Positions 1 to 64,000 of a stretch of DNA of 64,000 nucleotides are shown one piece after another (position 1 is the stretch's first letter; each line of letters starts with the position of its first letter). The notes under the pieces were generated by a model. It was not told where the DNA came from, made no database searches, and was given only the letters and a program-made list of their open reading frames with translations. Origin of the DNA: Verrucomicrobiota bacterium (GTDB lineage Bacteria; Verrucomicrobiota; Verrucomicrobiia; Opitutales; UBA953); the NCBI GenBank assembly GCA_016871725.1, contig VHCL01000002.1, positions 1-64,000 on the forward strand. The letters run 5' to 3'. Made by a program: the position numbers and the translations under genes.

Positions 1-1
1 C

Positions 2-1741
2 GTGAGCATCGGGCGCGGCCAGAGCCTGGCCTTCAAGGCCGTCGGCGGGCAGTGGTTCCGCGAGGGCGAGCTCGATAACAACGGTCTCCGCTACGCCGCC
101 GACGCGTGGAGCGCCGACCTGCCGGCCGAGTGGGTCCGGCCCGGCCTGCGTCTGCGCTTCCGCAAGGGCGGCGAGGAAGGCGAGCTTTCCGCGCCGGACG
201 TCGGCGCGCCGACGCAGCTGCTGCTGCACACGATCGACCTCGGTTTCCTGACGCCGCCGCGGGATGCGTTCCGTTTCGCCAAGGACCCCGAGGCGCACCG
301 CGAATATTTCCAGACCGTCCCGGCCAGCCGGCTCATCGTCAGCCAATACGCGCCGCTCCACCTCAAGGAAGTCATGCTGCCCACGGGCGTGCTGCTCACC
401 GAGGTCGATCCGAGCAAAGGCGGCTGGCATGAAGGCGCGATGCGCCAGCACATCGGCAAGGAACTCATCTCGCACGGCATCGACAACGCCAACTACGGGC
501 TCCACAGCACCGCGGGCTCCGGCGAGAAGGGCCATCCTTATGCGGTCGCCCAGCTCGCGGCCCACAACAGCCGCGGCGTCTACTCGAACGGCGTGCAGGT
601 CCACGGCGGCTCGGGCGGCAACGGCATGGTGACGCTCGATGATTCGCTCGGCAACGAGTTCAGCCACGAGGTCGGCCATAACTACGGGCTCGGCCATTAC
701 GTCGACGGGTTCAAGGGGTCCGTCCACCGCCCCGCCGACCAGATCAACTCCACCTGGGGTTGGGACGCCGACAAGCGCCGCTTCCTGCCGAACTTCTCGC
801 CCCTGCGGACCGGCAAGGACGCCGTGCTCGAGGGCCAGACCCAGCCGCCGTTCGACGGACGCAGCTATGGCTACGACGCCATGGCCGGCGGCGCGCCGTT
901 CTCCTCCTTCAACCGTTTCACCCTCTATACGCCGAACACCGCGGCGATCATCCAGAAGTTCCTGGAGTCGAAGGCGGTCTTCGACCCGCTCTCTCCCACC
1001 GGCTTCAGCAAGTGGAACGAGGCCGCCGCGAAGATGGAGCCGTATGCGCACCGGCTCGCGACGGGCCGGGCGGTCAGCGCCCCGATCAAGGACCTGAGCG
1101 AGGCGAGCCTCGCGAAGCTGCTCTCCGAATACGAGCGCGTCGAGGTCGCGATGGGCGACGGCAACTGGACGAAGGAGATCCCGCTGCCGGCGGCTTCCGC
1201 CGCGAACAAGGGCCGGGTCTTCTCCGTCGCGCACGGCGCGGGTTATTCGTCGGTGCTCCGTGTGAACGGGGCCGAGGTCACGGTCTCCCGTGGTTTCAAG
1301 CAGGCCTACGTCTCCGATGGCCGGCAGTGGCAGGAAGCGACCGGCGCCGAAGGCGGCGAGGCGCGCAAGCCGCAGGTCTTCGGCGCCGCGGTCGTCACGC
1401 TGGTCGGCTATTATGATCCGGCCGCGAGCTTGCCCGGCTACGCCTATCCCGCCCTCCACGGGGCGCTTGGCTTCTGTTATGCGGAGGAGAGCTCCCAGCT
1501 TAAGCCCGGCGACTGCCAGCTGGTCGTGGAGACCAAGGCCGGCCTCCTGCGCTTCCGACTGGCGGACCGTCGCATCGACGCCAAGCACCTCAACAAGTTC
1601 CACGTCAACGTGCCCGCCGCCACCCAGCCGACCCGGTTCGCCGTCATGGTCGGCGGCAAGGTCGTCGCCCAGCGGACCATCGAGCCCACGAAGGAGAAGC
1701 TGGCCGTGACCGTCCACGGCTACGTCCCGCCCGCCAAATAA
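2..1741 (+). CDS. M66 (StcE-like) metallopeptidase, 5'-truncated by window edge
   Basis: The last 579 codons of a metallopeptidase. The frame is open to the left edge, so the true start lies outside the window and the GTG at base 2 is not credible as a start. HEVGHNYGLGH at about residues 222-232 of the visible part is a full HExxHxxGxxH zincin site (three zinc histidines, catalytic glutamate), and the surrounding sequence resembles peptidase family M66, the StcE/TagA group that cleaves mucin-type glycoproteins. Roughly 300 residues of mostly beta-type sequence follow the core, and may be substrate-binding modules. Export is expected for the family but the signal peptide is not visible. A second glycoprotein-type peptidase (M60-like) lies at 55.8 kb. 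The substrate is inference. Confidence 0.85.
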   Translation: MSIGRGQSLAFKAVGGQWFREGELDNNGLRYAADAWSADLPAEWVRPGLRLRFRKGGEEGELSAPDVGAPTQLLLHTIDLGFLTPPRDAFRFAKDPEAHREYFQTVPASRLIVSQYAPLHLKEVMLPTGVLLTEVDPSKGGWHEGAMRQHIGKELISHGIDNANYGLHSTAGSGEKGHPYAVAQLAAHNSRGVYSNGVQVHGGSGGNGMVTLDDSLGNEFSHEVGHNYGLGHYVDGFKGSVHRPADQINSTWGWDADKRRFLPNFSPLRTGKDAVLEGQTQPPFDGRSYGYDAMAGGAPFSSFNRFTLYTPNTAAIIQKFLESKAVFDPLSPTGFSKWNEAAAKMEPYAHRLATGRAVSAPIKDLSEASLAKLLSEYERVEVAMGDGNWTKEIPLPAASAANKGRVFSVAHGAGYSSVLRVNGAEVTVSRGFKQAYVSDGRQWQEATGAEGGEARKPQVFGAAVVTLVGYYDPAASLPGYAYPALHGALGFCYAEESSQLKPGDCQLVVETKAGLLRFRLADRRIDAKHLNKFHVNVPAATQPTRFAVMVGGKVVAQRTIEPTKEKLAVTVHGYVPPAK

Positions 1742-1777
1742 ACCTAGCTCCAGCCCTGGCCCTAGCCCTGCCGCTGT

Positions 1778-2329
1778 TCACGCCTTCCAGCATCCCGGCA
1801 GGTGTTCGTCGTAGACGCCGACGGCCTGCAGGTAGGCTTGGATGATCGTCGGGCCGACGAACTTCATGCCGCGTCGCCTGAGCTCCTTGGAAATCTGCTC
1901 GGCGAGCGGCGTGGTCGGCTGCGGCCGGCGCGAGCGACGCACCACGGGTTCGTCGTCGACGTGCGCCCAGAGCCATCGCGCGAAGCTGCCGTGTTCCTCC
2001 TGGAGCGCGCGGAAGGCGCGGGCGTTGAGGGCGACGGATTCGAGTTTGCCGCGGTGACGTACCAGACCGGCGTCCTGCATCAGGGCGTCGATTTTCTTCG
2101 CGTCGAAACGCGCGACCTTGCCCACGTCGAAGCCGGCGAAGGCCCGGCGATAATGCGGACGTTTCTTGAGCACGGTGAGCCACGAGAGGCCGGCCTGGGC
2201 GCCTTCGAGGATGAGCTGCTCGAAGAGGCGGCGGTCGTCGCGCACGGGCACGCCCCATTCCTCGTCGTGGTAAGCGACGTAGAGCGGATCGTCCCCGCAC
2301 CAGAAGCAGCGTGCCTTCGGCTTGGCCAC
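1778..2329 (-). CDS. tag: DNA-3-methyladenine glycosylase I
   Basis: A 183-residue protein, close to the 187 of E. coli Tag, which removes N3-methyladenine from alkylated DNA as the first step of base excision repair. The zinc ligands of the family can be placed: Cys8 and His21 near the N-terminus and His176 and Cys180 near the C-terminus, with the same spacings as Cys4/His17/His175/Cys179 of E. coli. The block LEGAQAGLSWLTVLKKR around residues 41-57 matches the conserved part carrying the catalytic glutamate. It starts with GTG one base after the TGA of the gamma-glutamylcyclotransferase-like gene, so the two are probably translated together. Confidence 0.95.
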   Translation of the reverse strand: MAKPKARCFWCGDDPLYVAYHDEEWGVPVRDDRRLFEQLILEGAQAGLSWLTVLKKRPHYRRAFAGFDVGKVARFDAKKIDALMQDAGLVRHRGKLESVALNARAFRALQEEHGSFARWLWAHVDDEPVVRRSRRPQPTTPLAEQISKELRRRGMKFVGPTIIQAYLQAVGVYDEHLPGCWKA

Positions 2330-2330
2330 G

Positions 2331-2783
2331 TCAGCCTTTGATCGAGAGGCCGCGCAACCACGCGATCCAGCCGGCGGGCAGGCCGCGGGCGAGGGCGCCG
2401 CGCACGATCTTCTCGTGGTAGAGGCGCGAGGGCAGGTGGGGGCCGGTCGGGTCGACGACCTTATAGGCCTGGCAGTCGAGCGGGCAGTCTTCCAGGCCGG
2501 CTTCGAGCACGGTCAGCTTGATGCGCTTGTAGGCCGTGCCTTCCGCCTCATCCATACGCTTCCAATCATCCGGGGTCATCTCGTAGACCGCGCCCCAGAC
2601 GCCCGGGGTGTCCTGGTCCTCGAGGATGTCGGCCGAGCCGCCGCCCCAGGTGGAGCTGGGGTGCGTGAAGGCCAGGCGGTGCTTGGGCAGGAAGGCCTTG
2701 CCGCGGTAACTGGAGCCGGGGCAACGCCGCTCCATCTGGGTCGAATCCAGATTGGAGGCGTAGGCGAAGTAGAACCGGCTCAT
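2331..2783 (-). CDS. gamma-glutamylcyclotransferase-like protein
   Basis: About 150 residues from the ATG at 2783. The N-terminus FYFAYASNLD is the substrate-loop signature (YxSN) of the gamma-glutamylcyclotransferase (AIG2/GGCT) fold, and VYEMTPDDWKRMDEAEG carries the typical conserved acidic part with the likely catalytic glutamate. Such enzymes release 5-oxoproline from gamma-glutamyl peptides or amines in the cytoplasm. An upstream ATG at 2825 would add 14 residues that do not fit the fold, so the internal start is preferred. It precedes tag with a one-base gap. The actual substrate cannot be told. Confidence 0.8.
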   Translation of the reverse strand: MSRFYFAYASNLDSTQMERRCPGSSYRGKAFLPKHRLAFTHPSSTWGGGSADILEDQDTPGVWGAVYEMTPDDWKRMDEAEGTAYKRIKLTVLEAGLEDCPLDCQAYKVVDPTGPHLPSRLYHEKIVRGALARGLPAGWIAWLRGLSIKG

Positions 2784-2888
2784 GGGAAGGGCATCGGACT
2801 TTGCCCATCCCGGCGCGGGATGCAAACGGATTGGGACCGCTGTGAATATGACGTTCTCCGCGCGGGAGTTACGTCGCGTGCCCGCCGC

Positions 2889-4730
2889 TCAGAAGCGGCG
2901 CGTCAGGCTGAGGTAGGCCGAACGCGGCTGGGCCGGGAAGCCGAAGGCCGCCGGCGGGGCGTCCTCGCCGAAAAGGTTCTCGATGCGCAGGGAGATCTCG
3001 GTGCGGTCGGAAAGGACGCGACGGATACAAAGGCGCACGAACGTCGCGTCCGGGAGTTCGGTCCGGGCGTAGGCGTTCCAGTCGAAGTCCTCGCGTCCGC
3101 GCAGATGGGCCGCGGAGACGCCGAAGGTCCAGTCGTCGTCCGGCATGACCTCCGCGCCGAGGGAAAGCGTCAGCGTCGGCCGACGGAGCAGTTTGTCGCC
3201 GGTGAGTCCGGTGCCGAGGAAGTAGTCCGAGGACAGGATCTGGCTGTCGAGCCAGGTGGCCGCGCCGAAGAGGCGGAGGCCTTTGGACGGACGCGTCTCG
3301 ACGCCGGCCTCCAGGCCTTGGGTGCGGGCCTCGGCGATGTTGTAGGTCTGGTAGCTGAGCGGGTTGTAATCGATCAGGTCGCTCAGCTCGTTGCGGAAGG
3401 CCACCAGCGTCCAGGACAAGGCGCCGGGAACGCTGTCCTCGTGGCGCAGGCCGACTTCGAAGCCCGTATTGCTCTCGGGACGGAGCGGCAGGCCGAGGTG
3501 CGTGCCGTAGGCGAGGTCATTGGCCGCCGGGGCGCGGTAAGCCGTGCCGACTTTGGCGTGGGCCAGCAGCTCCTTCGTGAGGCGTCGGCTGTAGGTGACG
3601 TCGCCCGTGGTCTTGCCGGCGAAGTCCGTGAAGCGGTCGGTGCGGAGCGCGGCGCGGATCCGGTCCTTGGCCGTGGCCTGCCATTCGGCACGGGTCCAGA
3701 CGCCGAGGCTTTCCTGGGTCCCCGCCCAGGTGAGACTGCTCGCGGCGACGTCGAATTGGTCGAAGGTGGTGCGCTCGTAGCTGAGTCCGAGTCCCAGGCT
3801 CAGGTCGGACCGGACGCGTCGGTCGACCGTCGCGGTGAGTTCGTCGCGATCCAGTAAGTAACGGTTCGCATAAGGCACGGTGAGGCTCTCGATCGAAGAA
3901 CCTGCGCGGGACCAGAAGACCGCGGCTTCGGTGTCCGCGTCTTGGAAGCGAAGGCCCGGAGAGAGCAGCCAGCCGCCGTCGCGCTGCCAGTCGGTGACGT
4001 TGGGCGGGCCGCCGAGCTGCTGGCCGGGCAGGCCGGCCTGGCCGTGGTCGGCCGAACCGACGATGTCGAAGACCAGGTTCGTCGTAAGGCGTTGTTCGTG
4101 CTTCAGGAAAGCGCTCACGGCCTCGCGGTCGGCGTTGGGTCGGAAGCCGTCGTCGTGCGTCGCGGTCAGCGAAAGCGCCGTGCCCTGCGTGGCGGCCTTA
4201 CCTTCGGCTGCGTTGTTCGTGAGCAAGGCGTAGTTCAGCGTGCCGCGACCGAAGGAGCCGCCTTCAGCCACAAGCGTGGAGCCGGTGCGTGCCGTGAGCG
4301 GGGACTGCTGGCGCAGGTCGATGACGCCGCCGAGCGCGTTGGCGCCGTAGAGGGTGGAGGAGGGGCCGCGCAGCACTTCGACGGAGGCCAGGCCGAAGAT
4401 GCGGTAGCGGCCGATCTCGTAAGAATTCGAGAAACCCTGCGGCAGACGTCGACCATCGAGCAGCACGGCCGTCTGGGTCGAATTGGTGCCGCGCAGGAAG
4501 AGGGCGCCGACCGAGCCCTCGCCGGACTGTTCCGTGGCGAAGACGCCGGGAGCGCCGCCGAGGAGGCTGGTCAGGGTGGTCTGGCCGGCGTCGGTCGCGG
4601 CGGCCACGTCGAGGCGGCTGACGGAGGGCGAGGTGTCCGCCAAGGGCTTCGCCTGTCGGGTTTCGATCACGACGGTCTCAGGCAGGCGGGTCGGGGCCTG
4701 GGCGAGGAGCAGGGCGGCGATGGTCAACAT
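2889..4730 (-). CDS. TonB-dependent outer-membrane receptor
   Basis: A 613-residue outer-membrane receptor with a short signal segment (residues 1-12), a plug domain (about 17-145, including the run VEVLRGPSSTLYGANALGG typical of TonB receptors) and a 22-strand-type barrel that ends in LSLTRRF with a C-terminal aromatic residue, as needed for outer-membrane insertion. Size and plug resemble the BtuB/vitamin B12 group more than large siderophore or SusC types. No cobalamin riboswitch fits in the roughly 100 bases between it and the divergent ACT-domain gene, so the ligand is open. Energy would come from TonB-ExbBD, which is not in the window. Confidence 0.9.
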   Translation of the reverse strand: MLTIAALLLAQAPTRLPETVVIETRQAKPLADTSPSVSRLDVAAATDAGQTTLTSLLGGAPGVFATEQSGEGSVGALFLRGTNSTQTAVLLDGRRLPQGFSNSYEIGRYRIFGLASVEVLRGPSSTLYGANALGGVIDLRQQSPLTARTGSTLVAEGGSFGRGTLNYALLTNNAAEGKAATQGTALSLTATHDDGFRPNADREAVSAFLKHEQRLTTNLVFDIVGSADHGQAGLPGQQLGGPPNVTDWQRDGGWLLSPGLRFQDADTEAAVFWSRAGSSIESLTVPYANRYLLDRDELTATVDRRVRSDLSLGLGLSYERTTFDQFDVAASSLTWAGTQESLGVWTRAEWQATAKDRIRAALRTDRFTDFAGKTTGDVTYSRRLTKELLAHAKVGTAYRAPAANDLAYGTHLGLPLRPESNTGFEVGLRHEDSVPGALSWTLVAFRNELSDLIDYNPLSYQTYNIAEARTQGLEAGVETRPSKGLRLFGAATWLDSQILSSDYFLGTGLTGDKLLRRPTLTLSLGAEVMPDDDWTFGVSAAHLRGREDFDWNAYARTELPDATFVRLCIRRVLSDRTEISLRIENLFGEDAPPAAFGFPAQPRSAYLSLTRRF

Positions 4731-4836
4731 TAAGTATCTTCGTATCTAGATATGTGTATGTTAGTCAAGTTCCTCCTTTGGGGCGGCGAGGAAATGGGGC
4801 TGGAGAATGGCCTTGGATTTGGCATAGTAGGTCACG
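4731..4836. promoter_or_regulatory. Divergent intergenic region, TonB receptor / ACT protein
   Basis: This AT-rich gap of 106 bases separates two divergent starts. On the minus strand TTGACT (4769-4764) could serve as -35 for the receptor gene, with a weak -10 about 17-18 bases on. A perfect 10-base palindrome TATCTAGATA lies at 4743-4752 and is flanked by two copies of a GTATCT-like word, which would suit an operator. No riboswitch fold is apparent. The promoter reading is inference. Confidence 0.35.
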
Positions 4837-5295
4837 ATGGCCGCCGAACTCTCCCAGCAACCTGACCTCGGACCGGTCCGCCAGTTCTCCATCTTCGTCG
4901 AGAACAAGGTCGGCCGCCTCAACGAGCTCGTAGAATCCTTGGCCGGGGCGGACGTCCACATCATGGCCCTCTGCCTGGTGGACACCACGGACTCGACCAT
5001 CATCCGCATCGTGGTCGACTATCCTGAACGCGCGGAGCAGATCCTCGACGAGCATCGTTTCGCGCATGACGACGTCCCGGTGGTCGCCATCGAGCTCCAG
5101 TCCGAGGCCCAGCTCAAGGACGTCACCCGCGTCCTGCTCAAGGCGGAGATCAACATCCATTACGTCTACCCGTTCTTGTTCCGGCCCAACGGCCGCTACG
5201 GGCTCGTGGTGCGCACCGAGGCCCAGGAACTGGCCTCGTCCGTCCTGTCCAGCCACGGCATCACCGTGCTGAGCCGGAACGATATCGCTAGATAA
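4837..5295 (+). CDS. Tandem ACT-domain protein
   Basis: A 152-residue cytoplasmic protein made of two ACT-type domains (about residues 14-75 and 85-148). The first begins RQFSIFVENKVGRLNELVESL and the second has FLFRPNGRYGLVVRTE, the usual beta-alpha-beta-beta-alpha-beta layout that binds amino acids or other small effectors. Free-standing double-ACT proteins of this length are common in Verrucomicrobiota and Planctomycetota. It differs from the acetolactate synthase small subunit IlvH in length and in lacking the IlvH C-terminal domain, and no ilvB is adjacent. Its effector and partner are unknown. No Shine-Dalgarno sequence is evident. Confidence 0.75.
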   Translation: MAAELSQQPDLGPVRQFSIFVENKVGRLNELVESLAGADVHIMALCLVDTTDSTIIRIVVDYPERAEQILDEHRFAHDDVPVVAIELQSEAQLKDVTRVLLKAEINIHYVYPFLFRPNGRYGLVVRTEAQELASSVLSSHGITVLSRNDIAR

Positions 5296-5371
5296 GGAAA
5301 AACGACAGAGCTTTCTGCGGATAGCGGTTGGCGGTTCGGTTGGTACGTGGCCGCAGGGCGGCCGGGTGTGG

Positions 5372-5392
5372 GGGCGCGGCCTCGCCGCGCCC
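5372..5392. repeat. GC-rich palindrome, REP-like
   Basis: GGGCGCGG and CCGCGCCC form a perfect 8-base-pair stem around a five-base CCTCG loop. There is no T-run, so it is not a classic terminator. Such short GC palindromes are often interspersed repeats, but only this copy is seen in the window. Confidence 0.4.
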
Positions 5393-5494
5393 TCCTATCT
5401 CTTGGGGGTTATTCCCCGATCAAGAAGGCAGCTTTTCCTTGAATGGGTCGGTTGACTTGTTAACTTTTACGTAAGGAATGGAAATGTCCGTTCG

Positions 5495-5530
5495 ACGCGG
5501 GTCCGGTTCGCCGGCCCGCGTTTCCTTTTA
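5495..5530 (+). terminator. Rho-independent terminator with TTCG loop
   Basis: ACGCGGG, a bulged T and CCGG pair with CCGG and CCCGCGT across a TTCG tetraloop, giving an 11-pair stem, followed directly by TTCCTTTT. It is a strong intrinsic terminator on the plus strand. It may end transcription from the ACT-domain gene 200 bases upstream, or a short transcript starting at the TTGACT at 5452. Confidence 0.75.
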
Positions 5531-5638
5531 GATGAGTTTGTTGCTTAAAACATTCTGTGCCCCATCCGATCTCGTGGCTCGATTAATAGAGGGTTTCCCG
5601 CTCTGGGGTAGGTAGGCCGAAGCCGCCAAGGCCTTGGC

Positions 5639-5668
5639 TTGACCATCCCTCCGCGCTCCCCATTAGTT
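5639..5668 (+). promoter_or_regulatory. Possible tRNA-Ser promoter
   Basis: TTGACC (5639-5644) and TTAGTT (5663-5668) are separated by 18 bases and lie about 28 bases before the mature tRNA 5' end. This is compatible with a sigma-70-type promoter, though the -10 element is weak. Confidence 0.35.
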
Positions 5669-5671
5669 AAC

Positions 5672-5693
5672 GTCCTTCGAATTAACGAAGGAC
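5672..5693 (+). repeat. 8-bp perfect inverted repeat in tRNA leader
   Basis: GTCCTTCG and CGAAGGAC flank the six-base loop AATTAA, ending two bases before the tRNA. In RNA it would form a leader hairpin abutting the acceptor stem, perhaps a processing determinant. As DNA it could also be a recombinase or regulator site. Confidence 0.5.
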
Positions 5694-5695
5694 CT

Positions 5696-5786
5696 GGAGA
5701 GGTGGCTGAGTGGCCGAAAGCGCCCGTTTGCTAAATGGGTATACCCCAAAAGGGTATCGTGGGTTCGAATCCCATCCTCTCCGCCA
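5696..5786 (+). tRNA. tRNA-Ser (GCT)
   Basis: A complete class II tRNA. The acceptor stem pairs GGAGAGG (5696-5702) with CCTCTCC (5776-5782), followed by discriminator G and an encoded CCA (5784-5786). The anticodon arm CCCGT-TTGCTAA-ATGGG presents anticodon GCT, reading AGC and AGT serine codons. A long variable arm (TACCCC-AAAA-GGGGTA type) follows, as in serine tRNAs, and GGTTCGAAT is the T-loop. The long variable arm and the T arm at the 3' end make it a typical integrase target; see the repeats downstream. Confidence 0.97.
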
Positions 5787-5988
5787 CTTTGACCTATGCG
5801 GCCCGATGTAGGGCTTTGCGCATGTTTTTGGACCTGAATCGGTGTTTTTGAACCGCCGGTGAACAGGAGCATCCAGCTGACGCTACCAAAAACCCTACCA
5901 AAGGGCGCCCCGGCTCGTCCGGGTATTACCAAGAACTATGACCAACCGAAGGTAAGGTCGGGGTCGGACTGAGCAGGCTGGAATGAAA
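5787..5988. other. Segment behind tRNA with short direct repeats, possible old integration scar
   Basis: This 200-base stretch between tRNA-Ser and the esterase stop has lower GC than its surroundings. It holds two copies of TGTTTTTG (5823-5830, 5843-5850; 20-base period) and two of CTACCAAA (5883-5890, 5895-5902; 12-base period). Paired short direct repeats beside a tRNA 3' end resemble integrase arm-type sites, but no integrase gene is present. No credible gene lies here; the minus-strand frame across it is the antisense of the tRNA. Confidence 0.35.
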
Positions 5989-6852
5989 TCAGCGAGCAAC
6001 CGGGAGCACGCCGATCTGGGTGAGCCAGGCCTGGCACTTCTCTGGCCAAGCCTTGGCTTCCTTGTCGGAACGTAGTCCGTGGCCGTGGCCGCCGGTGGCG
6101 CAGCGGAAGAAGGCGTGCTGAGGCGAGGCGGCCTTGAGCGCGGCGAAGTAGGCGTCGGTGCCGGCGATGAACTTCCTGTCGTCCACGGCCTGCGCGATGA
6201 AGGTCGGCGCGGTCTTGGCGTCCACCTGCGGCACCATGCCTTGGTCGAGGTAGGCGGGATAGACGAGGATGGCGAAATCGGGTCGCAGGGGCTGGTCGTC
6301 GGCGGCGTCGACGCGCGGGTAGGTCGCGGGTCCGGCAAAGACGCTGAGACGGGCGGAGAGGTGGCCGCCGGCCGAGAAGCCCATCACGCCGACCCGGTCC
6401 TTGGCGATGTTCCACTCGGCGGCGCGATGCCGGACGATCCGGACGGCGCGCTGGATGTCCTGGAAAGCGCCTTCACGGTTCGCCGGCACGCGATACTTGA
6501 GCACCACGCCGGTGATGCCGAGGGTGTTCAGCCAGGCCGCGAGCTCGGTGCCTTCCTTGTCGTAGGCGAGGATGGTGTAGCCTCCTCCCGGGCAGATGAT
6601 CACGGCCGGAGCCGGCTTGGCGGACTCCGCCGGATAGACGGTGAAGCTCGGTTCGCTGATGGCGGTCAGGCGGAGGACGTTGTCGCCGCGAGCCGGTAGC
6701 GCCTTCTCCGGGCCTTGGGTCGCCGGCGCCGGCACGCGGTCCTTGGGCCAGAGCGAGACGACGATGCCTGCCCCGCGGGGGGCGGGTTGCGGAATCTCGG
6801 CGGCGGGCATGGTGGTCACGAGCAGGGCGGAGAGCAGGAACGCACGGAGCAT
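5989..6852 (-). CDS. Secreted alpha/beta hydrolase, acetyl-xylan-esterase-like
   Basis: A 287-residue protein with a signal peptide (about residues 1-18). ICPGGGYTILAY near residue 86 is the oxyanion-hole HGGG-like block, GFSAGG carries the nucleophile Ser160, and the histidine lies in the C-terminal GGHGHG stretch. This is the BD-FAE/acetyl-xylan-esterase branch of the hormone-sensitive-lipase-like hydrolases, which often removes acetyl or feruloyl groups from plant polysaccharides. It is transcribed divergently from the GH10 xylanase with about 108 bases between the starts, so the pair is likely co-regulated. The exact ester is inference. Confidence 0.85.
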   Translation of the reverse strand: MLRAFLLSALLVTTMPAAEIPQPAPRGAGIVVSLWPKDRVPAPATQGPEKALPARGDNVLRLTAISEPSFTVYPAESAKPAPAVIICPGGGYTILAYDKEGTELAAWLNTLGITGVVLKYRVPANREGAFQDIQRAVRIVRHRAAEWNIAKDRVGVMGFSAGGHLSARLSVFAGPATYPRVDAADDQPLRPDFAILVYPAYLDQGMVPQVDAKTAPTFIAQAVDDRKFIAGTDAYFAALKAASPQHAFFRCATGGHGHGLRSDKEAKAWPEKCQAWLTQIGVLPVAR

Positions 6853-6960
6853 GGTCGGGGTGCGGATTGCTTAAGGGCTCTTCAGGGAGCCTTCAACCGT
6901 GAAGCCTTCCAGTCGTGCATCGGGCGTTTACTCGTGGCTCCATACCCTTTTGATGAACCG

Positions 6961-8058
6961 ATGCTCCGCGCCTTTTGCCTCTTTGGTCTGATCTTGGTCA
7001 CCGACGTCGTCTCGGGACAATCCTTGCGCCAAGCCTCGCCTTGGGCCGCGGGCGTGGGTCTGGCGGACCGGATTCCCGATAACCCGGCGGATTGGTCCTT
7101 GCTGACCACGCAGTTCAGCCATGTCACGCCGGAGAATTGCATGAAGCCGGCGGCGTTACGTCCGTCTGCGGAAGTCTGGCGGTTCGAGCAGGCCGACCGG
7201 TTCGTGGACTTCGCCAGCGCCAAAGACCTTAAAGTCGTCGGTCACTGCCTGGTCTGGGCCAAGGATGACCGGACCCCGGCTTGGTTCTACATGGACGGCG
7301 CGGTTCCGGCCAAGAAGGAGGTCCTGTTGGCCCGCATGAAGGCCTACATCGACACGGTGGTCGGCCGCTACAAGGGCAAGATCTCGACCTGGGACGTCGT
7401 CAACGAGGCGCTCGATGACGGCAAGGCCGAGCTGCGTGAGTCCGGTTGGATGCGGGCCGCGGGCGAGGACTTCATCGCGCTGGCCTTCGAATACGCCCAT
7501 GCGGCCGATCCGTCGGCCCAGCTCATCTACAACGACTACAACAACGAACTCGACGGCAAGCGGGAGAAGATGCTCGGCCTGCTCGCCCGGCTGAAGGCCC
7601 GGAATGCGCCCGTCCACGCCGTCGGCTTGCAGGGGCATTACGAGATCGACCGCGTGCCTTACGAGCAGCTGGAGAAGACGCTCCTCGCCCTGCGGGCCAT
7701 CGGGGTCAAGGCCGTGGTCAGCGAGCTCGACATCGACGTCATCCCGCGCGGACGCTGGTGGGCCGACGGTAACAAGCACCGGGCCGAGATGGCGAAGATC
7801 AATCCGTACGCCGACGGCTGCCCGCCGGACGTGCTCGCCCGTCAGGCCGAGCAATATGCGCGGCTCTTCCGGCTTTTCCGCCAGTATCCTGACGTCATCG
7901 CCCGCGTCTCGTTCTGGAACCTCCACGACGGACAGAGCTGGCTCAATAAGTTCCCGTGGCCGCGCGTGAACCATCCGCTCCTCTTCGACCGTCAGGGCAA
8001 GCCCAAGCCGGCCTATGAAGCCGTGATGCGCGAGCTCGGGGCCGCTAAGGCCCGCTGA
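6961..8058 (+). CDS. Secreted GH10 endo-beta-1,4-xylanase
   Basis: From the ATG at 6961 this gives 365 residues: a signal peptide (about 1-20) and one GH10 TIM barrel. The acid/base lies in WDVVNEALDD (Glu149) and the nucleophile in VVSELDID (Glu255), both canonical for GH10 retaining xylanases; HCLVWA and SFWNLHDGQSW are further family blocks. It would hydrolyse xylan backbones outside the cytoplasm. The frame continues upstream to 6715, but that part overlaps the divergent esterase and lacks a signal sequence. It ends two bases before the convergent arsR stop. Confidence 0.95.
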   Translation: MLRAFCLFGLILVTDVVSGQSLRQASPWAAGVGLADRIPDNPADWSLLTTQFSHVTPENCMKPAALRPSAEVWRFEQADRFVDFASAKDLKVVGHCLVWAKDDRTPAWFYMDGAVPAKKEVLLARMKAYIDTVVGRYKGKISTWDVVNEALDDGKAELRESGWMRAAGEDFIALAFEYAHAADPSAQLIYNDYNNELDGKREKMLGLLARLKARNAPVHAVGLQGHYEIDRVPYEQLEKTLLALRAIGVKAVVSELDIDVIPRGRWWADGNKHRAEMAKINPYADGCPPDVLARQAEQYARLFRLFRQYPDVIARVSFWNLHDGQSWLNKFPWPRVNHPLLFDRQGKPKPAYEAVMRELGAAKAR

Positions 8059-8060
8059 GG

Positions 8061-8378
8061 TCAGCAGCAGGAGTTCTTCGGCCGGGCCTTCGGCGATGCG
8101 GCGAGGTCGACGATTCGGGCGAGGGTAGGGGGCAGCGGCGCGCGGCGATAGTGGCACCAACGGCCCTCCTTGCGGCAGGTCACCAGGCCGTACTTGCGGA
8201 GCATCGCGAGGTGGCGGGAGACCGTGGGCTGGTCGCGGCCGACTTCCGCCTGCAGGTCGCAGACGCACACTTCCTCCCGGCCGATCCGGGCGAGGAGTCG
8301 GAGGCGCGTCGGGTCGGACAGGCCGAGGCAGACCTGCGCCACGGTGGGCGGCGGGCTCGGGTTCTTGACTCCGGGCAT
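8061..8378 (-). CDS. arsR: ArsR-family arsenic-responsive repressor
   Basis: A 105-residue winged-helix repressor. The DNA-binding part includes QPTVSRHLAMLRKYGLV, and EVCVCDL carries the metalloid-binding Cys38-x-Cys40 of the ArsR/SmtB alpha-3 site. Two more cysteines end the protein (Cys104-Cys105) and could be a third ligand. It is divergent from the DUF6428-like/arsC/aquaporin genes, and the palindrome between the starts is its probable operator. A GGATGG sequence before the ATG may act as ribosome-binding site. Confidence 0.92.
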   Translation of the reverse strand: MPGVKNPSPPPTVAQVCLGLSDPTRLRLLARIGREEVCVCDLQAEVGRDQPTVSRHLAMLRKYGLVTCRKEGRWCHYRRAPLPPTLARIVDLAASPKARPKNSCC

Positions 8379-8392
8379 GCCCCATCCAACGT

Positions 8393-8408
8393 ATATGCTT
8401 AAGCGTAT
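8393..8408. promoter_or_regulatory. Probable ArsR operator
   Basis: A near-perfect 16-base palindrome whose core GCTTAAGC (8397-8404) is exact and whose outer bases pair 3 of 4. It lies between the divergent ars starts and overlaps the plus-strand ATG at 8407. TATATG (8392-8397) inside it could be a -10 element, and TTGACT lies at 8365-8370, though the 21-base spacing is long. Occupation by ArsR would block both directions. Confidence 0.6.
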
Positions 8409-8874
8409 GCAATCCCTGACTCCGGCCCCTTTGTCCTTCGAGGCGTTCCGTCAGGTCCTCGCCGCGGACCCTTCGCTCGGCCTGCGCTTCCGTCTGCCCA
8501 CGGGCGCGCTGACGCCGATCCACCTTCATCTCACCGAGGTGGCCAGGGTGGAGAAACGCTTCATCGACTGCGGCGGGACCATCCGGACGGACCTCTCGGC
8601 GCGCCTGCAGCTCTGGAGCGCCGACGATACCGACCACCGCGTCGGCTGCGCCAAGGCCCTGCAGGTCCTGGCCCGCGGGGCTGAGCTGGTCGGCTCGACG
8701 GCCTTGCCGCTCGAGGTCGAATACGACTTCCCGCTCCTGACGGTCTTCCCCGTGCTCGGCAGCGTGGTCGAAGGGCGGGAGCGGATCTTCCTCCTCGGCG
8801 CCAAGCGGGCCGACTGCCTCGCGCCCGGGATCTGCGTCCCGAACGCCTGCAAGCCCGGTTCCGGTTGCTGCTGA
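8407..8874 (+). CDS. DUF6428-like protein of ars operons
   Basis: About 155 residues from the ATG at 8407; an in-frame ATG at 8395 is possible. The block IHLHLTEVARVEKRFIDCGG and the cysteine-rich tail (CVPNACKPGSGCC) match my memory of DUF6428 proteins, which are found next to arsR and arsC in several phyla and have no proven function. The clustered cysteines suggest metalloid or redox chemistry, which is inference. It is the first gene of the arsC operon, 12 bases before arsC. The start lies inside the palindromic operator, so the message may be leaderless. Confidence 0.7.
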   Translation: MQSLTPAPLSFEAFRQVLAADPSLGLRFRLPTGALTPIHLHLTEVARVEKRFIDCGGTIRTDLSARLQLWSADDTDHRVGCAKALQVLARGAELVGSTALPLEVEYDFPLLTVFPVLGSVVEGRERIFLLGAKRADCLAPGICVPNACKPGSGCC

Positions 8875-8886
8875 ATTCCATTACCT

Positions 8887-9327
8887 ATGAGCAAATCTCT
8901 CGTCCTGATCCTCTGCACCGGCAACTCCTGCCGGAGCCACCTCGCGGAGGCCATCCTCCGCCGCGCCGTCGGCGGGCTCGTCGACGTCGCCAGCGCCGGC
9001 TCCAAGCCGGCCGGCTATGTCCATCCGATGGCGATCGAAGTCCTGAAGGAAATCGGCCTCGACGCTTCGGCGCATCGTTCCAAGCACCTTTCGGAGTTCC
9101 TCAACGTCCCGGTCTCGACCGTCGTGACCGTCTGCGGGAACGCCGACCAGGTCTGCCCGGTCTTCCCGGGTCAGGTGAACCGCTATCACTGGGGCTTTGC
9201 GGATCCCGCGCACGCCACCGGCACGCCGGAGGAGATCCGCGCGGAGTTCCGCCGGGTCCGCGATGAGATCAGGCTCGTCTTCGAAGCCTACGCGGCCGGC
9301 CTGAAGGAAGCCGCGCGCGCCCAGTGA
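8887..9327 (+). CDS. arsC: Arsenate reductase, LMW-phosphatase type
   Basis: A 146-residue cytoplasmic enzyme that reduces arsenate to arsenite. The phosphatase-type loop is CTGNSCRS, with Cys10-x5-Arg16, and the redox pair lies in [14 protein letters not shown] (Cys83 and Cys90), as in the thioredoxin-coupled ArsC of Staphylococcus and Bacillus (Cys10, Cys82, Cys89). An extra Cys15 sits inside the loop. It overlaps or abuts the aquaporin gene, whose possible GTG start (9324) overlaps this stop and whose ATG follows two bases later. Confidence 0.93.
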
Positions 9328-9329
9328 CC

Positions 9330-9974
9330 ATGAAACATCAGCTTGCGGCGGAGTTCTTCGGCACGGCCCTGTTGCTCCTCGCCGTCACCGGCTCGGGCAT
9401 CATGGGCGAGTCTTTGGCCGGCGGGAACGTCGCCGTCGCCTTGCTGGCCAACAGCCTCGCCACGGGAGCGGCGCTCTACGTCCTCATCAGCCTGCTCGGA
9501 CCCGTGTCCGGCGCGCAGCTCAACCCGGTCGTCACGCTGATGGCTTGGGCCGACCGCGTCATCGAGGCCCGTCAGGCCTTCGGCTATCTCTTGGCGCAAT
9601 TCACTGGTGCGATCGCCGGCGTCTGGGCCGTGCATGCCATGTTCGGCCGGACGATTTTCCAGGTGTCGACGAAGCCGCGGAGCTCGGCCGAGCTCTGGTT
9701 CAGCGAGTTCCTCGCCACGTGCCTGCTCCTGCTGCTCATCCGCACGGGCTCGTCGCGGCAGGACGCCAGGCTGCCGGCCTACGTCGCCTTGACGGTCACC
9801 GCCGGCTACTGGGCGACTTCGTCGACTTTCTTCGCGAATCCGGCGGCCACGGTCGCCCGCGGGCTCACCGATACCTTCGTCGGGATTCGTCCCGCCGACG
9901 TCGGCTCATTCCTGCTCGCGCAGTGCGTGGCCCTCGGCCTCGTGCTGATCGTCGGCCGCCGGCTTCGGAGCTGA
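9330..9974 (+). CDS. Aquaporin-family channel of the ars operon (AqpS-like)
   Basis: A 214-residue MIP-family protein with six predicted membrane helices and two half-helix loops. The first loop motif is NPV (65-67), the second NPA (170-172). In the ars operon of Sinorhizobium meliloti the aquaglyceroporin AqpS replaces the ArsB/Acr3 pump and lets arsenite made by ArsC leave down its gradient; the absence of arsB or acr3 here points to the same scheme. The ATG at 9330, two bases after the arsC stop, is preferred over the overlapping GTG at 9324. Confidence 0.88.
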   Translation: MKHQLAAEFFGTALLLLAVTGSGIMGESLAGGNVAVALLANSLATGAALYVLISLLGPVSGAQLNPVVTLMAWADRVIEARQAFGYLLAQFTGAIAGVWAVHAMFGRTIFQVSTKPRSSAELWFSEFLATCLLLLLIRTGSSRQDARLPAYVALTVTAGYWATSSTFFANPAATVARGLTDTFVGIRPADVGSFLLAQCVALGLVLIVGRRLRS

Positions 9975-9985
9975 AAGCAAGGCCC

Positions 9986-10951
9986 TCAGGGCTGCAGGCA
10001 GCGCCGGGCTAACTCGATCCAGAGCGGGATGCCGACGAGGAGGTTCACCGGGAAGTTGATCGTCAGCGAGAGGCCGAAATACAAGGACGGGTTCGCTTCC
10101 GGCACGGTGAGCCGGAGCACGGCCGGGACGGCGATGAAGGAGGAGCTGGCGGCGAGCGTCATCAGCAGGGCGCCGTCGCCGGCCGGGATGGAGAACCAAC
10201 GGCAGAGGAGCAGGGCGATGGCGGCATGCGCGAAAGGCGCGAGGCCCGCGTAGGCGAGGACCGGAGCCTGGCCCCACGAGACCTTGCCGAGGTTACGCGC
10301 GACCATCAGGCCCATGTCCAGGAGGAACAAGGCCAGGATGCATTTGAAGAGGTCGAGGAAGACCGGTTGCAGCACGGCCTTGCCGGGTTCGGCGGAGACG
10401 TAGCCGATCACCATCGAACCCAGCAGCAGGATCTGGGTGCCGTCGGTGAGCGACTCATGCAGGATCCTGCCGGCTTTGATGCCACCGGCCTTCGCATCGC
10501 CGGATTGGTTGCGCAGGAAGCCGGCGGCGATGACCGCGAGGATGATGGCCGGCGATTCCATGATCGCCATCGCGGCGGACATATGTCCGCCGAAGGCGAG
10601 GCCGGCGTCCTCCATGCGTTGCGTCGCGGCGATGAAGGCCACGGCGCTGACCGAGCCGAAGCTCGCCGCGACGCCGACGGCATCAAAAGGGAGCAGGAAT
10701 TTACGGAGGAGGAAGTAGCCGAGGAGGGGGATGAGGGTCGCCAGGAGGATGGCGCAGCCCAGTCCGGTCGCGACGCTCTGGTCGAAACCGGACTTGGCCA
10801 AGGCGAAGCCTCCCTTTAGTCCCAGGGAAATCAGGAGCATCTGGCACAGCATGCGGGACGCTTGGGCTGGTATTTCGAGATTCGATCTGACCAGCCCGGC
10901 GAACACGCCGAAAGCGAAGAAGAGCAGGGTGGGATCCAAGAGTTTGGCCAT
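9986..10951 (-). CDS. SbtA-type sodium-dependent bicarbonate permease
   Basis: A 321-residue membrane protein with about ten helices. SLGLKGGFALAKSG in the N-terminal half, FGSVSAVAFIAATQ near 100, and AASSSFIAVPAVLRLTVPEA in the C-terminal half are the repeated blocks of the SbtA (DUF897) family. SbtA imports bicarbonate with sodium in cyanobacteria; in heterotrophs homologues may feed carboxylases. The PII-like partner gene sbtB, often adjacent, is absent. It is divergent from a LysR-type gene, the usual arrangement for inorganic-carbon uptake genes. Confidence 0.88.
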   Translation of the reverse strand: MAKLLDPTLLFFAFGVFAGLVRSNLEIPAQASRMLCQMLLISLGLKGGFALAKSGFDQSVATGLGCAILLATLIPLLGYFLLRKFLLPFDAVGVAASFGSVSAVAFIAATQRMEDAGLAFGGHMSAAMAIMESPAIILAVIAAGFLRNQSGDAKAGGIKAGRILHESLTDGTQILLLGSMVIGYVSAEPGKAVLQPVFLDLFKCILALFLLDMGLMVARNLGKVSWGQAPVLAYAGLAPFAHAAIALLLCRWFSIPAGDGALLMTLAASSSFIAVPAVLRLTVPEANPSLYFGLSLTINFPVNLLVGIPLWIELARRCLQP

Positions 10952-11023
10952 ATTCGGTCTTCTTGGGCGGATATTTTATTGACTAAAGACTATTCCGAAA
11001 AATTAATAAATAGCACAAATACT
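10952..11023. promoter_or_regulatory. AT-rich divergent promoter region, sbtA-like / lysR
   Basis: This 72-base gap is the most AT-rich spot in the area. TTGACT (10979-10984) and TTAATA (11003-11008), 18 bases apart, make a good plus-strand promoter for the LysR gene. The imperfect palindrome ATTGACTAAAGACTAT (10978-10993), with a GACTA direct repeat, overlaps the -35 and is a plausible LysR-protein site. Neither start has a clear Shine-Dalgarno sequence. Confidence 0.5.
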
Positions 11024-11947
11024 ATGAACGTCACTTTTAGACAGCTCCAACTTTTCCGAGCCTTGGTGTCCACCGGCAGCATCAGCGGAGCGGCCAAAGA
11101 GGCAAACGTCACCCAGCCGACGGCCTCGGTGCACCTCCGCGATCTCTCCGAAGCGGTCGGCCTGCCGCTTTATGAAGTGATCGGTCGTAAGGTCTTCCTG
11201 ACCGAGGCCGGGCGCGAACTCGCCAAGGCCGCGCGCGGCGTCCAGGTGGAGTGGCACGCCTTCGAGCAGAACATCCAGGCGCTGCGCGGCGGCGAGAGCG
11301 GGCTGCTCAGGGTCTCGATGGTCAACACCGCCCAATATTTCGCGCCGCGTCTGCTCGGCTCCTTCTGCGCCACCCGTCCGGGCGTCGACGTCTCGATGGT
11401 CCTGCTCAACCGCGACGGCGTCGTCGACCGCCTCCGGCAGAACCATGACGACCTCTACATCATGTCGCGTCCGCCGGCCGACCTGGCGCTGAGCGCGACG
11501 GCCTTCATGCCGAACCCGCTCGTCGTGGTCGCGCCCGCGGAGCATCGTCTGGCGGGCCGGTCGGCGGTGCTGCTGCAGGATCTCCGCGACGTCCGCTTCA
11601 TCACCCGGGAGCGCGGGTCGGGCACGCGCCTGGCCGCCGACGATTATTTCCGTCAGCGCGGCTTCGAGCCCTCCGTGCGGTTCGAACTCGGCAGCAACGA
11701 GGCGATCCTCGAAGCGGTGGCCGGCGGCATGGGCTTGGCGATCGTTTCCGCCCACGCGATCCGCAAGGGCGCGCACCCGGGATTGGTGACGCTCCCGGTC
11801 GAAGGCTTCCCGTTGCAGTCCAGCTGGCAGATCGTCCATCCCTCCGGCCGGCGGCTTTCGCCTCTGGCGGCGGCTTTCAAGGCGCACCTGATCGCCGCGG
11901 CGAAGGAGCTCGTCGGCGCCAAGGAGATCGTCGGCCTGGGCGCCTGA
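11024..11947 (+). CDS. LysR-family regulator, CbbR/CmpR-like
   Basis: A 307-residue LysR-type activator. The N-terminal helix-turn-helix (about 5-62: FRQLQLFRALVSTGSISGAA) is followed by the periplasmic-binding-like effector domain (about 92-295). RQLQLFRALV and VTQPTASVHLRDLSEAVGLPLYE closely resemble CbbR/CmpR regulators of carbon fixation and bicarbonate uptake. Its divergence from the SbtA-type permease supports control of that gene. The ATG at 11024 is chosen because the longer frame runs back through the promoter and the permease gene. Confidence 0.9.
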   Translation: MNVTFRQLQLFRALVSTGSISGAAKEANVTQPTASVHLRDLSEAVGLPLYEVIGRKVFLTEAGRELAKAARGVQVEWHAFEQNIQALRGGESGLLRVSMVNTAQYFAPRLLGSFCATRPGVDVSMVLLNRDGVVDRLRQNHDDLYIMSRPPADLALSATAFMPNPLVVVAPAEHRLAGRSAVLLQDLRDVRFITRERGSGTRLAADDYFRQRGFEPSVRFELGSNEAILEAVAGGMGLAIVSAHAIRKGAHPGLVTLPVEGFPLQSSWQIVHPSGRRLSPLAAAFKAHLIAAAKELVGAKEIVGLGA

Positions 11948-11997
11948 GCTCGCCGAATTCCGGTTGCGGCGCACCGCGGGGCTGGCTGAGATGAGCC

Positions 11998-13263
11998 ATG
12001 CCCCTACGTCTCCGTCGCTTGTTCGTGATCTGGCTGTCGCTGGCCATGACGGGCGCCTTGCTCCGGGCGGAGGACCCGGCGGTCGAGCGGGCGCATGCCG
12101 AGACGTGGCGGCGTTTCATCGATGGGCACGGCATCATGCGGGATTACGTCGGCGAGCTGCCGACCCCGGAGGATTGCCGGCTGGGCAAGCCCAACGCCAT
12201 CGGCTGGTGGAGCCCGATCGAGAACGGGCCGATGTTCACCGGGATGTATCTCCACGCGATGGTCGAGCGGGCTCGTCGCACGGGTGCGGCCTCGGACAAG
12301 GAACAGGCCCGAAAACTGGCGCAGGGTCTCCTGAAGTGCGCGTCGGTCTCGGACGTCCCGGGCTTCGTGGCCCGCGGCGTCGGCGCCGACGGCAAGTGTC
12401 ACTACCCGCTCAGTTCCGACGACCAGATGCAGCCGTGGTTCCTGGGGCTGCACGCGTATCTGCTGAGCGATATCCCTTCGGCCGCCGAACGCACGGTCCT
12501 CGTGGCCAAAGTCCGTGAGGTCGCCGATACGCTGGAGTCCAATGGCTGGCGCGTGCCGTGCGACGGCGCCTTCAAAGGCGACTTCCGCGGAGGCTTCAAG
12601 GGAGAGCACTTCCGTGACGCCGCCCGCTATGTCTATCTGCTTCGCGCCACCTACGAGATCACCGGCGACGCCGTCTGGCTGGAGCGCTATCGTCGGGCCT
12701 TGGATGAGAAGCCCGCCAAGTCGGCCGAGACGCGTCGCGAGATCTGCGCGCTGGGCTGCCCGCGGGACCTCTCGTTCATCCCTTCCCTGCAGAAGGGGCA
12801 GTTCTGGATCTACGTCGGCACCCAGGCCGGGCTCGCGCGGCTCGCCGCCGTCGAGACCGACGCCGCGACGAAGGCCGCCTATCGGCAGGGACTCGACGTC
12901 ACCGCGCGGTTCGCATCGTCGTCGGTGGGTACGCACGCCCAGTTCGATAATGCCGACCAAGGTTTCTTCGGCACGGCCGATTGGCGCGCGGCCTATCCGA
13001 CCTGGTTCCCACAGCCCACGCAGGCGGAGGCTGAGCGCCTGGCCAGGATCGTGGATGCCAAGAAGCGTGGGCCCCGGAAGAACTACGAGGCCACGTGGAT
13101 GCGTCACCCCTTGGCCGCCGCGGCCGTCGTGGCCCTGGCCGGAGAAACTTCAGCTCGGCCGCAGATCCTCAAGGCGATCCGTCATTACGACTACGCCAAG
13201 CTGTACATGGCGGAGTTCTTCTTCGCCGAGGTCGCCTATTACGCGCTACCGGAGGCGAAGTGA
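11998..13263 (+). CDS. Secreted protein of unknown function, all-alpha type
   Basis: A 421-residue protein with an Arg-rich N-terminus and signal peptide (about 1-24). I do not recognise the family. Helical segments recur with aromatic/glycine ends (GWWSPIENGPMFTGMYLHAM, QMQPWFLGLHAYLL, EHFRDAARYVYLLRATYEI, GQFWIYVGTQAGLARL), a pattern that suggests an alpha/alpha toroid like those of six-hairpin glycosidases. No catalytic pair can be named. It is not evidently in an operon: LysR ends 50 bases upstream and the next gene is convergent. Confidence 0.75.
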   Translation: MPLRLRRLFVIWLSLAMTGALLRAEDPAVERAHAETWRRFIDGHGIMRDYVGELPTPEDCRLGKPNAIGWWSPIENGPMFTGMYLHAMVERARRTGAASDKEQARKLAQGLLKCASVSDVPGFVARGVGADGKCHYPLSSDDQMQPWFLGLHAYLLSDIPSAAERTVLVAKVREVADTLESNGWRVPCDGAFKGDFRGGFKGEHFRDAARYVYLLRATYEITGDAVWLERYRRALDEKPAKSAETRREICALGCPRDLSFIPSLQKGQFWIYVGTQAGLARLAAVETDAATKAAYRQGLDVTARFASSSVGTHAQFDNADQGFFGTADWRAAYPTWFPQPTQAEAERLARIVDAKKRGPRKNYEATWMRHPLAAAAVVALAGETSARPQILKAIRHYDYAKLYMAEFFFAEVAYYALPEAK

Positions 13264-13267
13264 CGGC

Positions 13268-13924
13268 TCACTTCGCTTGCTCAGCCGCGTGGAGTTTGTC
13301 GCCCAAGGCCTTGGCGCGCTGCCGATACTGCTCGGCCTTGGTCGGATCCTTGGGGAGTCCGTCCTGGCCTTTGTCGTGGCCGAAAGCGAACCAGTAGAGC
13401 GCCTGCACCGCGGCGTCGTCCTCCCGTTTGGCGAAGTCTTCCATCGCGGCGCGGAGTTTCTCCGGCTCGTGCTTCAGCTTCTCCTTCGTCACATCATAGA
13501 CCGCGCGCGGGTACCCCTGCCGGGCGGCTTTTCTGAGCCAGCGGAAACCCTCGTCGCCGGTCGCGATCCGCTGGGTCAGGACGAAATGGAGGTGCCACAT
13601 CGCGGCGGCGTCGCCGGCTTCGGCCATCGCGCGCAGGCTGGCCAAGGCGTAATCCGTCACCGGCTTGAGGTCTTCTTTGAGGGAGGTCTTGAACCAGGCG
13701 CTGGCGCGGTCGTCGTAGCGACCGGCGCCGGTGGAAGTGAGGAGGGCGCGGAGTTCGGATGCTTCCTTGGCCGGCAGACCTTCGAGCGATTGCTCGGCCT
13801 TGGCGAGCAGGGCAGCGCCATCCCATGGGGCGGTGTGAATCCCCTTCGGTCGGGTCAGGAAAAAAGCGAGCACGACCGCGAGGATCAGCAGGGCGGCGAG
13901 GGTGAGTTTCAGCGGCTTGGTCAT
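13268..13924 (-). CDS. Membrane-anchored Sel1-like repeat protein
   Basis: 218 residues: a single N-terminal membrane helix (about 7-25) and a periplasmic domain with Sel1-type helical repeats (ALASLRAMAEAGDAAAMWHL; GFRWLRKAARQGYPRAVYDV; and a third near 175-205 ending in a charged tail). Sel1 proteins are adaptors, but no partner is evident. The preceding 150-base gap contains the inverted repeat GCCAAA-GA-TTTGGC. Confidence 0.75.
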   Translation of the reverse strand: MTKPLKLTLAALLILAVVLAFFLTRPKGIHTAPWDGAALLAKAEQSLEGLPAKEASELRALLTSTGAGRYDDRASAWFKTSLKEDLKPVTDYALASLRAMAEAGDAAAMWHLHFVLTQRIATGDEGFRWLRKAARQGYPRAVYDVTKEKLKHEPEKLRAAMEDFAKREDDAAVQALYWFAFGHDKGQDGLPKDPTKAEQYRQRAKALGDKLHAAEQAK

Positions 13925-13985
13925 GAAGATGACGATGAGAGTGGGTCAGAAGAAGGTAAGAGATAAATCGAGGTTCTTGGGAAAA

Positions 13986-13999
13986 GCCAAAGATTTGGC
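13986..13999. promoter_or_regulatory. Inverted repeat GCCAAA-GA-TTTGGC
   Basis: A perfect six-base inverted repeat with a two-base centre, lying about 60 bases upstream of the Sel1-like start and 80 bases before the small membrane gene on the other strand. Such sites are typical of dimeric repressors. No candidate regulator is adjacent. Confidence 0.3.
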
Positions 14000-14076
14000 G
14001 GATTAGGATAATTGCTGAGAAATGAACCATCTGCAATCAGGCTGGCTTAGCCGGACATTCTGGCTGATGATTCGGC

Positions 14077-14403
14077 ATGCCCGCCGGCTTTACACCGCGC
14101 CGCCTCGTGCGGAATTTTTTCATCGGGGCGGCCGTCATCGTCCTGCTCTGCATGCCGTGGGTCCTGGCGGCGGAGTCTTTCGGCTGGAGCCAGCGGCCGG
14201 CGCATCTGCTCCAGAGTTTCCTCGCCGTCCCGATCGCCTTCCTCTCGTCGGCGTGGTTCCTGTGCCTGCGTTCGCCGGATGGTGCCCCGGTCTGGGAGAG
14301 GCGGCTGGCGTGGGCGGTCTGCGTCCTGTCCGGGCTCTGGTTGGCTTTGATGGCTTGGGTCTTCGTGGCTTTGGCCCGTGGGATGTTTCCCGGACCGGCC
14401 TGA
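14077..14403 (+). CDS. Small membrane protein of unknown function
   Basis: 108 residues with three hydrophobic segments (about 14-32, 42-62 and 78-101) separated by short charged loops. Codon use is like that of its neighbours and the frame is not antisense to another gene. No known family is recognised. Its stop is 56 bases before the SGNH hydrolase start on the same strand. Confidence 0.6.
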   Translation: MPAGFTPRRLVRNFFIGAAVIVLLCMPWVLAAESFGWSQRPAHLLQSFLAVPIAFLSSAWFLCLRSPDGAPVWERRLAWAVCVLSGLWLALMAWVFVALARGMFPGPA

Positions 14404-14458
14404 TGGTTCAGAGGGGCTTGCCAGCGTACGAAGGGAGGTCAGTCTGCTTCGCACCCCC

Positions 14459-15196
14459 ATGAAGACCTCCGTCGCCTCCCTCGTCGCCCTCGTGGCGTCC
14501 CTCGTCAGCGCCGTCGCGGCTCCGAACTACGCCGTCCAGCCGGTGCTGCACCCCGGCACGGAGAAGCGCCATGAGTCCTTCAACGTGATCTCGAAGAAAG
14601 GGGAGGCGGAGCTCGTCTTCCTCGGCGACTCGATCACCCACGGTTGGGAAGGGAAGGGCAAGGCCGTCTGGGAAAAGACCTGGGCTCCGCTCAAGGCCGC
14701 GAACTTCGGCATCGGTGGCGACCGCACCGAGCACGTCCTCTGGCGTCTCGAAAACGGCAACTTCGACGGACTCAAGCCTAAGGCCATCGTCCTGATGATC
14801 GGCACCAACAACACCGGCCACCAGGGTCGTCCGCAGAAGGAGCTGAACGGCGCCGTCTACCAGTGCACCGCCGAGCAGACCGCCGAAGGCGTCAAGGCCA
14901 TCCTTGCCAAGCTCCGGCAGAAGTGCCCCGACGCCAAGATCCTCGTCCTCGGCATCTTCCCCCGCGGCGCGAACAAGGACGACAAGTTCCGTCAGCAGAA
15001 CGAGGCCACCAACGCCCTCATCAAAGGCTTCGCCGACGGCCAGAAGGTCTTCTTCCTCGATATCGGCGCCAAATTCCTCGAAGCCGATGGCACATTGTCC
15101 AAGGCCATCATGCCCGACCTGCTGCACCCCAACGAGAAGGGCTACGAGATCTGGAGCGCCGCCATCCGAGACGAAGTGAACGCCTTGCTTCGCTGA
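14459..15196 (+). CDS. Secreted SGNH/GDSL hydrolase (PAF-acetylhydrolase-like)
   Basis: 245 residues from the ATG at 14459, with a signal peptide (about 1-21). The four SGNH blocks are visible: VFLGDSITHG (nucleophile Ser58), NFGIGGDRTEHV (oxyanion glycine), LMIGTNNTG (asparagine) and MPDLLHPNEKGY (Asp-x-x-His). This is the platelet-activating-factor acetylhydrolase-like branch, often encoding carbohydrate acetyl esterases in polymer-degrading bacteria. The substrate is not evident from the neighbours. Confidence 0.88.
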   Translation: MKTSVASLVALVASLVSAVAAPNYAVQPVLHPGTEKRHESFNVISKKGEAELVFLGDSITHGWEGKGKAVWEKTWAPLKAANFGIGGDRTEHVLWRLENGNFDGLKPKAIVLMIGTNNTGHQGRPQKELNGAVYQCTAEQTAEGVKAILAKLRQKCPDAKILVLGIFPRGANKDDKFRQQNEATNALIKGFADGQKVFFLDIGAKFLEADGTLSKAIMPDLLHPNEKGYEIWSAAIRDEVNALLR

Positions 15197-15313
15197 GATT
15201 TGCTATGGATGGCATAGACCATCCTAAATGTCTCGGTTTTGTTTCTCTTTTCTTGCCGGATTAAAGGGAAGTTTGATTTGCAACTTCTGGTTCAGCCAGA
15301 GATTTAGAGCGCC

Positions 15314-17470
15314 ATGGCTGACTCCAAGAATGCGGGAAGTTCTTCGTCGTCGACCCCTGGCCCTGACGAAGGGCATGCCCGGGAAACCCGTCTGATCGGC
15401 TTCCTCGCCCGTCAGGCAGGACTGGAGCCGGATGCTTCGCGCATCGATGGCGCGCTTTCGGCCCATGCGGGCGAAGAGCCGCTCGAGCGCGTCGCCGCCG
15501 CCCTCCCTTCCGCCGGGCTCAAGGCGGACGTCTGCCGCATGCCGCTCGCCTCCGCCCTCTGGCAGGCGCGGGCCTCCCTGCCTTTGGTCATCCACACCGA
15601 AGGCAAGGGCTTCACCGTCGTCGTCGGCGGCGGTCTTTTCCGGGAGCGGCTCGCCTCCTTCGACGGTGATGAGAACACCTACGTCGTCAGCCGGTCCGCC
15701 TTGGTGCAGCAGCTCGGGCTTCCCTCGGCGCAGGCCGAGGTCGAAGTCGCCTTCGTCTCGCCGACGATGCCGGCCGAAGGCCTGAAAGGCCGGGACGAGG
15801 ACGAGCACCACCACGACCGCCACCCCAGTCCGATCAGCCGGCTGTTCGGCCTGATGCGGCCGGAGGCCTCGGACATCGCCACCATCCTCATCTTCAGCCT
15901 GGTCACCGGCCTGCTCTATCTCGCGCTGCCGCTCGCCATCAACGGGGTCGTCGGCAACCTCGCGTTCGGCACGCAGTCGACGCCGTTCCAGCAGGCCCTC
16001 ATCTTCATCACCTTGGCGCTCACCGGCTGCCTCGTGTTGTCCGCCGTCATCCGCGGTCTGCAGTACGTCGTGGCGGAGCACATCCAGCGGCGCATCTTCG
16101 TCCGGCTGGCGGCCGACATGGCATGGCGTCTGCCGCGCGTCCGCACCCAGGCCTTGGACGGCGTCCACGCGCCCGAGATGGTCAACCGTTTCCTCGACGT
16201 CGTCACCGTCCAGAAGAGTTCGGCGATGCTCCTCCTCAACGGCATCAACATCGTCGTCGGCGCCGTGGTCGGCCTGGTGGTGCTCGGTTTCTACCATCCC
16301 TTCCTGCTCGCGTACATGTTCGTGACCTTGCTCGGCCTCGCCTTCGTCGTCTACGTCCTGGGGCGCGGCGCGATCGCCTCCAGCCTGGCCGAATCCCGGA
16401 GCAAGTACGCCGCGGTCGGGTGGCTCGAAGAAGTGGCCCGCTACCCGCGTCTCTTCAAGGGGCCGTCCGGCCTGGCGTTGGCCGGTTCCCGGACCGACGA
16501 ACTGGCCCGTAACTATCTCGAGGCCCGCGCTTGGCATTTCCGGGTGCTGATGCGTCAGATCGCCGGCCTGCTGACCCTCGAGGTCCTCGCCACGGCGGCC
16601 TTGCTGATCGTCGGCGGCGGCCTCGTGCTGAGCCAGCAGCTCACGCTCGGTCAGCTCGTGGCCAGCGAGCTGATCGTCAGCGCCGTCGTCGCCTCCTTCG
16701 CCAAGCTCGGCAAGCAGTTCGAAGCGTGGTACGACGCCTTGGCCGCGGTCGACAAGCTGGGGCATCTCGTGGATTTCGAGACCGACCGCGAAGGCGGGGA
16801 GATCCCCGCCGGCAACCCGGCCGGGGTCGCGATCGAGCTGCGGACCGTGTCCTTCGCCTACCCCGGCGGCCGCGAGCTGCTGAGCGGGCTGGACGTCAGG
16901 GTCGTCCCGGGCGCCCGCGTGGCGCTGGCGGGGACCCAGGGCAGCGGCTGCAGCACGTTGCTCGACCTGGTCTCCGCCATGCGCGAACCGACCGCGGGCA
17001 CCATCCTCGTGGATGGGCTCGACCTGCGCTCGTGGGACCTCGAGGCGTATCGTTCCCAGGCGATGGTGCTGCGTTCCCAGGACATCCTGAGCGCCACCCT
17101 GATGGACAACCTCCGCCTCGGCCGGCCGGACATCACGCTCGGGCAGGCCCAGGCGGCGTTGGCCGAGGTCGGCCTGCTTACGGATGTCCTCGCCATGCCG
17201 GACGGTTTCGCCACGCGGCTCGTCACCGGAGGCCTGCCGTTGTCCAGCCGGCAGCGCAACCGGCTGCTCGTCGCCCGCGCCTTGTTGCATCGTCCGCGGC
17301 TGCTCGTCATCGACGAGTTCCTCGACGGCATGGACGGCGAGAACACCTGCCGGCTCCTCGACGTCGTCATGGACCCCGCCCGTCCGTGGACGTTGCTGCT
17401 GGCTTCCCGCGACCCCCAGCTCATCCGTCGCTTCTCGACGGTCATCAACCTTCCTTCCTCCCCCGCATGA
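15314..17470 (+). CDS. ABC transporter (type I secretion-like) with altered ATPase motifs
   Basis: 718 residues: an N-terminal domain like the C39 peptidase fold but without a visible catalytic Cys (about 25-140), a six-helix ABC exporter domain (about 190-480) and a nucleotide-binding domain (about 510-715). The Walker A reads GTQGSGCS (540-547), with Cys546 where the catalytic Lys should be; TGC is clear in the sequence. The signature is LSSRQ (about 642) instead of LSGGQ, the Walker B LLVIDEF is normal, and the switch region reads ASRD without the usual His. Layout and neighbours match HlyB/LapB secretion systems, but ATP hydrolysis by this site is doubtful. The stop overlaps the adaptor start (ATGA). 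Confidence 0.85.
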   Translation: MADSKNAGSSSSSTPGPDEGHARETRLIGFLARQAGLEPDASRIDGALSAHAGEEPLERVAAALPSAGLKADVCRMPLASALWQARASLPLVIHTEGKGFTVVVGGGLFRERLASFDGDENTYVVSRSALVQQLGLPSAQAEVEVAFVSPTMPAEGLKGRDEDEHHHDRHPSPISRLFGLMRPEASDIATILIFSLVTGLLYLALPLAINGVVGNLAFGTQSTPFQQALIFITLALTGCLVLSAVIRGLQYVVAEHIQRRIFVRLAADMAWRLPRVRTQALDGVHAPEMVNRFLDVVTVQKSSAMLLLNGINIVVGAVVGLVVLGFYHPFLLAYMFVTLLGLAFVVYVLGRGAIASSLAESRSKYAAVGWLEEVARYPRLFKGPSGLALAGSRTDELARNYLEARAWHFRVLMRQIAGLLTLEVLATAALLIVGGGLVLSQQLTLGQLVASELIVSAVVASFAKLGKQFEAWYDALAAVDKLGHLVDFETDREGGEIPAGNPAGVAIELRTVSFAYPGGRELLSGLDVRVVPGARVALAGTQGSGCSTLLDLVSAMREPTAGTILVDGLDLRSWDLEAYRSQAMVLRSQDILSATLMDNLRLGRPDITLGQAQAALAEVGLLTDVLAMPDGFATRLVTGGLPLSSRQRNRLLVARALLHRPRLLVIDEFLDGMDGENTCRLLDVVMDPARPWTLLLASRDPQLIRRFSTVINLPSSPA

Positions 17471-18762
17471 GCAAGTCCACCGACACCCCGGCGCCGGCCC
17501 TGCGCGGAAGCCTGCCCGCCTTGCTGCTGGCCGGTTCCTCCTTCCGCATCCGCCTGCTGTCCCGCTTCGCCGGCCTGTGCTTCGTCGCCATCATCCTCGC
17601 GATCTGGTTCCTGCCTTGGCAGCAGTTCGTGCGAGGTTCCGGCAAGGTCATCGCCTTCGATCCGCTGGAGCGTCGCGTGAACGTCGAGGCGCCCGTCGCC
17701 GGACTCGTGCGGAAGATGCACGTCGTCGAAGGCCAGCGGGTCAAGGCCGGCGAGGTGCTCGCCGAACTCCAGGACAACGATCCTAACCTGCTGAACAACC
17801 TCAGGTCGCAGCGGTCTTCGTTGGCCGACCGGCAGGCCGCCACCCGTCGCCGCATCGAGGATCTCGACCTGCAGGTCCGCCAGCTCGAGCTCGCCCGCGG
17901 CCAATCGGTGGACGCCGCCCGCCAGCGCGTCGTGGCCGACAAGATCGCCGCCGAGACCGCCGCGCTCAACTTCACGCGCACCAAGGAACTGAAGGACGCC
18001 GGGCTCGTCTCCGTCCGCGATTACGAGCTCGCGATCCAGTCCCGCGACAGCACGGCCGCCTCGCTGGTCGCCGCCGAAGCCACCCTCGGCCGCACCGAGA
18101 GCGAGTTCGGCGCGACCATCGCCGGGGTGCGCGCCCAGCGCGGGTCGGCCCAGTCCGATCTCGCGTCCGTCGAACGAGACCTCGGCGTGATCGACGTCCA
18201 GATCAGCCAGAACGAACGGCAGCTCGTGCGCGCCCCCCGCGACGGCATCGTCCTCTCCGTCCAAGCCACCGACGGCACGTATCTGCGCCCCGGCAGCCCG
18301 ATCTGCGTGGTCATCCCTGAGACCGACAGCCGTTTCGTGGAGATCTGGCTCGAAGGCAACGACATGCCTTTGCTCCAGTCCCGCGTGACCAAGCCGGACG
18401 GCACCGTCATCCCCGGCAGCCCGGTGCGCCTGCAGTTCGAAGGCTGGCCCGCCATCCAGTTCGTGGGCTGGCCAAGCGTCGCCATCGGCACTTTCGGCGG
18501 CGAAGTCGTCTTCGTCGACGCCGCGGGCGACCCCTCGGGCAAGTTCCGCGTCGTCGTGGCGCCGGCCGACGACGTGGTCGTGCTCGACGGTAAGCCCACC
18601 AAGGTCGGCTGGCCTGGCAACCGCTGGCTGCGCCAAGGCGTGCGGGCCAACGGCTGGGTGCTGCTCCAGCAGGTGCCGCTCTGGAAGGAGATCTGGCGGC
18701 AGCTCAACGGCTTCCCGCCGGTCGTCGCGATGGATGAGCCGGGCAAGGAGGCCAAGAAATGA
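17467..18762 (+). CDS. HlyD-family membrane-fusion (adaptor) protein
   Basis: 431 residues: a short cytoplasmic N-terminus, one membrane helix (about 33-52), a biotinyl-lipoyl half (NVEAPVAGLVRKMHVVEGQ), a long coiled-coil region (about 105-245, two arms rich in Arg, Asp and Gln), the second lipoyl half (RAPRDGIVLSVQATDG) and a beta-barrel. In type I secretion such adaptors bridge the inner-membrane ABC protein to a TolC-like channel. The start overlaps the ABC stop and the end overlaps the channel gene start, so the three genes form one coupled operon. Confidence 0.9.
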   Translation: MSKSTDTPAPALRGSLPALLLAGSSFRIRLLSRFAGLCFVAIILAIWFLPWQQFVRGSGKVIAFDPLERRVNVEAPVAGLVRKMHVVEGQRVKAGEVLAELQDNDPNLLNNLRSQRSSLADRQAATRRRIEDLDLQVRQLELARGQSVDAARQRVVADKIAAETAALNFTRTKELKDAGLVSVRDYELAIQSRDSTAASLVAAEATLGRTESEFGATIAGVRAQRGSAQSDLASVERDLGVIDVQISQNERQLVRAPRDGIVLSVQATDGTYLRPGSPICVVIPETDSRFVEIWLEGNDMPLLQSRVTKPDGTVIPGSPVRLQFEGWPAIQFVGWPSVAIGTFGGEVVFVDAAGDPSGKFRVVVAPADDVVVLDGKPTKVGWPGNRWLRQGVRANGWVLLQQVPLWKEIWRQLNGFPPVVAMDEPGKEAKK

Positions 18763-20141
18763 GGTGGCTGGCGCTTATCGCCCTGCTGCCGGCCTGGCTG
18801 GCCGCGGCGGAGCCTTTGCGCCTGCCGGAGGTGCTGACGAGCGTCAAGGAACGCTATCCTCCCTTGCTCATCGCGATGATCGAGCAGGACATCGCCGCCG
18901 GCCGTCTGCGGCAGGCCGACGGCGCCTTCGACCTGGGTTTCGCCCTGCGGGCCGGCATCACCCCGAAGGGGTACTATGACGGCGACACCGCCGACGTCGC
19001 CTTGGAACAACGTCTGCCGTTCTGGGGCGCCAACGTCTTCGCCGGCTATCGCCGCAGCAGCGGCCTGCTGGCCGATTACGACAAGGACCGCACCCAGCGG
19101 GACGGCGAATTCCGCGCCGGCCTGCGCTTCAACCTCCTCCGCGACGGACCCATCGACAGGCAGCGCGCCGAACGGCTCAAGGCGCGGCTGGACCTCAGCC
19201 TCGCCGACCCCTTCATCGAACGTCAGCAGCTCGACATCATCCGCTCCGCGACGCGCACCTATTATAACTGGGCGGCCGCCGGACACCGCGAAGCCGTCGC
19301 CCGGGATCAGCTCAAGGTGGCCCAGGACCGCGCCGCCGCGCTGACCGAGCAGGCGAAGAGGGGGATGGTCGCCCCGATCGTCGTCACCGACAACGAGCGA
19401 CTGATCGTCAGCCGCCAGCTCCTCGTCACGCAGGCGCGCCGCCGTTTCGAAGCGGCCTCGCTGGAGCTCTCCCTGTTCTACCGCGGCCCGGATGACCAGC
19501 CGATCACCCCCGGTCGCGACCGTCTGCCCGCCGAAATGCCGGCCACCGAACTGCCCGAACGGATGGGTGACGTCTCGTTGCTCGAAGCCGTCGCCGAGCT
19601 CCGCCCGGAATTACGCCGCGTCCGTCTGCTCAAGGAGAAGGTCGAGGTCGACCTGCGCCTCGCCCGGAACGCGACCTTGCCGAACCTCGACCTGACCTTC
19701 GGCATCACCCGCAACCAGGGCGGAGGCCCTTACAACGACCTCCGGCCGGAGGAGTCCCGTGCCGGCCTGGAGTTCCGCCTGCCCATCCAGCGGAACGAGG
19801 CTTTCGGCCGGACGCAGGTCTCCGAGGCCGAGCTCCGCCGTCTCGAACAGGACCTTTATTTCGTCCGCGACCGCATCCGCGTCGAAGTGAAGGACGGTTG
19901 GTCCGCCCTGGCCGCCGCCCATGAGCTGCTCGGCGCCGCCCGTCGTAACGTCGAGCTGTCGGACCTCCTCGTGAAGGCCGAACAGAAGCGTTTCAGCCAG
20001 GGCGCGACGGATCTCCTCGCTCTCCAGATTCGCGAGCAGGCCTTGCTCGAGGCGCAGTTCGCCGAAGTCACCGCGCAGGCGGATTTCTTCACCGCGCTCG
20101 CCGACTACCGCGCCGCCATCGCCGCGGATCTCAAGAAGTAA
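18759..20141 (+). CDS. TolC-like outer-membrane efflux protein
   Basis: 460 residues with a signal peptide (about 1-17) and the two-fold repeated helix-rich layout of the outer-membrane factor family (long heptad helices about 155-235 and 355-455, with beta segments GLRFNLLRDG and GLEFRLPIQRN). It would form the trimeric channel of the ABC/adaptor system encoded directly upstream, with which it shares an ATGA overlap. It ends nine bases before the convergent alcohol dehydrogenase stop. Confidence 0.9.
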   Translation: MRWLALIALLPAWLAAAEPLRLPEVLTSVKERYPPLLIAMIEQDIAAGRLRQADGAFDLGFALRAGITPKGYYDGDTADVALEQRLPFWGANVFAGYRRSSGLLADYDKDRTQRDGEFRAGLRFNLLRDGPIDRQRAERLKARLDLSLADPFIERQQLDIIRSATRTYYNWAAAGHREAVARDQLKVAQDRAAALTEQAKRGMVAPIVVTDNERLIVSRQLLVTQARRRFEAASLELSLFYRGPDDQPITPGRDRLPAEMPATELPERMGDVSLLEAVAELRPELRRVRLLKEKVEVDLRLARNATLPNLDLTFGITRNQGGGPYNDLRPEESRAGLEFRLPIQRNEAFGRTQVSEAELRRLEQDLYFVRDRIRVEVKDGWSALAAAHELLGAARRNVELSDLLVKAEQKRFSQGATDLLALQIREQALLEAQFAEVTAQADFFTALADYRAAIAADLKK

Positions 20142-20150
20142 GCCGGCAGC

Positions 20151-21206
20151 TCAGGCCTGCTTGAGCGAGGCCATGTCGATCACGAAGCGGTAACGGACGT
20201 CCTGCGTGATCATCCGGTCCCAGGCTTGGTTGATCTGCTGGATCGGGATGAGCTCGATGTCCGACACGATCCCGTGCTGGGCGCAGAAATCGAGCATCTC
20301 CTGGGTCTCGGCGATGCCGCCGATGCAGGAGCCGGCGAAGTTGCGCCGCGGCATGATCACGCTGAAGGCGTGGACGGCGAGGGGCTTCTCCGGCACGCCG
20401 ACGAGGCAGAGCGTGCCGTCGAGCCTGAGGAGCGAGAGGTAGGCGTTGAGGTCGTGCTGGGCCGAGACGCAGTCCAGGATGAAGTGGCAGGAGCCGGCGT
20501 GCTCGGCCATCGCGGCGGCGTCGGTCGAGACCACGACCTCATGGGCGCCGAGGCGCAGGCCGTCGGCTACCTTGGAAGGGGAGGTGGTGAACAGCACGAC
20601 ATGGGCCCCGAAGGCGCGCGCGAACTTCACGCCCATGTGGCCGAGGCCGCCGAGGCCGACCACGCCGACCTTCTGGCCCGGGCCGACCTTCCAGTGGCGA
20701 AGCGGGGAGTAGGTGGTGATGCCGGCGCAGAGCAGGGGGGCGGTGGCGGCGAGGTCGAGGCCATGCGGGACGCGCAGGGTGAAGGCCTCGTCGACGACGA
20801 TGGCGGAGGAGTAGCCGCCGAAGGTGTGCCCGCCGAGGTGCTTGTCGGGGCTGTTGTAGGTGAAGGTCGCGCCGGTGTGGCAGAACTGCTCCAGGCCCTG
20901 CCGGCAGCTCGGGCAGGTGCGGCAGGAATCGACCATGCAGCCCGTGGCGCCGATGTCGCCGACCTTGACCTTGGTGACCTTGGCGCCGACGGCCGTCACG
21001 CGGCCGACGATCTCATGTCCCGGGACGCAGGCGTAGTTCGTGCCCGGCCATTCGCCGCGGGCCGTATGGACGTCGGAGTGGCAGACGCCGCAGTAGAGGA
21101 TTTCCATCGCGACATCGGTCGGGCCCGGGGCGCGCCGGGCGATCTGCATGGGCGCGAGCAGGGAGGTGGGGGCGGCGGAACCGTAGGCGCGGGCGGTGGT
21201 GGTCAT
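20151..21206 (-). CDS. Zinc-dependent alcohol dehydrogenase, YahK/cinnamyl type
   Basis: 351 residues from the ATG at 21206. Catalytic zinc ligands are in CGVCHSD and GHEIVGRV, the structural zinc cysteines in CMVDSCRTCPSCRQGLEQFC (four Cys), and the NADPH fold in GVVGLGGLGHMG. Similarity to E. coli YahK runs through the whole length, including PLLCAGITTYSPLRHW and GSCIGGIAETQEMLDFC. Such enzymes reduce aldehydes to alcohols with NADPH. An ATG at 21224 would add six residues. It follows the response regulator at 21262 on the same strand with a 55-base gap. Confidence 0.93.
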   Translation of the reverse strand: MTTTARAYGSAAPTSLLAPMQIARRAPGPTDVAMEILYCGVCHSDVHTARGEWPGTNYACVPGHEIVGRVTAVGAKVTKVKVGDIGATGCMVDSCRTCPSCRQGLEQFCHTGATFTYNSPDKHLGGHTFGGYSSAIVVDEAFTLRVPHGLDLAATAPLLCAGITTYSPLRHWKVGPGQKVGVVGLGGLGHMGVKFARAFGAHVVLFTTSPSKVADGLRLGAHEVVVSTDAAAMAEHAGSCHFILDCVSAQHDLNAYLSLLRLDGTLCLVGVPEKPLAVHAFSVIMPRRNFAGSCIGGIAETQEMLDFCAQHGIVSDIELIPIQQINQAWDRMITQDVRYRFVIDMASLKQA

Positions 21207-21261
21207 GGTCGGGCCATCACCCAAGCTCGGAAGTTTCTCGGGCGCAAGCCGGGGCAGCCCC

Positions 21262-21933
21262 TCAGCCTTCGGTCGGGTCGTAGAGGCCTTGGCGGACGAC
21301 GAAGCGGATGACGCCGGCGACGTCGTGGACGCCGAGCTTGCGCATCAGGTTCGTGCGGTGGTTCTCGACGGTCTTGGCGCTGATATCGAGCTTCACCGCC
21401 ACTTCCTTGCTCGAGTAGCTCTTGGCCAGGAGCACGGCGATCTCCTTCTCGCGGTCGGTGAGGGTCGCGCCTTTGGCGTCGACGTCGCTCTCGGGGGCCG
21501 TGAGGGCGTCGGCCATCGCCTTCTGGAAGGCCTCGCTGAACCAGGTGTCGCCGGCGGCGACCGCATCGACGGCCTGGCGGAGTTCGGAGAGGCGGGCGCT
21601 CTTGGGCACGTAGCCGCGGACGCCGGCCTTGAGCAGGCCGCGCGCGAGCTGCTTCTCGGACTTCGCGGAGAAGATCAGGACCTTGAGGTCGGGCTGGGTC
21701 TCGTGCAGCTGGCGGAGGACCTCCAGGCCGCTGATACCGGGCAGGAGGATGTCCAGGATGAGGATGTCCGGCTTGAGCTGCTTGGCCAAGGCGAGGCCTT
21801 CGTGGCCGTCGGCGGTCGAGCCCAGCACGCGATAGGCGCCACGGGCCTCGAGCATCTCGATGATCAGTTCGCAGATGGCCGTCTGGTCTTCCACGACCAC
21901 GACGGATTTCGCCTTACGGACGGAGGTCTTCAT
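21262..21933 (-). CDS. NarL/FixJ-type response regulator (copy 1)
   Basis: 223 residues: a receiver domain (about 10-130) with acidic pocket VVVEDQ, phosphoacceptor Asp in DILILDILLPG (about 57) and the conserved Lys in GYVPKSARL, then a LuxR/GerE helix-turn-helix (about 155-215; LTDREKEIAVLLAKSYSSKE). It should bind DNA as a phospho-dependent dimer. No histidine kinase is adjacent. It is clearly paralogous to the response regulator immediately upstream. Confidence 0.92.
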   Translation of the reverse strand: MKTSVRKAKSVVVVEDQTAICELIIEMLEARGAYRVLGSTADGHEGLALAKQLKPDILILDILLPGISGLEVLRQLHETQPDLKVLIFSAKSEKQLARGLLKAGVRGYVPKSARLSELRQAVDAVAAGDTWFSEAFQKAMADALTAPESDVDAKGATLTDREKEIAVLLAKSYSSKEVAVKLDISAKTVENHRTNLMRKLGVHDVAGVIRFVVRQGLYDPTEG

Positions 21934-22034
21934 GGGGACGACTCCGATGGTGTCGGCGGACCGGAGCCGCGCGACAGCATAATTTCATATTTCAGATAAA
22001 TCCGTCCCTTGGCCCATGGGGGGAACCCCCCAAG

Positions 22035-22787
22035 CTACTCGGCGGCGGGATCGACCAGGCCTTGCCGGACGACGAAGCGGACCAGCCCGGCCACGTCGCG
22101 GACGCCGAGCTTGCGCATCAGATTGGCCCGGTGGTTCTCGGCGGTCTTGATGCTGATGTGCAGGCGGGCGGCGACCTCCTTGCTGCTGTGGCTCTGGGCG
22201 ATGAGCACGGCGATCTCGCGTTCGCGCGGGGTGAGCTGGTCGATCATCCCGTCACCGAGGAAGGAAGGGGAGGCGAGGGCCTGCCGGACGGTGCGGCTGA
22301 AGTCCTCGTTGAACCAGGTGTTACCGAGCGCCAGGGCCTCGAGGGCCTTGCGGAGCTCGGAGAGCGGCCCGTTCTTGTTCACGAAGCCGTGGATGCCGGC
22401 CTGCATGAGCGCGCGGACGATGTGGGGCTCCTGCTTGCCGGAGAAGATGAGCACCTTGGTCGCGGGCAGGCTGCCGCCGAGCCGGCGCAGGATCTCGATG
22501 CCGCCCACGCCGGGCATGATCACGTCGAGCACCAGGATGTCGGGCTTGAGGCGCAGGGCCAGTTCGATGGCGCTGAGCCCGTCGGAGGCCGTACCGACCG
22601 AGACGCACTTCGGATGGTTCTGGATCATCTCCGCCACCAGGTCGCACACCGCCGACTGGTCCTCCACGACCAGCACCCGCTTCTTGGTGTCCGGCGTCGC
22701 CGGCGCGTAAGGCTTGATCGGCTGCGGGTGACGGGAAGCCCCGACCGACGGCCGGGTGACGCGGACTCTGCGCAATGATGTCTTCAT
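22035..22787 (-). CDS. NarL/FixJ-type response regulator (copy 2)
   Basis: 250 residues. A basic N-terminal extension of about 35 residues precedes a receiver domain (VLVVEDQ; Asp in DILVLDVIMPG; Lys in GFVNKNGPL) and a LuxR-type DNA-binding domain (LTPREREIAVLIAQSHSSKE). Domain order and sequence match copy 1 throughout, so the pair looks like a tandem duplication, with the N-terminal extension the main difference. It is divergent from the Verru_Chthon A-like gene, and the 76-base gap probably holds both promoters. Confidence 0.92.
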   Translation of the reverse strand: MKTSLRRVRVTRPSVGASRHPQPIKPYAPATPDTKKRVLVVEDQSAVCDLVAEMIQNHPKCVSVGTASDGLSAIELALRLKPDILVLDVIMPGVGGIEILRRLGGSLPATKVLIFSGKQEPHIVRALMQAGIHGFVNKNGPLSELRKALEALALGNTWFNEDFSRTVRQALASPSFLGDGMIDQLTPREREIAVLIAQSHSSKEVAARLHISIKTAENHRANLMRKLGVRDVAGLVRFVVRQGLVDPAAE

Positions 22788-22863
22788 GGATTCAATACAT
22801 GGGATATCTCCGGAATTGTGCCGTTTGTATCAACGGAAAGACGATGGGGCTTATTCCTCATCG

Positions 22864-25395
22864 ATGCATAAGAGAAACGGATTAGCATTGTTGCTGACGC
22901 TGCTGGCCCTGTCGCTGTGCCTCGGTCTGGCAGCCAGTTGGGTGACCCTCGGGAACATGGAGAGCGCCGCGGTCGCTCATTTCGCCGCTCAGGCCGCCTT
23001 GCGTGCCGGTGCCCGGGGCGCGGCTTTGCGAGGGCTGGCCGGACTGCAGGCTGCCGCCGGTCAGGATGTCGCATTTACCTACTTCAGTCGCTCGGCCGGA
23101 CTCTGCGTCGGCCGAGGGTCATCCGCCGTAATGATGGATGGTGAAGCCGAGGCCGACGGTCTGCGTTGGCGTTGGACGGTCGAGGACCTGTCCCAGTCTC
23201 ATGACCTGGCCGCCCGGCCGATGGCGGCCAGGCGGGCGTCCGCTTGGGCGAAAGGTCGCGCCGGCCGGCCAAAACTGCCGCTGGCCTTGTCGGCTGAGCC
23301 GACGCCGGCGCAGATCGTCGCGCTCGAAGTGGGCGGGCCCGATCTCTACGCGGCCAGCGGCGGCGATCCGCTACGCCAGGGGAATGCCTGGCAGGTCCGT
23401 GGGCTGCTGACGGATCCCGTCCATGGCGGTTGGAAGACGGATTTATCCCGGCCGGCGGCGTTGGCGGCGGCGGCGGGAGAAGAGATCGGGCGGGCGCTCT
23501 CCGGGCCGGCTTGGACGCAACTGCCTTCCCGGGGTCGGCCGTTGTGCTCGATCGCGGAGGCGGAGCGGCGGCTGACGACGGTGCCGGTGCTGGCCGATTT
23601 CCGCCTGAGCCTGGGCTTCTTCAATTCACGTCATGACGGCCGTCATCGGCTCCGTTTCCACGGCTCCGGCGTCCTCTGGAATCCGTTGACGCTCCCGGTG
23701 CTGGCGGGCTCGCAGGGCAAGCTGTTCCTCTGCGAGGTGCTCGGCGCTCCGGAAGTGACGATCACCAATCTCGAGACCGGCGCGACCATCGTGACGGATC
23801 TCGACGATTGTCCGCAGGAGGATTTTGGTGTCGTCCGCCAGGGGCCCCGTGAAAGGGGGCTCTGGTTCTGGGTGGAAGTGGCGGATCCGGAGACGGCGGG
23901 CATGGCGGGGCGCGGTTTGTTGCCCGGCGAGGCCTACGCGTTCTTGAATCCGACGGAGGAGTCCCAGCCGCAAGGGCTGGCGCGCATCCTCGCCAAGACG
24001 ACCTGGCGCCTGGATCGGCGGCCGCATGGGCCGGGCTGGCGTCGACCTGATCCGACGACGTTCCTGCCCGCCGATCGGATCGAAGCGGTCGTCCGCTTTC
24101 GGCAAAGGGTCACGGTGCTCCTCCGGCCTTACGTCGGAGAGCCCTCCCGCGAGGAACCGATCTCGGCCTATCCTTCGGCGCCGCTGCTCACCTTGAAGGA
24201 GGTCGCTTTCCCTGATTTCGGCTTCAGGACCACCGGAGAGGACTACTCCCGCGATGACAGCGCCGGTTACGCATTGAACGAACGACGCGCCTGCCTGCGT
24301 GTCCGGCTGAGGCCTCGTTCCGCGGAGGAGTTCGGAGCCGCGGCCGGAGCTGGCGCGTTCCAGCGGGATTATTGGGATTTCCGGCGACCCGAGGATGCGG
24401 CGGAGTGGTCCGTGGAAGCGCCCCTGCTTTCGGCTCTGGATGTCGTCGATCACGATGCGTCTCCCTGGGCGGGACCTTTGTGGGACCTGCGGGCGAATCG
24501 CCATGATCCCGGATCCGCGGGAGCCTTTGCTTCGCTTCGCCTGCGCGACCTGCCCGGCTGGCCTCATCTCTCCGTGGGGTCGTTGCGCCACCTCGAACCG
24601 CCGGGGTGCACGCGATGGCATCCATGGTTGGACCGAGGATTCTTTTCCGCCCCGTTGACGCTGCCTGAGCCGGGCGTCGTCTCCCATCAGCCGTTCTTGG
24701 CGCCGGTCGAGCCGCGAACCTTTCCCTCTGAGCCGATGGCCAGGGATTTCTTCGTGTTGGGGCCATGGAACGTCAACTCGAGCGATCCTGACGCCTGGGA
24801 AGCGTTCTTACGTGGGGCGACGGGGTCTTGGCGCGCGGACCCCGGCGGTCCGTACGCATCGCCGACCTTGACCGGTCCGTTGTTCTTCACCCGCCCAGGC
24901 GGAGCAGGGCAGGGCAAATGGGGTTCTGCGGTCACCTTGGACGTGGGGGATGAGGCGTTGGCGGATCTATCTCCGCCGGCCCTCGCGGCCGCGCAAGGCG
25001 CGCAGCTGGTCCGGCGTGTCGACGAGGGACGACTGCGGGCATGGTCACGGAAGATCGTCGAACTGCAGCCGACCTGCGGCTGGCCGTTCGCCTCTCTGCG
25101 AGCTTTCGCCGACTCCGGCCTGCTGACGCGTGCCTTGGCGGAGAGCGGGATCAACTTCGGTCCGACGGAAGCGGCCGCCGGCTGGCCGCTGCGTCTGGAG
25201 GCCGCCGATCTCTTGGAAGCCTGGGCGCCGTTGCTGACCGTCCGGGGGGATACTTTCAGGGTCACGGGCAGGGCCGAGGGTGTGGTGGGAGGCATGACCT
25301 GCGAACTCGTAGTCCAGCGGGTGGCGGAAGAGCATCCCTTCCAGCCTTTGGGAAGGAGGTTCAGGATTATTTCGGTGCGGTTTCGTAACCCGTGA
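22864..25395 (+). CDS. Verru_Chthon cassette protein A-like (pilus-type, large)
   Basis: 843 residues from the ATG at 22864. The N-terminus RNGLALLLTLLALSLCLGLA followed by a polar Ala/Gly-rich helix resembles PilX and prepilin-like proteins and the start of TIGR02600 (Verru_Chthon cassette protein A), a family peculiar to Verrucomicrobiota whose cassette normally also has small pilin-like B, C and D genes. Here no B, C or D follows, so this is a solitary or decayed cassette, or a distant relative. The rest is beta-rich and Trp/Pro-rich without recognisable catalytic motifs. Function is unknown; surface or periplasmic location is inferred. Confidence 0.6.
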   Translation: MHKRNGLALLLTLLALSLCLGLAASWVTLGNMESAAVAHFAAQAALRAGARGAALRGLAGLQAAAGQDVAFTYFSRSAGLCVGRGSSAVMMDGEAEADGLRWRWTVEDLSQSHDLAARPMAARRASAWAKGRAGRPKLPLALSAEPTPAQIVALEVGGPDLYAASGGDPLRQGNAWQVRGLLTDPVHGGWKTDLSRPAALAAAAGEEIGRALSGPAWTQLPSRGRPLCSIAEAERRLTTVPVLADFRLSLGFFNSRHDGRHRLRFHGSGVLWNPLTLPVLAGSQGKLFLCEVLGAPEVTITNLETGATIVTDLDDCPQEDFGVVRQGPRERGLWFWVEVADPETAGMAGRGLLPGEAYAFLNPTEESQPQGLARILAKTTWRLDRRPHGPGWRRPDPTTFLPADRIEAVVRFRQRVTVLLRPYVGEPSREEPISAYPSAPLLTLKEVAFPDFGFRTTGEDYSRDDSAGYALNERRACLRVRLRPRSAEEFGAAAGAGAFQRDYWDFRRPEDAAEWSVEAPLLSALDVVDHDASPWAGPLWDLRANRHDPGSAGAFASLRLRDLPGWPHLSVGSLRHLEPPGCTRWHPWLDRGFFSAPLTLPEPGVVSHQPFLAPVEPRTFPSEPMARDFFVLGPWNVNSSDPDAWEAFLRGATGSWRADPGGPYASPTLTGPLFFTRPGGAGQGKWGSAVTLDVGDEALADLSPPALAAAQGAQLVRRVDEGRLRAWSRKIVELQPTCGWPFASLRAFADSGLLTRALAESGINFGPTEAAAGWPLRLEAADLLEAWAPLLTVRGDTFRVTGRAEGVVGGMTCELVVQRVAEEHPFQPLGRRFRIISVRFRNP

Positions 25396-25445
25396 GGGGC
25401 GGGGTCGGCTTGACTGGCGGGGGAAAGGGCTAAGATAGGAGGGGT

Positions 25446-26156
25446 ATGCACGAATCCAATCCCTTCATCGTCGCTGACGCCCCGGCCGCCGACCGCGCCG
25501 CTTTCTTCCGCCGCACCTACGGCCTGGTGGCCGCCGCCTTCGGCGCCTTCGCGATCGCGCTCTTCGGTCTCTTCGTCTCCGGCGTGGCCGAGACGTTCAT
25601 GCGCGCCATCGCCGGCGTCGGCTCCTGGGGCATGCTCGGGGTGATGGTCCTCTTCTGGCTCGGCACCACGGCCGCCCAGTCGCTGGCCTTCAGCCGCGCC
25701 TCCCGCCTGGCGCAGTATGCCGGCCTAGGCCTCTACGTCCTCCTGCAGGCCATCATCTTCGTCCCGCTGATCTACTACACCGCCATCGTCACCAAGGGTA
25801 ACCCCGGCGAGATCCTCATCCCGGCCTGCCTCGCTACCGGTGCCCTCGTCGTCGCCCTGACGGCCGTGGTGTTCATGACCAACCTGGACTTCTCCTTCCT
25901 CAAGGTCGCCATCGTCATCGGCAGCATCTGCGCCCTCGGCATCATCGTCGTCTCGCTCTTCGCCGGTTGGTCGCTCGGCGCCTGGTTCTCCATCGCGATG
26001 ATCGTCCTGATGGCCACCGTGATCCTCTACCAGACCAACGAAGTGAAGAACACCATGGAGACCGACCAGCACGTCGCGGCGGCCTTCGTCCTGTTCTCGG
26101 CCTTCGTGACGCTGCTCTTCTACGTCATCCGCCTCTTCGCGGGTCGTCGCGAGTAA
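25446..26156 (+). CDS. Bax inhibitor-1 / YccA family membrane protein
   Basis: 236 residues with seven membrane helices and the family's features: an N-terminal cytoplasmic part ending FFRRTYGLVAAAFGAFAIAL, and a last helix followed by a short basic tail (LFAGRRE). Bacterial homologues such as YetJ act as pH-sensitive calcium leak channels and YccA modulates FtsH. A good Shine-Dalgarno (AGGAGG, about 8 bases before the ATG) is present, unlike most neighbours. A strong terminator follows. Confidence 0.92.
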   Translation: MHESNPFIVADAPAADRAAFFRRTYGLVAAAFGAFAIALFGLFVSGVAETFMRAIAGVGSWGMLGVMVLFWLGTTAAQSLAFSRASRLAQYAGLGLYVLLQAIIFVPLIYYTAIVTKGNPGEILIPACLATGALVVALTAVVFMTNLDFSFLKVAIVIGSICALGIIVVSLFAGWSLGAWFSIAMIVLMATVILYQTNEVKNTMETDQHVAAAFVLFSAFVTLLFYVIRLFAGRRE

Positions 26157-26179
26157 GCACCCTGCGAGGAAACTTCCGA

Positions 26180-26217
26180 GGGCTCCCCGGTGTTCCATCG
26201 GGGAGCCCTTCTTATTT
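26180..26217 (+). terminator. Rho-independent terminator after Bax-inhibitor gene
   Basis: GGGCTCCCCG and CGGGGAGCCC form a perfect 10-pair stem with a nine-base loop, followed by TTCTTATTT. The next gene's ATG is the very next base, so that gene either starts from read-through or from a promoter inside the preceding gene. Confidence 0.85.
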
Positions 26218-27054
26218 ATGCGCCGCTTCCTGCTGATCCTACTTACCGTCCTGGCCGCTCCTTCGCTGTCGGCACAAGGCAAGATCCGTGAACTCCTGGC
26301 GGCCAAGGCCCCCGAGGGGTTCGTCGAGCAGTCCTGGGAGGTCGATGGCGTCAAGCGCACGGCCCTCGTCCGCGTGCCGGCCGGGGCGACCGGGCCGATG
26401 CCCCTCGTCTTCTGTTGGCACGGCCACGGCGGCCGTTCGACGCACTCCGCCAGTCGCTGGGGTTACGGCGAGGTCGACAAGACCTCGCTCTTGGTCTTCC
26501 CGCAGGGCCTGCCGACCGTCTCGCCGTTGGTCGATAAGGAAGGGCGCATGCCGGGCTGGCAGACGTCCGTCACGAGCGAAGGCGGGCGCGACCTGCGCTT
26601 CTTCGACGTCATGCTGGCCGACCTGAAAAAGAAGCATGCGGTGGATGACCGCCGCATCTACTCGATGGGCCATTCCAACGGCGCGGCCTTCAGCTATCTG
26701 CTCTGGCAGGCGCGTCCGGACGTCCTCGCCGCCATCGGCTCCGTCGCGGGAAGCCTCCGTCCGGACGGCAAGCCCACGACGCCTTTGCCGGTGATCCACG
26801 TCGCCGGGAAGAAGGACCCCTTGGCCAAGTTCGCCTGGCAGCAGGCGACCTTCGCCGCCGTCCGTCGGTTCAACGGTTGCGCCGAGGAAGGGCAGCCGTG
26901 GGCCAAGGAAGGCGTGCTCGACGCCACGATCTATGCTTCGACCAAGGGCGCGCCGCTCGTGACCGCGATCCATGAAGGCGGCCACGAATACGCCAAGGGC
27001 TCGACCGAGCTGATCGTCCGCTTCTTCAAGGAGAACGCCAAGTCCGCCCAGTGA
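26218..27054 (+). CDS. Secreted PHB-depolymerase/feruloyl-esterase-like hydrolase
   Basis: 278 residues with a signal peptide (about 1-19). VFCWHGHGG is the oxyanion block, SMGHSNGAAFSY holds the nucleophile (GHSNG), DPLAKF near 200 the likely acid and GGHEY the histidine. These blocks match the LpqC/poly(3-hydroxybutyrate)-depolymerase and CE1 feruloyl-esterase group of alpha/beta hydrolases. The substrate may be a plant-wall ester or a polyester. The ATG directly follows a terminator and has no Shine-Dalgarno. Confidence 0.85.
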   Translation: MRRFLLILLTVLAAPSLSAQGKIRELLAAKAPEGFVEQSWEVDGVKRTALVRVPAGATGPMPLVFCWHGHGGRSTHSASRWGYGEVDKTSLLVFPQGLPTVSPLVDKEGRMPGWQTSVTSEGGRDLRFFDVMLADLKKKHAVDDRRIYSMGHSNGAAFSYLLWQARPDVLAAIGSVAGSLRPDGKPTTPLPVIHVAGKKDPLAKFAWQQATFAAVRRFNGCAEEGQPWAKEGVLDATIYASTKGAPLVTAIHEGGHEYAKGSTELIVRFFKENAKSAQ

Positions 27055-29778
27055 TCAGCGGCCGGGGTCGTCCGTCAGGATCGTCAGGTCGTCGAGGTAG
27101 AACTCGGTCTTCTCGTTGGCGTTGCTGATGAAGCCCACCCAGTCGAGGGTCTTCATGTCGGGGTGACGGCAGGGGAGATCTTTGAACTCCTGGGTCGCTC
27201 CGCCTTCCGGCGTGACCTTGAGGTTCCAGCGTCCGGTGACGGCGTCGCCGATGACGGCGGAGAGCTCGAAGCGAATCCATTTCTGGGTCGGCACGGCGAC
27301 GTCGAGACCCTTGACGCCGGTCAGGCGTCCGTTCTGGACGTGGAGGACCGGGCCGGTCCGGTAGGGGTTGCCCGCCGTGCGCCACTCGTGGATGAAGATC
27401 GCCTTGGGTTCCAGGTAGAGCGCGAAACTCACCGTCGAGGTGCCCCTCCGGTGGTGGGGGTGGAAGGAGAGCATCGGGAAGTAGGCCCGGGGCAGGCCGG
27501 GGGCGTCCTGGAAGAGCAGGGACTGCTTGCCTGCGGCCTGCCTAGCCGTCGTCAGGCGCAGGGCGTCGCCGAGGCCGACGCGTGGCTTGCCCGGGGCGGA
27601 GCCGAGGGCGCTCAGGGCCGGCGCCGCGTGCGGGAAGGGACGCTGCGTGTCATTGATGCGTCCCTCGAAATCGTGCCGAAGGTTCAGTCCCGGCGCTTTC
27701 GGCTTGGCGGGGCGGGGCGTCGTCGGGCCGCGGTCGAAGGTCGCCGCCAAGCTCCGCCATGCCGGGTCGTCGCGGAGCACGCCCATCGCGGCCACGTCGG
27801 GCTGCTTGAAACCGAGCGCCAGCGCGGGTGAGCCGGGCCGGAGACGGAAATCCCGCTTGGCGGGGTCGACGAACAGCGGATCGGCGACGGTGGAGCCGAC
27901 GTCCTGTCCCTGCTTCTGCCAATCGGCGAGGGAAAGTTTCTTCGCGGCGAACGTCACCGGCCGGGCCGAGTAGTCCCAGTAGAGGTTGTCCTTGAGGAGG
28001 AAGTTCGCGGTCGCGCCGCTCCAGTTGCTGCCGAGGAGCTCGCCGCGGTCGTAGACGATGAGGTTCTTCTCGAACGTGAAGGAGAGGTGTTCCTCGGCCC
28101 GGCTCCGCTTGACCTGATACTCCTCGGCGAAAGCCAGGATGTTGCCGCGGATGACGTTGTCCTTGCCGTAGTGCTGATGGAAGCCGCCGTCCGTGGTGTC
28201 GTGCACCACGTTGCCTTCCATGGTGATGCCCGTGCTGCCTTCGTCCGTGTACAGGCCCCAGCCGCCGTAGGTGAAGCAGGTCACGTCGTGGATATGGTTG
28301 TGGCTCACCGAGGTGCCTTCGGAAGGCCCGAGGGTGTAGACGCCGCCCATGTCGCTGAGGAGCCCTTTGCCGAGGTGATGCAGGTGGTTCCATTCCACCC
28401 GGTTGCGCTTGGCCGCGCTGGGCGCGTAGCCCCAGCGCCAGCCGACGGAGACCGCGGAGTAGAAGAAGTCGGAGATCTCGTTGTGCGTCACCTCGTTGTC
28501 GGAGGACGAGCCGATCCAGACGCCGACGGCGCAGGGGAAGAGCAGGCCGCCGTCGCGGATGATGTTGTTATGGATCCGGTTGTGGCGGGCGTGGTTCGCC
28601 GGGTTGGTCTCGTCGTTCAGCGAGCCGACCTTGACGCCGCCGGCGCCGAGGTCGGTGATCAGGCACTTCTCGACGACGACGCCGCGGCTGCCTTGGCGGA
28701 GGGAGAAGCCGTAGCTGCCGACATGGGCGAGTTCGCAGCCGAAGAAGGCCACGGCGTCGGCATGCTCGACGGTGATGACGCCGTCGACGGTCCGCACCGC
28801 GGCCTGGTTGGGGACGGAGGTCGCCAGCGAGGGCACGCCCTTGGCGTGGTGGAAGCGGAGTCCGCGGAAGGCGAGGTGCCGGACGGGCGATGCGGCGGTC
28901 CCGGCGAGGGTCAGCAGCTTCTCCGCGACCGGGATGACTCCGCGGACGGCGGCGAGGTCCTCGCCGGGTCTCGGCAGGTAGCTCAGCCGGCCGTCGCGGG
29001 CCAGGAACCATTCGCCGGGTTCATCGAGCAGCCCCGGCAGGTTCTCGATGACCATCCCGGTGAGATGGTCGAAAGCGGTGTTGGCCTTCTGGGCGGGGCC
29101 GCGGACGGTGAGCACGCCCTTGGCCGGGTCGGCGGATTCGACGCGGCTGCGCGTCGTGTCCCATTTATGGTAGAAGGTGACCACCGCGTCCTTGGTCTCG
29201 GCCGAGGACGCCTCGCCGAAGACCGCGAGTTCCGCCGGCGTGACGTTCAGGGTCTGCTCCGTGAAGCCGGGCGTGGCGGCGCCGGCGGGCAGGGGGGTCT
29301 CCCGCTCAAGGCTCCGGAGAAAGCGTGTGCCGGGATGGCTCGTACGGGCGCGGGTGGCGCGGCGGTCGCCGACCCAAAGTTGTTCGAACATGCCGGCCTC
29401 GGCGGGCGTCTCCAGCGTCCAGCGTCCGTCGCGGCCGGAGGCGAAGGGCGGAAGTTCGCGTCCGCCCGAGATCATGACCTGGGCGCCCGGAGCGGCTTCA
29501 TACGTGATGGTCCGGCTGGCTTCGCCGGAATCTTGCCCGTCGAAAGCGACGGCCTGCGTGATCCGGTAAGTCCCGGCGGCGAAAACGACGCGGACCGGCT
29601 CGGTCAACGGCCGGGGCAGCTTGCGCACGGCCTGCCGGGCGCCTTCCAACGAGGCCAGCGGAGCGTCCGCGCGGCCGCTGGCGCGGTCATCGCCGTTCGG
29701 CGCGACATGCAGGACGGTCGCCGAGGCGAGGCCGGGCAGGAAGGCGAGCAACAGGAGGCGACGGCAAGGCATGGTCAT
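27055..29778 (-). CDS. Large secreted right-handed beta-helix protein
   Basis: About 907 residues from the ATG at 29778 (ATG 29772 is equally possible), with a signal peptide (about 1-21). After [16 protein letters not shown] comes a parallel beta-helix region (about 330-620) rich in the repeats typical of pectate-lyase-like proteins: N-x-I-x-x-N/D steps such as [28 protein letters not shown] and [16 protein letters not shown]. The last 190 residues look like a beta-sandwich, perhaps concanavalin-like, that may bind glycans. Such proteins are frequent in polysaccharide degraders; no catalytic residues can be assigned with confidence. It is convergent with the esterase at 27054. Confidence 0.85.
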
Positions 29779-29807
29779 CCCGACAACACCGCCGGGGGGC
29801 GGTTCCC

Positions 29808-30521
29808 TCAAGCCTTTCTCGTCACGTAGAAGCGGGTCTCTCCGGCGAACTCGCGCACCAACGGACCGTCGGCGGCGACGGCGGTGCTCAGCGGGCATTC
29901 GATGACCTCGAAGCCCGTCGCGGTCAGTTCGGCGCGCGTCTCGGCTTCGGTGCTGCTATGGATGAACACCGGGGAGGTGTCGCTTTCGTGCCAGCGGTCT
30001 CCTGGAATGACGTCGGGCTCGCGGGCTTCCTGCGCCCAGTAGGCCGCGTTGGCGCCTTTCTCGCGGTCGGAGGCCGTGAACAGGAAGACGCCGCCGGGCC
30101 TGAGCACGCGGTGGATCGACCGGAGGGCGGCGAGGCGATGGTCCCGGCTCGGCAGGCACATCAGTCCGTTGAAGGCGAAGATCGCGTGATCGAACGAAGC
30201 GTCGGGGTAGGTCAGCGCCGTGGCGTCCTGCTGTTCGACGGATCGCTCCCAGTCCTCGTCGTGGTCGGCGAGCACCGCCCGGGCGAGGCTGACCATGATC
30301 GGCGAGAAGTCCGTGGCCGTCACGTCGGCGTAGCCGGCCTGGCGGAGCCCGAGGGCCACCCGTCCGCCGCCGCATCCGAGTTCGAGCAAGCGGGCCGATT
30401 TCGGCAGATGGCGTTCGATGAGCACGCGCTCGGACGCCCACAGCCCGACCCGGACCGCGGCCCGGGCGTAGTGCAGGGCCGTCTCGGTCTCGAGCCAGTG
30501 GGCCTGCGGGTCGCGTTCCAT
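29808..30521 (-). CDS. Class I SAM-dependent methyltransferase
   Basis: 237 residues from the ATG at 30521; the longer frame begins with TTG at 30533. Motif I is [15 protein letters not shown], motif II-like TATDFSP follows, and [18 protein letters not shown] is the region after strand 4 typical of the Methyltransf_25/11 group. The protein is cytoplasmic; the acceptor is unknown. It is divergent from the DUF192 lipoprotein gene with 54 bases between starts, and ends 29 bases from the beta-helix gene start, possibly forming an operon with it. Confidence 0.88.
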
Positions 30522-30575
30522 CCGGCCAAGCAAGCGAAACTTGCCTCCGTGGCAATCGCAGGAACACTCGGCCGC

Positions 30576-31079
30576 ATGTTCCGGTCGCTCCTCCTCGTCC
30601 TGGTCCTCGGGTTCGCCGCTTGCGATCGCCCCCGCCCGGAAGCCGCGCCGGTCCGTGAGCTCGGTCTGGAGACCCGCTTCCCCGTCCGCATGGGCGAGGT
30701 GCTCGCGCAGGTGCGCGTGGCCGTCTCCGACCTAGAGAAAGCGCGCGGGCTGATGGGCGTGGCCCGGCTGGAGGAGGCCGAAGGCATGGCGTTCCTTTAC
30801 GACGAGGACGGCCCCATGAGCTTCTGGATGAAGAACACGCTGATCGACCTCGACATCGCGTTCGTGGGGCGTGACGGCACCATCCTGGAGGTCCGGACGA
30901 TGACCGCGGGCGACACCGAGACGACCACCTCCGTCACGCGGCAGGCGCGGTTCGCGGTCGAGATGCGCGCCGGTTGGTTCCGCGACTTCGGCGTCAAGCC
31001 GGGCGACCGGGTCAACCTGCAGGACCTCCGTTCGGCCGTGCGGGCGCGGGGGTATGACGTGAAGAAGTTCCTTCCCTGA
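30576..31079 (+). CDS. DUF192 lipoprotein
   Basis: 167 residues. The N-terminus LLLVLVLGFAAC ends in a lipobox with Cys16 or so, so the mature protein is probably a lipoprotein. The DUF192 domain follows: VSDLEKARGLMGVARL, GMAFLYDEDGPMSFWMKNTL and AVEMRAGWFRDFGVKPGD are its conserved parts. DUF192 proteins are small secreted beta-barrels of unclear role. It starts at the ATG at 30576; upstream codons belong to the antisense of the methyltransferase gene. Confidence 0.85.
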   Translation: MFRSLLLVLVLGFAACDRPRPEAAPVRELGLETRFPVRMGEVLAQVRVAVSDLEKARGLMGVARLEEAEGMAFLYDEDGPMSFWMKNTLIDLDIAFVGRDGTILEVRTMTAGDTETTTSVTRQARFAVEMRAGWFRDFGVKPGDRVNLQDLRSAVRARGYDVKKFLP

Positions 31080-31081
31080 GC

Positions 31082-31186
31082 TCAGAGCGAGCGCCAGAGG
31101 AACAGCAGCCCGGAGGCGCCGGCGAGGAGGAGCAGCACGGCGGCGAGCGCCAGGCGTTCCGCGGCGGTCGTCCGGAAGATCCTCAT
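31082..31186 (-). CDS. 34-residue membrane peptide coupled to prenyl synthase
   Basis: A very short gene whose ATG (31186-31184) overlaps the TGA of the polyprenyl synthase gene (ATGA). The predicted peptide begins MRIFRTTAAERLA, has one hydrophobic stretch of about 20 residues and ends LFLWRSL. Basic residues before the helix favour N-inside orientation. The overlap, codon use and clean membrane-peptide composition support translation; there is no homologue I can name. It is followed by the convergent DUF192 stop two bases away. Confidence 0.55.
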   Translation of the reverse strand: MRIFRTTAAERLALAAVLLLLAGASGLLFLWRSL

Positions 31187-32133
31187 GCGCGCGGGGCCAG
31201 CCGGCCCGCGGCTTCGCGGAGGAAGCCCGTCAGGCGGAGCAGGAAATAGGGCGAAGGCGAGCCGGCGACCGGCGCCAGGGCCTGTTCGGCGGACGCGATC
31301 TCGGCGTCGAGCCGACGGAACGATTCGCGCCAGGCGGCCGCGGAGATGAGCCGGCGGGCGTCGCCGCCGGCGCGCAGGGGCGCCAGGAAGCCTTTGCCCG
31401 AGAGGTCGCGTTCGAGCAGCATCGGGAGGGTCAGTTTGCCGCTGGCGGCGTCGGTGCCGAGGGTCTTGCCCGCCTTGGCGTCGTCCTGCAGCAGGTCGAC
31501 CAGGTCGTCATAGATCTGGTAGGCGATGCCGAGGTGGCGGCCGAAGAGGGCGCAGGCGTCGACGTGTTCGGGCGGACGCTCGGCCAGCAGGGCGCCGATA
31601 CGGCAGGCGCCTTCGAAGAGTTCGGCGGTCTTCAGGCGGATGTGACGGTAGTAGTCTTCCAGCGAAAGGTCGTCGTGCCCGCGGGAGAAGGTCTGGCAGA
31701 CCTCGCCGGAGCAGACCTCGCGGGAGGCGCGGGCGACGATGCGGCAGAGTTCCGGGGTGGGGTGGTCGGCCGCCAGCACGAGGGCGTGGGCGAACAAGGC
31801 GTCGCCGAAGAGCACGGCGGCGTGGGCGCCGTGGGTGCGGTTGGGGGTGGCGCTCCCGTGACGGGTGTCGGCGCCGTCGAGCACGTCGTCGTGCACCAAC
31901 GTCGCGAGGTGCACCAGTTCGATGATGCCCGCGCCGCGGACCAAGGCGGCCGGGGGCGGACCGCCGGCGCCGGCGCCGAAGGCGAGCAGGGGGCGGAGGC
32001 GCTTGCCCGGATGGGCGAGCACGTCGCGGACCATCGGACGGACCTCCGGCTCGAACGCGAGCTCCTGCGCCGCGAGGAATTGCTCGAGGGCCGCGAAATG
32101 GGCTTCAAGGCCGACGTGCAGCGGGGAGGACAC
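31183..32133 (-). CDS. Polyprenyl diphosphate synthase
   Basis: 316 residues of the trans-isoprenyl diphosphate synthase family. First Asp-rich motif LVHDDVLDGADTRHG (about residue 80) and second YQIYDDLVDLLQDD (about 210) are intact and bind magnesium and the allylic diphosphate. Length and motif spacing match octaprenyl/heptaprenyl synthases (IspB-like) that make the side chain of respiratory quinones. The start is GTG at 32133. The 34-residue membrane peptide overlaps its stop. The chain length of the product cannot be read from the sequence. Confidence 0.93.
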   Translation of the reverse strand: MSSPLHVGLEAHFAALEQFLAAQELAFEPEVRPMVRDVLAHPGKRLRPLLAFGAGAGGPPPAALVRGAGIIELVHLATLVHDDVLDGADTRHGSATPNRTHGAHAAVLFGDALFAHALVLAADHPTPELCRIVARASREVCSGEVCQTFSRGHDDLSLEDYYRHIRLKTAELFEGACRIGALLAERPPEHVDACALFGRHLGIAYQIYDDLVDLLQDDAKAGKTLGTDAASGKLTLPMLLERDLSGKGFLAPLRAGGDARRLISAAAWRESFRRLDAEIASAEQALAPVAGSPSPYFLLRLTGFLREAAGRLAPRA

Positions 32134-32190
32134 GCCGCAATCTGCGAGCGAAGCCGTCCCTGCGCAAGCGCAGGATGCGGATTGTGCCGG

Positions 32191-33075
32191 TCAGGGGACG
32201 AACTTCGTCTCGACCGAGATGATCAGCTTGCCCGTGCTGGCGCAGTCGCCGCAAGGGACGCGCTTGTCGAGGAGCTGGCCCTTCTGCGCCTCGCGCGTGA
32301 AGCCGAGGCCGCCGCACTTCTTGCAGGGGATGGTCTCGCTGGTCGTCGCGCTGAGTTCGGCGCCGGCGGCGATCGCTTCGACGAACCGCTGCAGGCCGGC
32401 GGGGGAGTCCTCGAGGGTCGCGCACTCCAGGAAGGCCTCGCGGCGGAGCGTGAGGCGACGGCCTTTGAGCGGGGCGAAGTCAGGCGTGAAGAGGATGGCC
32501 ACGGTCCCGACGTGCATGCCGGTGATCTTGCCGGTGTCGCCGGGCTTGGCGGGCTTCTCCAGCAGGAGCAAGGCCATCGTGTCCACGCCGGCGGCGAGGG
32601 CTTCGTTCGGGCCGGCGGCCGGCCAGGCGGCCTTGGCGAGGTAGCGGTTGTCGCCGAGGTCCTGGAGGATCGAATAGTTCACCGTCGTCAGGTAGCCGAC
32701 GGCCTTGCTCGAACCGGCGGGCGAGCCGTCGACGATGCTCTGGGTGGCGAACGCCGAAAAGAGGCGCTGCAGCTCCTTGGTGGTCTCGGTCGATCCGAGG
32801 CGATTGAGCTTCGAGAGCTGGAAGGTCCGGGTCGACTTCGCCTCAGGGAGCAGCGTCGGACGGAAGGGCGAGATCTGCACGGAGTTGTCCACGAACTCGT
32901 CCGAGATGCCGGCGGCGGGGGCGGCGGTCCCCGCCGTCGTCGGGCTGGCGGCGCTCGCCGGTGCGGCGGCCGGCGCCGTGGCGGGGGCCGGCTCGGCGGA
33001 GACCTTGGTGCCGAAGGCGCTCGTCTGGGCTCCCAGCGGGAGGGCGAGCAGGGCGAGGAGGAGGCGGAGCGTCAT
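32191..33075 (-). CDS. Secreted protein with DnaJ-like CxxCxG zinc-finger
   Basis: 294 residues: signal peptide (about 1-17), an Ala/Pro-rich low-complexity linker (about 28-60), a globular middle domain of unknown type and a C-terminal cysteine cluster CKKCGGLGF...CGDC, spaced like one zinc-binding unit of DnaJ (CxxCxG ... CxxC). A zinc-finger or redox motif on an exported protein is unusual. It lies immediately downstream of tatC (four-base gap) and is probably in its operon. No family name can be given. Confidence 0.75.
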   Translation of the reverse strand: MTLRLLLALLALPLGAQTSAFGTKVSAEPAPATAPAAAPASAASPTTAGTAAPAAGISDEFVDNSVQISPFRPTLLPEAKSTRTFQLSKLNRLGSTETTKELQRLFSAFATQSIVDGSPAGSSKAVGYLTTVNYSILQDLGDNRYLAKAAWPAAGPNEALAAGVDTMALLLLEKPAKPGDTGKITGMHVGTVAILFTPDFAPLKGRRLTLRREAFLECATLEDSPAGLQRFVEAIAAGAELSATTSETIPCKKCGGLGFTREAQKGQLLDKRVPCGDCASTGKLIISVETKFVP

Positions 33076-33079
33076 GGGC

Positions 33080-34093
33080 TTAGTCGAGGGAGCTGAGGTC
33101 GCCTTCGGCGGGCGGAGGGGTGGACTTAGGCTTGCTGGTCGCCGGCGAGCCGAGGGCCGGGGCGGAAGGCGTCACCGGGTCGACGGAGCGGGACGGACGG
33201 TAGCCGTCATCGTCGTCGCGGTCGTCGTCTTCGTCGTCATCGGGCAGGTCATCGTCCTCCGGATTGGGCTTGTCGCCGCGGGCGACGCGCTTGCGGCGCA
33301 CGATCACCGTGCCGACGCCGACGGCGGCGAGGAAGAAGCCGAAGAGGATGCCCGTCATCACGAACAGCGAGATCGGTTCGGCGATGGGGGTGATCATGGC
33401 CACCAGCACCATGATGCCGAAGAGCATGCCGCGCCAGGACCTGAGGAGGGTGCGCGGGCGGACGAGTTCGAGCCACATCAGGATGATGAGCGCGAGCGGG
33501 AACTGGAAGGTCAGGCCCGTCAGCAGGCACATCATGACCACGAAGGCGTAGTAGTCGGAGGCCTGCCAGGTGACCTCCATCTTGAGGCCTTCGGCGAAGT
33601 GCTGCCAGATCTGGATGGACATCGGGCTCAGCCAGAGGAACGCCAGCGCGGCGCCGAGCAGGAACAGGATGAGCGCCGCGACGCAGAACGGGATGAGGCC
33701 GCGCTTCTCGCGGTCGGTCAGGGCGGGGCCCACGAAGCGGGCGGTCTCGTAGAGGAAGACCGGGGACGCCACCGCGACGCCCACGCCGAACGCGGCGTAC
33801 ATGAGGACTTTCCAGACGCCCATGAAGGTGAATTCCTTGAGCTCGCCCATGGCGACCAGCCCGGGGTCCGGCTGGCTCAGGATGTAGCCGACGGGGGAGG
33901 TCTCGGGGTGCTTGGCCCATTGGAGGGGCAGGCTCAGCAGGGCGGGCGTCTCCCGGTAGAAGATCAGGGCGGCGACCATGCCGACGGCGAAGACGCCGAG
34001 GACGCGGAGGAGGGAGACGCGGAGGTCGTCCAGGTGCTCCAGGAACGTCATCTCGCTCCGGGATTTGTTACGACGAATGAAGGCGGAAAGCAT
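33080..34093 (-). CDS. tatC: Sec-independent protein translocase TatC, with acidic C-terminal tail
   Basis: 337 residues. The first 260 are a normal six-helix TatC: EMTFLEHLDDLR at the N-terminus, ARFVGPALTDREKRGLIPF with the conserved Glu that contacts twin-arginine signals, and ITPIAEPISLFVM near 235. About 75 extra residues follow and are predicted to be disordered, with a dense Asp/Glu run (DDDLPDDDEDDDRDDDDG) and a Pro/Ser-rich end, not found in standard TatC of about 250 residues. TatC is the receptor for folded Tat substrates such as the DUF1552 protein at 46.7 kb. TatA/B are not in the window. Confidence 0.95.
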   Translation of the reverse strand: MLSAFIRRNKSRSEMTFLEHLDDLRVSLLRVLGVFAVGMVAALIFYRETPALLSLPLQWAKHPETSPVGYILSQPDPGLVAMGELKEFTFMGVWKVLMYAAFGVGVAVASPVFLYETARFVGPALTDREKRGLIPFCVAALILFLLGAALAFLWLSPMSIQIWQHFAEGLKMEVTWQASDYYAFVVMMCLLTGLTFQFPLALIILMWLELVRPRTLLRSWRGMLFGIMVLVAMITPIAEPISLFVMTGILFGFFLAAVGVGTVIVRRKRVARGDKPNPEDDDLPDDDEDDDRDDDDGYRPSRSVDPVTPSAPALGSPATSKPKSTPPPAEGDLSSLD

Positions 34094-34098
34094 GGGGG

Positions 34099-37041
34099 TC
34101 AGTCCTTGCGGAGGAGGTCCTTGATGACGTCAAGGCTCAGGCCGGACGACACCGAGTCTGATTCGCTGAGGAGCTTACGCAACATCTCAGACTTGGACTT
34201 TTGGAGCTCCATGACGCGTTCCTCGATGGTCCCGGCCGCGATCAGCTTGATGCTGGTCACCGTGCGGGTCTGGCCGATGCGGTGGGCGCGGTCGGTGGCC
34301 TGGGCTTCGGCGGCCGGGTTCCACCAAGGGTCGAAGTGGATGACCGTGTCGGCCCCGGTGAGGTTCAGTCCGGTGCCGCCCGCCTTGAGGGACATGAGCA
34401 TGACCGGGATGGACGGGGTCGAGTTGAAGGTGTCGCAGACGCCTTGGCGGTCCTTGGTCGAGCCGTCGAGGTAGCAGTAGGGGATGTCGCGGTCCTCGAG
34501 GGCTTCCTTGAGGAGCTGCAGCGCGGTGACGAAGGTCGAGAACACCAGCATGCGGTGGCCGGCGTCCTTGGATTCCTCGACGAGCTCGAGGAAGGCCTGG
34601 AGCTTCGCCGAGTCGGCTTCGGCCAGCTTCGGGTCGAGGATGCGCGGGTCGGCGCAGATCTGGCGGAGGCGCAGCAGCTGGTTGAAGGCCGCCATCTGGA
34701 TGCGGGCCTGGGTGGCGCCGCCCATCTCCATCTCGAAGATCTCCTGGCGGGTGGACTCGAGGATCTCGTCGTAGATCTTCTTCTGGTTGTCCTCGAAGTC
34801 GCAGTACACCACCTGTTCGATCTTGGCGGGCAGCTCGGGAGCGACGGCGACCTTGGAGCGGCGCAGGATGTAGGGCGCGGCCATCTGCAGGAGACGGTCG
34901 TCATGCCACTTGCGTTCGTCGGCGTGGACGCGCTCCTCGGGCTTGGGCAGGTAGCCCGGCATGAGGAAGCCGAAGAGCGAGCGCAGGTCCTCGAGCGAGT
35001 TCTCGACGGGCGTGCCGGTGAGGATGTAACGGCCCTTGGCCACCAGCTGCTTGACCGCCTTGGCGGCCTGGGCGCGCGGGTTCTTGATGTTCTGGCCTTC
35101 GTCGCAGATGGCCGCGCCCCACGCCACCGCGGTGAACGCCGCGATGTCGCGGGAGAGGGTGCCGTAGGAGGTGATGACGAGGTCGAAGCGCTGCAGGTAG
35201 TCCGGCGCGGTGAAGCGGTTCTGGCCGTGGTGGGCGAGGACCTTCAGCGCGGGCGTGAAGCGACGGGCTTCGCGGCGCCAGTTCTCGACGAGCGAGGCGG
35301 GGCAGACCACGAGGCAGGGTCCGTCTTCCGGCCGGTGCGTGCGCAGGGCCTCCATGAACGCGAGGGCCTGGACGGTCTTGCCGAGGCCCATTTCGTCGGC
35401 GAGCAGGCCGCCCAGGGAGTGGTTATGGATGTGCCAGAGCCAGGCCACGCCGACCTGCTGGTAGATGCGGAGCATCTTGCCGAGCTCCTCGCGGATCGGG
35501 GCGGGCTGGAGTTTCGAGAGGTTGCGGATGGCGGAGGAGCGCTGGCTCCAGGTCTCCGGCGGGGCGAAGGCGGCCTGCAGCTCCTCGGCGATGGCGTCGG
35601 CGCTCGCGAGGTCCGCGTAGCCGATCTTCAGGTTGAGGTCGAGGTCCACGTCGCGCTTGGCCTCGCCGGTGATGCGGCGCTGGGCGTTGCGGATCGACTC
35701 CATCAGCTCCGGCGTGATGAGGCGCGGGCCGCGGTCGGTGTAGAAGAACATGCGCCCGCTGGAGAGAGCCTCCTGGATGACCTTAGGCGACTTGCCCTCG
35801 GGGTCGATGCCGATGGCGAAGCGGAAGCCGTCGTTCTCCTCGGACGCGTCGCACTTCGCCTTGGCGAGGTCGACGTTGCGGAGCGAGTGCGAGAGGTTGT
35901 GCGTGAAGAAGGCGTCGTTGTCCGTCATCAGCAGCTTGTGATGGCGGGCGAGGAAGTTCAGGACCTGGATGGTGCCCGCGAGGTACCATTCGCGGGTGGT
36001 GGTCTCGAGCGTGAAACCGCTGCGCTGCAGGACGTCGCGGAGCTCGGCGACGGGGCCGGAGGACTGCTGGGGCAGGCGGATGCGCAGCCACTTCATCGAG
36101 CCGTCGACCCAAGGGCGGTCTTCGCGGCCGCGTTCCTGGGAGCGGACCTCCTGCTCCTCGGGGCCGTCGTCGACGGCCTCGCCGGCGGCGTTGGTCTGCG
36201 GGGTGGCGACGGGTTCGTCGAGGTGTTCGTGGACCTTGTCCAGCTGGTCGCCGTCCCACGCGAGCGGGGTCTCCGGCGCGTTGGCCATGCGGAAGATCCG
36301 CAGGCCCTTGCCGATGGCGAGCAGCTGGCGGAGGTGGCGGCGGGTGAGCGGCAGGATGCCCTGCAGCTTGCCGTGGCACAGGTTCTCGAGGATCGCCAGG
36401 AAGAAGACCGTGTCGGGCTCGATCGTCCAGGCCTTGCCGCGGTCGAGGTTCTCCGGCGCGACCTGGACGCCGTCGACGCGCAGTTCGAGGCGGCAGATGA
36501 TCTCGTCGCGCACGGCGGCGGTCGCGATGTTCGGGGGGACGATGAAGCGCACCTCGATGGGCGTGCCGCGTTTGTCCGAAAGGGTGAGGGATTTGAGCCG
36601 GGGTCCTGCCGGGGTCGTCTCCGCTTGCTTTGCTTTTTCCTTCTTCGTGTCCGTCGTCTTCTCCTTGGCCGGGGCCGTCGTCGGCGGTTTGCCAGGCGGG
36701 GCGGCGGGCTTGGCCGGCGGCGCGGGCTCGGCTTTCAAGTAGCCTTCCTTGGCGGCTAGTACCAGGTAGGCCGCGACGGAGTGGACGCAGAGCTTCCTTC
36801 GGCCGACCGAGACTTCGCAGCCGCACTCGTTGCGCTGGAAGGTGACGGAGCGGAGGTTCCAGCGGGCTTCGCGGGATTCGGTGCCGTCGTCCACGAGGGC
36901 TTCCGCCACCGGGGGCGTCCAGAGGGCCTTCTTCACCTTGCCCTTGGCCACCAGCTCCTTGGCGAGGAGCACGGTCGCGCCGCCCGCGAGATCGATGAGA
37001 TCGTCTTCGGAGATGTTGGGCAACGGCTGACGCGGCGCCAT
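34099..37041 (-). CDS. SNF2-family helicase with SWIM-like zinc finger
   Basis: About 980 residues from the ATG at 37041. Near residues 72-86 a CxC ... CxH set (ECGC...LCVH) is a SWIM zinc finger; a Pro/Ala/Lys-rich linker follows (about 105-150), then a bacterial SNF2-associated region, and the SWI2/SNF2 motor: motif I DEMGLGKT (about 551), motif II DEGQ (about 646), motif VI QATDRAHRIGQTR (about 920). These are all intact, so it should be an ATP-driven DNA translocase like RapA/HepA relatives. The next gene, tatC, follows after five bases. Its cellular role is unknown. Confidence 0.93.
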   Translation of the reverse strand: MAPRQPLPNISEDDLIDLAGGATVLLAKELVAKGKVKKALWTPPVAEALVDDGTESREARWNLRSVTFQRNECGCEVSVGRRKLCVHSVAAYLVLAAKEGYLKAEPAPPAKPAAPPGKPPTTAPAKEKTTDTKKEKAKQAETTPAGPRLKSLTLSDKRGTPIEVRFIVPPNIATAAVRDEIICRLELRVDGVQVAPENLDRGKAWTIEPDTVFFLAILENLCHGKLQGILPLTRRHLRQLLAIGKGLRIFRMANAPETPLAWDGDQLDKVHEHLDEPVATPQTNAAGEAVDDGPEEQEVRSQERGREDRPWVDGSMKWLRIRLPQQSSGPVAELRDVLQRSGFTLETTTREWYLAGTIQVLNFLARHHKLLMTDNDAFFTHNLSHSLRNVDLAKAKCDASEENDGFRFAIGIDPEGKSPKVIQEALSSGRMFFYTDRGPRLITPELMESIRNAQRRITGEAKRDVDLDLNLKIGYADLASADAIAEELQAAFAPPETWSQRSSAIRNLSKLQPAPIREELGKMLRIYQQVGVAWLWHIHNHSLGGLLADEMGLGKTVQALAFMEALRTHRPEDGPCLVVCPASLVENWRREARRFTPALKVLAHHGQNRFTAPDYLQRFDLVITSYGTLSRDIAAFTAVAWGAAICDEGQNIKNPRAQAAKAVKQLVAKGRYILTGTPVENSLEDLRSLFGFLMPGYLPKPEERVHADERKWHDDRLLQMAAPYILRRSKVAVAPELPAKIEQVVYCDFEDNQKKIYDEILESTRQEIFEMEMGGATQARIQMAAFNQLLRLRQICADPRILDPKLAEADSAKLQAFLELVEESKDAGHRMLVFSTFVTALQLLKEALEDRDIPYCYLDGSTKDRQGVCDTFNSTPSIPVMLMSLKAGGTGLNLTGADTVIHFDPWWNPAAEAQATDRAHRIGQTRTVTSIKLIAAGTIEERVMELQKSKSEMLRKLLSESDSVSSGLSLDVIKDLLRKD

Positions 37042-37118
37042 GGTGAGGGTGTGCGGTGAAAAGCGTCGTCCGAACGGACGCGCCAAAGGAGGGAAAACCA
37101 AGCGGGAAGACGTATCGC

Positions 37119-37973
37119 CTAGACGGCGACGTCTTGGACCGGGACTCCAGGGTGCATCTCGAAGATGCCCACGGGGGTCGTCGGGCCTGTCATCACGATG
37201 GAATAATCCTCACCGATGCCAATGATAATCTGCCCGCCGGGCATATTTACCGTCAAATCCGCCTCAACCAGGCCCATTTTGCGGGCCACGGCGGCCGAAG
37301 CCGAGGACGACGAGCCGGAGGCCATGGTGTAGCCGGCCCCGCGTTCCCAGATCTCGATGCGGACGTTCTGCCGGTCGAGGATCTTCATGAACTGCACGTT
37401 GGTGCGGTTGGGGAAATTCGGGTGCGTCTCGAGGTGCGGTCCGTAAGTCTTGGCGAGGTCGGGCGTGAGGTCGTCGACCGGGATCACGCAGTGCGGGTTG
37501 CCGACGGTCGCGGCCCAGTACTTGAAAGTCTTGCCGAGGACGGTGATCTCTTCGCCGAGGACTTCACGGTCGGCGCCGACGTGCGGGATGACCGGCGCGC
37601 GGAAGGAGACCTTGCCCATCTCCACGCGGATGCGGTCACCGCCGTCGAAGACTTCGCAGCGGACGATGCCGCCGAGGGTGTGCAGCTTGAACTCCTGGCC
37701 TTCCTTGATGCGCTTCGTCTCCAGGAGGTGGCGGCAGAAGATGCGGATGCCGTTGCCGGACTTCTCGGCTTCGGAGCCGTCGGGGTTCAGGATGCGCAGG
37801 CCGAAGGTGCCGTCGGTCCGGTCGATCGGGCCGTAGAGGATGCCGTCGGAACCGAGGCCGAAGTGGCGGTGGCAGACCTTGCGGATGGCTTCCGGCGAGA
37901 AAAGGGCGGGGCAGTCCTTGGGCTCGAGGACGAGGTAGTCGTTGCCGAGGGCGTGGTATTTGGCGAAACGCAT
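37119..37973 (-). CDS. DapF-like epimerase with Ser at both catalytic Cys positions
   Basis: 284 residues from the ATG at 37973, with the two-fold DapF fold: GNDYLVLEP, NPDGSEAEKSGNG, TVGNPHCVI, FPNRTNVQF, ERGAGYTMASGS. Diaminopimelate epimerase interconverts LL- and meso-diaminopimelate with a pair of cysteines, normally in (M)CGNG and ACGTG. Here these positions are Ser72 (TCC) and Ser219 (TCC). A clade of DapF homologues with SGNG/ASGS motifs exists as far as I recall, but whether it makes meso-DAP is not settled for me. The name is therefore for the fold, not the proven reaction. Confidence 0.85.
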   Translation of the reverse strand: MRFAKYHALGNDYLVLEPKDCPALFSPEAIRKVCHRHFGLGSDGILYGPIDRTDGTFGLRILNPDGSEAEKSGNGIRIFCRHLLETKRIKEGQEFKLHTLGGIVRCEVFDGGDRIRVEMGKVSFRAPVIPHVGADREVLGEEITVLGKTFKYWAATVGNPHCVIPVDDLTPDLAKTYGPHLETHPNFPNRTNVQFMKILDRQNVRIEIWERGAGYTMASGSSSSASAAVARKMGLVEADLTVNMPGGQIIIGIGEDYSIVMTGPTTPVGIFEMHPGVPVQDVAV

Positions 37974-38071
37974 GGTCGTGTTCTGATTGGGCGTTCGGGG
38001 CGGTCTTGGCAAGCAAGGGGTGGCCAATCTGTCGGCTTGGTTTCCCGCTCGGCCGGGTTTATTACCCTCGC

Positions 38072-39643
38072 ATGCGACTCCTACCCTTGGTTGCCCTCTC
38101 CTGCGTGCTCACCGCCTTCGCGGCCGAGAAGCGTCCGCCCAACATCGTGCTGCTTTATTCCGATGACATCGGCTGGGGCGACCTCGGTTGCTACGGCGCG
38201 AAGGTCATCCCGACCCCTCATCTCGACCGGCTCGCCGCGCAGGGCACCCGTTTCACGGCGGGCTATTGCACCTCCGCGACCTGCACGCCCTCCCGCTATT
38301 CGCTGCTCACCGGCGAATACGCCTGGCGCCGTCAGGGCACCGGCGTGCTGCCCGGCGACGCGCGCCTGATCATCAAGCCCGGTCGGCCGACGATGGCGGC
38401 CGGTCTCGCGAAGCTTGGCTACGCCACGGGCGTGGTCGGCAAATGGCATCTCGGGCTGGGCGCCGGCGACGTGGATTGGAACAAGCGGATCGAGCCGTCG
38501 CCGAATCAGATCGGTTTCACCTATTCGTTCATCATGGCCGCCACCGGCGACCGCGTGCCGACGGTCTTCGTGGAAGACGGCGCCGTGGTCGGTCTCGACC
38601 CGAAGGATCCGATCGAGGTCAGCTACAAGCAGCCTTACCCGGGCGATCCCGACCTCAAGACCGACGCCGAGCGCGCCAAGCTCAAGATGAACTGGTCCCA
38701 CGGCCATAACATGGCCCTCGTCAACGGCGTCGGCCGCATCGGCTGGATGAAGGGCGGCAAGGCCGCGTTGTGGGACGACGAGACGATGGGCGACACCTTC
38801 GCCGAGAAGGCCTGCGGGTTCATCGCCCGGAACAAGGACAAGCCGTTCTTCCTGTATTACGCCTCCCACGAGAACCACGTCCCGCGCGTCCACCACCCCC
38901 GCTACGCAGGCCGGACCCCGCTCGGCCCGCGCGGCGACGCGGTGGTCGCGTTCGACGACCAGGTCGGCCGCATCCTCGCCGAGCTCGACAAGCAGGGCCT
39001 CGCCGAGAACACGCTGGTGATCTACACCTCCGACAATGGTCCGGTGCTGGACGACGGCTACCAGGATAAGGCCGTCGAACTGAACAAGCAGGCCGCCCAT
39101 GCTCCGGCCGGCCCCTTCCGCGGCGGCAAATACAGCATCCTCGAAGGCGGCACGCGCGTGGGTTTCATCGCCCGCTGGCCGGGGCATACGCCCGCCGGCA
39201 AGGTCTCCGACGCGCTCATCTCACAGGTCGACCTGCCGGCCGTCTTCACCAGGGTCGCCGGCGGCGACCCGGCGGATTTCCTCAAGCTGGACTCGGTCGA
39301 CACGTCCGCGGCCCTCGCGGGCGGGCCGGGCCGCGAGACCCTCATCTCCAGCACCCAGGGCAACCATCTCTCCATCCGCGACGCGCGTTGGAAGTTCATC
39401 TCCGGCGTCGGGGCGCCCGCCAAGGGCAAGAAGGCGCAGGGGCCCGTCGTGGACCTGCTGGGCTCCGAGGCCGACCAGGCCGCCGACCGGCGCGATCAGG
39501 CCGGCCCGCGGCTCTTCGACCTGCAGAACGACCCCGGCGAACGGAACAACGTCGCCAAGGAGCACCCCGAGGTGGTCGCCCGGCTCAAGGCCCTGCTCGA
39601 GGCCCAGCGCGCGAAAGGCGTCGCCCAGCCGTTGCCGCTCTGA
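38072..39643 (+). CDS. Secreted sulfatase (Cys-type arylsulfatase)
   Basis: 523 residues from the ATG at 38072, with a signal peptide (about 1-18). NIVLLYSDDIGWGDLGCYG holds the first metal-binding aspartates; CTPSR (Cys71-Arg75) is the C-x-P-S-R site whose Cys is converted to formylglycine, and TGVVGKWHLG and YTSDNGPVLDD complete the metal and sulfate sites. This is the S1 family, acting on sulfated glycans. A formylglycine-generating enzyme is not in the window. The preferred sugar cannot be read. Confidence 0.93.
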   Translation: MRLLPLVALSCVLTAFAAEKRPPNIVLLYSDDIGWGDLGCYGAKVIPTPHLDRLAAQGTRFTAGYCTSATCTPSRYSLLTGEYAWRRQGTGVLPGDARLIIKPGRPTMAAGLAKLGYATGVVGKWHLGLGAGDVDWNKRIEPSPNQIGFTYSFIMAATGDRVPTVFVEDGAVVGLDPKDPIEVSYKQPYPGDPDLKTDAERAKLKMNWSHGHNMALVNGVGRIGWMKGGKAALWDDETMGDTFAEKACGFIARNKDKPFFLYYASHENHVPRVHHPRYAGRTPLGPRGDAVVAFDDQVGRILAELDKQGLAENTLVIYTSDNGPVLDDGYQDKAVELNKQAAHAPAGPFRGGKYSILEGGTRVGFIARWPGHTPAGKVSDALISQVDLPAVFTRVAGGDPADFLKLDSVDTSAALAGGPGRETLISSTQGNHLSIRDARWKFISGVGAPAKGKKAQGPVVDLLGSEADQAADRRDQAGPRLFDLQNDPGERNNVAKEHPEVVARLKALLEAQRAKGVAQPLPL

Positions 39644-39669
39644 GCGGCCATTATTCCGCCGTCCGGACT

Positions 39670-39691
39670 TCTCCCGACTTGAAGCGGGAGA
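39670..39691. repeat. Hairpin between sulfatase and oxidoreductase genes
   Basis: TCTCCCG (39670-39676) pairs with CGGGAGA (39685-39691) over an eight-base spacer. No T-run follows, so it is not a classical terminator; it may affect mRNA stability between the two genes or be an interspersed repeat. Confidence 0.35.
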
Positions 39692-39712
39692 GGGAAGGGT
39701 GATGCTCGGCGC

Positions 39713-40792
39713 ATGAGCCAGACTCCCCTCCGTGTCCTCTGCGTCGGCGCCGGCCACATGGGCCGTTCCCATGCGCTCGCGTATCATAAGCTGCCCGGCT
39801 TCCGCATCGTCGGGCTGGTCACCCGCTCCCCGGAATCCCGCGCGAAGCTCAACGCCGAGCTCGGCGGCGGCTACCCGGAATACGCCGACTTCCACGCCGC
39901 GCTCCGGGCGACCAAGCCCGACGCGGTCTCCATCTCGAGCTACCCGGACACCCATGCCGAATACGCCGTCGCCGCGCTGGACGCGGGCTGCCACGTGTTC
40001 GTGGAGAAGCCCCTCGCGGTCACCGTGGCCGAAGCCGAGCAGATCGTCGCCAAGGCCAAGGCGGTGAAGCGCAAGGTCGTCATCGGCTACATCCTCCGGC
40101 ATCACCCGGCCTGGACGCAGTTCATCCGGACCGTGCAGACGCTCGGCAAGCCGCTCGTCATGCGCATGAACCTCAACCAGCAGAGCTTCGGCGACATGTG
40201 GAAGACGCACAAGTCCCTCATGCAGACGTGCAGCCCCATCGTCGACTGCGGCGTCCATTACGTCGACATCATGTGCCTGATGACCGGCAGCCGGCCCGTC
40301 CGCGTCTCGGGCCTCGGCGCCCGGCTCTCCGACGAACTCCCGGCGGGCATGGTCAACTACGGCCACCTGCAGGTGACCTTCGCCGACGGTTCCGTCGGCT
40401 GGTATGAGGCCGGCTGGGGTCCGATGATGTCCGAGGAAGCCTTCTTCGTGAAGGACGTCATCGGCCCGAAGGGCTGCGTCTCCATCGTCGCCGGCAAGGC
40501 CGCGCAGGCCGGCAACTCCGCCGACGTCGACTCCCACTCCGCCGCGCAGGCGCTCAAGGTCCACCATGCCGCCCTCGGCGCCGACGGCCGGTTCCTGCGG
40601 CCCGACGAGATCGTGCCGACCGAGGCCGATCCCGGCCATGACGGGCTCTGCGAGCGCGAGCAGGTCTACTTCGAGAAGGCCATCCGGGAGGATCTCGACC
40701 TCGCCGGGCACATGGACGACGCCGTGAACTCGATGCGCATCGTCGCCGCGGCCGACCGGTCGTTCCGCGAAGGCCGGACGATCGACCTCTGA
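39713..40792 (+). CDS. Gfo/Idh/MocA-family oxidoreductase
   Basis: 359 residues. The NAD(P) fold is GAGHMGRSHALAYHKLPGF at the N-terminus, VFVEKPLAV near residue 97 is the EKP block with catalytic Lys, and the C-terminal alpha/beta domain carries the VDCGVHYVD histidine region. These enzymes oxidise, reduce or epimerise sugars and related polyols; the particular substrate is not shown. It follows the sulfatase after 69 bases and precedes gluconokinase by six, suggesting one carbohydrate operon. Confidence 0.9.
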   Translation: MSQTPLRVLCVGAGHMGRSHALAYHKLPGFRIVGLVTRSPESRAKLNAELGGGYPEYADFHAALRATKPDAVSISSYPDTHAEYAVAALDAGCHVFVEKPLAVTVAEAEQIVAKAKAVKRKVVIGYILRHHPAWTQFIRTVQTLGKPLVMRMNLNQQSFGDMWKTHKSLMQTCSPIVDCGVHYVDIMCLMTGSRPVRVSGLGARLSDELPAGMVNYGHLQVTFADGSVGWYEAGWGPMMSEEAFFVKDVIGPKGCVSIVAGKAAQAGNSADVDSHSAAQALKVHHAALGADGRFLRPDEIVPTEADPGHDGLCEREQVYFEKAIREDLDLAGHMDDAVNSMRIVAAADRSFREGRTIDL

Positions 40793-40798
40793 CCGACG

Positions 40799-41311
40799 AT
40801 GGCGCACCCGAACGTCGTCTTCATGGGCGTCTGCGGCTGCGGTAAGAGCACCGTCGCGGAACTCTACGCGCGCCGGACCGGCGCGACGCTGGTCGAGGCC
40901 GACGCCTTCCATCCGCCCGCGAACATCGCGAAGATGAGCGCCGGCACGCCGCTGACCGACGCCGACCGCGCCGGCTGGCTCGCGGCGATGGCGGACCGCC
41001 TGGCCGCGGGCAAGGCGCGCGGCGAGGCGATGGTCCTCACCTGTTCCGCGCTGAAGAAGGCTTATCGTGACCGCCTGCGTCAAGGCGACCCGGACCTGTC
41101 CTTCGTCTTCCTCGACGGCAGCCGCGAACTTCTCCAGGCGCGGATGGACGCGCGTAAGGGTCACTTCATGCCGCCGGGCCTGCTCGGCAGCCAGCTCGCC
41201 TCGCTGGAGCGCCCCGATCCCGTCGCGGAGAAGTGCCTGCATGTCAGCATCACGCTCACGCCGGAGCAGATCTGCGAGACCGTGGCCTTGGCGATGCGTC
41301 GCTTCGCCTGA
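40799..41311 (+). CDS. gntK: Gluconokinase
   Basis: 170 residues of the small thermoresistant gluconokinase family. MGVCGCGKSTVAEL is the P-loop, EADAFHPPANIAKMSAGTPL the substrate lid and LTCSALKKAYRDRLR the family block with the adenine-side residues; HFMPPGLLGSQLASLE is near the C-terminus. It phosphorylates gluconate to 6-phosphogluconate in the cytoplasm, feeding the Entner-Doudoroff or pentose phosphate pathway. No gnt permease is adjacent. Confidence 0.93.
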   Translation: MAHPNVVFMGVCGCGKSTVAELYARRTGATLVEADAFHPPANIAKMSAGTPLTDADRAGWLAAMADRLAAGKARGEAMVLTCSALKKAYRDRLRQGDPDLSFVFLDGSRELLQARMDARKGHFMPPGLLGSQLASLERPDPVAEKCLHVSITLTPEQICETVALAMRRFA

Positions 41312-41317
41312 AAAGCA

Positions 41318-41341
41318 GAAGGCCCGCCGGTGCGGGCCTTC
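41318..41341. terminator. Bidirectional terminator between gntK and ThuA-like gene
   Basis: GAAGGCCCGC and GCGGGCCTTC form a perfect 10-pair stem with a CGGT loop. AAAAG lies on the left and CTTCG on the right, so it could end transcripts of the convergent genes from both sides. Confidence 0.75.
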
Positions 41342-41361
41342 GTCAGGGGAGCCGGGAGGCC

Positions 41362-42411
41362 TTACTTCTTCCAGTTGACCTTGGAGGGCTCGATCACGCT
41401 CGTCTTGTCGAGGGTCGGGAAGCCCTCCGGCACGGGCAGGGTGACCTTGCCGGTCGCGGCCCACTCCGTGGAGCGGGCGAGGATCGTCTGGAAGCCCACG
41501 CAGTGCAGGGCGTCGAAGGTCGTGTCGCCGGTCCAGAGGTGGCCCATCGAGGTGGTCACCACGCGGCCCTTGTTGAAGGGCGCGTACCAGACCATGGGCT
41601 CATGCATGTCGGTGCCGCCGAACTCCGGCTTGGAGAAGGAGCTCGCGAGGACGTGCATGTGGTCGGCGCTGCCGCGCATGCGGCCGTAGAGCTCGTCGGT
41701 GGCGTGGAGCCACTCGGCGGGCAGGCCCTGCATGATCGGGTGGGCGGCGTCGCGGGTCTTGAGCGTGAAGACGTGCTTGGCGCCGTGGCCGGAGCCGAAG
41801 CCTTTGCCCTGGATCTTCTCCTCGGCGTCGACGAGCGCGACGGCCTGGCCGGTCTTGTCGTCGACGGCGATGCGCTTGCCGAAGGTGGCGCCGCGCCAGC
41901 CGCAGCAGATCATCTCGTTGAAGTTGTCCCAGCCGGTGAAGGCGTTGTTCGCGGCGTGCACGTTGACGAGGCCGCCGCCGTTCATCACGAACTCGGTGAA
42001 GGTGTCCTTCATCGTGGTGCCCCATTCCGGGCCGTTGTAGTTGTTCACGATGACCTGGTAGTCGGCGAACTTCGGCGCCCACTGTTCCCACTCGGCGGCG
42101 TGGGCCTTGACGAAGGCGGCCTCCTCGGCGTTCCACTCCTTCATCGCGGCGTCGAAGGCCTTCTTCGCGGCGGCGTCGCCGGCCTTGGGACGGCCCGGCT
42201 TGGGCTTGGCGAAACCGGCGGGCGCGGTGGCGACGGTCACGGTGAAGCGGCCGGTGGCCTCGAGCGTGGCCTTGCAGGCCTCGGTCGTGCGGACCCAGTC
42301 ATGGTTGTTGCGGCCGTCGAGGATGAGGACGCGAATCTTGTCGGCCGCCTCGAGAGGCAGGGCCAGGAGGGCGAGCAGGGCGCAAAGCCCGAGCTTGAGC
42401 AGGGATTTCAT
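41362..42411 (-). CDS. Secreted ThuA-domain protein
   Basis: 349 residues from the ATG at 42411, with a signal peptide (about 1-22). KIRVLILDGRNNHDW opens the ThuA (trehalose utilisation) glutamine-amidotransferase-like fold, VIVNNYNG and FVMNGGGLVNVHAANNAF are conserved parts, and HPIMQGLPAEWLHATDELYG and PMVWYAPFNKGRVV follow. An inserted Lys/Ala-rich helix (about 70-100) is noteworthy. ThuA proteins are plentiful in this phylum, and their chemistry is not established. The frame continues upstream but overlaps ComM/YifB. Confidence 0.9.
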   Translation of the reverse strand: MKSLLKLGLCALLALLALPLEAADKIRVLILDGRNNHDWVRTTEACKATLEATGRFTVTVATAPAGFAKPKPGRPKAGDAAAKKAFDAAMKEWNAEEAAFVKAHAAEWEQWAPKFADYQVIVNNYNGPEWGTTMKDTFTEFVMNGGGLVNVHAANNAFTGWDNFNEMICCGWRGATFGKRIAVDDKTGQAVALVDAEEKIQGKGFGSGHGAKHVFTLKTRDAAHPIMQGLPAEWLHATDELYGRMRGSADHMHVLASSFSKPEFGGTDMHEPMVWYAPFNKGRVVTTSMGHLWTGDTTFDALHCVGFQTILARSTEWAATGKVTLPVPEGFPTLDKTSVIEPSKVNWKK

Positions 42412-42458
42412 GGGGAGGTCCCCATTGGTGGCCATTTCCCGGGACTGGGCGAGCGTTT

Positions 42459-43979
42459 TCAAGACCGGTCCAAGGAGCGGTAGTGGATGGCTTCCAGAAG
42501 ATGGCCGGTGGCGATCCGTTCCGCTCCGGCGAGGTCGGCGATGGTCCGGGCGACGCGGAGGATGCGGTCGTAAGCCCGGGCGGACAGGCCCAGCTTCTCC
42601 ATCGCCTGCTGGAGCAGGTCGCCTTGGGCGCGCTCGAGGGCGCAATGTTCGCGGAGCTCGCGGCCGCCGAGCAGGGCGTTGCAGCCGCCCGGGCGGCCGC
42701 CGAAGCGTCGCCGCTGAAGGGCCCGGGCGGCCTCGACCCGGGCGCGCATCGTCGCCGAAGTCTCGCCGGGCGCGGCGTCACGGAGTTCTTCCAAGGAGAG
42801 CGCCGGCGCCTCGACCTGGATGTCGATCCGGTCGAGCAGCGGGCCCGAGATCTTGCCGCGGTAGCGGCGGACCTGCATGGGCGAGCAGACGCACTCGCGC
42901 CGGCGGTCGCCGAGGTGGCCGCACGGGCACGGATTCATGGCCGCGACGAGCATCAGCCGCGCGGGCAGGGTGACTTTCGCCGCGGCCCGCGAGACGGTCA
43001 CCTGGCCGTCCTCGAGCGGCTGACGGAGGACTTCGAGCGCGGTGCGCCGGAATTCCGGGAGCTCGTCGAGGAAGAGCACGCCGAGATGCGCCAGCGAGAC
43101 TTCGCCCGGGCCGGGCATGCTGCCGCCGCCGATCAGGCCGATGTCGCTGATGGTGTGGTGCGGCGACCGGAAGGGACGTTGCCAGCCGCGGCGGCCGTCG
43201 GTGAGCCCCGTGCCGGCGGCGGAATGCACGCCGAGGATCTCGAGGAACTCCTCCGCCTCCGGGCGCGGCAGGATCGTCGGGATGCGTTTCGCGATGAGCG
43301 ACTTGCCCGAGCCTGGCGGGCCGATCATCAGCAGGTTATGGCCGCCGGCCGCGGCGACTTCGACCGCCCGGCGGATCGCCAGCTGGCCTTTGACTTCCGC
43401 GAAGTCCGGTTGGCCTTCGCTGGAGACGGCTTCGGCGGGCGGCGCCGCGAGCGGCGTGACGGGTTTCTCGCCGGTAAGGAAGCGGAGGGCGCCGTCGAGG
43501 GTGTCGGCCGGGATCGCCTCGATGCCGCCGACGAGCGCGGCCTCCTCGGCCGACGCGCGGGGGAGGATGACGCCGCGCAGGCCGGACTTGCGCGCGAGGA
43601 TGGCCATGGCCACGCCGCCGCGCACCGGCCGGGTCGCCCCGCTCAGGCCCAGTTCGCCCGCGATGAGGTAACGTTGTAGGAACTTCCGGTCCATCTGGCC
43701 GGTCGACGCCGCGATGCCCAAGGCGATGGGCAGGTCGTAGATCGCGCCTTCTTTCTTCAGGTCCCCCGGGGCGAGGTTGATGGTGGTCCGGGTCTCCGGG
43801 AGCCGGAGTCCGCTGTTCTGCAGGGCGGACTGCACCCGCTCTTCGGATTCCTTGACCGCGGCGTCGGGCAGCCCGACGAGCCAGAGGCCGAGCTCGCCCT
43901 TCTCGCCGGTGTTCACCTCGATCTCGACCGGCACGGCCTCGACGCCGACCAGCGCGGCGGAACGGATGACGGAAAGCAT
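42459..43979 (-). CDS. ComM/YifB-family magnesium-chelatase-like AAA+ ATPase
   Basis: 506 residues. An N-terminal Lon-type domain (about 1-175; [34 protein letters not shown]) precedes an AAA+ core with P-loop [13 protein letters not shown], Walker [11 protein letters not shown] and a Cys-rich insertion (NPCPCGHLG). E. coli ComM of about the same length is a hexameric helicase that aids branch migration in natural transformation. The whole set of motifs is intact. No competence genes are nearby. Confidence 0.93.
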
Positions 43980-44114
43980 GCCGAAGGGCAGGGGGTCGTC
44001 GCCCGGGGCACAACCCCCGACGCCTAGGGCTCAAAGCCTAGCAAAACCGCCCATTCCCGGGCGGATTACCTTGGCAACCCGGCCCCGGTTCCGCTGTCTC
44101 ATCAGTTGCCCCGC

Positions 44115-46682
44115 ATGACTTTCCGCGCCGCCATCCTCGGTCTCCTCCTGCTGCCCCTCGGCGCCGCCGGGGCGCTGCCGCTTTTCCTGGAGAAGCACTG
44201 CGTCGAGTGCCATGACGCCGAGACGAAGAAAGGCGGCCTGGACATGACCGCGCTCAAGTCCGACCTGCAGGACCCGAAGTCCTTCGCCGCCTGGGTCAAG
44301 ATCCACGACCGGACCGTCCAAGGTGAGATGCCGCCCAAGAAGAAGGCGCGACCTGCCGCCGCCGAACAGGCCGCCTACCTCGGTGAACTTTCCGCCCGGC
44401 TGCTCCGCGAGGACGCCGCGCGCATCGCCGCGCAAGGACGTTCGGTCGAGCGACGCATGAACCGCTTCGAATACGAGAACGCGGTCCGCGACCTGCTGCA
44501 GGCTCCGTGGCTCGACATCAAGGAATCGTTGCCGGAAGACACCGAGGCGCATCGCTACAACAAGAGCGGCGAGGCCTTGGACGTATCTCATGTCCAGCTC
44601 CAGCGCACGCTCACGGCGGCCGAGGAGGCCCTCCGCTCGGCCTTCGTCTCTTCCGTCGCGCCCGCGGACACCGCCACCCGCCGCCATTACGCCCGCCAGC
44701 AAGGCAGCTACGTCGGCAAGATGAAGTTCTCGGAGTTCAACATGTCGCCCGAACGGGCGACCTTCCCGACGCTCGGTTTCAAAGGGCAGCCCGAGGTGCG
44801 CGCCGGCAACGCCCCCGCGACCGTGGGCAAGGCCGATCCCATCCTGCGTGACGAGGAGGGCGTGGGCGTCGTGCACGGCTCCTATGAGCCCGTCGAGCCT
44901 TGGTTCGGGACCTTCCGCGCCCCGCAGGCCGGACGTTATCTGATCAAGCTCTGCGGGCATTCGGTCTGGGTCGGCCCGGGGAAGACGAAATCCAAAGGTC
45001 AGGTGCGCTGGCAGATCCCCGACCTGGATGATATCTCCAAGGGCCGTCGTGCCGAGCCGGTCACGGTCTACGCCCTCACGCCCCCGCGCGTGCTCCGCCG
45101 CATCGGCACGATCGACCTCGGGGCCGACGTGACCGTCGCCGAGCTCGACGTCGTGCTGAAGGCCGGCGAAAGCATCCAGATCGACGTCACCCGTTTCTTC
45201 CGTTCCCGTCCGGGTCCCTCCCGCGCGCAGAACCCGCTCGCCACGCCCGAAGGTCAGCCCGGCCTGGTCATGCGCTGGATCGACGTGAAGGGGCCGCTCG
45301 CTCCGCAGTGGCCGGCCGCCCCTTATGCGGTGCTGTTCGATGACCTGCCGGTCAAGGCCGCGCCCAAAGGCGCCGCCCTTCCTTACGCCGTCACGCCGCG
45401 CGACCCCGCCGCCGACGCCGAGCGTCTCCTGCGGCGTTTCGTCCGCGCCGCCTACCGTCGCCCGGTCTCCGCGTCCGAAGAGATCCGTTTCCTGCCGGTC
45501 ATCCAGGGCGCCCTGAAGTCGGGCAGCTCCTTCGCGGAGGCGATGCTCTCGGGCTACGCCGCCGTGCTCTGCTCGCCGCAGTTCCTCTATCTGCGCGAGG
45601 CGCCCGGCCCGTTGGACGACCATGCGTTGGCCGCCCGCCTGAGCTTCTTCCTGTGGAACTCGCCGCCCGACGCCGAACTCCGCGCCATGGCCGACGCGAA
45701 GAAGCTGCGCGACCCCGCCGTGCTGCGCGCCCAGACCGACCGCCTCCTCGCCGATGCCCGCTCGCGGCGTTTCGTCGAGGCCTTCACGGACTACTGGCTC
45801 GAGCTGCGCAAGGCCGGCGCCAACGACCCGGACAGCGTGCTGTATCCCGATTACTATCTCGACGACCACCTGCTGGACTCGGCCCGCGACGAGAGCCATG
45901 AGACCTTCGCCGAGCTCCTGCGCGGCAACCTGCCGGCCCGCGCCGTCGTCGACGCCGACTTCGTCTTCGTGAATGAACGCCTCGCCTCGCTCTACCAGCT
46001 GCCGCCGGTCGAAGGCGTGAAGCTGCGCAAGGTGTCCCTGCCCGCCGGCAGCGTGCGCGGTGGTTTCATGACGCAGGCGGCCGTGCTCAAGGTCACCGCC
46101 AACGGCACCACGACCTCGCCCGTGATCCGCGGCGCCTGGGTCATGGAGCGCATCCTCGGCCGCAAGCCGCCGCCCCCGCCGCCCAGCGTGCCCGCCGTCG
46201 AGCCCGACACCCGCGGCGCCGTCACGATCCGCCAGCAGCTGGAGAAGCACCGCACGCTCGAATCCTGCGCGTCCTGTCACACCAAGATCGATCCGCCCGG
46301 GTTCGCGCTCGAGAGCTTCGACGTCATGGGCGGCTTCCGCGAGCGCTACCGCGCCTTGGACGGCAAGACCCCCGAGGTCGGCATCGGCAAGAACGGCCAG
46401 GCCTTCGCCTTCCACAACGCGCTGCCGATCGAGACCTACGGCGAACTCGACGGCAAGGCGTTCAAGGACATCCGTGACTTCAAGCGCCTCGTCGCCGCCG
46501 ACGAACGCCAGCTGGCGCGCAACCTCGTCGGCCAGCTCGCCGTCTACGCCACCGGGGCCCCCGTGGGCTTCGCCGACCGCGCCAAGGTCGAGGTCGTCCT
46601 CGATGGCGCCCAGGCCGGTCGTTACGGCGTCCGCGACCTCGTCCGCGGACTTGTCACCAGCGAACTCTTCCTTAACAAGTAA
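44115..46682 (+). CDS. DUF1592-family 'planctomycete cytochrome c' protein
   Basis: 855 residues from the ATG at 44115 (TTG at 44106 is unlikely), with signal peptide (about 1-20). The N-terminal haem-type site is CVECH (about 30-34), and a second CASCH motif lies near residue 717. Between them are the DUF1587/1592/1588/1585 blocks: [64 protein letters not shown] and [15 protein letters not shown]. It always pairs with DUF1552 proteins in Planctomycetota and Verrucomicrobiota; the function is not established. Ten bases separate it from that partner gene. Confidence 0.93.
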
Positions 46683-46692
46683 ACCTACCCCG

Positions 46693-48027
46693 ATGGCCTC
46701 TTACCGTCCCGCCCAGGCTCCTTTCGTCGCGTTCAAGCGCGCGGTCTCCCGCCGCCGCTTCCTCGCCGGCACCGGCGTGCTCCTCGCCCTGCCGATGCTC
46801 GACGCGATGACGCCCGCCTTCGCGGCTTCCCCGGCGCCGGCCGCCAAGCCCCGCCGCATGCTGGGCATCTGCAACAACCTCGGGCTCGTCCCGGATTACT
46901 TCTTCCCGACCGGCAAGGGGAAGGACTACAAGCCTTCGCCGTACCTCGAGCTCCTGCAGGCGCATCGTGACGACTTCAGCGTCTTCTCCGGCGTCTCGCA
47001 CCCGGACGTCGACGGCGGCCACCCGGCCGACAACTGCTTCCTCACCGCGGCGCCCCACCCGAGCAGCGGCGGTTTCCGCAACACGATCTCCCTCGACCAG
47101 TTCATGGCCGAACGCATCGGCCACCTCACGCGCTTCCCGTCGATGACCCTCGGCGTGAACTGCGCCCGTGGTTCGCGCAGCCTTTCCTGGACCGCCGGCG
47201 GCGTGATGATCCCGACCGAGGAACGCGCCTCCGAGGTCTTCCGGAAGATGTTCATGGGCGGTTCGGAAGCGGAGGTCCGGGCCCAGGAGCGCCGGCTCCA
47301 GCTCGGCCAGAGCATCCTCGACGCCGTGGGCGGTCAGGCCGGCGAGCTGCGCCGTACCATGGGCGCGCGCGACCGCGACCGCCTCGACCAGTATTTCACC
47401 AGCGTCCGCGAGCTCGAGCAGCGCATGCAGATGTCCAAGGAGTGGGAGCGCAAGCCGCGCCCGGTGGCGACCACGCCGGCCCCGCGTGACCCGGGCAGCC
47501 CCAAGGAGTACATGGACAAGGTCCGCCTGATGTACGATATGGCCCGGCTCTGCTTCGAGACCGACTCCTCGCGCGCCGTCACCCTCATGCTGGACAGCGT
47601 CAACACCCCGGCGCTCGACATCGACCACGTCCATACGACCACCGACGGCTACCACAGCCTCTCGCATCACGGCCGCTCGCCCAAGAAGCTCGAGCAGCTC
47701 AAGCAGATCGACAGCATGCACATGACGCTGCTCGCCAAGCTGATGACCGACCTCAAGGCCGCGAAGGAGGACGGGCAGTCTCTCCTGGACCGCACGATGA
47801 TCCTGTACGGCAGCAATCTCGGCAACGCCAGCGCCCACACGACCACGAACCTGCCGACCCTGCTCATGGGCGGCGGTTTCAAGCATGGCCAGCACCACGT
47901 CTTCGACACCGAGAACAACTACCCGCTGCCGAACCTCTACGTCTCCATGCTCCAGCGCATGGGCATCGAGGCGGACAAGTTCGCCTCGTCCACCGGCACG
48001 CTCCGCGGTCTGGACTTCGTCGGCTAA
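46693..48027 (+). CDS. DUF1552-family Tat-exported protein
   Basis: 444 residues. The N-terminus contains the twin-arginine signal [10 protein letters not shown] then a hydrophobic part to an AFA-like cleavage site (about 48). Conserved regions include [53 protein letters not shown] and [20 protein letters not shown]. Family DUF1552 accompanies the DUF1592 cytochrome-like protein encoded directly upstream; the fold is thought to be sulfatase/alkaline-phosphatase-like. TatC is encoded at 33-34 kb. No Shine-Dalgarno precedes the ATG. Confidence 0.93.
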
Positions 48028-48107
48028 TCGCCGGAAAGCGGCCGTTTGGGCGGCGTTAGGCGCTTGCCCGGCAGGGGCGGGGTAGGACAGTCTGGGCGGA
48101 CCCCGCC

Positions 48108-48848
48108 ATGAAGATCCAGCAGCACAAGGACGCCGTCGCCCTGGGCCGGGCCGCGGCCGCGCACGGCGCCCGCGAGCTCCGCGCCATCCTCGCCCGCCAG
48201 CCCCGCGCCAACCTCATCGTCGCCACCGGCGCCAGCCAGTTCGAGACGTTGAAGCATCTCGTGAAGGAGCCTGGCATCGACTGGACCAAGGTCACGGTCT
48301 TCCATCTCGACGAATACGTCGGCCTGCCGGAATCCCATGGCGCGAGCTTCCGCAAGTATCTCCGCGAACGCTTCATCGACCTGTTGCCGGCCAAGCCCGA
48401 GTTCGTGCCGGTGGACGCCGACGCGCCGGATCTCGCCGCCGAGCTGAAGCGTCTCAACGCGCGCCTCGCGGCCTGCCCGATCGACCTGTGCTTAGCCGGC
48501 ATCGGCGAGAACTCGCACCTCGCCTTCAACGATCCGCCCGCGGACTTCGAGACCGAGGTGCCCTACATCGTCGTGAACCTCGACCAGGCCTGCCGTCAGC
48601 AGCAGTTCGGCGAAGGCTGGTTCCCGACCTTCGACGACGTGCCCAAGCAGGCCGTGTCGATGTCCATCCGCCAGATCATGAAGAGCGCGCGGATCATCCT
48701 GTCGGTGCCGGACCGGCGGAAGGCCGCCGCCGTGAAAGGCACGGTCGAGGGTCCCGTGACGCCGACCTGTCCCGCGTCGATCGTGCAGCGTCACGCCGAC
48801 TGCACCTTGTACATCGACGACGCGGCCGCGGCCGAGCTCGCCCGCTGA
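48108..48848 (+). CDS. nagB: Glucosamine-6-phosphate deaminase
   Basis: 246 residues of the NagB/6-phosphogluconolactonase-like fold. [17 protein letters not shown] includes Asp68 (the general base, Asp72 of E. coli) and [18 protein letters not shown] the active-site loop. Compared with E. coli NagB (GVGNDGHIAFNEP), Asp141 is Asn135, Gly is Ser136, His is kept (His137) and Glu148 is Asp142. It overlaps in function with nagA, encoded five bases downstream, which produces its substrate. Because of the changes in the triad, activity on GlcN-6-P is likely but not certain. Confidence 0.85.
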
Positions 48849-48852
48849 AGCC

Positions 48853-50007
48853 GTGCCCGCTTCCTCCGAACGCATCCTCGGCCGCGATCCCGTCACCGGA
48901 CGCGGCCTGGCCGTGGAGATCGAAGCCGGCGTGATCCGGTCGGTGGCGTTCGCCGAGCATGGTGAAAAGCGCTGGCTGAGCGCGGGCTTCGTCGACCTGC
49001 AGGTCAACGGCTACGCCGGCCATGACCTCAACGGCCCGACCCTCGACGTCGCGACCGTGCGCGCCCTCTGCCGCGCGTTGCTCAAGGTCGGCGTCACGAC
49101 CTTCCTGCCGACGCTGGTCACGGCGCCGGAAGCACGCCTCGTGTCCGCCCTGCGGGTCATCCGGGAGGCCTGCGCCGCGCATCCGGAGGTCGCCGCGATG
49201 ATCGCGGGCGTCCATGTCGAAGGGCCGCACATCGCGCCCGAGGACGGTCCCCGCGGGGCGCATCCGGCGGCGGACGTGCGGCCTCCTGACGTCGCTGAAT
49301 TCGACCGCTGGCAGGAAGCCGCCGGCGGACTCGTCCGGCTCGTCACGCTCTCGCCCCATTGGCCGGAGGCCCCGGCTTACGTTCGCCATCTCGTGAAGTC
49401 CGGCGTGGTCGTCTCGCTCGGTCACACCGCCGCCGACGCCGCCCAGATCGCCGCCGCGGTGGACGCCGGGGCGACGCTTTCGACCCACCTCGGCAACGGC
49501 TCGCACGCGTTGCTGAACCGCCGGCATAATCACCTCTGGCCCCAGTTGGCGGATGATCGCCTGACGGCGATGTTCATCGCTGACGGCCATCACCTCACGT
49601 CCGCCCAGCTGAAGGTAATGCTGCGGGCGAAAGGTCTCGGGCGATCCCTCGTCGTTTCGGATGCCGTCGCGCTGGGCGGCATGTCGGCGGGCAAGTATCA
49701 GGCTCCGGTCGGAGGCAAGGTCGAGCTGCGCGCCGATGGTTGTCTCGTGCTGGACGACGGGACGGGCAACTACCTCGCCGGGGCCGCCTTGCCGATGCTC
49801 GCGGCGGTGCCGGTCTTGGTCGGTCAGGTCGGGCTGACTTTCGGGGAAGCCCTGGCCTTGATGACGAGCTCGCCTGGCCGGATGGTCGGGGGCAGGGGGG
49901 TGCTGGCCGCAGGGCAGCCGGCGGATCTGGTTGCCTTGGCGTGGGACGGCGGTTCGACCCTGCCGCAGGTGGTCGCGGTCTGGTCGAGAGGCGTAAGGTC
50001 GGCATGA
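48853..50007 (+). CDS. nagA: N-acetylglucosamine-6-phosphate deacetylase
   Basis: 384 residues starting with GTG at 48853. LSAGFVDLQVNGYAG and GVHVEGPHIAPEDGPRGAH carry the first motif and the metal-binding Glu, LGHTAAD and STHLGNGSH the metal histidines, and LVVSDAVALGGM the catalytic Asp. It removes acetate from GlcNAc-6-phosphate, giving GlcN-6-phosphate for NagB. The pair shows a cytoplasmic route for aminosugars from chitin, peptidoglycan or mucin. A 9-pair hairpin lies just after the stop. Confidence 0.93.
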   Translation: MPASSERILGRDPVTGRGLAVEIEAGVIRSVAFAEHGEKRWLSAGFVDLQVNGYAGHDLNGPTLDVATVRALCRALLKVGVTTFLPTLVTAPEARLVSALRVIREACAAHPEVAAMIAGVHVEGPHIAPEDGPRGAHPAADVRPPDVAEFDRWQEAAGGLVRLVTLSPHWPEAPAYVRHLVKSGVVVSLGHTAADAAQIAAAVDAGATLSTHLGNGSHALLNRRHNHLWPQLADDRLTAMFIADGHHLTSAQLKVMLRAKGLGRSLVVSDAVALGGMSAGKYQAPVGGKVELRADGCLVLDDGTGNYLAGAALPMLAAVPVLVGQVGLTFGEALALMTSSPGRMVGGRGVLAAGQPADLVALAWDGGSTLPQVVAVWSRGVRSA

Positions 50008-50015
50008 CCCTTGGG

Positions 50016-50036
50016 CGCATCGATTTTATCGATGCG
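50016..50036. repeat. 9-bp perfect hairpin after nagA
   Basis: CGCATCGAT and ATCGATGCG flank a TTT loop, nine bases after the nagA stop and about 50 before the next ATG. There is no T-run, so it may be a weak terminator, an mRNA-stabilising hairpin or an operator for the DUF2339 gene. Confidence 0.45.
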
Positions 50037-50087
50037 TGGTCCGCACCAAAGCCTCGCTTGCCTCCGGAATAGAGGCATTTTCCCCTT

Positions 50088-52565
50088 ATGCACTCCATTG
50101 AGCCGTTAGCCGTGATCCTGGTCTTGGGCCTGATCGGCTTCCTGATCTATCTGCCGGTCCGCTTCTTCCTGCTCATCGGCCAGGTCAAGGCGCTTGAAAA
50201 GACCGTCCGCGATCTCGCCGCTCGTCAGCCTGGCCAGGCCTCGGTGGCCGCTCCCGTCGAAGCCAAGCCCGCCGCCGGAGCGGCTGCTCCACTCGGCGCG
50301 CCCGCCGCCGAACTGCCGCCGCCGCTGCCGCCGCGACCGTCGGCTCCCGTCGCCGTGGTCGCGAGCGGACCGGATCCGCTCGCCGAGCGACTCCGGGATC
50401 TCGGCGTCCTGCCGCCGGCCGAACTCAAGGGCGAGTACGCGCTGGGAGCCTGGTGGGCCGTACGTATCGCCGGCGTCCTCGCCGTGGCCGCGGTCGTCTT
50501 CCTGGGGCTCTGGCTGAACCTCCGTTCCACCATTCCGCCGATCGTCCGCGTCCTCGAGGTCGCCCTGGTCGGCGCCGGCCTCTTCTGGGGCGGTCTGCGG
50601 CTTTCCGCCAAGCGGGCCGACCTCGGTCAGGTCGTCGCGGCGTCCGGCCTGGCGGTCTGGCAGTTCGCGGCGTGGGCCACCTACGGGCTCGATAAGATGC
50701 GCGTCTGCGACAGCCCGGCTTCGGCCGCCGTCGTCCAATTCGTCGTGGCTCTGGGCGTCGCCTTCGTCGCCTTGGCCCGGCGGAGCAAATTGTTCGCGCA
50801 GCTCGCGGTGCTCTTCGCGGCCGTCGCCGTGTATTTCTCCGTCGGCACGGAGGCGGGAGCCGCGCAGACCGCCACGGGGGCGGCCTTGGTCGCCCTCCTG
50901 GGCGTCATCCTCATGGTGCGTGGTCCGTGGGGTTCCGCCGGCGTGCTCGGCCTCGTCGGTTCGCAGGTCTGCCTGCTTTTCCTTTACGACGCGATCCCCT
51001 CGAAGGGGGCGGATTACCTTCCGCTGCAGCTCGCCGCCCTGGCTTCTTTCCTCTTCCTTTGGTTCGGTGAACGTCAGGTCAAGGACGACGCGGTCTTCCT
51101 CGGTCGGGACACGCGCGCGGCGTTCCAGCTGAGCGCCTTCTTCGCGCCCGCCTTGCTGGTCCTCTTCTTCGCCGCGGGCGGAGAGCAGGCCCGCGCGACC
51201 GCGTCGTTGCTGATCGCCGCCGTGGCCGGCCTCGCCGGGCTCGCCGAGCGTGGGCGCAATCGCCTCGTCTGCGAAGTCCTGCTGCTAGGAGCCGTGGGCT
51301 TCGTCGCGGCCGGTCTCGCCTGGCTGGCCGATCCGCACCTCGTCTGGCTCATCTGGGCCCTGGCCGCCGCGGGCACGTTGGTCGTCGGTACGCGGACTCG
51401 CTCGGAGCTCGTCCGTTGGTCGGCCGAGCTCCTCGGCGGCGTGACCGCCTTCGCCTTCATCGACCATCCGCCAGGGCAGCCTTGGCTGGCCTTGGCCGGC
51501 GTCGCGGCGTTCGGCCTGCTGCTGGCTTTCCGCGAGGACTGGGAGCGGGTCTCGCCTTGGCAGCAGCTCCGCCGGGTCATCGGCATCCTCGGCGTGGCGG
51601 TGGTCGTCCTCTTCGTGCAGCAGGGCCTGCCGAAGGCGGACAACGGCTGGCCTTGGCTGGTCGTGCTGCTCGTCGCCGCCGTGCGTTTCCGGCCGGCGCT
51701 CCTGTGGGCCGCTTTGCCGGCTTATCTTTTCACGGCGGTCGTGGTGGTGTTCTGGCGTTGGCTCGTCGGTTCCGCCGGTTCGTCGGCCTGGTGCGCCGCC
51801 TGGGCCGCCCTGCTGGTCATCCTGAACACCGGCGCCCTGTGGCGGCTGCTCGGTCGTCCGGAAGCCTTCGCCATGGTCCTCCGTCGTGCCCTGGCCTTGA
51901 TCACCGCGGTGATGGCCTACGCCTTCGCCGCCGCCCTGGCCAGGAGCCTGCTGCCGGACGCGAGGGAAGCTTGGTCGCCCGCCGCTTGGCAGCTCGCTCT
52001 GACCTGGGCCGGCGGAGCGGTATTGCTGGTGGGCGTGACCGCCCTCTGGCGTCGTCTCGGCGCCGTGCCGTCGGAGCTCTCCTTGGCGGCGCTGGGCGCG
52101 CTGGGCGGTTTCTTCACCCAGGGGGTCATGGTCTCCGGCTCGGGACTGACCGGCCTTGGTCTGGCGCACGCGCCCTTCGTGCTGTTCGGTCTGGCCGGCG
52201 TGCTTCACTTCCTTGCCGTCCATACCGGCGGTCAAGGCGGCTGGGGCACCGCCCAGCGGGCCATCCTCGGGGTCTTGGCGCTTTTTGTCGTGAGTTTCGC
52301 CATGCTCTCTCATCTGCCTGGCGCCGGCGTCTCGCTCTTCTGGGCTCTGGCCGCGGTGCTCACCTTCGTCCTCGGCCACCTTCTCGGTACGCGCTCTTTC
52401 CGCATGCTGGGCCTGGTCGGGCTCGTCATCGCCGCCGCCCGCGTGCTGACGCACGACATCACCGACCTCCTCGGCCGGATCGTCGCCTGCGGCGCCTTGG
52501 CCGTGGCCTTCTTCGGCATCGCCTGGCTCTACGGCCGCATCACCGCCGAGCAGAAGGGCGACTGA
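50088..52565 (+). CDS. DUF2339 polytopic membrane protein
   Basis: 825 residues: one N-terminal helix (about 7-30), a coiled-coil and Pro/Ala-rich linker (about 35-105) and then more than 20 consecutive hydrophobic segments to the C-terminus. GEYALGAWWAVRIAGVLAVA at about 112 is the entry to the DUF2339 region, a large inner-membrane family of unknown function. Parts are Trp-rich in the membrane. It follows nagA by 80 bases and is six bases upstream of an amidohydrolase gene. Confidence 0.85.
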   Translation: MHSIEPLAVILVLGLIGFLIYLPVRFFLLIGQVKALEKTVRDLAARQPGQASVAAPVEAKPAAGAAAPLGAPAAELPPPLPPRPSAPVAVVASGPDPLAERLRDLGVLPPAELKGEYALGAWWAVRIAGVLAVAAVVFLGLWLNLRSTIPPIVRVLEVALVGAGLFWGGLRLSAKRADLGQVVAASGLAVWQFAAWATYGLDKMRVCDSPASAAVVQFVVALGVAFVALARRSKLFAQLAVLFAAVAVYFSVGTEAGAAQTATGAALVALLGVILMVRGPWGSAGVLGLVGSQVCLLFLYDAIPSKGADYLPLQLAALASFLFLWFGERQVKDDAVFLGRDTRAAFQLSAFFAPALLVLFFAAGGEQARATASLLIAAVAGLAGLAERGRNRLVCEVLLLGAVGFVAAGLAWLADPHLVWLIWALAAAGTLVVGTRTRSELVRWSAELLGGVTAFAFIDHPPGQPWLALAGVAAFGLLLAFREDWERVSPWQQLRRVIGILGVAVVVLFVQQGLPKADNGWPWLVVLLVAAVRFRPALLWAALPAYLFTAVVVVFWRWLVGSAGSSAWCAAWAALLVILNTGALWRLLGRPEAFAMVLRRALALITAVMAYAFAAALARSLLPDAREAWSPAAWQLALTWAGGAVLLVGVTALWRRLGAVPSELSLAALGALGGFFTQGVMVSGSGLTGLGLAHAPFVLFGLAGVLHFLAVHTGGQGGWGTAQRAILGVLALFVVSFAMLSHLPGAGVSLFWALAAVLTFVLGHLLGTRSFRMLGLVGLVIAAARVLTHDITDLLGRIVACGALAVAFFGIAWLYGRITAEQKGD

Positions 52566-52571
52566 ACCGGC

Positions 52572-53543
52572 ATGCGTCCGCTCCGCTACGACGGTCACGT
52601 CCACCTCGTGGGCAACGGTCTCTCGGGGAGCGGCTGCTGGCTCCGTCTGGACGGACTCTGGCATCGGGTCCTCGGCGAGGTGATGCGCCGCACCATCGGC
52701 CTGGAGGCGAAGGCGACCGCGCCGGAGTTCGACGCGGCCTTCGTCGCGCATCTCGCGGCCCTGGTCGCCGACTCCTCTTTGGACGCCGCGTTGTTGCTGG
52801 CGCAGGACGAAGTCTATGACGAGGAAGGCCGTAAGCTGGACTTCGGCTCGTTCTACGTGCCCAACGAATACCTCTTCCGGGTCTGCGCCCGGCACCCGGT
52901 CTTCGTCCCGGCCGTCTCGATCCATCCCGGCCGGAGGGACGCGCTCGAGGAGCTGGAGCGTTGCCTCGCGGCCGGCGCGCGGGCGTTGAAGCTCCTGCCG
53001 AACTGCCAGAACGTGGACTGCTCGTCGCCGCGGTACGACGAGTTCTGGCGAAGGATGGCGGCCGCCGGACTGCCGTTCCTCTGTCACACCGGAGGGGAGA
53101 TGACCGTCCCGGTGATCAACCGCGCGTATCAGGATCCGCGGATCCTCCGCCGGCCGCTGGAACTCGGGGTCAAGGTCATCGCGGCTCATTGCGCGGGGAA
53201 CAGCCACTTCTTCGACCGGAACCACTTCGGCGAACTCCTGCGGCTGATGGACGAGTTTCCCTTGCTGTACGCCGACACCAGCGCCCTCAACAGCCCCATC
53301 CGGAGCGGCGTGCTCAGGCAGGTCAAGGCCTCGGGGCGCCCGGACCGTTTCCTGCATGGCAGCGATTTCCCCGTGCCGGTCGGCGCTCGCTGGGCGTGGC
53401 TGCGCGGGCTGATCACGCTTGCGCAGGCCGCCGAGGCCGGCCGGATCGCCAATCTCATCGAGCGTGACGCCTGCCTCAAGCGGGCGATGGGCTTCGGCGA
53501 GGGGCATTTCACCCGTCTCGGCGAAATCCTCCGCCCCGTCTGA
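52572..53543 (+). CDS. Amidohydrolase-family metal-dependent hydrolase (TIM barrel)
   Basis: 323 residues of the amidohydrolase-2 fold. The N-terminal metal motif is YDGHVH (His9, His11), CHTGGE and AAHCAGNSH bring further histidines and HGSDFPVP the last-strand Asp. LKLLPNCQNVDCSSPRYDEF lies in the middle. Such enzymes hydrolyse or decarboxylate small molecules in the cytoplasm; the substrate is unknown. It follows the DUF2339 gene directly and converges on the split pta genes. Confidence 0.8.
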   Translation: MRPLRYDGHVHLVGNGLSGSGCWLRLDGLWHRVLGEVMRRTIGLEAKATAPEFDAAFVAHLAALVADSSLDAALLLAQDEVYDEEGRKLDFGSFYVPNEYLFRVCARHPVFVPAVSIHPGRRDALEELERCLAAGARALKLLPNCQNVDCSSPRYDEFWRRMAAAGLPFLCHTGGEMTVPVINRAYQDPRILRRPLELGVKVIAAHCAGNSHFFDRNHFGELLRLMDEFPLLYADTSALNSPIRSGVLRQVKASGRPDRFLHGSDFPVPVGARWAWLRGLITLAQAAEAGRIANLIERDACLKRAMGFGEGHFTRLGEILRPV

Positions 53544-53545
53544 GT

Positions 53546-54691
53546 TCAGAGGGCCCGGAGCAGGCCGTGGATGTCGACGGAGTCCGAGATCATCTTGCGG
53601 ATGATCGGGATCTTGTCGGCGTCCTGGCGCATCGTCTTCACCGTCATGTTGTTGATGCGCGCGGTGACCGCGAAGGACTCCGCCTCGACCGCCGCCATGG
53701 CGATGCCCGCCTCCTTGAGGCGGCGGACGATGTCGTCGTTGGGCAGCAGTCCGTTGGAGAAGAGCACGCCCGAGAGCGTCTCGGCGCCGACGCCGGCGAT
53801 GAAGGCTTCGAGCAGGTCCTCGCGGTCGCCGGGCACGATCACCAAGGTGCCGGGGACGCGCAGGTATTCGGCCGAGCGGCGGGCGGACATCGCGCCGATG
53901 ACGACGCGGCGGACGCGGCGGAGTCCGGGCGGCTGGTGGATCCAGCGGGCCTTGGTCTCTTCGGCGACCTGGTCGAGGTTGGGGTAGACGAGGGTCTCCT
54001 GCAGCGGCACGACGCCGAGGAGCGGCACGCCGAGCTTGCGCAGGCCGCGGCCGGCGAAGTCGCGGATGAACTCCAGCTTGTCGGGCATCACCTTGTTCAG
54101 GATGGCGCCGACGACCTCGACGCCCGCCTTGTCGAAGAGCGCCTTGTTGAGGGCGATCTCGTCGATCGGTTTGCCGATGCCGCCCGCGGCGACGATGATG
54201 GCCTTCGCGCCGAGCACGCGGGCGTTGTCGGCGTTGGAGGCGCCGAAGACGGAGCCCACGCCGGCGTGGCCGGAGCCCTCGACGACGACGATGTCCTTGC
54301 CGTAGGCCGTGCGGTCGAAGGCGCGGCAGATGCGGTCCTTGAGCTGCGGGCCGATCTCCTCGGGGTTCTCGAGGTACTGCTTCGTGAAGTCCGGCCCGAT
54401 GGCCACGGGGGACATCGCGGCGATCGGGACGTCGAGGTCGAAGAGGCCGTCGATGAGCAGCGTATCCTCGTCGACCTGGTCTTCGCCCGACATCACGACG
54501 CGCTGGGCGATGGGCTTGATGTAGCCCACGTGCAGGCCCATCGCCTGCAGGGCGGCCGTGAGGCCGAGGCAGGTCGTCGTCTTGCCGTCGTTCATGCGCG
54601 TCGCCGCGACGAAGATCCGTCGCGTGTCGAGGTTCATCGGGCGCAGCAGCAGCCCGGGGATGTTCTCGGCGAAGCGGCGGCGGGCGGGCAT
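53546..54691 (-). CDS. Pta N-terminal-type regulatory protein (BioD-like ATPase + DRTGG domain)
   Basis: 381 residues. An N-terminal BioD/CobB-like domain with an intact P-loop NDGKTT (about 35-39), KPIAQRVV and DIVVVEGSGHAGVGSVFG is followed by a DRTGG domain (about 235-350; VIGAMSARRSAEYLRV, LSGVLFSNGLLPNDDIVRRL). In E. coli the same two domains form the N-terminal half of Pta and regulate it; here they are a separate gene placed after pta. The start overlaps the pta end region (two-base gap), which favours the ATG at 54691 over the one at 54637. A regulatory role for Pta is inferred. Confidence 0.85.
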   Translation of the reverse strand: MPARRRFAENIPGLLLRPMNLDTRRIFVAATRMNDGKTTTCLGLTAALQAMGLHVGYIKPIAQRVVMSGEDQVDEDTLLIDGLFDLDVPIAAMSPVAIGPDFTKQYLENPEEIGPQLKDRICRAFDRTAYGKDIVVVEGSGHAGVGSVFGASNADNARVLGAKAIIVAAGGIGKPIDEIALNKALFDKAGVEVVGAILNKVMPDKLEFIRDFAGRGLRKLGVPLLGVVPLQETLVYPNLDQVAEETKARWIHQPPGLRRVRRVVIGAMSARRSAEYLRVPGTLVIVPGDREDLLEAFIAGVGAETLSGVLFSNGLLPNDDIVRRLKEAGIAMAAVEAESFAVTARINNMTVKTMRQDADKIPIIRKMISDSVDIHGLLRAL

Positions 54692-54693
54692 GG

Positions 54694-55749
54694 TCAGGCG
54701 GCGGGGCCGTCCTTGAGCTTCGGGAAGAGGTAGGACTTGTCGACCGCCTGCGCGGCGACGATGACCGCGGTGCCGAAGATGTCGTGGGCGCTGGCGCCGC
54801 GGGAGATCTCGGCGGCCGGGCGGTCGAGGCCGGTGAGGATCTGGCCGTAGGCCGGGATGTCGGCGATGTGCTGGGCCATCTTGGAGGCGATGTTGCCCGA
54901 GTTGAGGTCGGGGAAGACCAGCACGCCGGCGCGGCCGGCCACGGCCCCGGAGACCTCCTTGGACTGCGCCGCGAAGGGGTTGATGGCGGCGTCGGCCTGC
55001 ATCTCGCCGTCGATGTCGCAGGTGATGCCGAGTTCGCGGGCCTTGCGGCGGGCGAGGTCCGTCGCCACCTGGACCTTCTTCACCGAGGCCAGGCGCGGGT
55101 TGGACGCATGGGTCGAGTAGGCGAGCAGGGCGACCTTCGGGGTCGTGTTGGTGAGGTGGCCCGCGAGGCCGGCGGTGGTCACCGCGATGTCGGCGAGCTG
55201 CTCGGCGGTGGGGTCGGGGATGACGCCGCAGTCGGCGAGGAAGAGCACCCCGTCGATGCCGAACTTGCCTTCTTCGGACTCGAGGATCTGCATCGAGGAG
55301 ACGGTCTCGACGCCGGCCTGGCGGGGCATCACCTGGAGGATGGCGCGCAGGCCCGAGGACGCGTGGGTCGTCGCGCCCGAGATGAGGGCGTCGGCGCCGC
55401 CGGTGGCGACCAGCAGGCAGGCGAAGTAGTTCGGGTTGAGGGCGAGCTCGGCCGGCACGCCCTGGAGGTTGGTGTTGCCGTAGCGCTGGATGGCCTCGAG
55501 CTTCTCGGCGAAGCCCTTGAGCTCGTCGCTGCGCTCGGGTTCGACGACGCGGATCCCTTCGAGGCTGATGTTGAGGCGGGCGGCGTTGACCTTGATGCGC
55601 TGGCGGTCGCCGACGAGGATCGGCACGCCCAGCTTCTTCACGACGAACTGGCGGGCGGCTTGGATGACGCGCGCGTCGGCGCCTTCGGGGAAGACGATGC
55701 GCTTGGGGTGGTTCTGGAGGCGGGCGGAAAGGCGGGAAATGAGGGACAT
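54694..55749 (-). CDS. pta: Phosphate acetyltransferase (catalytic part only)
   Basis: 351 residues from the ATG at 55749, covering the PTA_PTB catalytic domain alone. RIVFPEGADARVIQAA, DALISGATTHASSGLRAILQ, VLFLADCGVIPDPTAEQLADIA, VALLAYSTHASN and AGVLVFPDLNSGNIASKMAQ are its conserved blocks, and FGTAVIVAAQAVD ends it. It interconverts acetyl-CoA and acetyl phosphate. The N-terminal regulatory half of long Pta is encoded by the next gene instead. No acetate kinase gene is in the window. Confidence 0.93.
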   Translation of the reverse strand: MSLISRLSARLQNHPKRIVFPEGADARVIQAARQFVVKKLGVPILVGDRQRIKVNAARLNISLEGIRVVEPERSDELKGFAEKLEAIQRYGNTNLQGVPAELALNPNYFACLLVATGGADALISGATTHASSGLRAILQVMPRQAGVETVSSMQILESEEGKFGIDGVLFLADCGVIPDPTAEQLADIAVTTAGLAGHLTNTTPKVALLAYSTHASNPRLASVKKVQVATDLARRKARELGITCDIDGEMQADAAINPFAAQSKEVSGAVAGRAGVLVFPDLNSGNIASKMAQHIADIPAYGQILTGLDRPAAEISRGASAHDIFGTAVIVAAQAVDKSYLFPKLKDGPAA

Positions 55750-55822
55750 GGGCGAAAGACGTCGGCCGGGCCGACGGGGAGGAATTAAGTCCAAATCCGC
55801 CCGCAGGGCGAGGCAGAAGGCG

Positions 55823-57256
55823 TCACTTGGCCGGCGCGGGCAGGGCGGGGCGGAAGGCGGGGAACCCCTTGAGGGCGGTTTTCGCCGTCCCGTCGACATG
55901 GTAGCCCATCTTCTCGAAATACTCGCTCACGTCGGCCTTGGCGGCCTTGCCGTAGCGCAACGCGAACAGGCTCTGGAGCTGTTCCTTGGTGGCGCCCTTC
56001 GGCGCGGCGTCGCTCGCGTAAGAGCGGAGCGTCTCCCGCAGGGGGCCCCAGCCATGGGCGCGGATCAGCACGACGAAGGTCGCGAGCTGTTCGAACGGGC
56101 CTTTCTTCGGCTCCGCGGCGAAGCGTTTCGCGAGGAGATCTTCCAGCTTTTCCATCGCCTCATGGCCGCGACCGGTCGGCTTGCCGACGAGTTTCTCCAT
56201 GACGTAAAGCGAGAAGAGGTTGCAGGTCACTTCGGTCTGGCCGTCGAAGGTCCAGGCCGAGCACTGATGGTTGTGGCCGAGCTCATGGAAGAAGCCCCAG
56301 TTGCCCTGCTGTCTCAGCTTCGGCAGGTCGACGCTGTCCTTCTGCGAAGGGTCGATCCAGCACATGAACGGGTAGCCAGAATGCATGAAGCCGGCGGAGA
56401 TCTGCCGGTCGGGGACGACGCGCTCCGGCGCGAGCCGGCGCAGGGCGATGAGGTCGTCCTCGAGGGCCATCGCCTGGTCCCACCATTCCAGCAGGGCCTT
56501 GGGGTCGGCGAGCTCCTTCACGGCGGCGGCCTGGACGTGCAGGATGACCTGGCGGCCGGAGAGGGTGACCCAGGGCGCCGGCAGCTGCCGGGCTTTCGCC
56601 CACGATTCCGGCGTGTCCTTGCCGAGCACGTAGGTCGGCATCGCCACGGCGTTGCTGAACTGCAGCGGCGAGGCCGCCGTGGTCGGCTGCGGCTTGCGCC
56701 AGTCCCGGTGCGAGCTCTGGATGAAGAGCTGTCCGCCGAAGGCGTTGGCGATCCGGTTCTCGCCGACCTTCAGCTCGAAGGTCCGCGCGACGACCGGGAA
56801 GCGGGTCCACTTCTCCAGCTTGAGGAGGCTGTCCCGGTGGCAGCCGACGATGACCTTGATCACGCGATGCGCGGGCAGGGAGGCCACCTTGACGACGACC
56901 ACTTCGCCGGGCGCGGCGTAGAGGCCGGTCTCCTGCCAGACGTCGGGGCTCGTGTACAGGTTCGGGGCGCCGCCGTTCTTGGTGTCCCAGCGATGGACCA
57001 GGCTCGCGTCGTAGGCCACCGTCCGGGTCACGCGTTCCCGGCTTTCGACGGCGCCGGGGAAATCGCGGGAGGCCGCGTGGGCTTCGAACGTGCCTGGCTC
57101 CTTGGCCATGTACGTCCTGATGGCCGCGTGCAGTTCGGCGCGCTCCGCTTCGGCGGGCTGGACGAACGGCGCCTTCTTGGAGGGCGTGATCTCTTCGGCG
57201 GAAGGAGCGGCGAACGCGGCGGAAGCCGCGAGCAGGGAGGCGCAGAGCAGACGCAT
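55823..57256 (-). CDS. M60-like (enhancin-type) secreted metallopeptidase
   Basis: 477 residues with a signal peptide (about 1-17). GFFHELGHNHQ near residue 320 is a HExxH zinc site, followed by TEVTCNLFSLYVME with the further Glu typical of the M60 gluzincin family (HExxH plus distant Glu). AAPGEVVVVKV, LYTSPDVWQETGLY and IQSSHRDWRK resemble the beta-sandwich before the catalytic domain. M60-like peptidases from gut and environmental bacteria cut mucins and other glycoproteins. The pair with the M66 enzyme at the left end fits a glycoprotein diet; the substrate is inference. Confidence 0.87.
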   Translation of the reverse strand: MRLLCASLLAASAAFAAPSAEEITPSKKAPFVQPAEAERAELHAAIRTYMAKEPGTFEAHAASRDFPGAVESRERVTRTVAYDASLVHRWDTKNGGAPNLYTSPDVWQETGLYAAPGEVVVVKVASLPAHRVIKVIVGCHRDSLLKLEKWTRFPVVARTFELKVGENRIANAFGGQLFIQSSHRDWRKPQPTTAASPLQFSNAVAMPTYVLGKDTPESWAKARQLPAPWVTLSGRQVILHVQAAAVKELADPKALLEWWDQAMALEDDLIALRRLAPERVVPDRQISAGFMHSGYPFMCWIDPSQKDSVDLPKLRQQGNWGFFHELGHNHQCSAWTFDGQTEVTCNLFSLYVMEKLVGKPTGRGHEAMEKLEDLLAKRFAAEPKKGPFEQLATFVVLIRAHGWGPLRETLRSYASDAAPKGATKEQLQSLFALRYGKAAKADVSEYFEKMGYHVDGTAKTALKGFPAFRPALPAPAK

Positions 57257-57324
57257 GGGGGTGAGGCCACGTTGCCCGCGGCGCTCCGCTCCGCCAACGT
57301 CAAAACCGCCCGCCGGGCCGCTTT

Positions 57325-58179
57325 TTAACGGAAGATAACGGTCTTATTGCCGGCCAGCAGCACGCGGTCTTCGACGACGGCGCGGAGGCCGCGGGCGAGC
57401 ACGACCTTCTCGATGTCCTTGCCGAGGTGCGCCATGTCCTCGGGCGTGTCCGAGTGGTCGATGCGGATCACGTCCTGCTCGACGATGGGACCTTCGTCGA
57501 GTTCCGGGGTGACGAAGTGGCAGGTCGCGCCGATGAGCTTCACGCCGCGGCGGTGGGCCTGGTGGTAAGGCTTGGCGCCGGCGAACGAGGGCAGGAACGA
57601 GTGGTGGATGTTGATGATCTTGCCGGCGAAGTCGCGGCACATCGCCTCGTCGAGCACCTGCATGTAGCGGGCCAGCACGATGAGGTCGGCCTGCGCCTCG
57701 CGGAAGAGCTGCTCCATGCGGCGGTAGGCGGTCGCCTTCGTCTCCGGCGTGACCGGGACGTGATGGAAGGGGATGCCGTGGGCTTCGACGATCTTGCGGT
57801 GGTTCTCGTGGTTCGAGATCACGCAGGGGACGACGAACGGGAAGTCCTGCGCGACGTGGCGCGCGAGGAGGTCGTAGAGGCAGTGCTCCTGCTTGGAGCA
57901 GAGGAGCACCACGCGGCGCGGCCGGGCGGAATCGGAGACCTTCCAGTCCATGCCGAACTTAGCGGCCACGGGGGCGAAGCGCGCGGCGAACTCCTCCGCG
58001 GGGAAGTCGAGCGATTCGGCCCGGATCTCGACGCGCATGAAGAAGCGGCCGAGTTCCGTCTCGGTGTGCTGGCTGGCCTCGGTGATCCAGCCCCGGTGTC
58101 CGGCCACGAACGCCGAGACCCCGGCCACGATGCCGCTGGCGTCGGGGCACGAGAAGCTGAGGGTCAGGGTGCGGGCCAT
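57325..58179 (-). CDS. purU: Formyltetrahydrofolate deformylase
   Basis: 284 residues from the ATG at 58179. An N-terminal ACT domain (about 1-85; LTLSFSCPDASGIVAGVSAF) precedes a formyltransferase-type domain with INIHHSFLPSFAGAKPYHQA, GATCHFVTPELDEGPIVEQ and the catalytic Asn/His/Asp set. It hydrolyses 10-formyltetrahydrofolate to formate and tetrahydrofolate, balancing the one-carbon pool for purine synthesis. The frame extends upstream to 58242, but without homology. Confidence 0.93.
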   Translation of the reverse strand: MARTLTLSFSCPDASGIVAGVSAFVAGHRGWITEASQHTETELGRFFMRVEIRAESLDFPAEEFAARFAPVAAKFGMDWKVSDSARPRRVVLLCSKQEHCLYDLLARHVAQDFPFVVPCVISNHENHRKIVEAHGIPFHHVPVTPETKATAYRRMEQLFREAQADLIVLARYMQVLDEAMCRDFAGKIINIHHSFLPSFAGAKPYHQAHRRGVKLIGATCHFVTPELDEGPIVEQDVIRIDHSDTPEDMAHLGKDIEKVVLARGLRAVVEDRVLLAGNKTVIFR

Positions 58180-58338
58180 GGCGGAGGATGGGCGGGGAGG
58201 GGCGCAGGGGTCAAGACACGGCGGCGCCGGCCCCCTACGCATCGATGGTTCCGCCGCGAAATATGCCCGAGCAGGGCCCGCCTGCGGGATTGACCAGCCC
58301 CCGTCCCGTCCTACGTTGACCCTTCACCTTTTACTCAG

Positions 58339-59744
<1,406 letters not shown>

Positions 59745-59745
<1 letters not shown>

Positions 59746-60035
59746 TGTCCGTCGTCGCGCCAGTCGACCGCGTGCTCGCGCGCATCGCCCGGGGCGATGA
59801 CGTCGCCGCGGCCAGTTCGGCCGAGGGCCTCGTCTGCCGGCGCGACGTGAGCGTCGACGCCCATTACGACGGCAAGCCGGTGTGCACCGTGACCCTGCCT
59901 TGGATCGTGGACGGCCACGCCCTCCTGCAGGCCGATGAGACCGTCGCGGCTTCCGTCGCCGAGCAGCGCCTCGCCTCCCTGACGGCCGCCCTCGCGATGC
60001 CCGTCCGCGTCCTCCGCCGTCCCCTCGCCGCCTAA
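59745..60035 (+). CDS. 96-residue unknown protein inside leuCD
   Basis: A small acidic-to-neutral protein whose ATG shares the TGATG overlap with the leuC stop, and which ends 16 bases before leuD. Its sequence has no domain I recognise; Cys and His are few (LVCRRDVSV, KPVCTVTLPWIVDG). Pattern of third-position GC agrees with the flanking genes, and the coupling to leuC implies translation. A role linked to isopropylmalate isomerase, for example cluster assembly or subunit contact, is a guess from position. Confidence 0.65.
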
Positions 60036-60051
60036 CCTCCTTCAATCCGCC

Positions 60052-60672
60052 ATGTCCCTCGCCAAAATCACCCAGGTCAAAGCCCTCGCCCTCGCCGTCC
60101 CCGGCGACGACATCGACACCGACCGCATCATCCCGGCGCGCTTCCTCCGTTGCGTCACTTTCGACGGCCTCGGCGAGCACGCCTTCCGCGACGAGCGCAC
60201 CGGCCCCGACGGCAAGGAGCGCCCGCACCCGATGAACTCGGCCCAGGCCGCCCGTATCGCCGCCGCCAAGAAGGGCGTCATGGTCGTCGGCTTCAATTTC
60301 GGCTGCGGCAGCTCCCGCGAGCACGCCCCGCAGTCCATCTGGCGCTTCGGCTTCACCGCCCTCGTCGGCGGCAGCTTCGCCGAGATCTTCTTCGGCAACT
60401 CCACCACGCTGGGCGTGCCTTGCGTGACCCTCTCCAAGGAAGATCTCGCCGAGTGCGATGCCTTCGTCCGTGCCAACCCGGACGTCGAGGTGACCGTCGA
60501 CGTCGAGAAGCTGACCGTCTCCGCCGGGGCCAAGTCCTGGAAGGCGAGCATCGCCGCTTCCGCCCGCGACGGCCTGATCAACGGCAAGTGGGATCCGATC
60601 GCCGACCTCCTCGAAGGCGCCGACGCCGTCGCCAAGACCGCCGGCGGTCTGGCTTACGTCGAAGGCAAGTAA
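60052..60672 (+). CDS. leuD: 3-isopropylmalate dehydratase small subunit
   Basis: 206 residues. PGDDIDTDRIIPARFLR and GFNFGCGSSREHAPQSIW are the diagnostic swivel-domain motifs (the Ser-Ser-Arg-Glu loop binds substrate), and SFAEIFFGNSTTLGVP follows. It completes the LeuCD enzyme with the 468-residue large subunit. The spacing of 16 bases after the 96-residue gene suggests one transcript of three genes, ended by the hairpin at 60693. Confidence 0.97.
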   Translation: MSLAKITQVKALALAVPGDDIDTDRIIPARFLRCVTFDGLGEHAFRDERTGPDGKERPHPMNSAQAARIAAAKKGVMVVGFNFGCGSSREHAPQSIWRFGFTALVGGSFAEIFFGNSTTLGVPCVTLSKEDLAECDAFVRANPDVEVTVDVEKLTVSAGAKSWKASIAASARDGLINGKWDPIADLLEGADAVAKTAGGLAYVEGK

Positions 60673-60692
60673 GCAGAGCGTCCAGCCAAAGC

Positions 60693-60724
60693 AGAAGGCC
60701 GCCCGAGGGGCGGCCTTCTTGTTG
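60693..60724 (+). terminator. Rho-independent terminator after leuD
   Basis: AGAAGGCCGCCC and GGGCGGCCTTCT form a 12-pair perfect stem with a three-base loop, followed by TGTT. It lies 20 bases after the leuD stop and 20 before the convergent GYF-TM2 gene end, so it may work for both. Confidence 0.85.
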
Positions 60725-60741
60725 GCGGCGGCTTGCGCGGC

Positions 60742-61188
60742 TTACTTGAAGCGGACGCCGTTGGCGTCCTGGGTGACCGTGCATGCTTCGATGATCGCCC
60801 AGATCCACATGAAGAACCAGAGGATGCCGCAGCTCAGGATCGACACCAGCAGCTGGATGATGCCTCGCGTCGTGTAGCCGGCGTAGAAGTTATGGATGCC
60901 GATGCCGAGCAACACCGCGAGCAGGACGTAGGCGACGCGGTCTTTGGCTTCGGGGTGGTGGTTGACGGCGGGTTGGGCGTACTGCGGCGCGGCCGGAGCC
61001 GAATAGGGCGTGGGCGGCGGGACGGGCAGGCCGGCGGCGAGCTGGGTCTGCTGGAGCGGGGTCCAGTTGGCCATGCCGTTGGTCCACACCAGCGTGTCGA
61101 TGGAGATGACGCGGTTGGCGATGAGGCCGCGCATGGTGGCTTCGTCGACCGGACCGATGCGATTGCCGTTCTGTTCATAGTACCACAT
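60742..61188 (-). CDS. GYF_2-TM2 two-domain membrane protein
   Basis: 148 residues. A GYF_2 domain (about 2-50; WYYEQNGNRIGPVDEATM) is joined by a Pro/Ala/Gln-rich linker (about 55-80) to a TM2 domain (about 85-140) with two helices and the GIHNFYAGYTTRGIIQL motif. Such proteins sit in the inner membrane with the GYF part free to bind proline-rich partners. Role unknown. A frameshifted TM2 gene with related sequence lies upstream on the same strand. Confidence 0.85.
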   Translation of the reverse strand: MWYYEQNGNRIGPVDEATMRGLIANRVISIDTLVWTNGMANWTPLQQTQLAAGLPVPPPTPYSAPAAPQYAQPAVNHHPEAKDRVAYVLLAVLLGIGIHNFYAGYTTRGIIQLLVSILSCGILWFFMWIWAIIEACTVTQDANGVRFK

Positions 61189-61260
61189 GGGGGCAGGTCT
61201 AGCCGGCGGACGGGCCGGGCGAAAGCCAAAATCCTTCCCGATCGGTCGCAGGCATGAAAA

Positions 61261-61283
61261 AAGGCCGCCCGGTGGGCGGCCTT
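61261..61283 (-). terminator. Rho-independent terminator of the TM2 gene
   Basis: AAGGCCGCCC and GGGCGGCCTT form a 10-pair stem with a GGT loop. Six A at 61257-61262 become a U-run for minus-strand transcripts. The stem is identical to the inner part of the leuD hairpin at 60695-60717. Confidence 0.85.
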
Positions 61284-61303
61284 GCGCGGACGATGCCGAA
61301 CCC

Positions 61304-61545
61304 TCAGTTCAGCGGCACGCCCTTGGCGTCCTTCTTCACGGTCAAGGCTTCGACGACGGCCCAGATCCACATCGGGATGGCGCCGATGAAGCAGGTCAGC
61401 AGGGACACGGCGAGCTGGATGACGCCGCGCTTGGTGTTGCCGATGTAGAAGTTGTGGATGCCCAGTTCGCCGAGGAGGATGGCGAGGACGATGAAGGCCG
61501 CTTTGCTCTTGGGGGCGGAGGCGACGGGGGAGGGGTCTCAGTCAT
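61304..61545 (-). pseudogene. TM2-domain gene with apparent one-base frameshift
   Basis: The ATG at 61545 starts MTETPPPSPPPP, but the TM2 sequence (KSKAAFIVLAILLGELGIHN..., NFYIGNTKRGVIQLAVS, then ending KKDAKGVPLN) lies in a different frame that has no start codon after an in-frame TGA. Adding one base in the run of five C near the PPPP/K junction restores one 80-residue TM2 protein. The shift could be a sequencing or assembly error in a homopolymer, real decay, or slippage. It resembles the TM2 half of the neighbouring GYF-TM2 gene. Confidence 0.7.
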
Positions 61546-61604
61546 GTGGGTGTGGTCGGTGGGTGGAGAGACGGAACACCGAAAACCTTGGCCGGTTCCA
61601 TGCC

Positions 61605-61632
61605 AAATAAAAAGGGCCACGAAGCGTGGCCC
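61605..61632 (-). terminator. Rho-independent terminator of sucCD
   Basis: GGGCCACG and CGTGGCCC (61614-61632) form an eight-pair stem with an AAG loop, and AAATAAAAA before it gives a U-run on the minus strand. It lies 27 bases after the sucD stop. Confidence 0.85.
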
Positions 61633-61659
61633 TGAGGTGACGAGACAATGACGTTCCGG

Positions 61660-62565
61660 TCAGCCCTTCCAGATGCGGAGGAGGGCGTCGGCCATGTCGG
61701 ACGGGGTGGCCGCGACGGAGATGCCGCACTCCTGGAAGATCTTGATCTTCGCGGCGGCGGTGTCTTCGGCTCCGCCGATGACGGCGCCGGCATGGCCCAT
61801 GCGACGTCCGGCCGGGGCGGTGGCGCCGGCGATGAAGCCCGCGACGGGCTTCTTGCAGTGCTGCTTGATCCAGCGGGCGGCCTCGACCTCGGCGTTGCCG
61901 CCGATCTCGCCGATCATGATGATGGCCTCGGTCTCCGGGTCGTCGTTGAAGAGCTTGATGACGTCGAGGTGCGAGGTGCCGTTGACGGGGTCGCCGCCGA
62001 TGCCGACGCAGGTCGACTGGCCCTTGCCGCGGCAGGTGAGCTGCCAGACGGCCTCATAAGTGAGGGTTCCGGAGCGGGAGACCACGCCGACGTTGCCGCG
62101 CTTGTGGATGTAGCCCGGGGCGATGCCGATGCGGCAGCCGCCGGAGGACTTGTCGCCACGGCCCGGGGTCACGAGGCCGGGGCAGTTCGGGCCGATGAGG
62201 CGGGTGCGGCGACCGGCCATGGCGCGCTTGGCGCGGACCATGTCGCGGACCGGGATGCCTTCCGTGATGGCCACGGCGAGGTCGAGGTCGGCGTCGAAGC
62301 ACTCGAGGATGGCGTCGGCCGCGAAGGGCGGCGGGACGAAGATCGCGGAGACCGTGGCGCCGGTCTGCTTGGCCGCTTCGGCGACGGTGTTGAAGATCGG
62401 GACCTTCTTGCCGGCGTGCTCGAAGACCTGGCCGCCTTTGCCCGGGGTGACGCCGGCGACGACCTGCGAGCCGTAGTCGAGCGAGAGGCGGGCGTGGCGC
62501 GCGCCGAAATCGCCCGTGATGCCTTGGACGAGGATGCGGGTGTCTTCTTTGACGAGGATGGACAT
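61660..62565 (-). CDS. sucD: Succinyl-CoA synthetase alpha subunit
   Basis: 301 residues. [22 protein letters not shown] binds Co[14 protein letters not shown] carries the phosphorylated His (about 255), and [16 protein letters not shown] and [15 protein letters not shown] are further family blocks. It makes succinate, ATP or GTP and CoA from succinyl-CoA in the TCA cycle with SucC. The gene follows sucC by 19 bases, in the order frr, sucC, sucD on the minus strand. Confidence 0.96.
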
Positions 62566-62584
62566 GAGAGTGGGCGGCGAGGGG

Positions 62585-63796
62585 TTACTTGTGGTTGACC
62601 AGCTTCACGATCTTCTGGGCCGCGTCGGCCATGGAGTCGCCGGACACGATGGTCAGGCCGGAGGCGGCGAGGGTGGCCTTGCCGGCCTCCACGTTGTTGC
62701 CTTCGAGGCGCACCACGAGGGGCAGCTTGAGGCCGGTCTCCTTGACCGCCTCGATGATGCCCGTGGCGATCACGTTGCAGTCCATGATGCCGCCGAAGAT
62801 GTTCACCAGTATGCCCTTCACGTTGGCGTCGCCCAGGATGATCTTGAAGGCCGCCGTCACCTGGTCCTTGGTCGCGCCGCCGCCGACGTCGAGGAAGTTG
62901 GCCGGGCTGCCGCCGAAGTGCTGGATGATGTCCATCGTGGACATCGCGAGGCCGGCGCCGTTGACGAGGCAGGCGATGTTGCCGTCGAGGGCGATGTAGG
63001 AGAGGCCGTACTTCGAGGCTTCGATCTCCTTGGCGTCCTCCTCGTTGAGGTCGCGGAGGGCGACCACGTCCGGGTGACGGAACAGGGCGTTGTCGTCGAA
63101 CGACACCTTGGCGTCGAGGGCGAGGAGCTTGCCTTCCTTCGTGACGAGGAGCGGGTTCACCTCGACCATCGCGCAGTCCTTCTCCCAGTAGAAGTGGTAG
63201 AGCTTCGTGACGAGCGTCACGCACTGCTTGAAGAGGTCGCCGGAGAAGCCGAGGGCGAAGGCGATCTGGCGGGCCTGGTAGGCCTGGAGGCCGACGGCGG
63301 GGTCGACCTGCACCTTGAAGATCTTCTCGGGGGTGTGGTGGGCGACGTGCTCGATCTCCATGCCGCCTTCGGTCGAGGCGACGATGACCGGGCAGGAGGT
63401 CGCGCGGTCGAGGAGGATGGCGAGGTAGTACTCGTCGTCCCGGCCGTCAGGGCGCTTGCCGAGGTTGGCGGCCTCGGTGAAGTAGATCGTCTGGACCTTG
63501 CGGCCCTCCGGGCCCGTCTGGGCGGTGACGAGGGTGTTGCCGAGCATCGCCTTGGCGTTCTCGAGCGCCTTCTCCTTGGTCGGCGAGAACTTCACGCCGC
63601 CCTTGAAGCCGTCGGTGAAGGTGCCCTTGCCGCGGCCGCCCGCGTGGATCTGGGACTTCACCATGATGCCGCCGGCGGTGTCGATCTTGGCGAGCGCGCC
63701 TTCGAATTCGGCGACGGATCTGACCGCCACGCCCTTCGGAACGGCGACGCCGAACTTCTCGAAGAGTTCCTTGGCTTGGTATTCGTGAATGTTCAT
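62585..63796 (-). CDS. sucC: Succinyl-CoA synthetase beta subunit
   Basis: 403 residues. [20 protein letters not shown] at the start, [15 protein letters not shown] of the ATP-grasp domain, [11 protein letters not shown] and [19 protein letters not shown] of the ligase part are all diagnostic. It binds nucleotide and forms the heterodimer with SucD. No Shine-Dalgarno precedes the ATG; the upstream sequence is a C-run and T-run. It follows frr. Confidence 0.96.
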
Positions 63797-63826
63797 GGAA
63801 ATGAAAAAAAGGGGGCGGGGAGGTGG

Positions 63827-64000
63827 TCAGCCCTTCAGCTCGGCTTCCTTCGCCTTCAGGTTCTTCTCGATCTCGGCGATGAACTTGTCGGTGTTCGTCT
63901 GCACGTCCTTTTCGGAGCGCTTCAGCTCGTCGTCGGTGACGACCTTTTCCTTGTTGCCCTTCTTGAGGAGCTCGAGGGCGTCGCGACGGGCGTTGCGCAC
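63827..64000 (-). CDS. frr: Ribosome recycling factor, 3' part only
   Basis: The last 57 codons, running off the right edge. The reading VRNARRDALELLKKGNK and the ending KKNLKAKEAELKG-type tail match the C-terminal helical arm of RRF (E. coli VRNVRRDAND ... ADKEAEL). It dismantles post-termination ribosomes with EF-G. It lies 30 bases upstream of sucC on the same strand. Confidence 0.9.
   Translation of the reverse strand: MRNARRDALELLKKGNKEKVVTDDELKRSEKDVQTNTDKFIAEIEKNLKAKEAELKG

Follow-up and report, generated by a model that had tools for sequence, protein, structure and literature searches.

An ABC exporter-like family with degenerate ATPase motifs, a conserved membrane domain and inorganic-carbon genes among its neighbours

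ATP-powered work is the defining trait of ABC proteins. The locus described here raises the question of what a protein with the fold of an ABC exporter does when most of its ATPase motifs are gone. The locus lies in a window of 64,000 nucleotides (the whole stretch of DNA that was analysed) from a Verrucomicrobiota bacterium, and comprises an ABC gene followed by genes for a periplasmic adaptor and an outer-membrane channel. The operon has the following features:

15314..17470, forward strand: ABC exporter-like protein of 718 amino acids (open reading frame), with a C39-like N-terminal domain, six transmembrane segments and a degenerate nucleotide-binding domain (NBD)
15371..15829, forward strand: C39-like (peptidase-like) N-terminal domain, residues 20-172, an alpha/beta domain in the AlphaFold2 model, aligned with HlyB/PCAT1
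15830..16813, forward strand: transmembrane domain, residues 173-500, the best-conserved part
16826..17461, forward strand: degenerate NBD, residues 505-716, from Pfam, motif alignment and AlphaFold2
16931..16957, forward strand: Walker A GTQGSGCST (in AGTQGSGCST), with Cys546 for Lys (codon TGC, 16949-16951)
17060..17089, forward strand: Q-loop region AMVLRSQDIL, the Gln gone, one residue shorter than canonical
17240..17254, forward strand: signature LSSRQ (canonical LSGGQ)
17300..17317, forward strand: Walker B LLVIDE, intact
17402..17413, forward strand: switch ASRD, with Arg699 for His
17467..18762, forward strand: HlyD-type periplasmic adaptor with the family hallmark FEGWPAIQFVGWP (Pfam HlyD_3)
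18759..20141, forward strand: TolC-type outer-membrane channel (Pfam OEP, 102 bits)

By fold, the product of the ABC gene belongs to the ABC exporter superfamily, with both domains in one chain according to Pfam (ABC_tran, 64.7 bits against a cut-off of 25; ABC_membrane, 33.8 bits against a cut-off of 28), AlphaFold2 and Foldseek. The AlphaFold2 model (pLDDT 86, pTM 0.85) has a confident exporter fold that is predicted to be intact. By its ATPase motifs the protein falls outside the superfamily, the Walker B Asp/Glu alone being retained. The original prediction, made from the sequence of this locus, had pointed to Cys at the Walker A Lys position, LSSRQ, ASRD without the His and an intact Walker B, in an open, well-kept frame within an otherwise complete operon; each of these observations was confirmed. 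Its list of lost key motifs was correct in what it named and incomplete, having overlooked the loss of the Q-loop Gln (VLRSQD in the window protein vs VLQEN in canonical exporters). The three genes are coupled by overlapping ATGA junctions at 17467 (ABC stop and HlyD start) and 18759 (HlyD stop and TolC start).

The Cys is conserved within the genus. Three genus relatives, 91, 89 and 60% identical to the window protein, share it and retain QGSGCST, LSSRQRNR, the Walker B DE and (S/T)RDP. A sequencing error or lone mutation is thereby ruled out, and the near-identical homologues with Lys that would have spoken against the original prediction were not found in the genus. Selenocysteine or another recoding event at the Cys was also ruled out, as the five relatives flagged for TGA have only an ordinary terminal stop.

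Beyond the original prediction are the whole family to which the protein belongs, the membrane domain as its conserved half and the link to inorganic-carbon genes. A genome scan found at least 573 family loci in Verrucomicrobiota, Planctomycetota, Acidobacteriota, Myxococcota, Pseudomonadota, Melainabacteria-type and other lineages, including plasmid members in Persicobacter and sphingomonads; 80 of these loci were studied. In a membrane-domain tree the family falls into a single clade, separated from canonical exporters by long branches, and is thus monophyletic. The family is large, spans several phyla and apparently has no existing name. A literature search covering few subscription journals returned nothing on degenerate type I secretion ABC proteins in these phyla.

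All 33 canonical controls (30 type I secretion-like exporters of the phylum and three from the window's own genome) retain the Walker A Lys, Q-loop Gln, LSGGQ, Walker B Asp, Glu/Asp and switch His. Among the family proteins compared, the Q-loop Gln is missing in 106/108 and the Walker A Lys in 55/108 (replaced by Ala, Cys, Val, Ser, Gly or others), the residue following the Walker B Asp is Gly in 32/108, and the switch His is retained in only 14/108. The Walker B Asp itself is kept in 105/107. These losses occur in different combinations: (i) 41 members lack Lys and His and have Glu, (ii) 24 have Lys, with Gly for Glu and no His, and (iii) about 11 of 106, mostly from Gemmataceae/Isosphaeraceae, have all three residues and a near-normal signature. 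A tree from which the NBD was left out requires at least eight changes of Lys state and at least seven of His state, by a method that is blind to loss versus gain; its canonical outgroup possesses every motif. In a group of class members (family f31; L153-L157), Lys is present, the signature reads LSTSE and the catalytic Glu is replaced by Gly. The sphingomonad members (L025:4920-6644 and plasmid relatives), which are 55-78% identical to one another and often plasmid-borne, have an NBD with no recognisable nucleotide motif, and every motif is gone from the pNL2 member.

The distribution of conservation within the protein is inverted as well. In pairs at 30-60% identity, NBD identity exceeds transmembrane-domain identity by 19 to 22 points in canonical exporters, vs a deficit of 9 to 10 points in the family. 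The NBD is the worse-conserved half in about 99% of such family pairs, and members that keep the Lys behave alike. Residues that are invariant in the family and differ from those of canonical exporters are located in the membrane domain and cytosolic loops (Arg292, Gln300, Gly320, Tyr327, Ser361, Lys364, Gln415, Glu452, Tyr473, Lys481 and others). Since the inversion extends to Lys-keeping members, the whole family appears, from its sequences, to have moved from ATPase-centred to membrane-domain-centred constraint. The C39-like domain is poorly conserved, with the highest entropy of the three domains, and is missing from some relatives.

HlyD and then TolC follow the ABC gene, as in the window, in nearly all family loci with enough flank, a gene order shared with type I secretion systems. 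By curated cut-off the window protein is not a type I secretion ABC protein: it scores 167.7 vs 693.1 bits for TIGR03375 and 126.2 vs 725.6 for TIGR01846. The HlyD hallmark FEGWPAxQFxGWP occurs in 88/101 family HlyD reading frames and in no reading frame of 20 control loci. No recurrent candidate gene for a secreted substrate was found among the neighbours in the 6-kb flanks of family loci.

Genes for inorganic-carbon handling surfaced in an unsupervised comparison of neighbouring genes, and were confirmed with Pfam and NCBIfam. Two features of the window are relevant:

9986..10951, reverse strand: SbtA-type Na+-dependent bicarbonate transporter (Pfam Sbt_1, 308 bits), 4.4 kb upstream of the operon
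10985..11947, forward strand: LysR regulator, closest to CbbR and transcribed divergently from SbtA (best NCBIfam match CbbR, 225 bits against a cut-off of 450)

Both genes are situated 3-5 kb upstream of the operon. The SbtA gene of the window is on the opposite strand with other genes intervening before the operon, and is only loosely in its neighbourhood. SbtA is also found about 4 kb from the operon in one genus relative (G024, locus L159), and is absent nearby in two others (G028, G035). Across the family, the carbon genes near the loci encode DabA/DabB, SbtA, an SbtB-like PII protein, SulP with or without a fused carbonic anhydrase, and beta-carbonic anhydrase. DabAB and SbtA/SbtB are cation-linked or adenylate-regulated systems for bicarbonate accumulation (PMC8438413). 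Such genes lie within 6 kb at 15/80 family loci vs 0/20 canonical secretion loci (Fisher p 0.03), a control set small enough that a density test and gene contiguity bear the weight. Six DabA loci were found vs 0.12 expected from genome-wide density (Poisson 3e-9; 7e-6 when counted as four lineages), and four SbtA loci vs 0.05 expected in the scanned DNA. Contiguous runs on one strand include SbtA-SbtB-ABC-HlyD-TolC-SulP::CA (L028, where CA is carbonic anhydrase), SbtA-SbtB-ABC-HlyD-TolC (L034), ABC-HlyD-TolC-SulP (L050), SulP-ABC-HlyD-TolC (L087), CA-ABC-HlyD-TolC (L065) and DabB-DabA-ABC (L104); in another genome (G389) DabA is about 2 kb from the ABC gene. In several lineages, family members thus share an apparent operon or close neighbourhood with inorganic-carbon transporters or carbonic anhydrase. 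At one further locus (L174) SulP and carbonic anhydrase are found about 6 kb away, and at another (L105) DabA and the ABC gene are separated by about 3.4 kb of unannotated DNA (2619-5994).

At the genome level, DabA is present in 13/23 genomes of the class that carry the family vs 26/361 that do not (Fisher 9e-9), and by genus in 7/10 family-positive vs 20/161 others (p 1e-4), an association that is partly phylogenetic because several of the genera belong to the same class. The carbon-linked loci likewise include several from one Verrucomicrobiaceae clade. The remaining 65/80 loci have no carbon gene within 6 kb, and none was seen at the inspected sphingomonad plasmid members (L025, L178-L182), whose neighbours are uninformative for function, or at the Persicobacter member. 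A literature search covering few subscription journals returned nothing that joins HlyD/TolC with DabA/SbtA.

The regulator encoded just upstream of the ABC gene changes by phylum (L066, L068-L070, L074, L078, L096): Acidobacteriota operons have a divergent ArsR-type regulator, and those of Planctomycetota and Verrucomicrobiota often have an NhaR-type LysR or a small winged-helix regulator. An NhaR-like match in the window was weak (41 bits) and was rejected, the LysR protein there being CbbR-like instead. Two-component regulators shared with the window are generic and were set aside.

The reading that we favour, which we regard as standing about evenly between right and wrong, is that the ABC-like protein is the inner-membrane part of a tripartite system with HlyD and TolC, in which a non-hydrolysing NBD would serve as scaffold or gate. 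The protein would most likely form a homodimer of the usual exporter fold. To judge from the motif losses, its NBDs would no longer hydrolyse ATP, and would retain their fold as a structural or regulatory (gating) module in place of an engine. The highly conserved membrane domain may then act, coupled to HlyD and TolC, as a gated conduit or as a secondary transporter, and in a substantial part of the family the system may serve inorganic-carbon (bicarbonate/CO2) and linked Na+/pH homeostasis. This reading is weakest where loci have no carbon neighbour, as many do, in that one clade supplies several of the carbon-linked loci, and for those members that may still be able to hydrolyse ATP. Among the possibilities raised in the original prediction, a protein that functions in some other way or acts as a gated channel fits these data best, as an inference. 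A narrower proposal, that an ABC-fold transporter without ATP hydrolysis of its own forms with HlyD/TolC a conduit through which inorganic carbon or a counter-ion passes between cytoplasm and medium, in cooperation with DabAB, SbtA/SbtB or SulP, is tentative and on balance unlikely.

Also rather doubtful is a secondary tripartite pump driven by an ion gradient, in which the membrane domain would couple to protons or Na+ and the NBD would be a relic scaffold, in the manner of an RND- or MFS-driven pump built on an ABC fold. Such coupling is suggested by charged and polar membrane-domain residues that are specific to the family and missing in canonical exporters (His328, Glu452 in 98%, Gln415, Lys481, Arg405 and His408), and by linkage to Na+-dependent SbtA, cation-coupled DabAB and divergent NhaR-type regulators (11/80 loci). 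However, conserved charges also occur in the cytosolic loops that contact the NBD, and the placement of residues relative to the membrane comes from one predicted monomer.

It is quite unlikely that the protein is an ordinary ATP-driven exporter with an unusually tolerant NBD and slow ATP turnover. The near-universal Walker B Asp, the predicted intact fold and the members with Lys, Glu and His are what such an exporter would be expected to show, but the recurrent independent loss of these three residues and the family-wide Q-loop change argue against it. So do the weaker conservation of the NBD even among Lys-keeping members and the disappearance of every motif from the sphingomonad NBDs. The approximately 11 members with Lys, Glu and His could, by analogy, still hydrolyse ATP, because Q-loop mutations do not always inactivate other ABC proteins (PMC7756269).

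A second ATPase from elsewhere, which the original prediction had offered as another explanation, gained no support. In such a heterodimer the degenerate half would pair with a competent ABC half encoded elsewhere and one working ATP site would remain, as in TM287/288, TAP, Pdr5 and CFTR. There is a precedent for the Cys, since the degenerate site of yeast Pdr5 has the same Walker A replacement and also lacks the Walker B Glu and the H-loop His (PMC7756269), and the best NCBIfam match of the window protein is NHLM_micro_ABC2, the permease of a two-ABC system. Yet no ABC gene adjoins the operon in the 80 loci, apart from two unrelated ones (L052, L053), and the class search turned up a single family copy per genome. 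The other ABC exporters of the window's own genome, a tandem pair and one single gene, occur in 54-55 of 55 genus genomes whether or not the odd gene is present, and are genus-wide housekeeping genes. The search for a second HlyB-like ATPase that had been proposed as a check found no type I secretion ABC match (TIGR03375) in the own genome or in four family-positive genomes covered by the phylum search (G240, G243, G252 and G287). Because no competent second half was found by any of these routes, a heterodimer is improbable; moreover, the signature that the partner's site would need is degenerate as well.

A decaying or misassembled gene without function, to which the patchy presence of a full-length copy (4 of about 37 genus genomes) together with the truncated one in G014 might point, is hardly credible given the open frames, the coupled operon, the Cys shared by three relatives and a dN/dS between close relatives of about 0.03 for the membrane domain (97-98% identical) and 0.08-0.17 for the NBD, which places the whole frame under purifying selection, with the NBD looser. 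In G014 (L023 / L161) only the first approximately 172 residues of the ABC protein are still in frame, as a truncated or decaying copy, which suggests that the system is dispensable. Sequencing error or decay may also underlie a single in-frame TAA in the G509 ABC gene (L168, 8650-10815) and a frame break in the HlyD gene of L034 (8073-9295).

With a non-hydrolysing, membrane-domain-centred transporter as the preferred reading, the family offers a way to test whether an ABC exporter can turn into a gated channel or a secondary transporter, a change that would be the bacterial counterpart of CFTR-type conversion. The carbon link suggests a component of bicarbonate/CO2 or Na+/pH handling that has gone unrecognised in Verrucomicrobiota, Planctomycetota and others, and the present annotation of these genes, 'ABC transporter ATP-binding protein', is misleading. 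The chance that the family represents a new kind of machine is real but unproven.

Among known systems, exporters of the HlyB/LssB type share with the window protein the order of domains (C39-like, six-transmembrane, NBD), the operon with HlyD and TolC, and the fold (Foldseek 8dck and 7sgr, E about 5e-24 to 8e-24). Unlike them, the window protein is without the Walker A Lys, Q-loop Gln, LSGGQ and switch His and scores far under the NCBIfam cut-offs, and its family is inverted in conservation and linked to carbon-uptake genes in place of a secreted substrate. PCAT1 is the closest solved fold by E-value (Foldseek 6v9z, 4e-24); however, PCAT1 has ATPase activity and a functional peptidase, whereas the NBD motifs of the window protein are lost.

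Individual substitutions of the family, among them Walker A Lys to Cys and the loss of Glu or of His, are also known from the degenerate sites of exporters such as TM287/288, TAP, CFTR and Pdr5 (PMC7756269). These transporters are asymmetric and keep one competent site, whereas the window protein is a single-copy half-transporter, so that a homodimer would have the losses at both of its sites. DabAB, SbtA/SbtB and SulP/BicA, none of which is known to have an ABC-HlyD-TolC module, are comparable as gene neighbours of the family, with which they share the same apparent operon in L028, L034, L065, L087 and L104.
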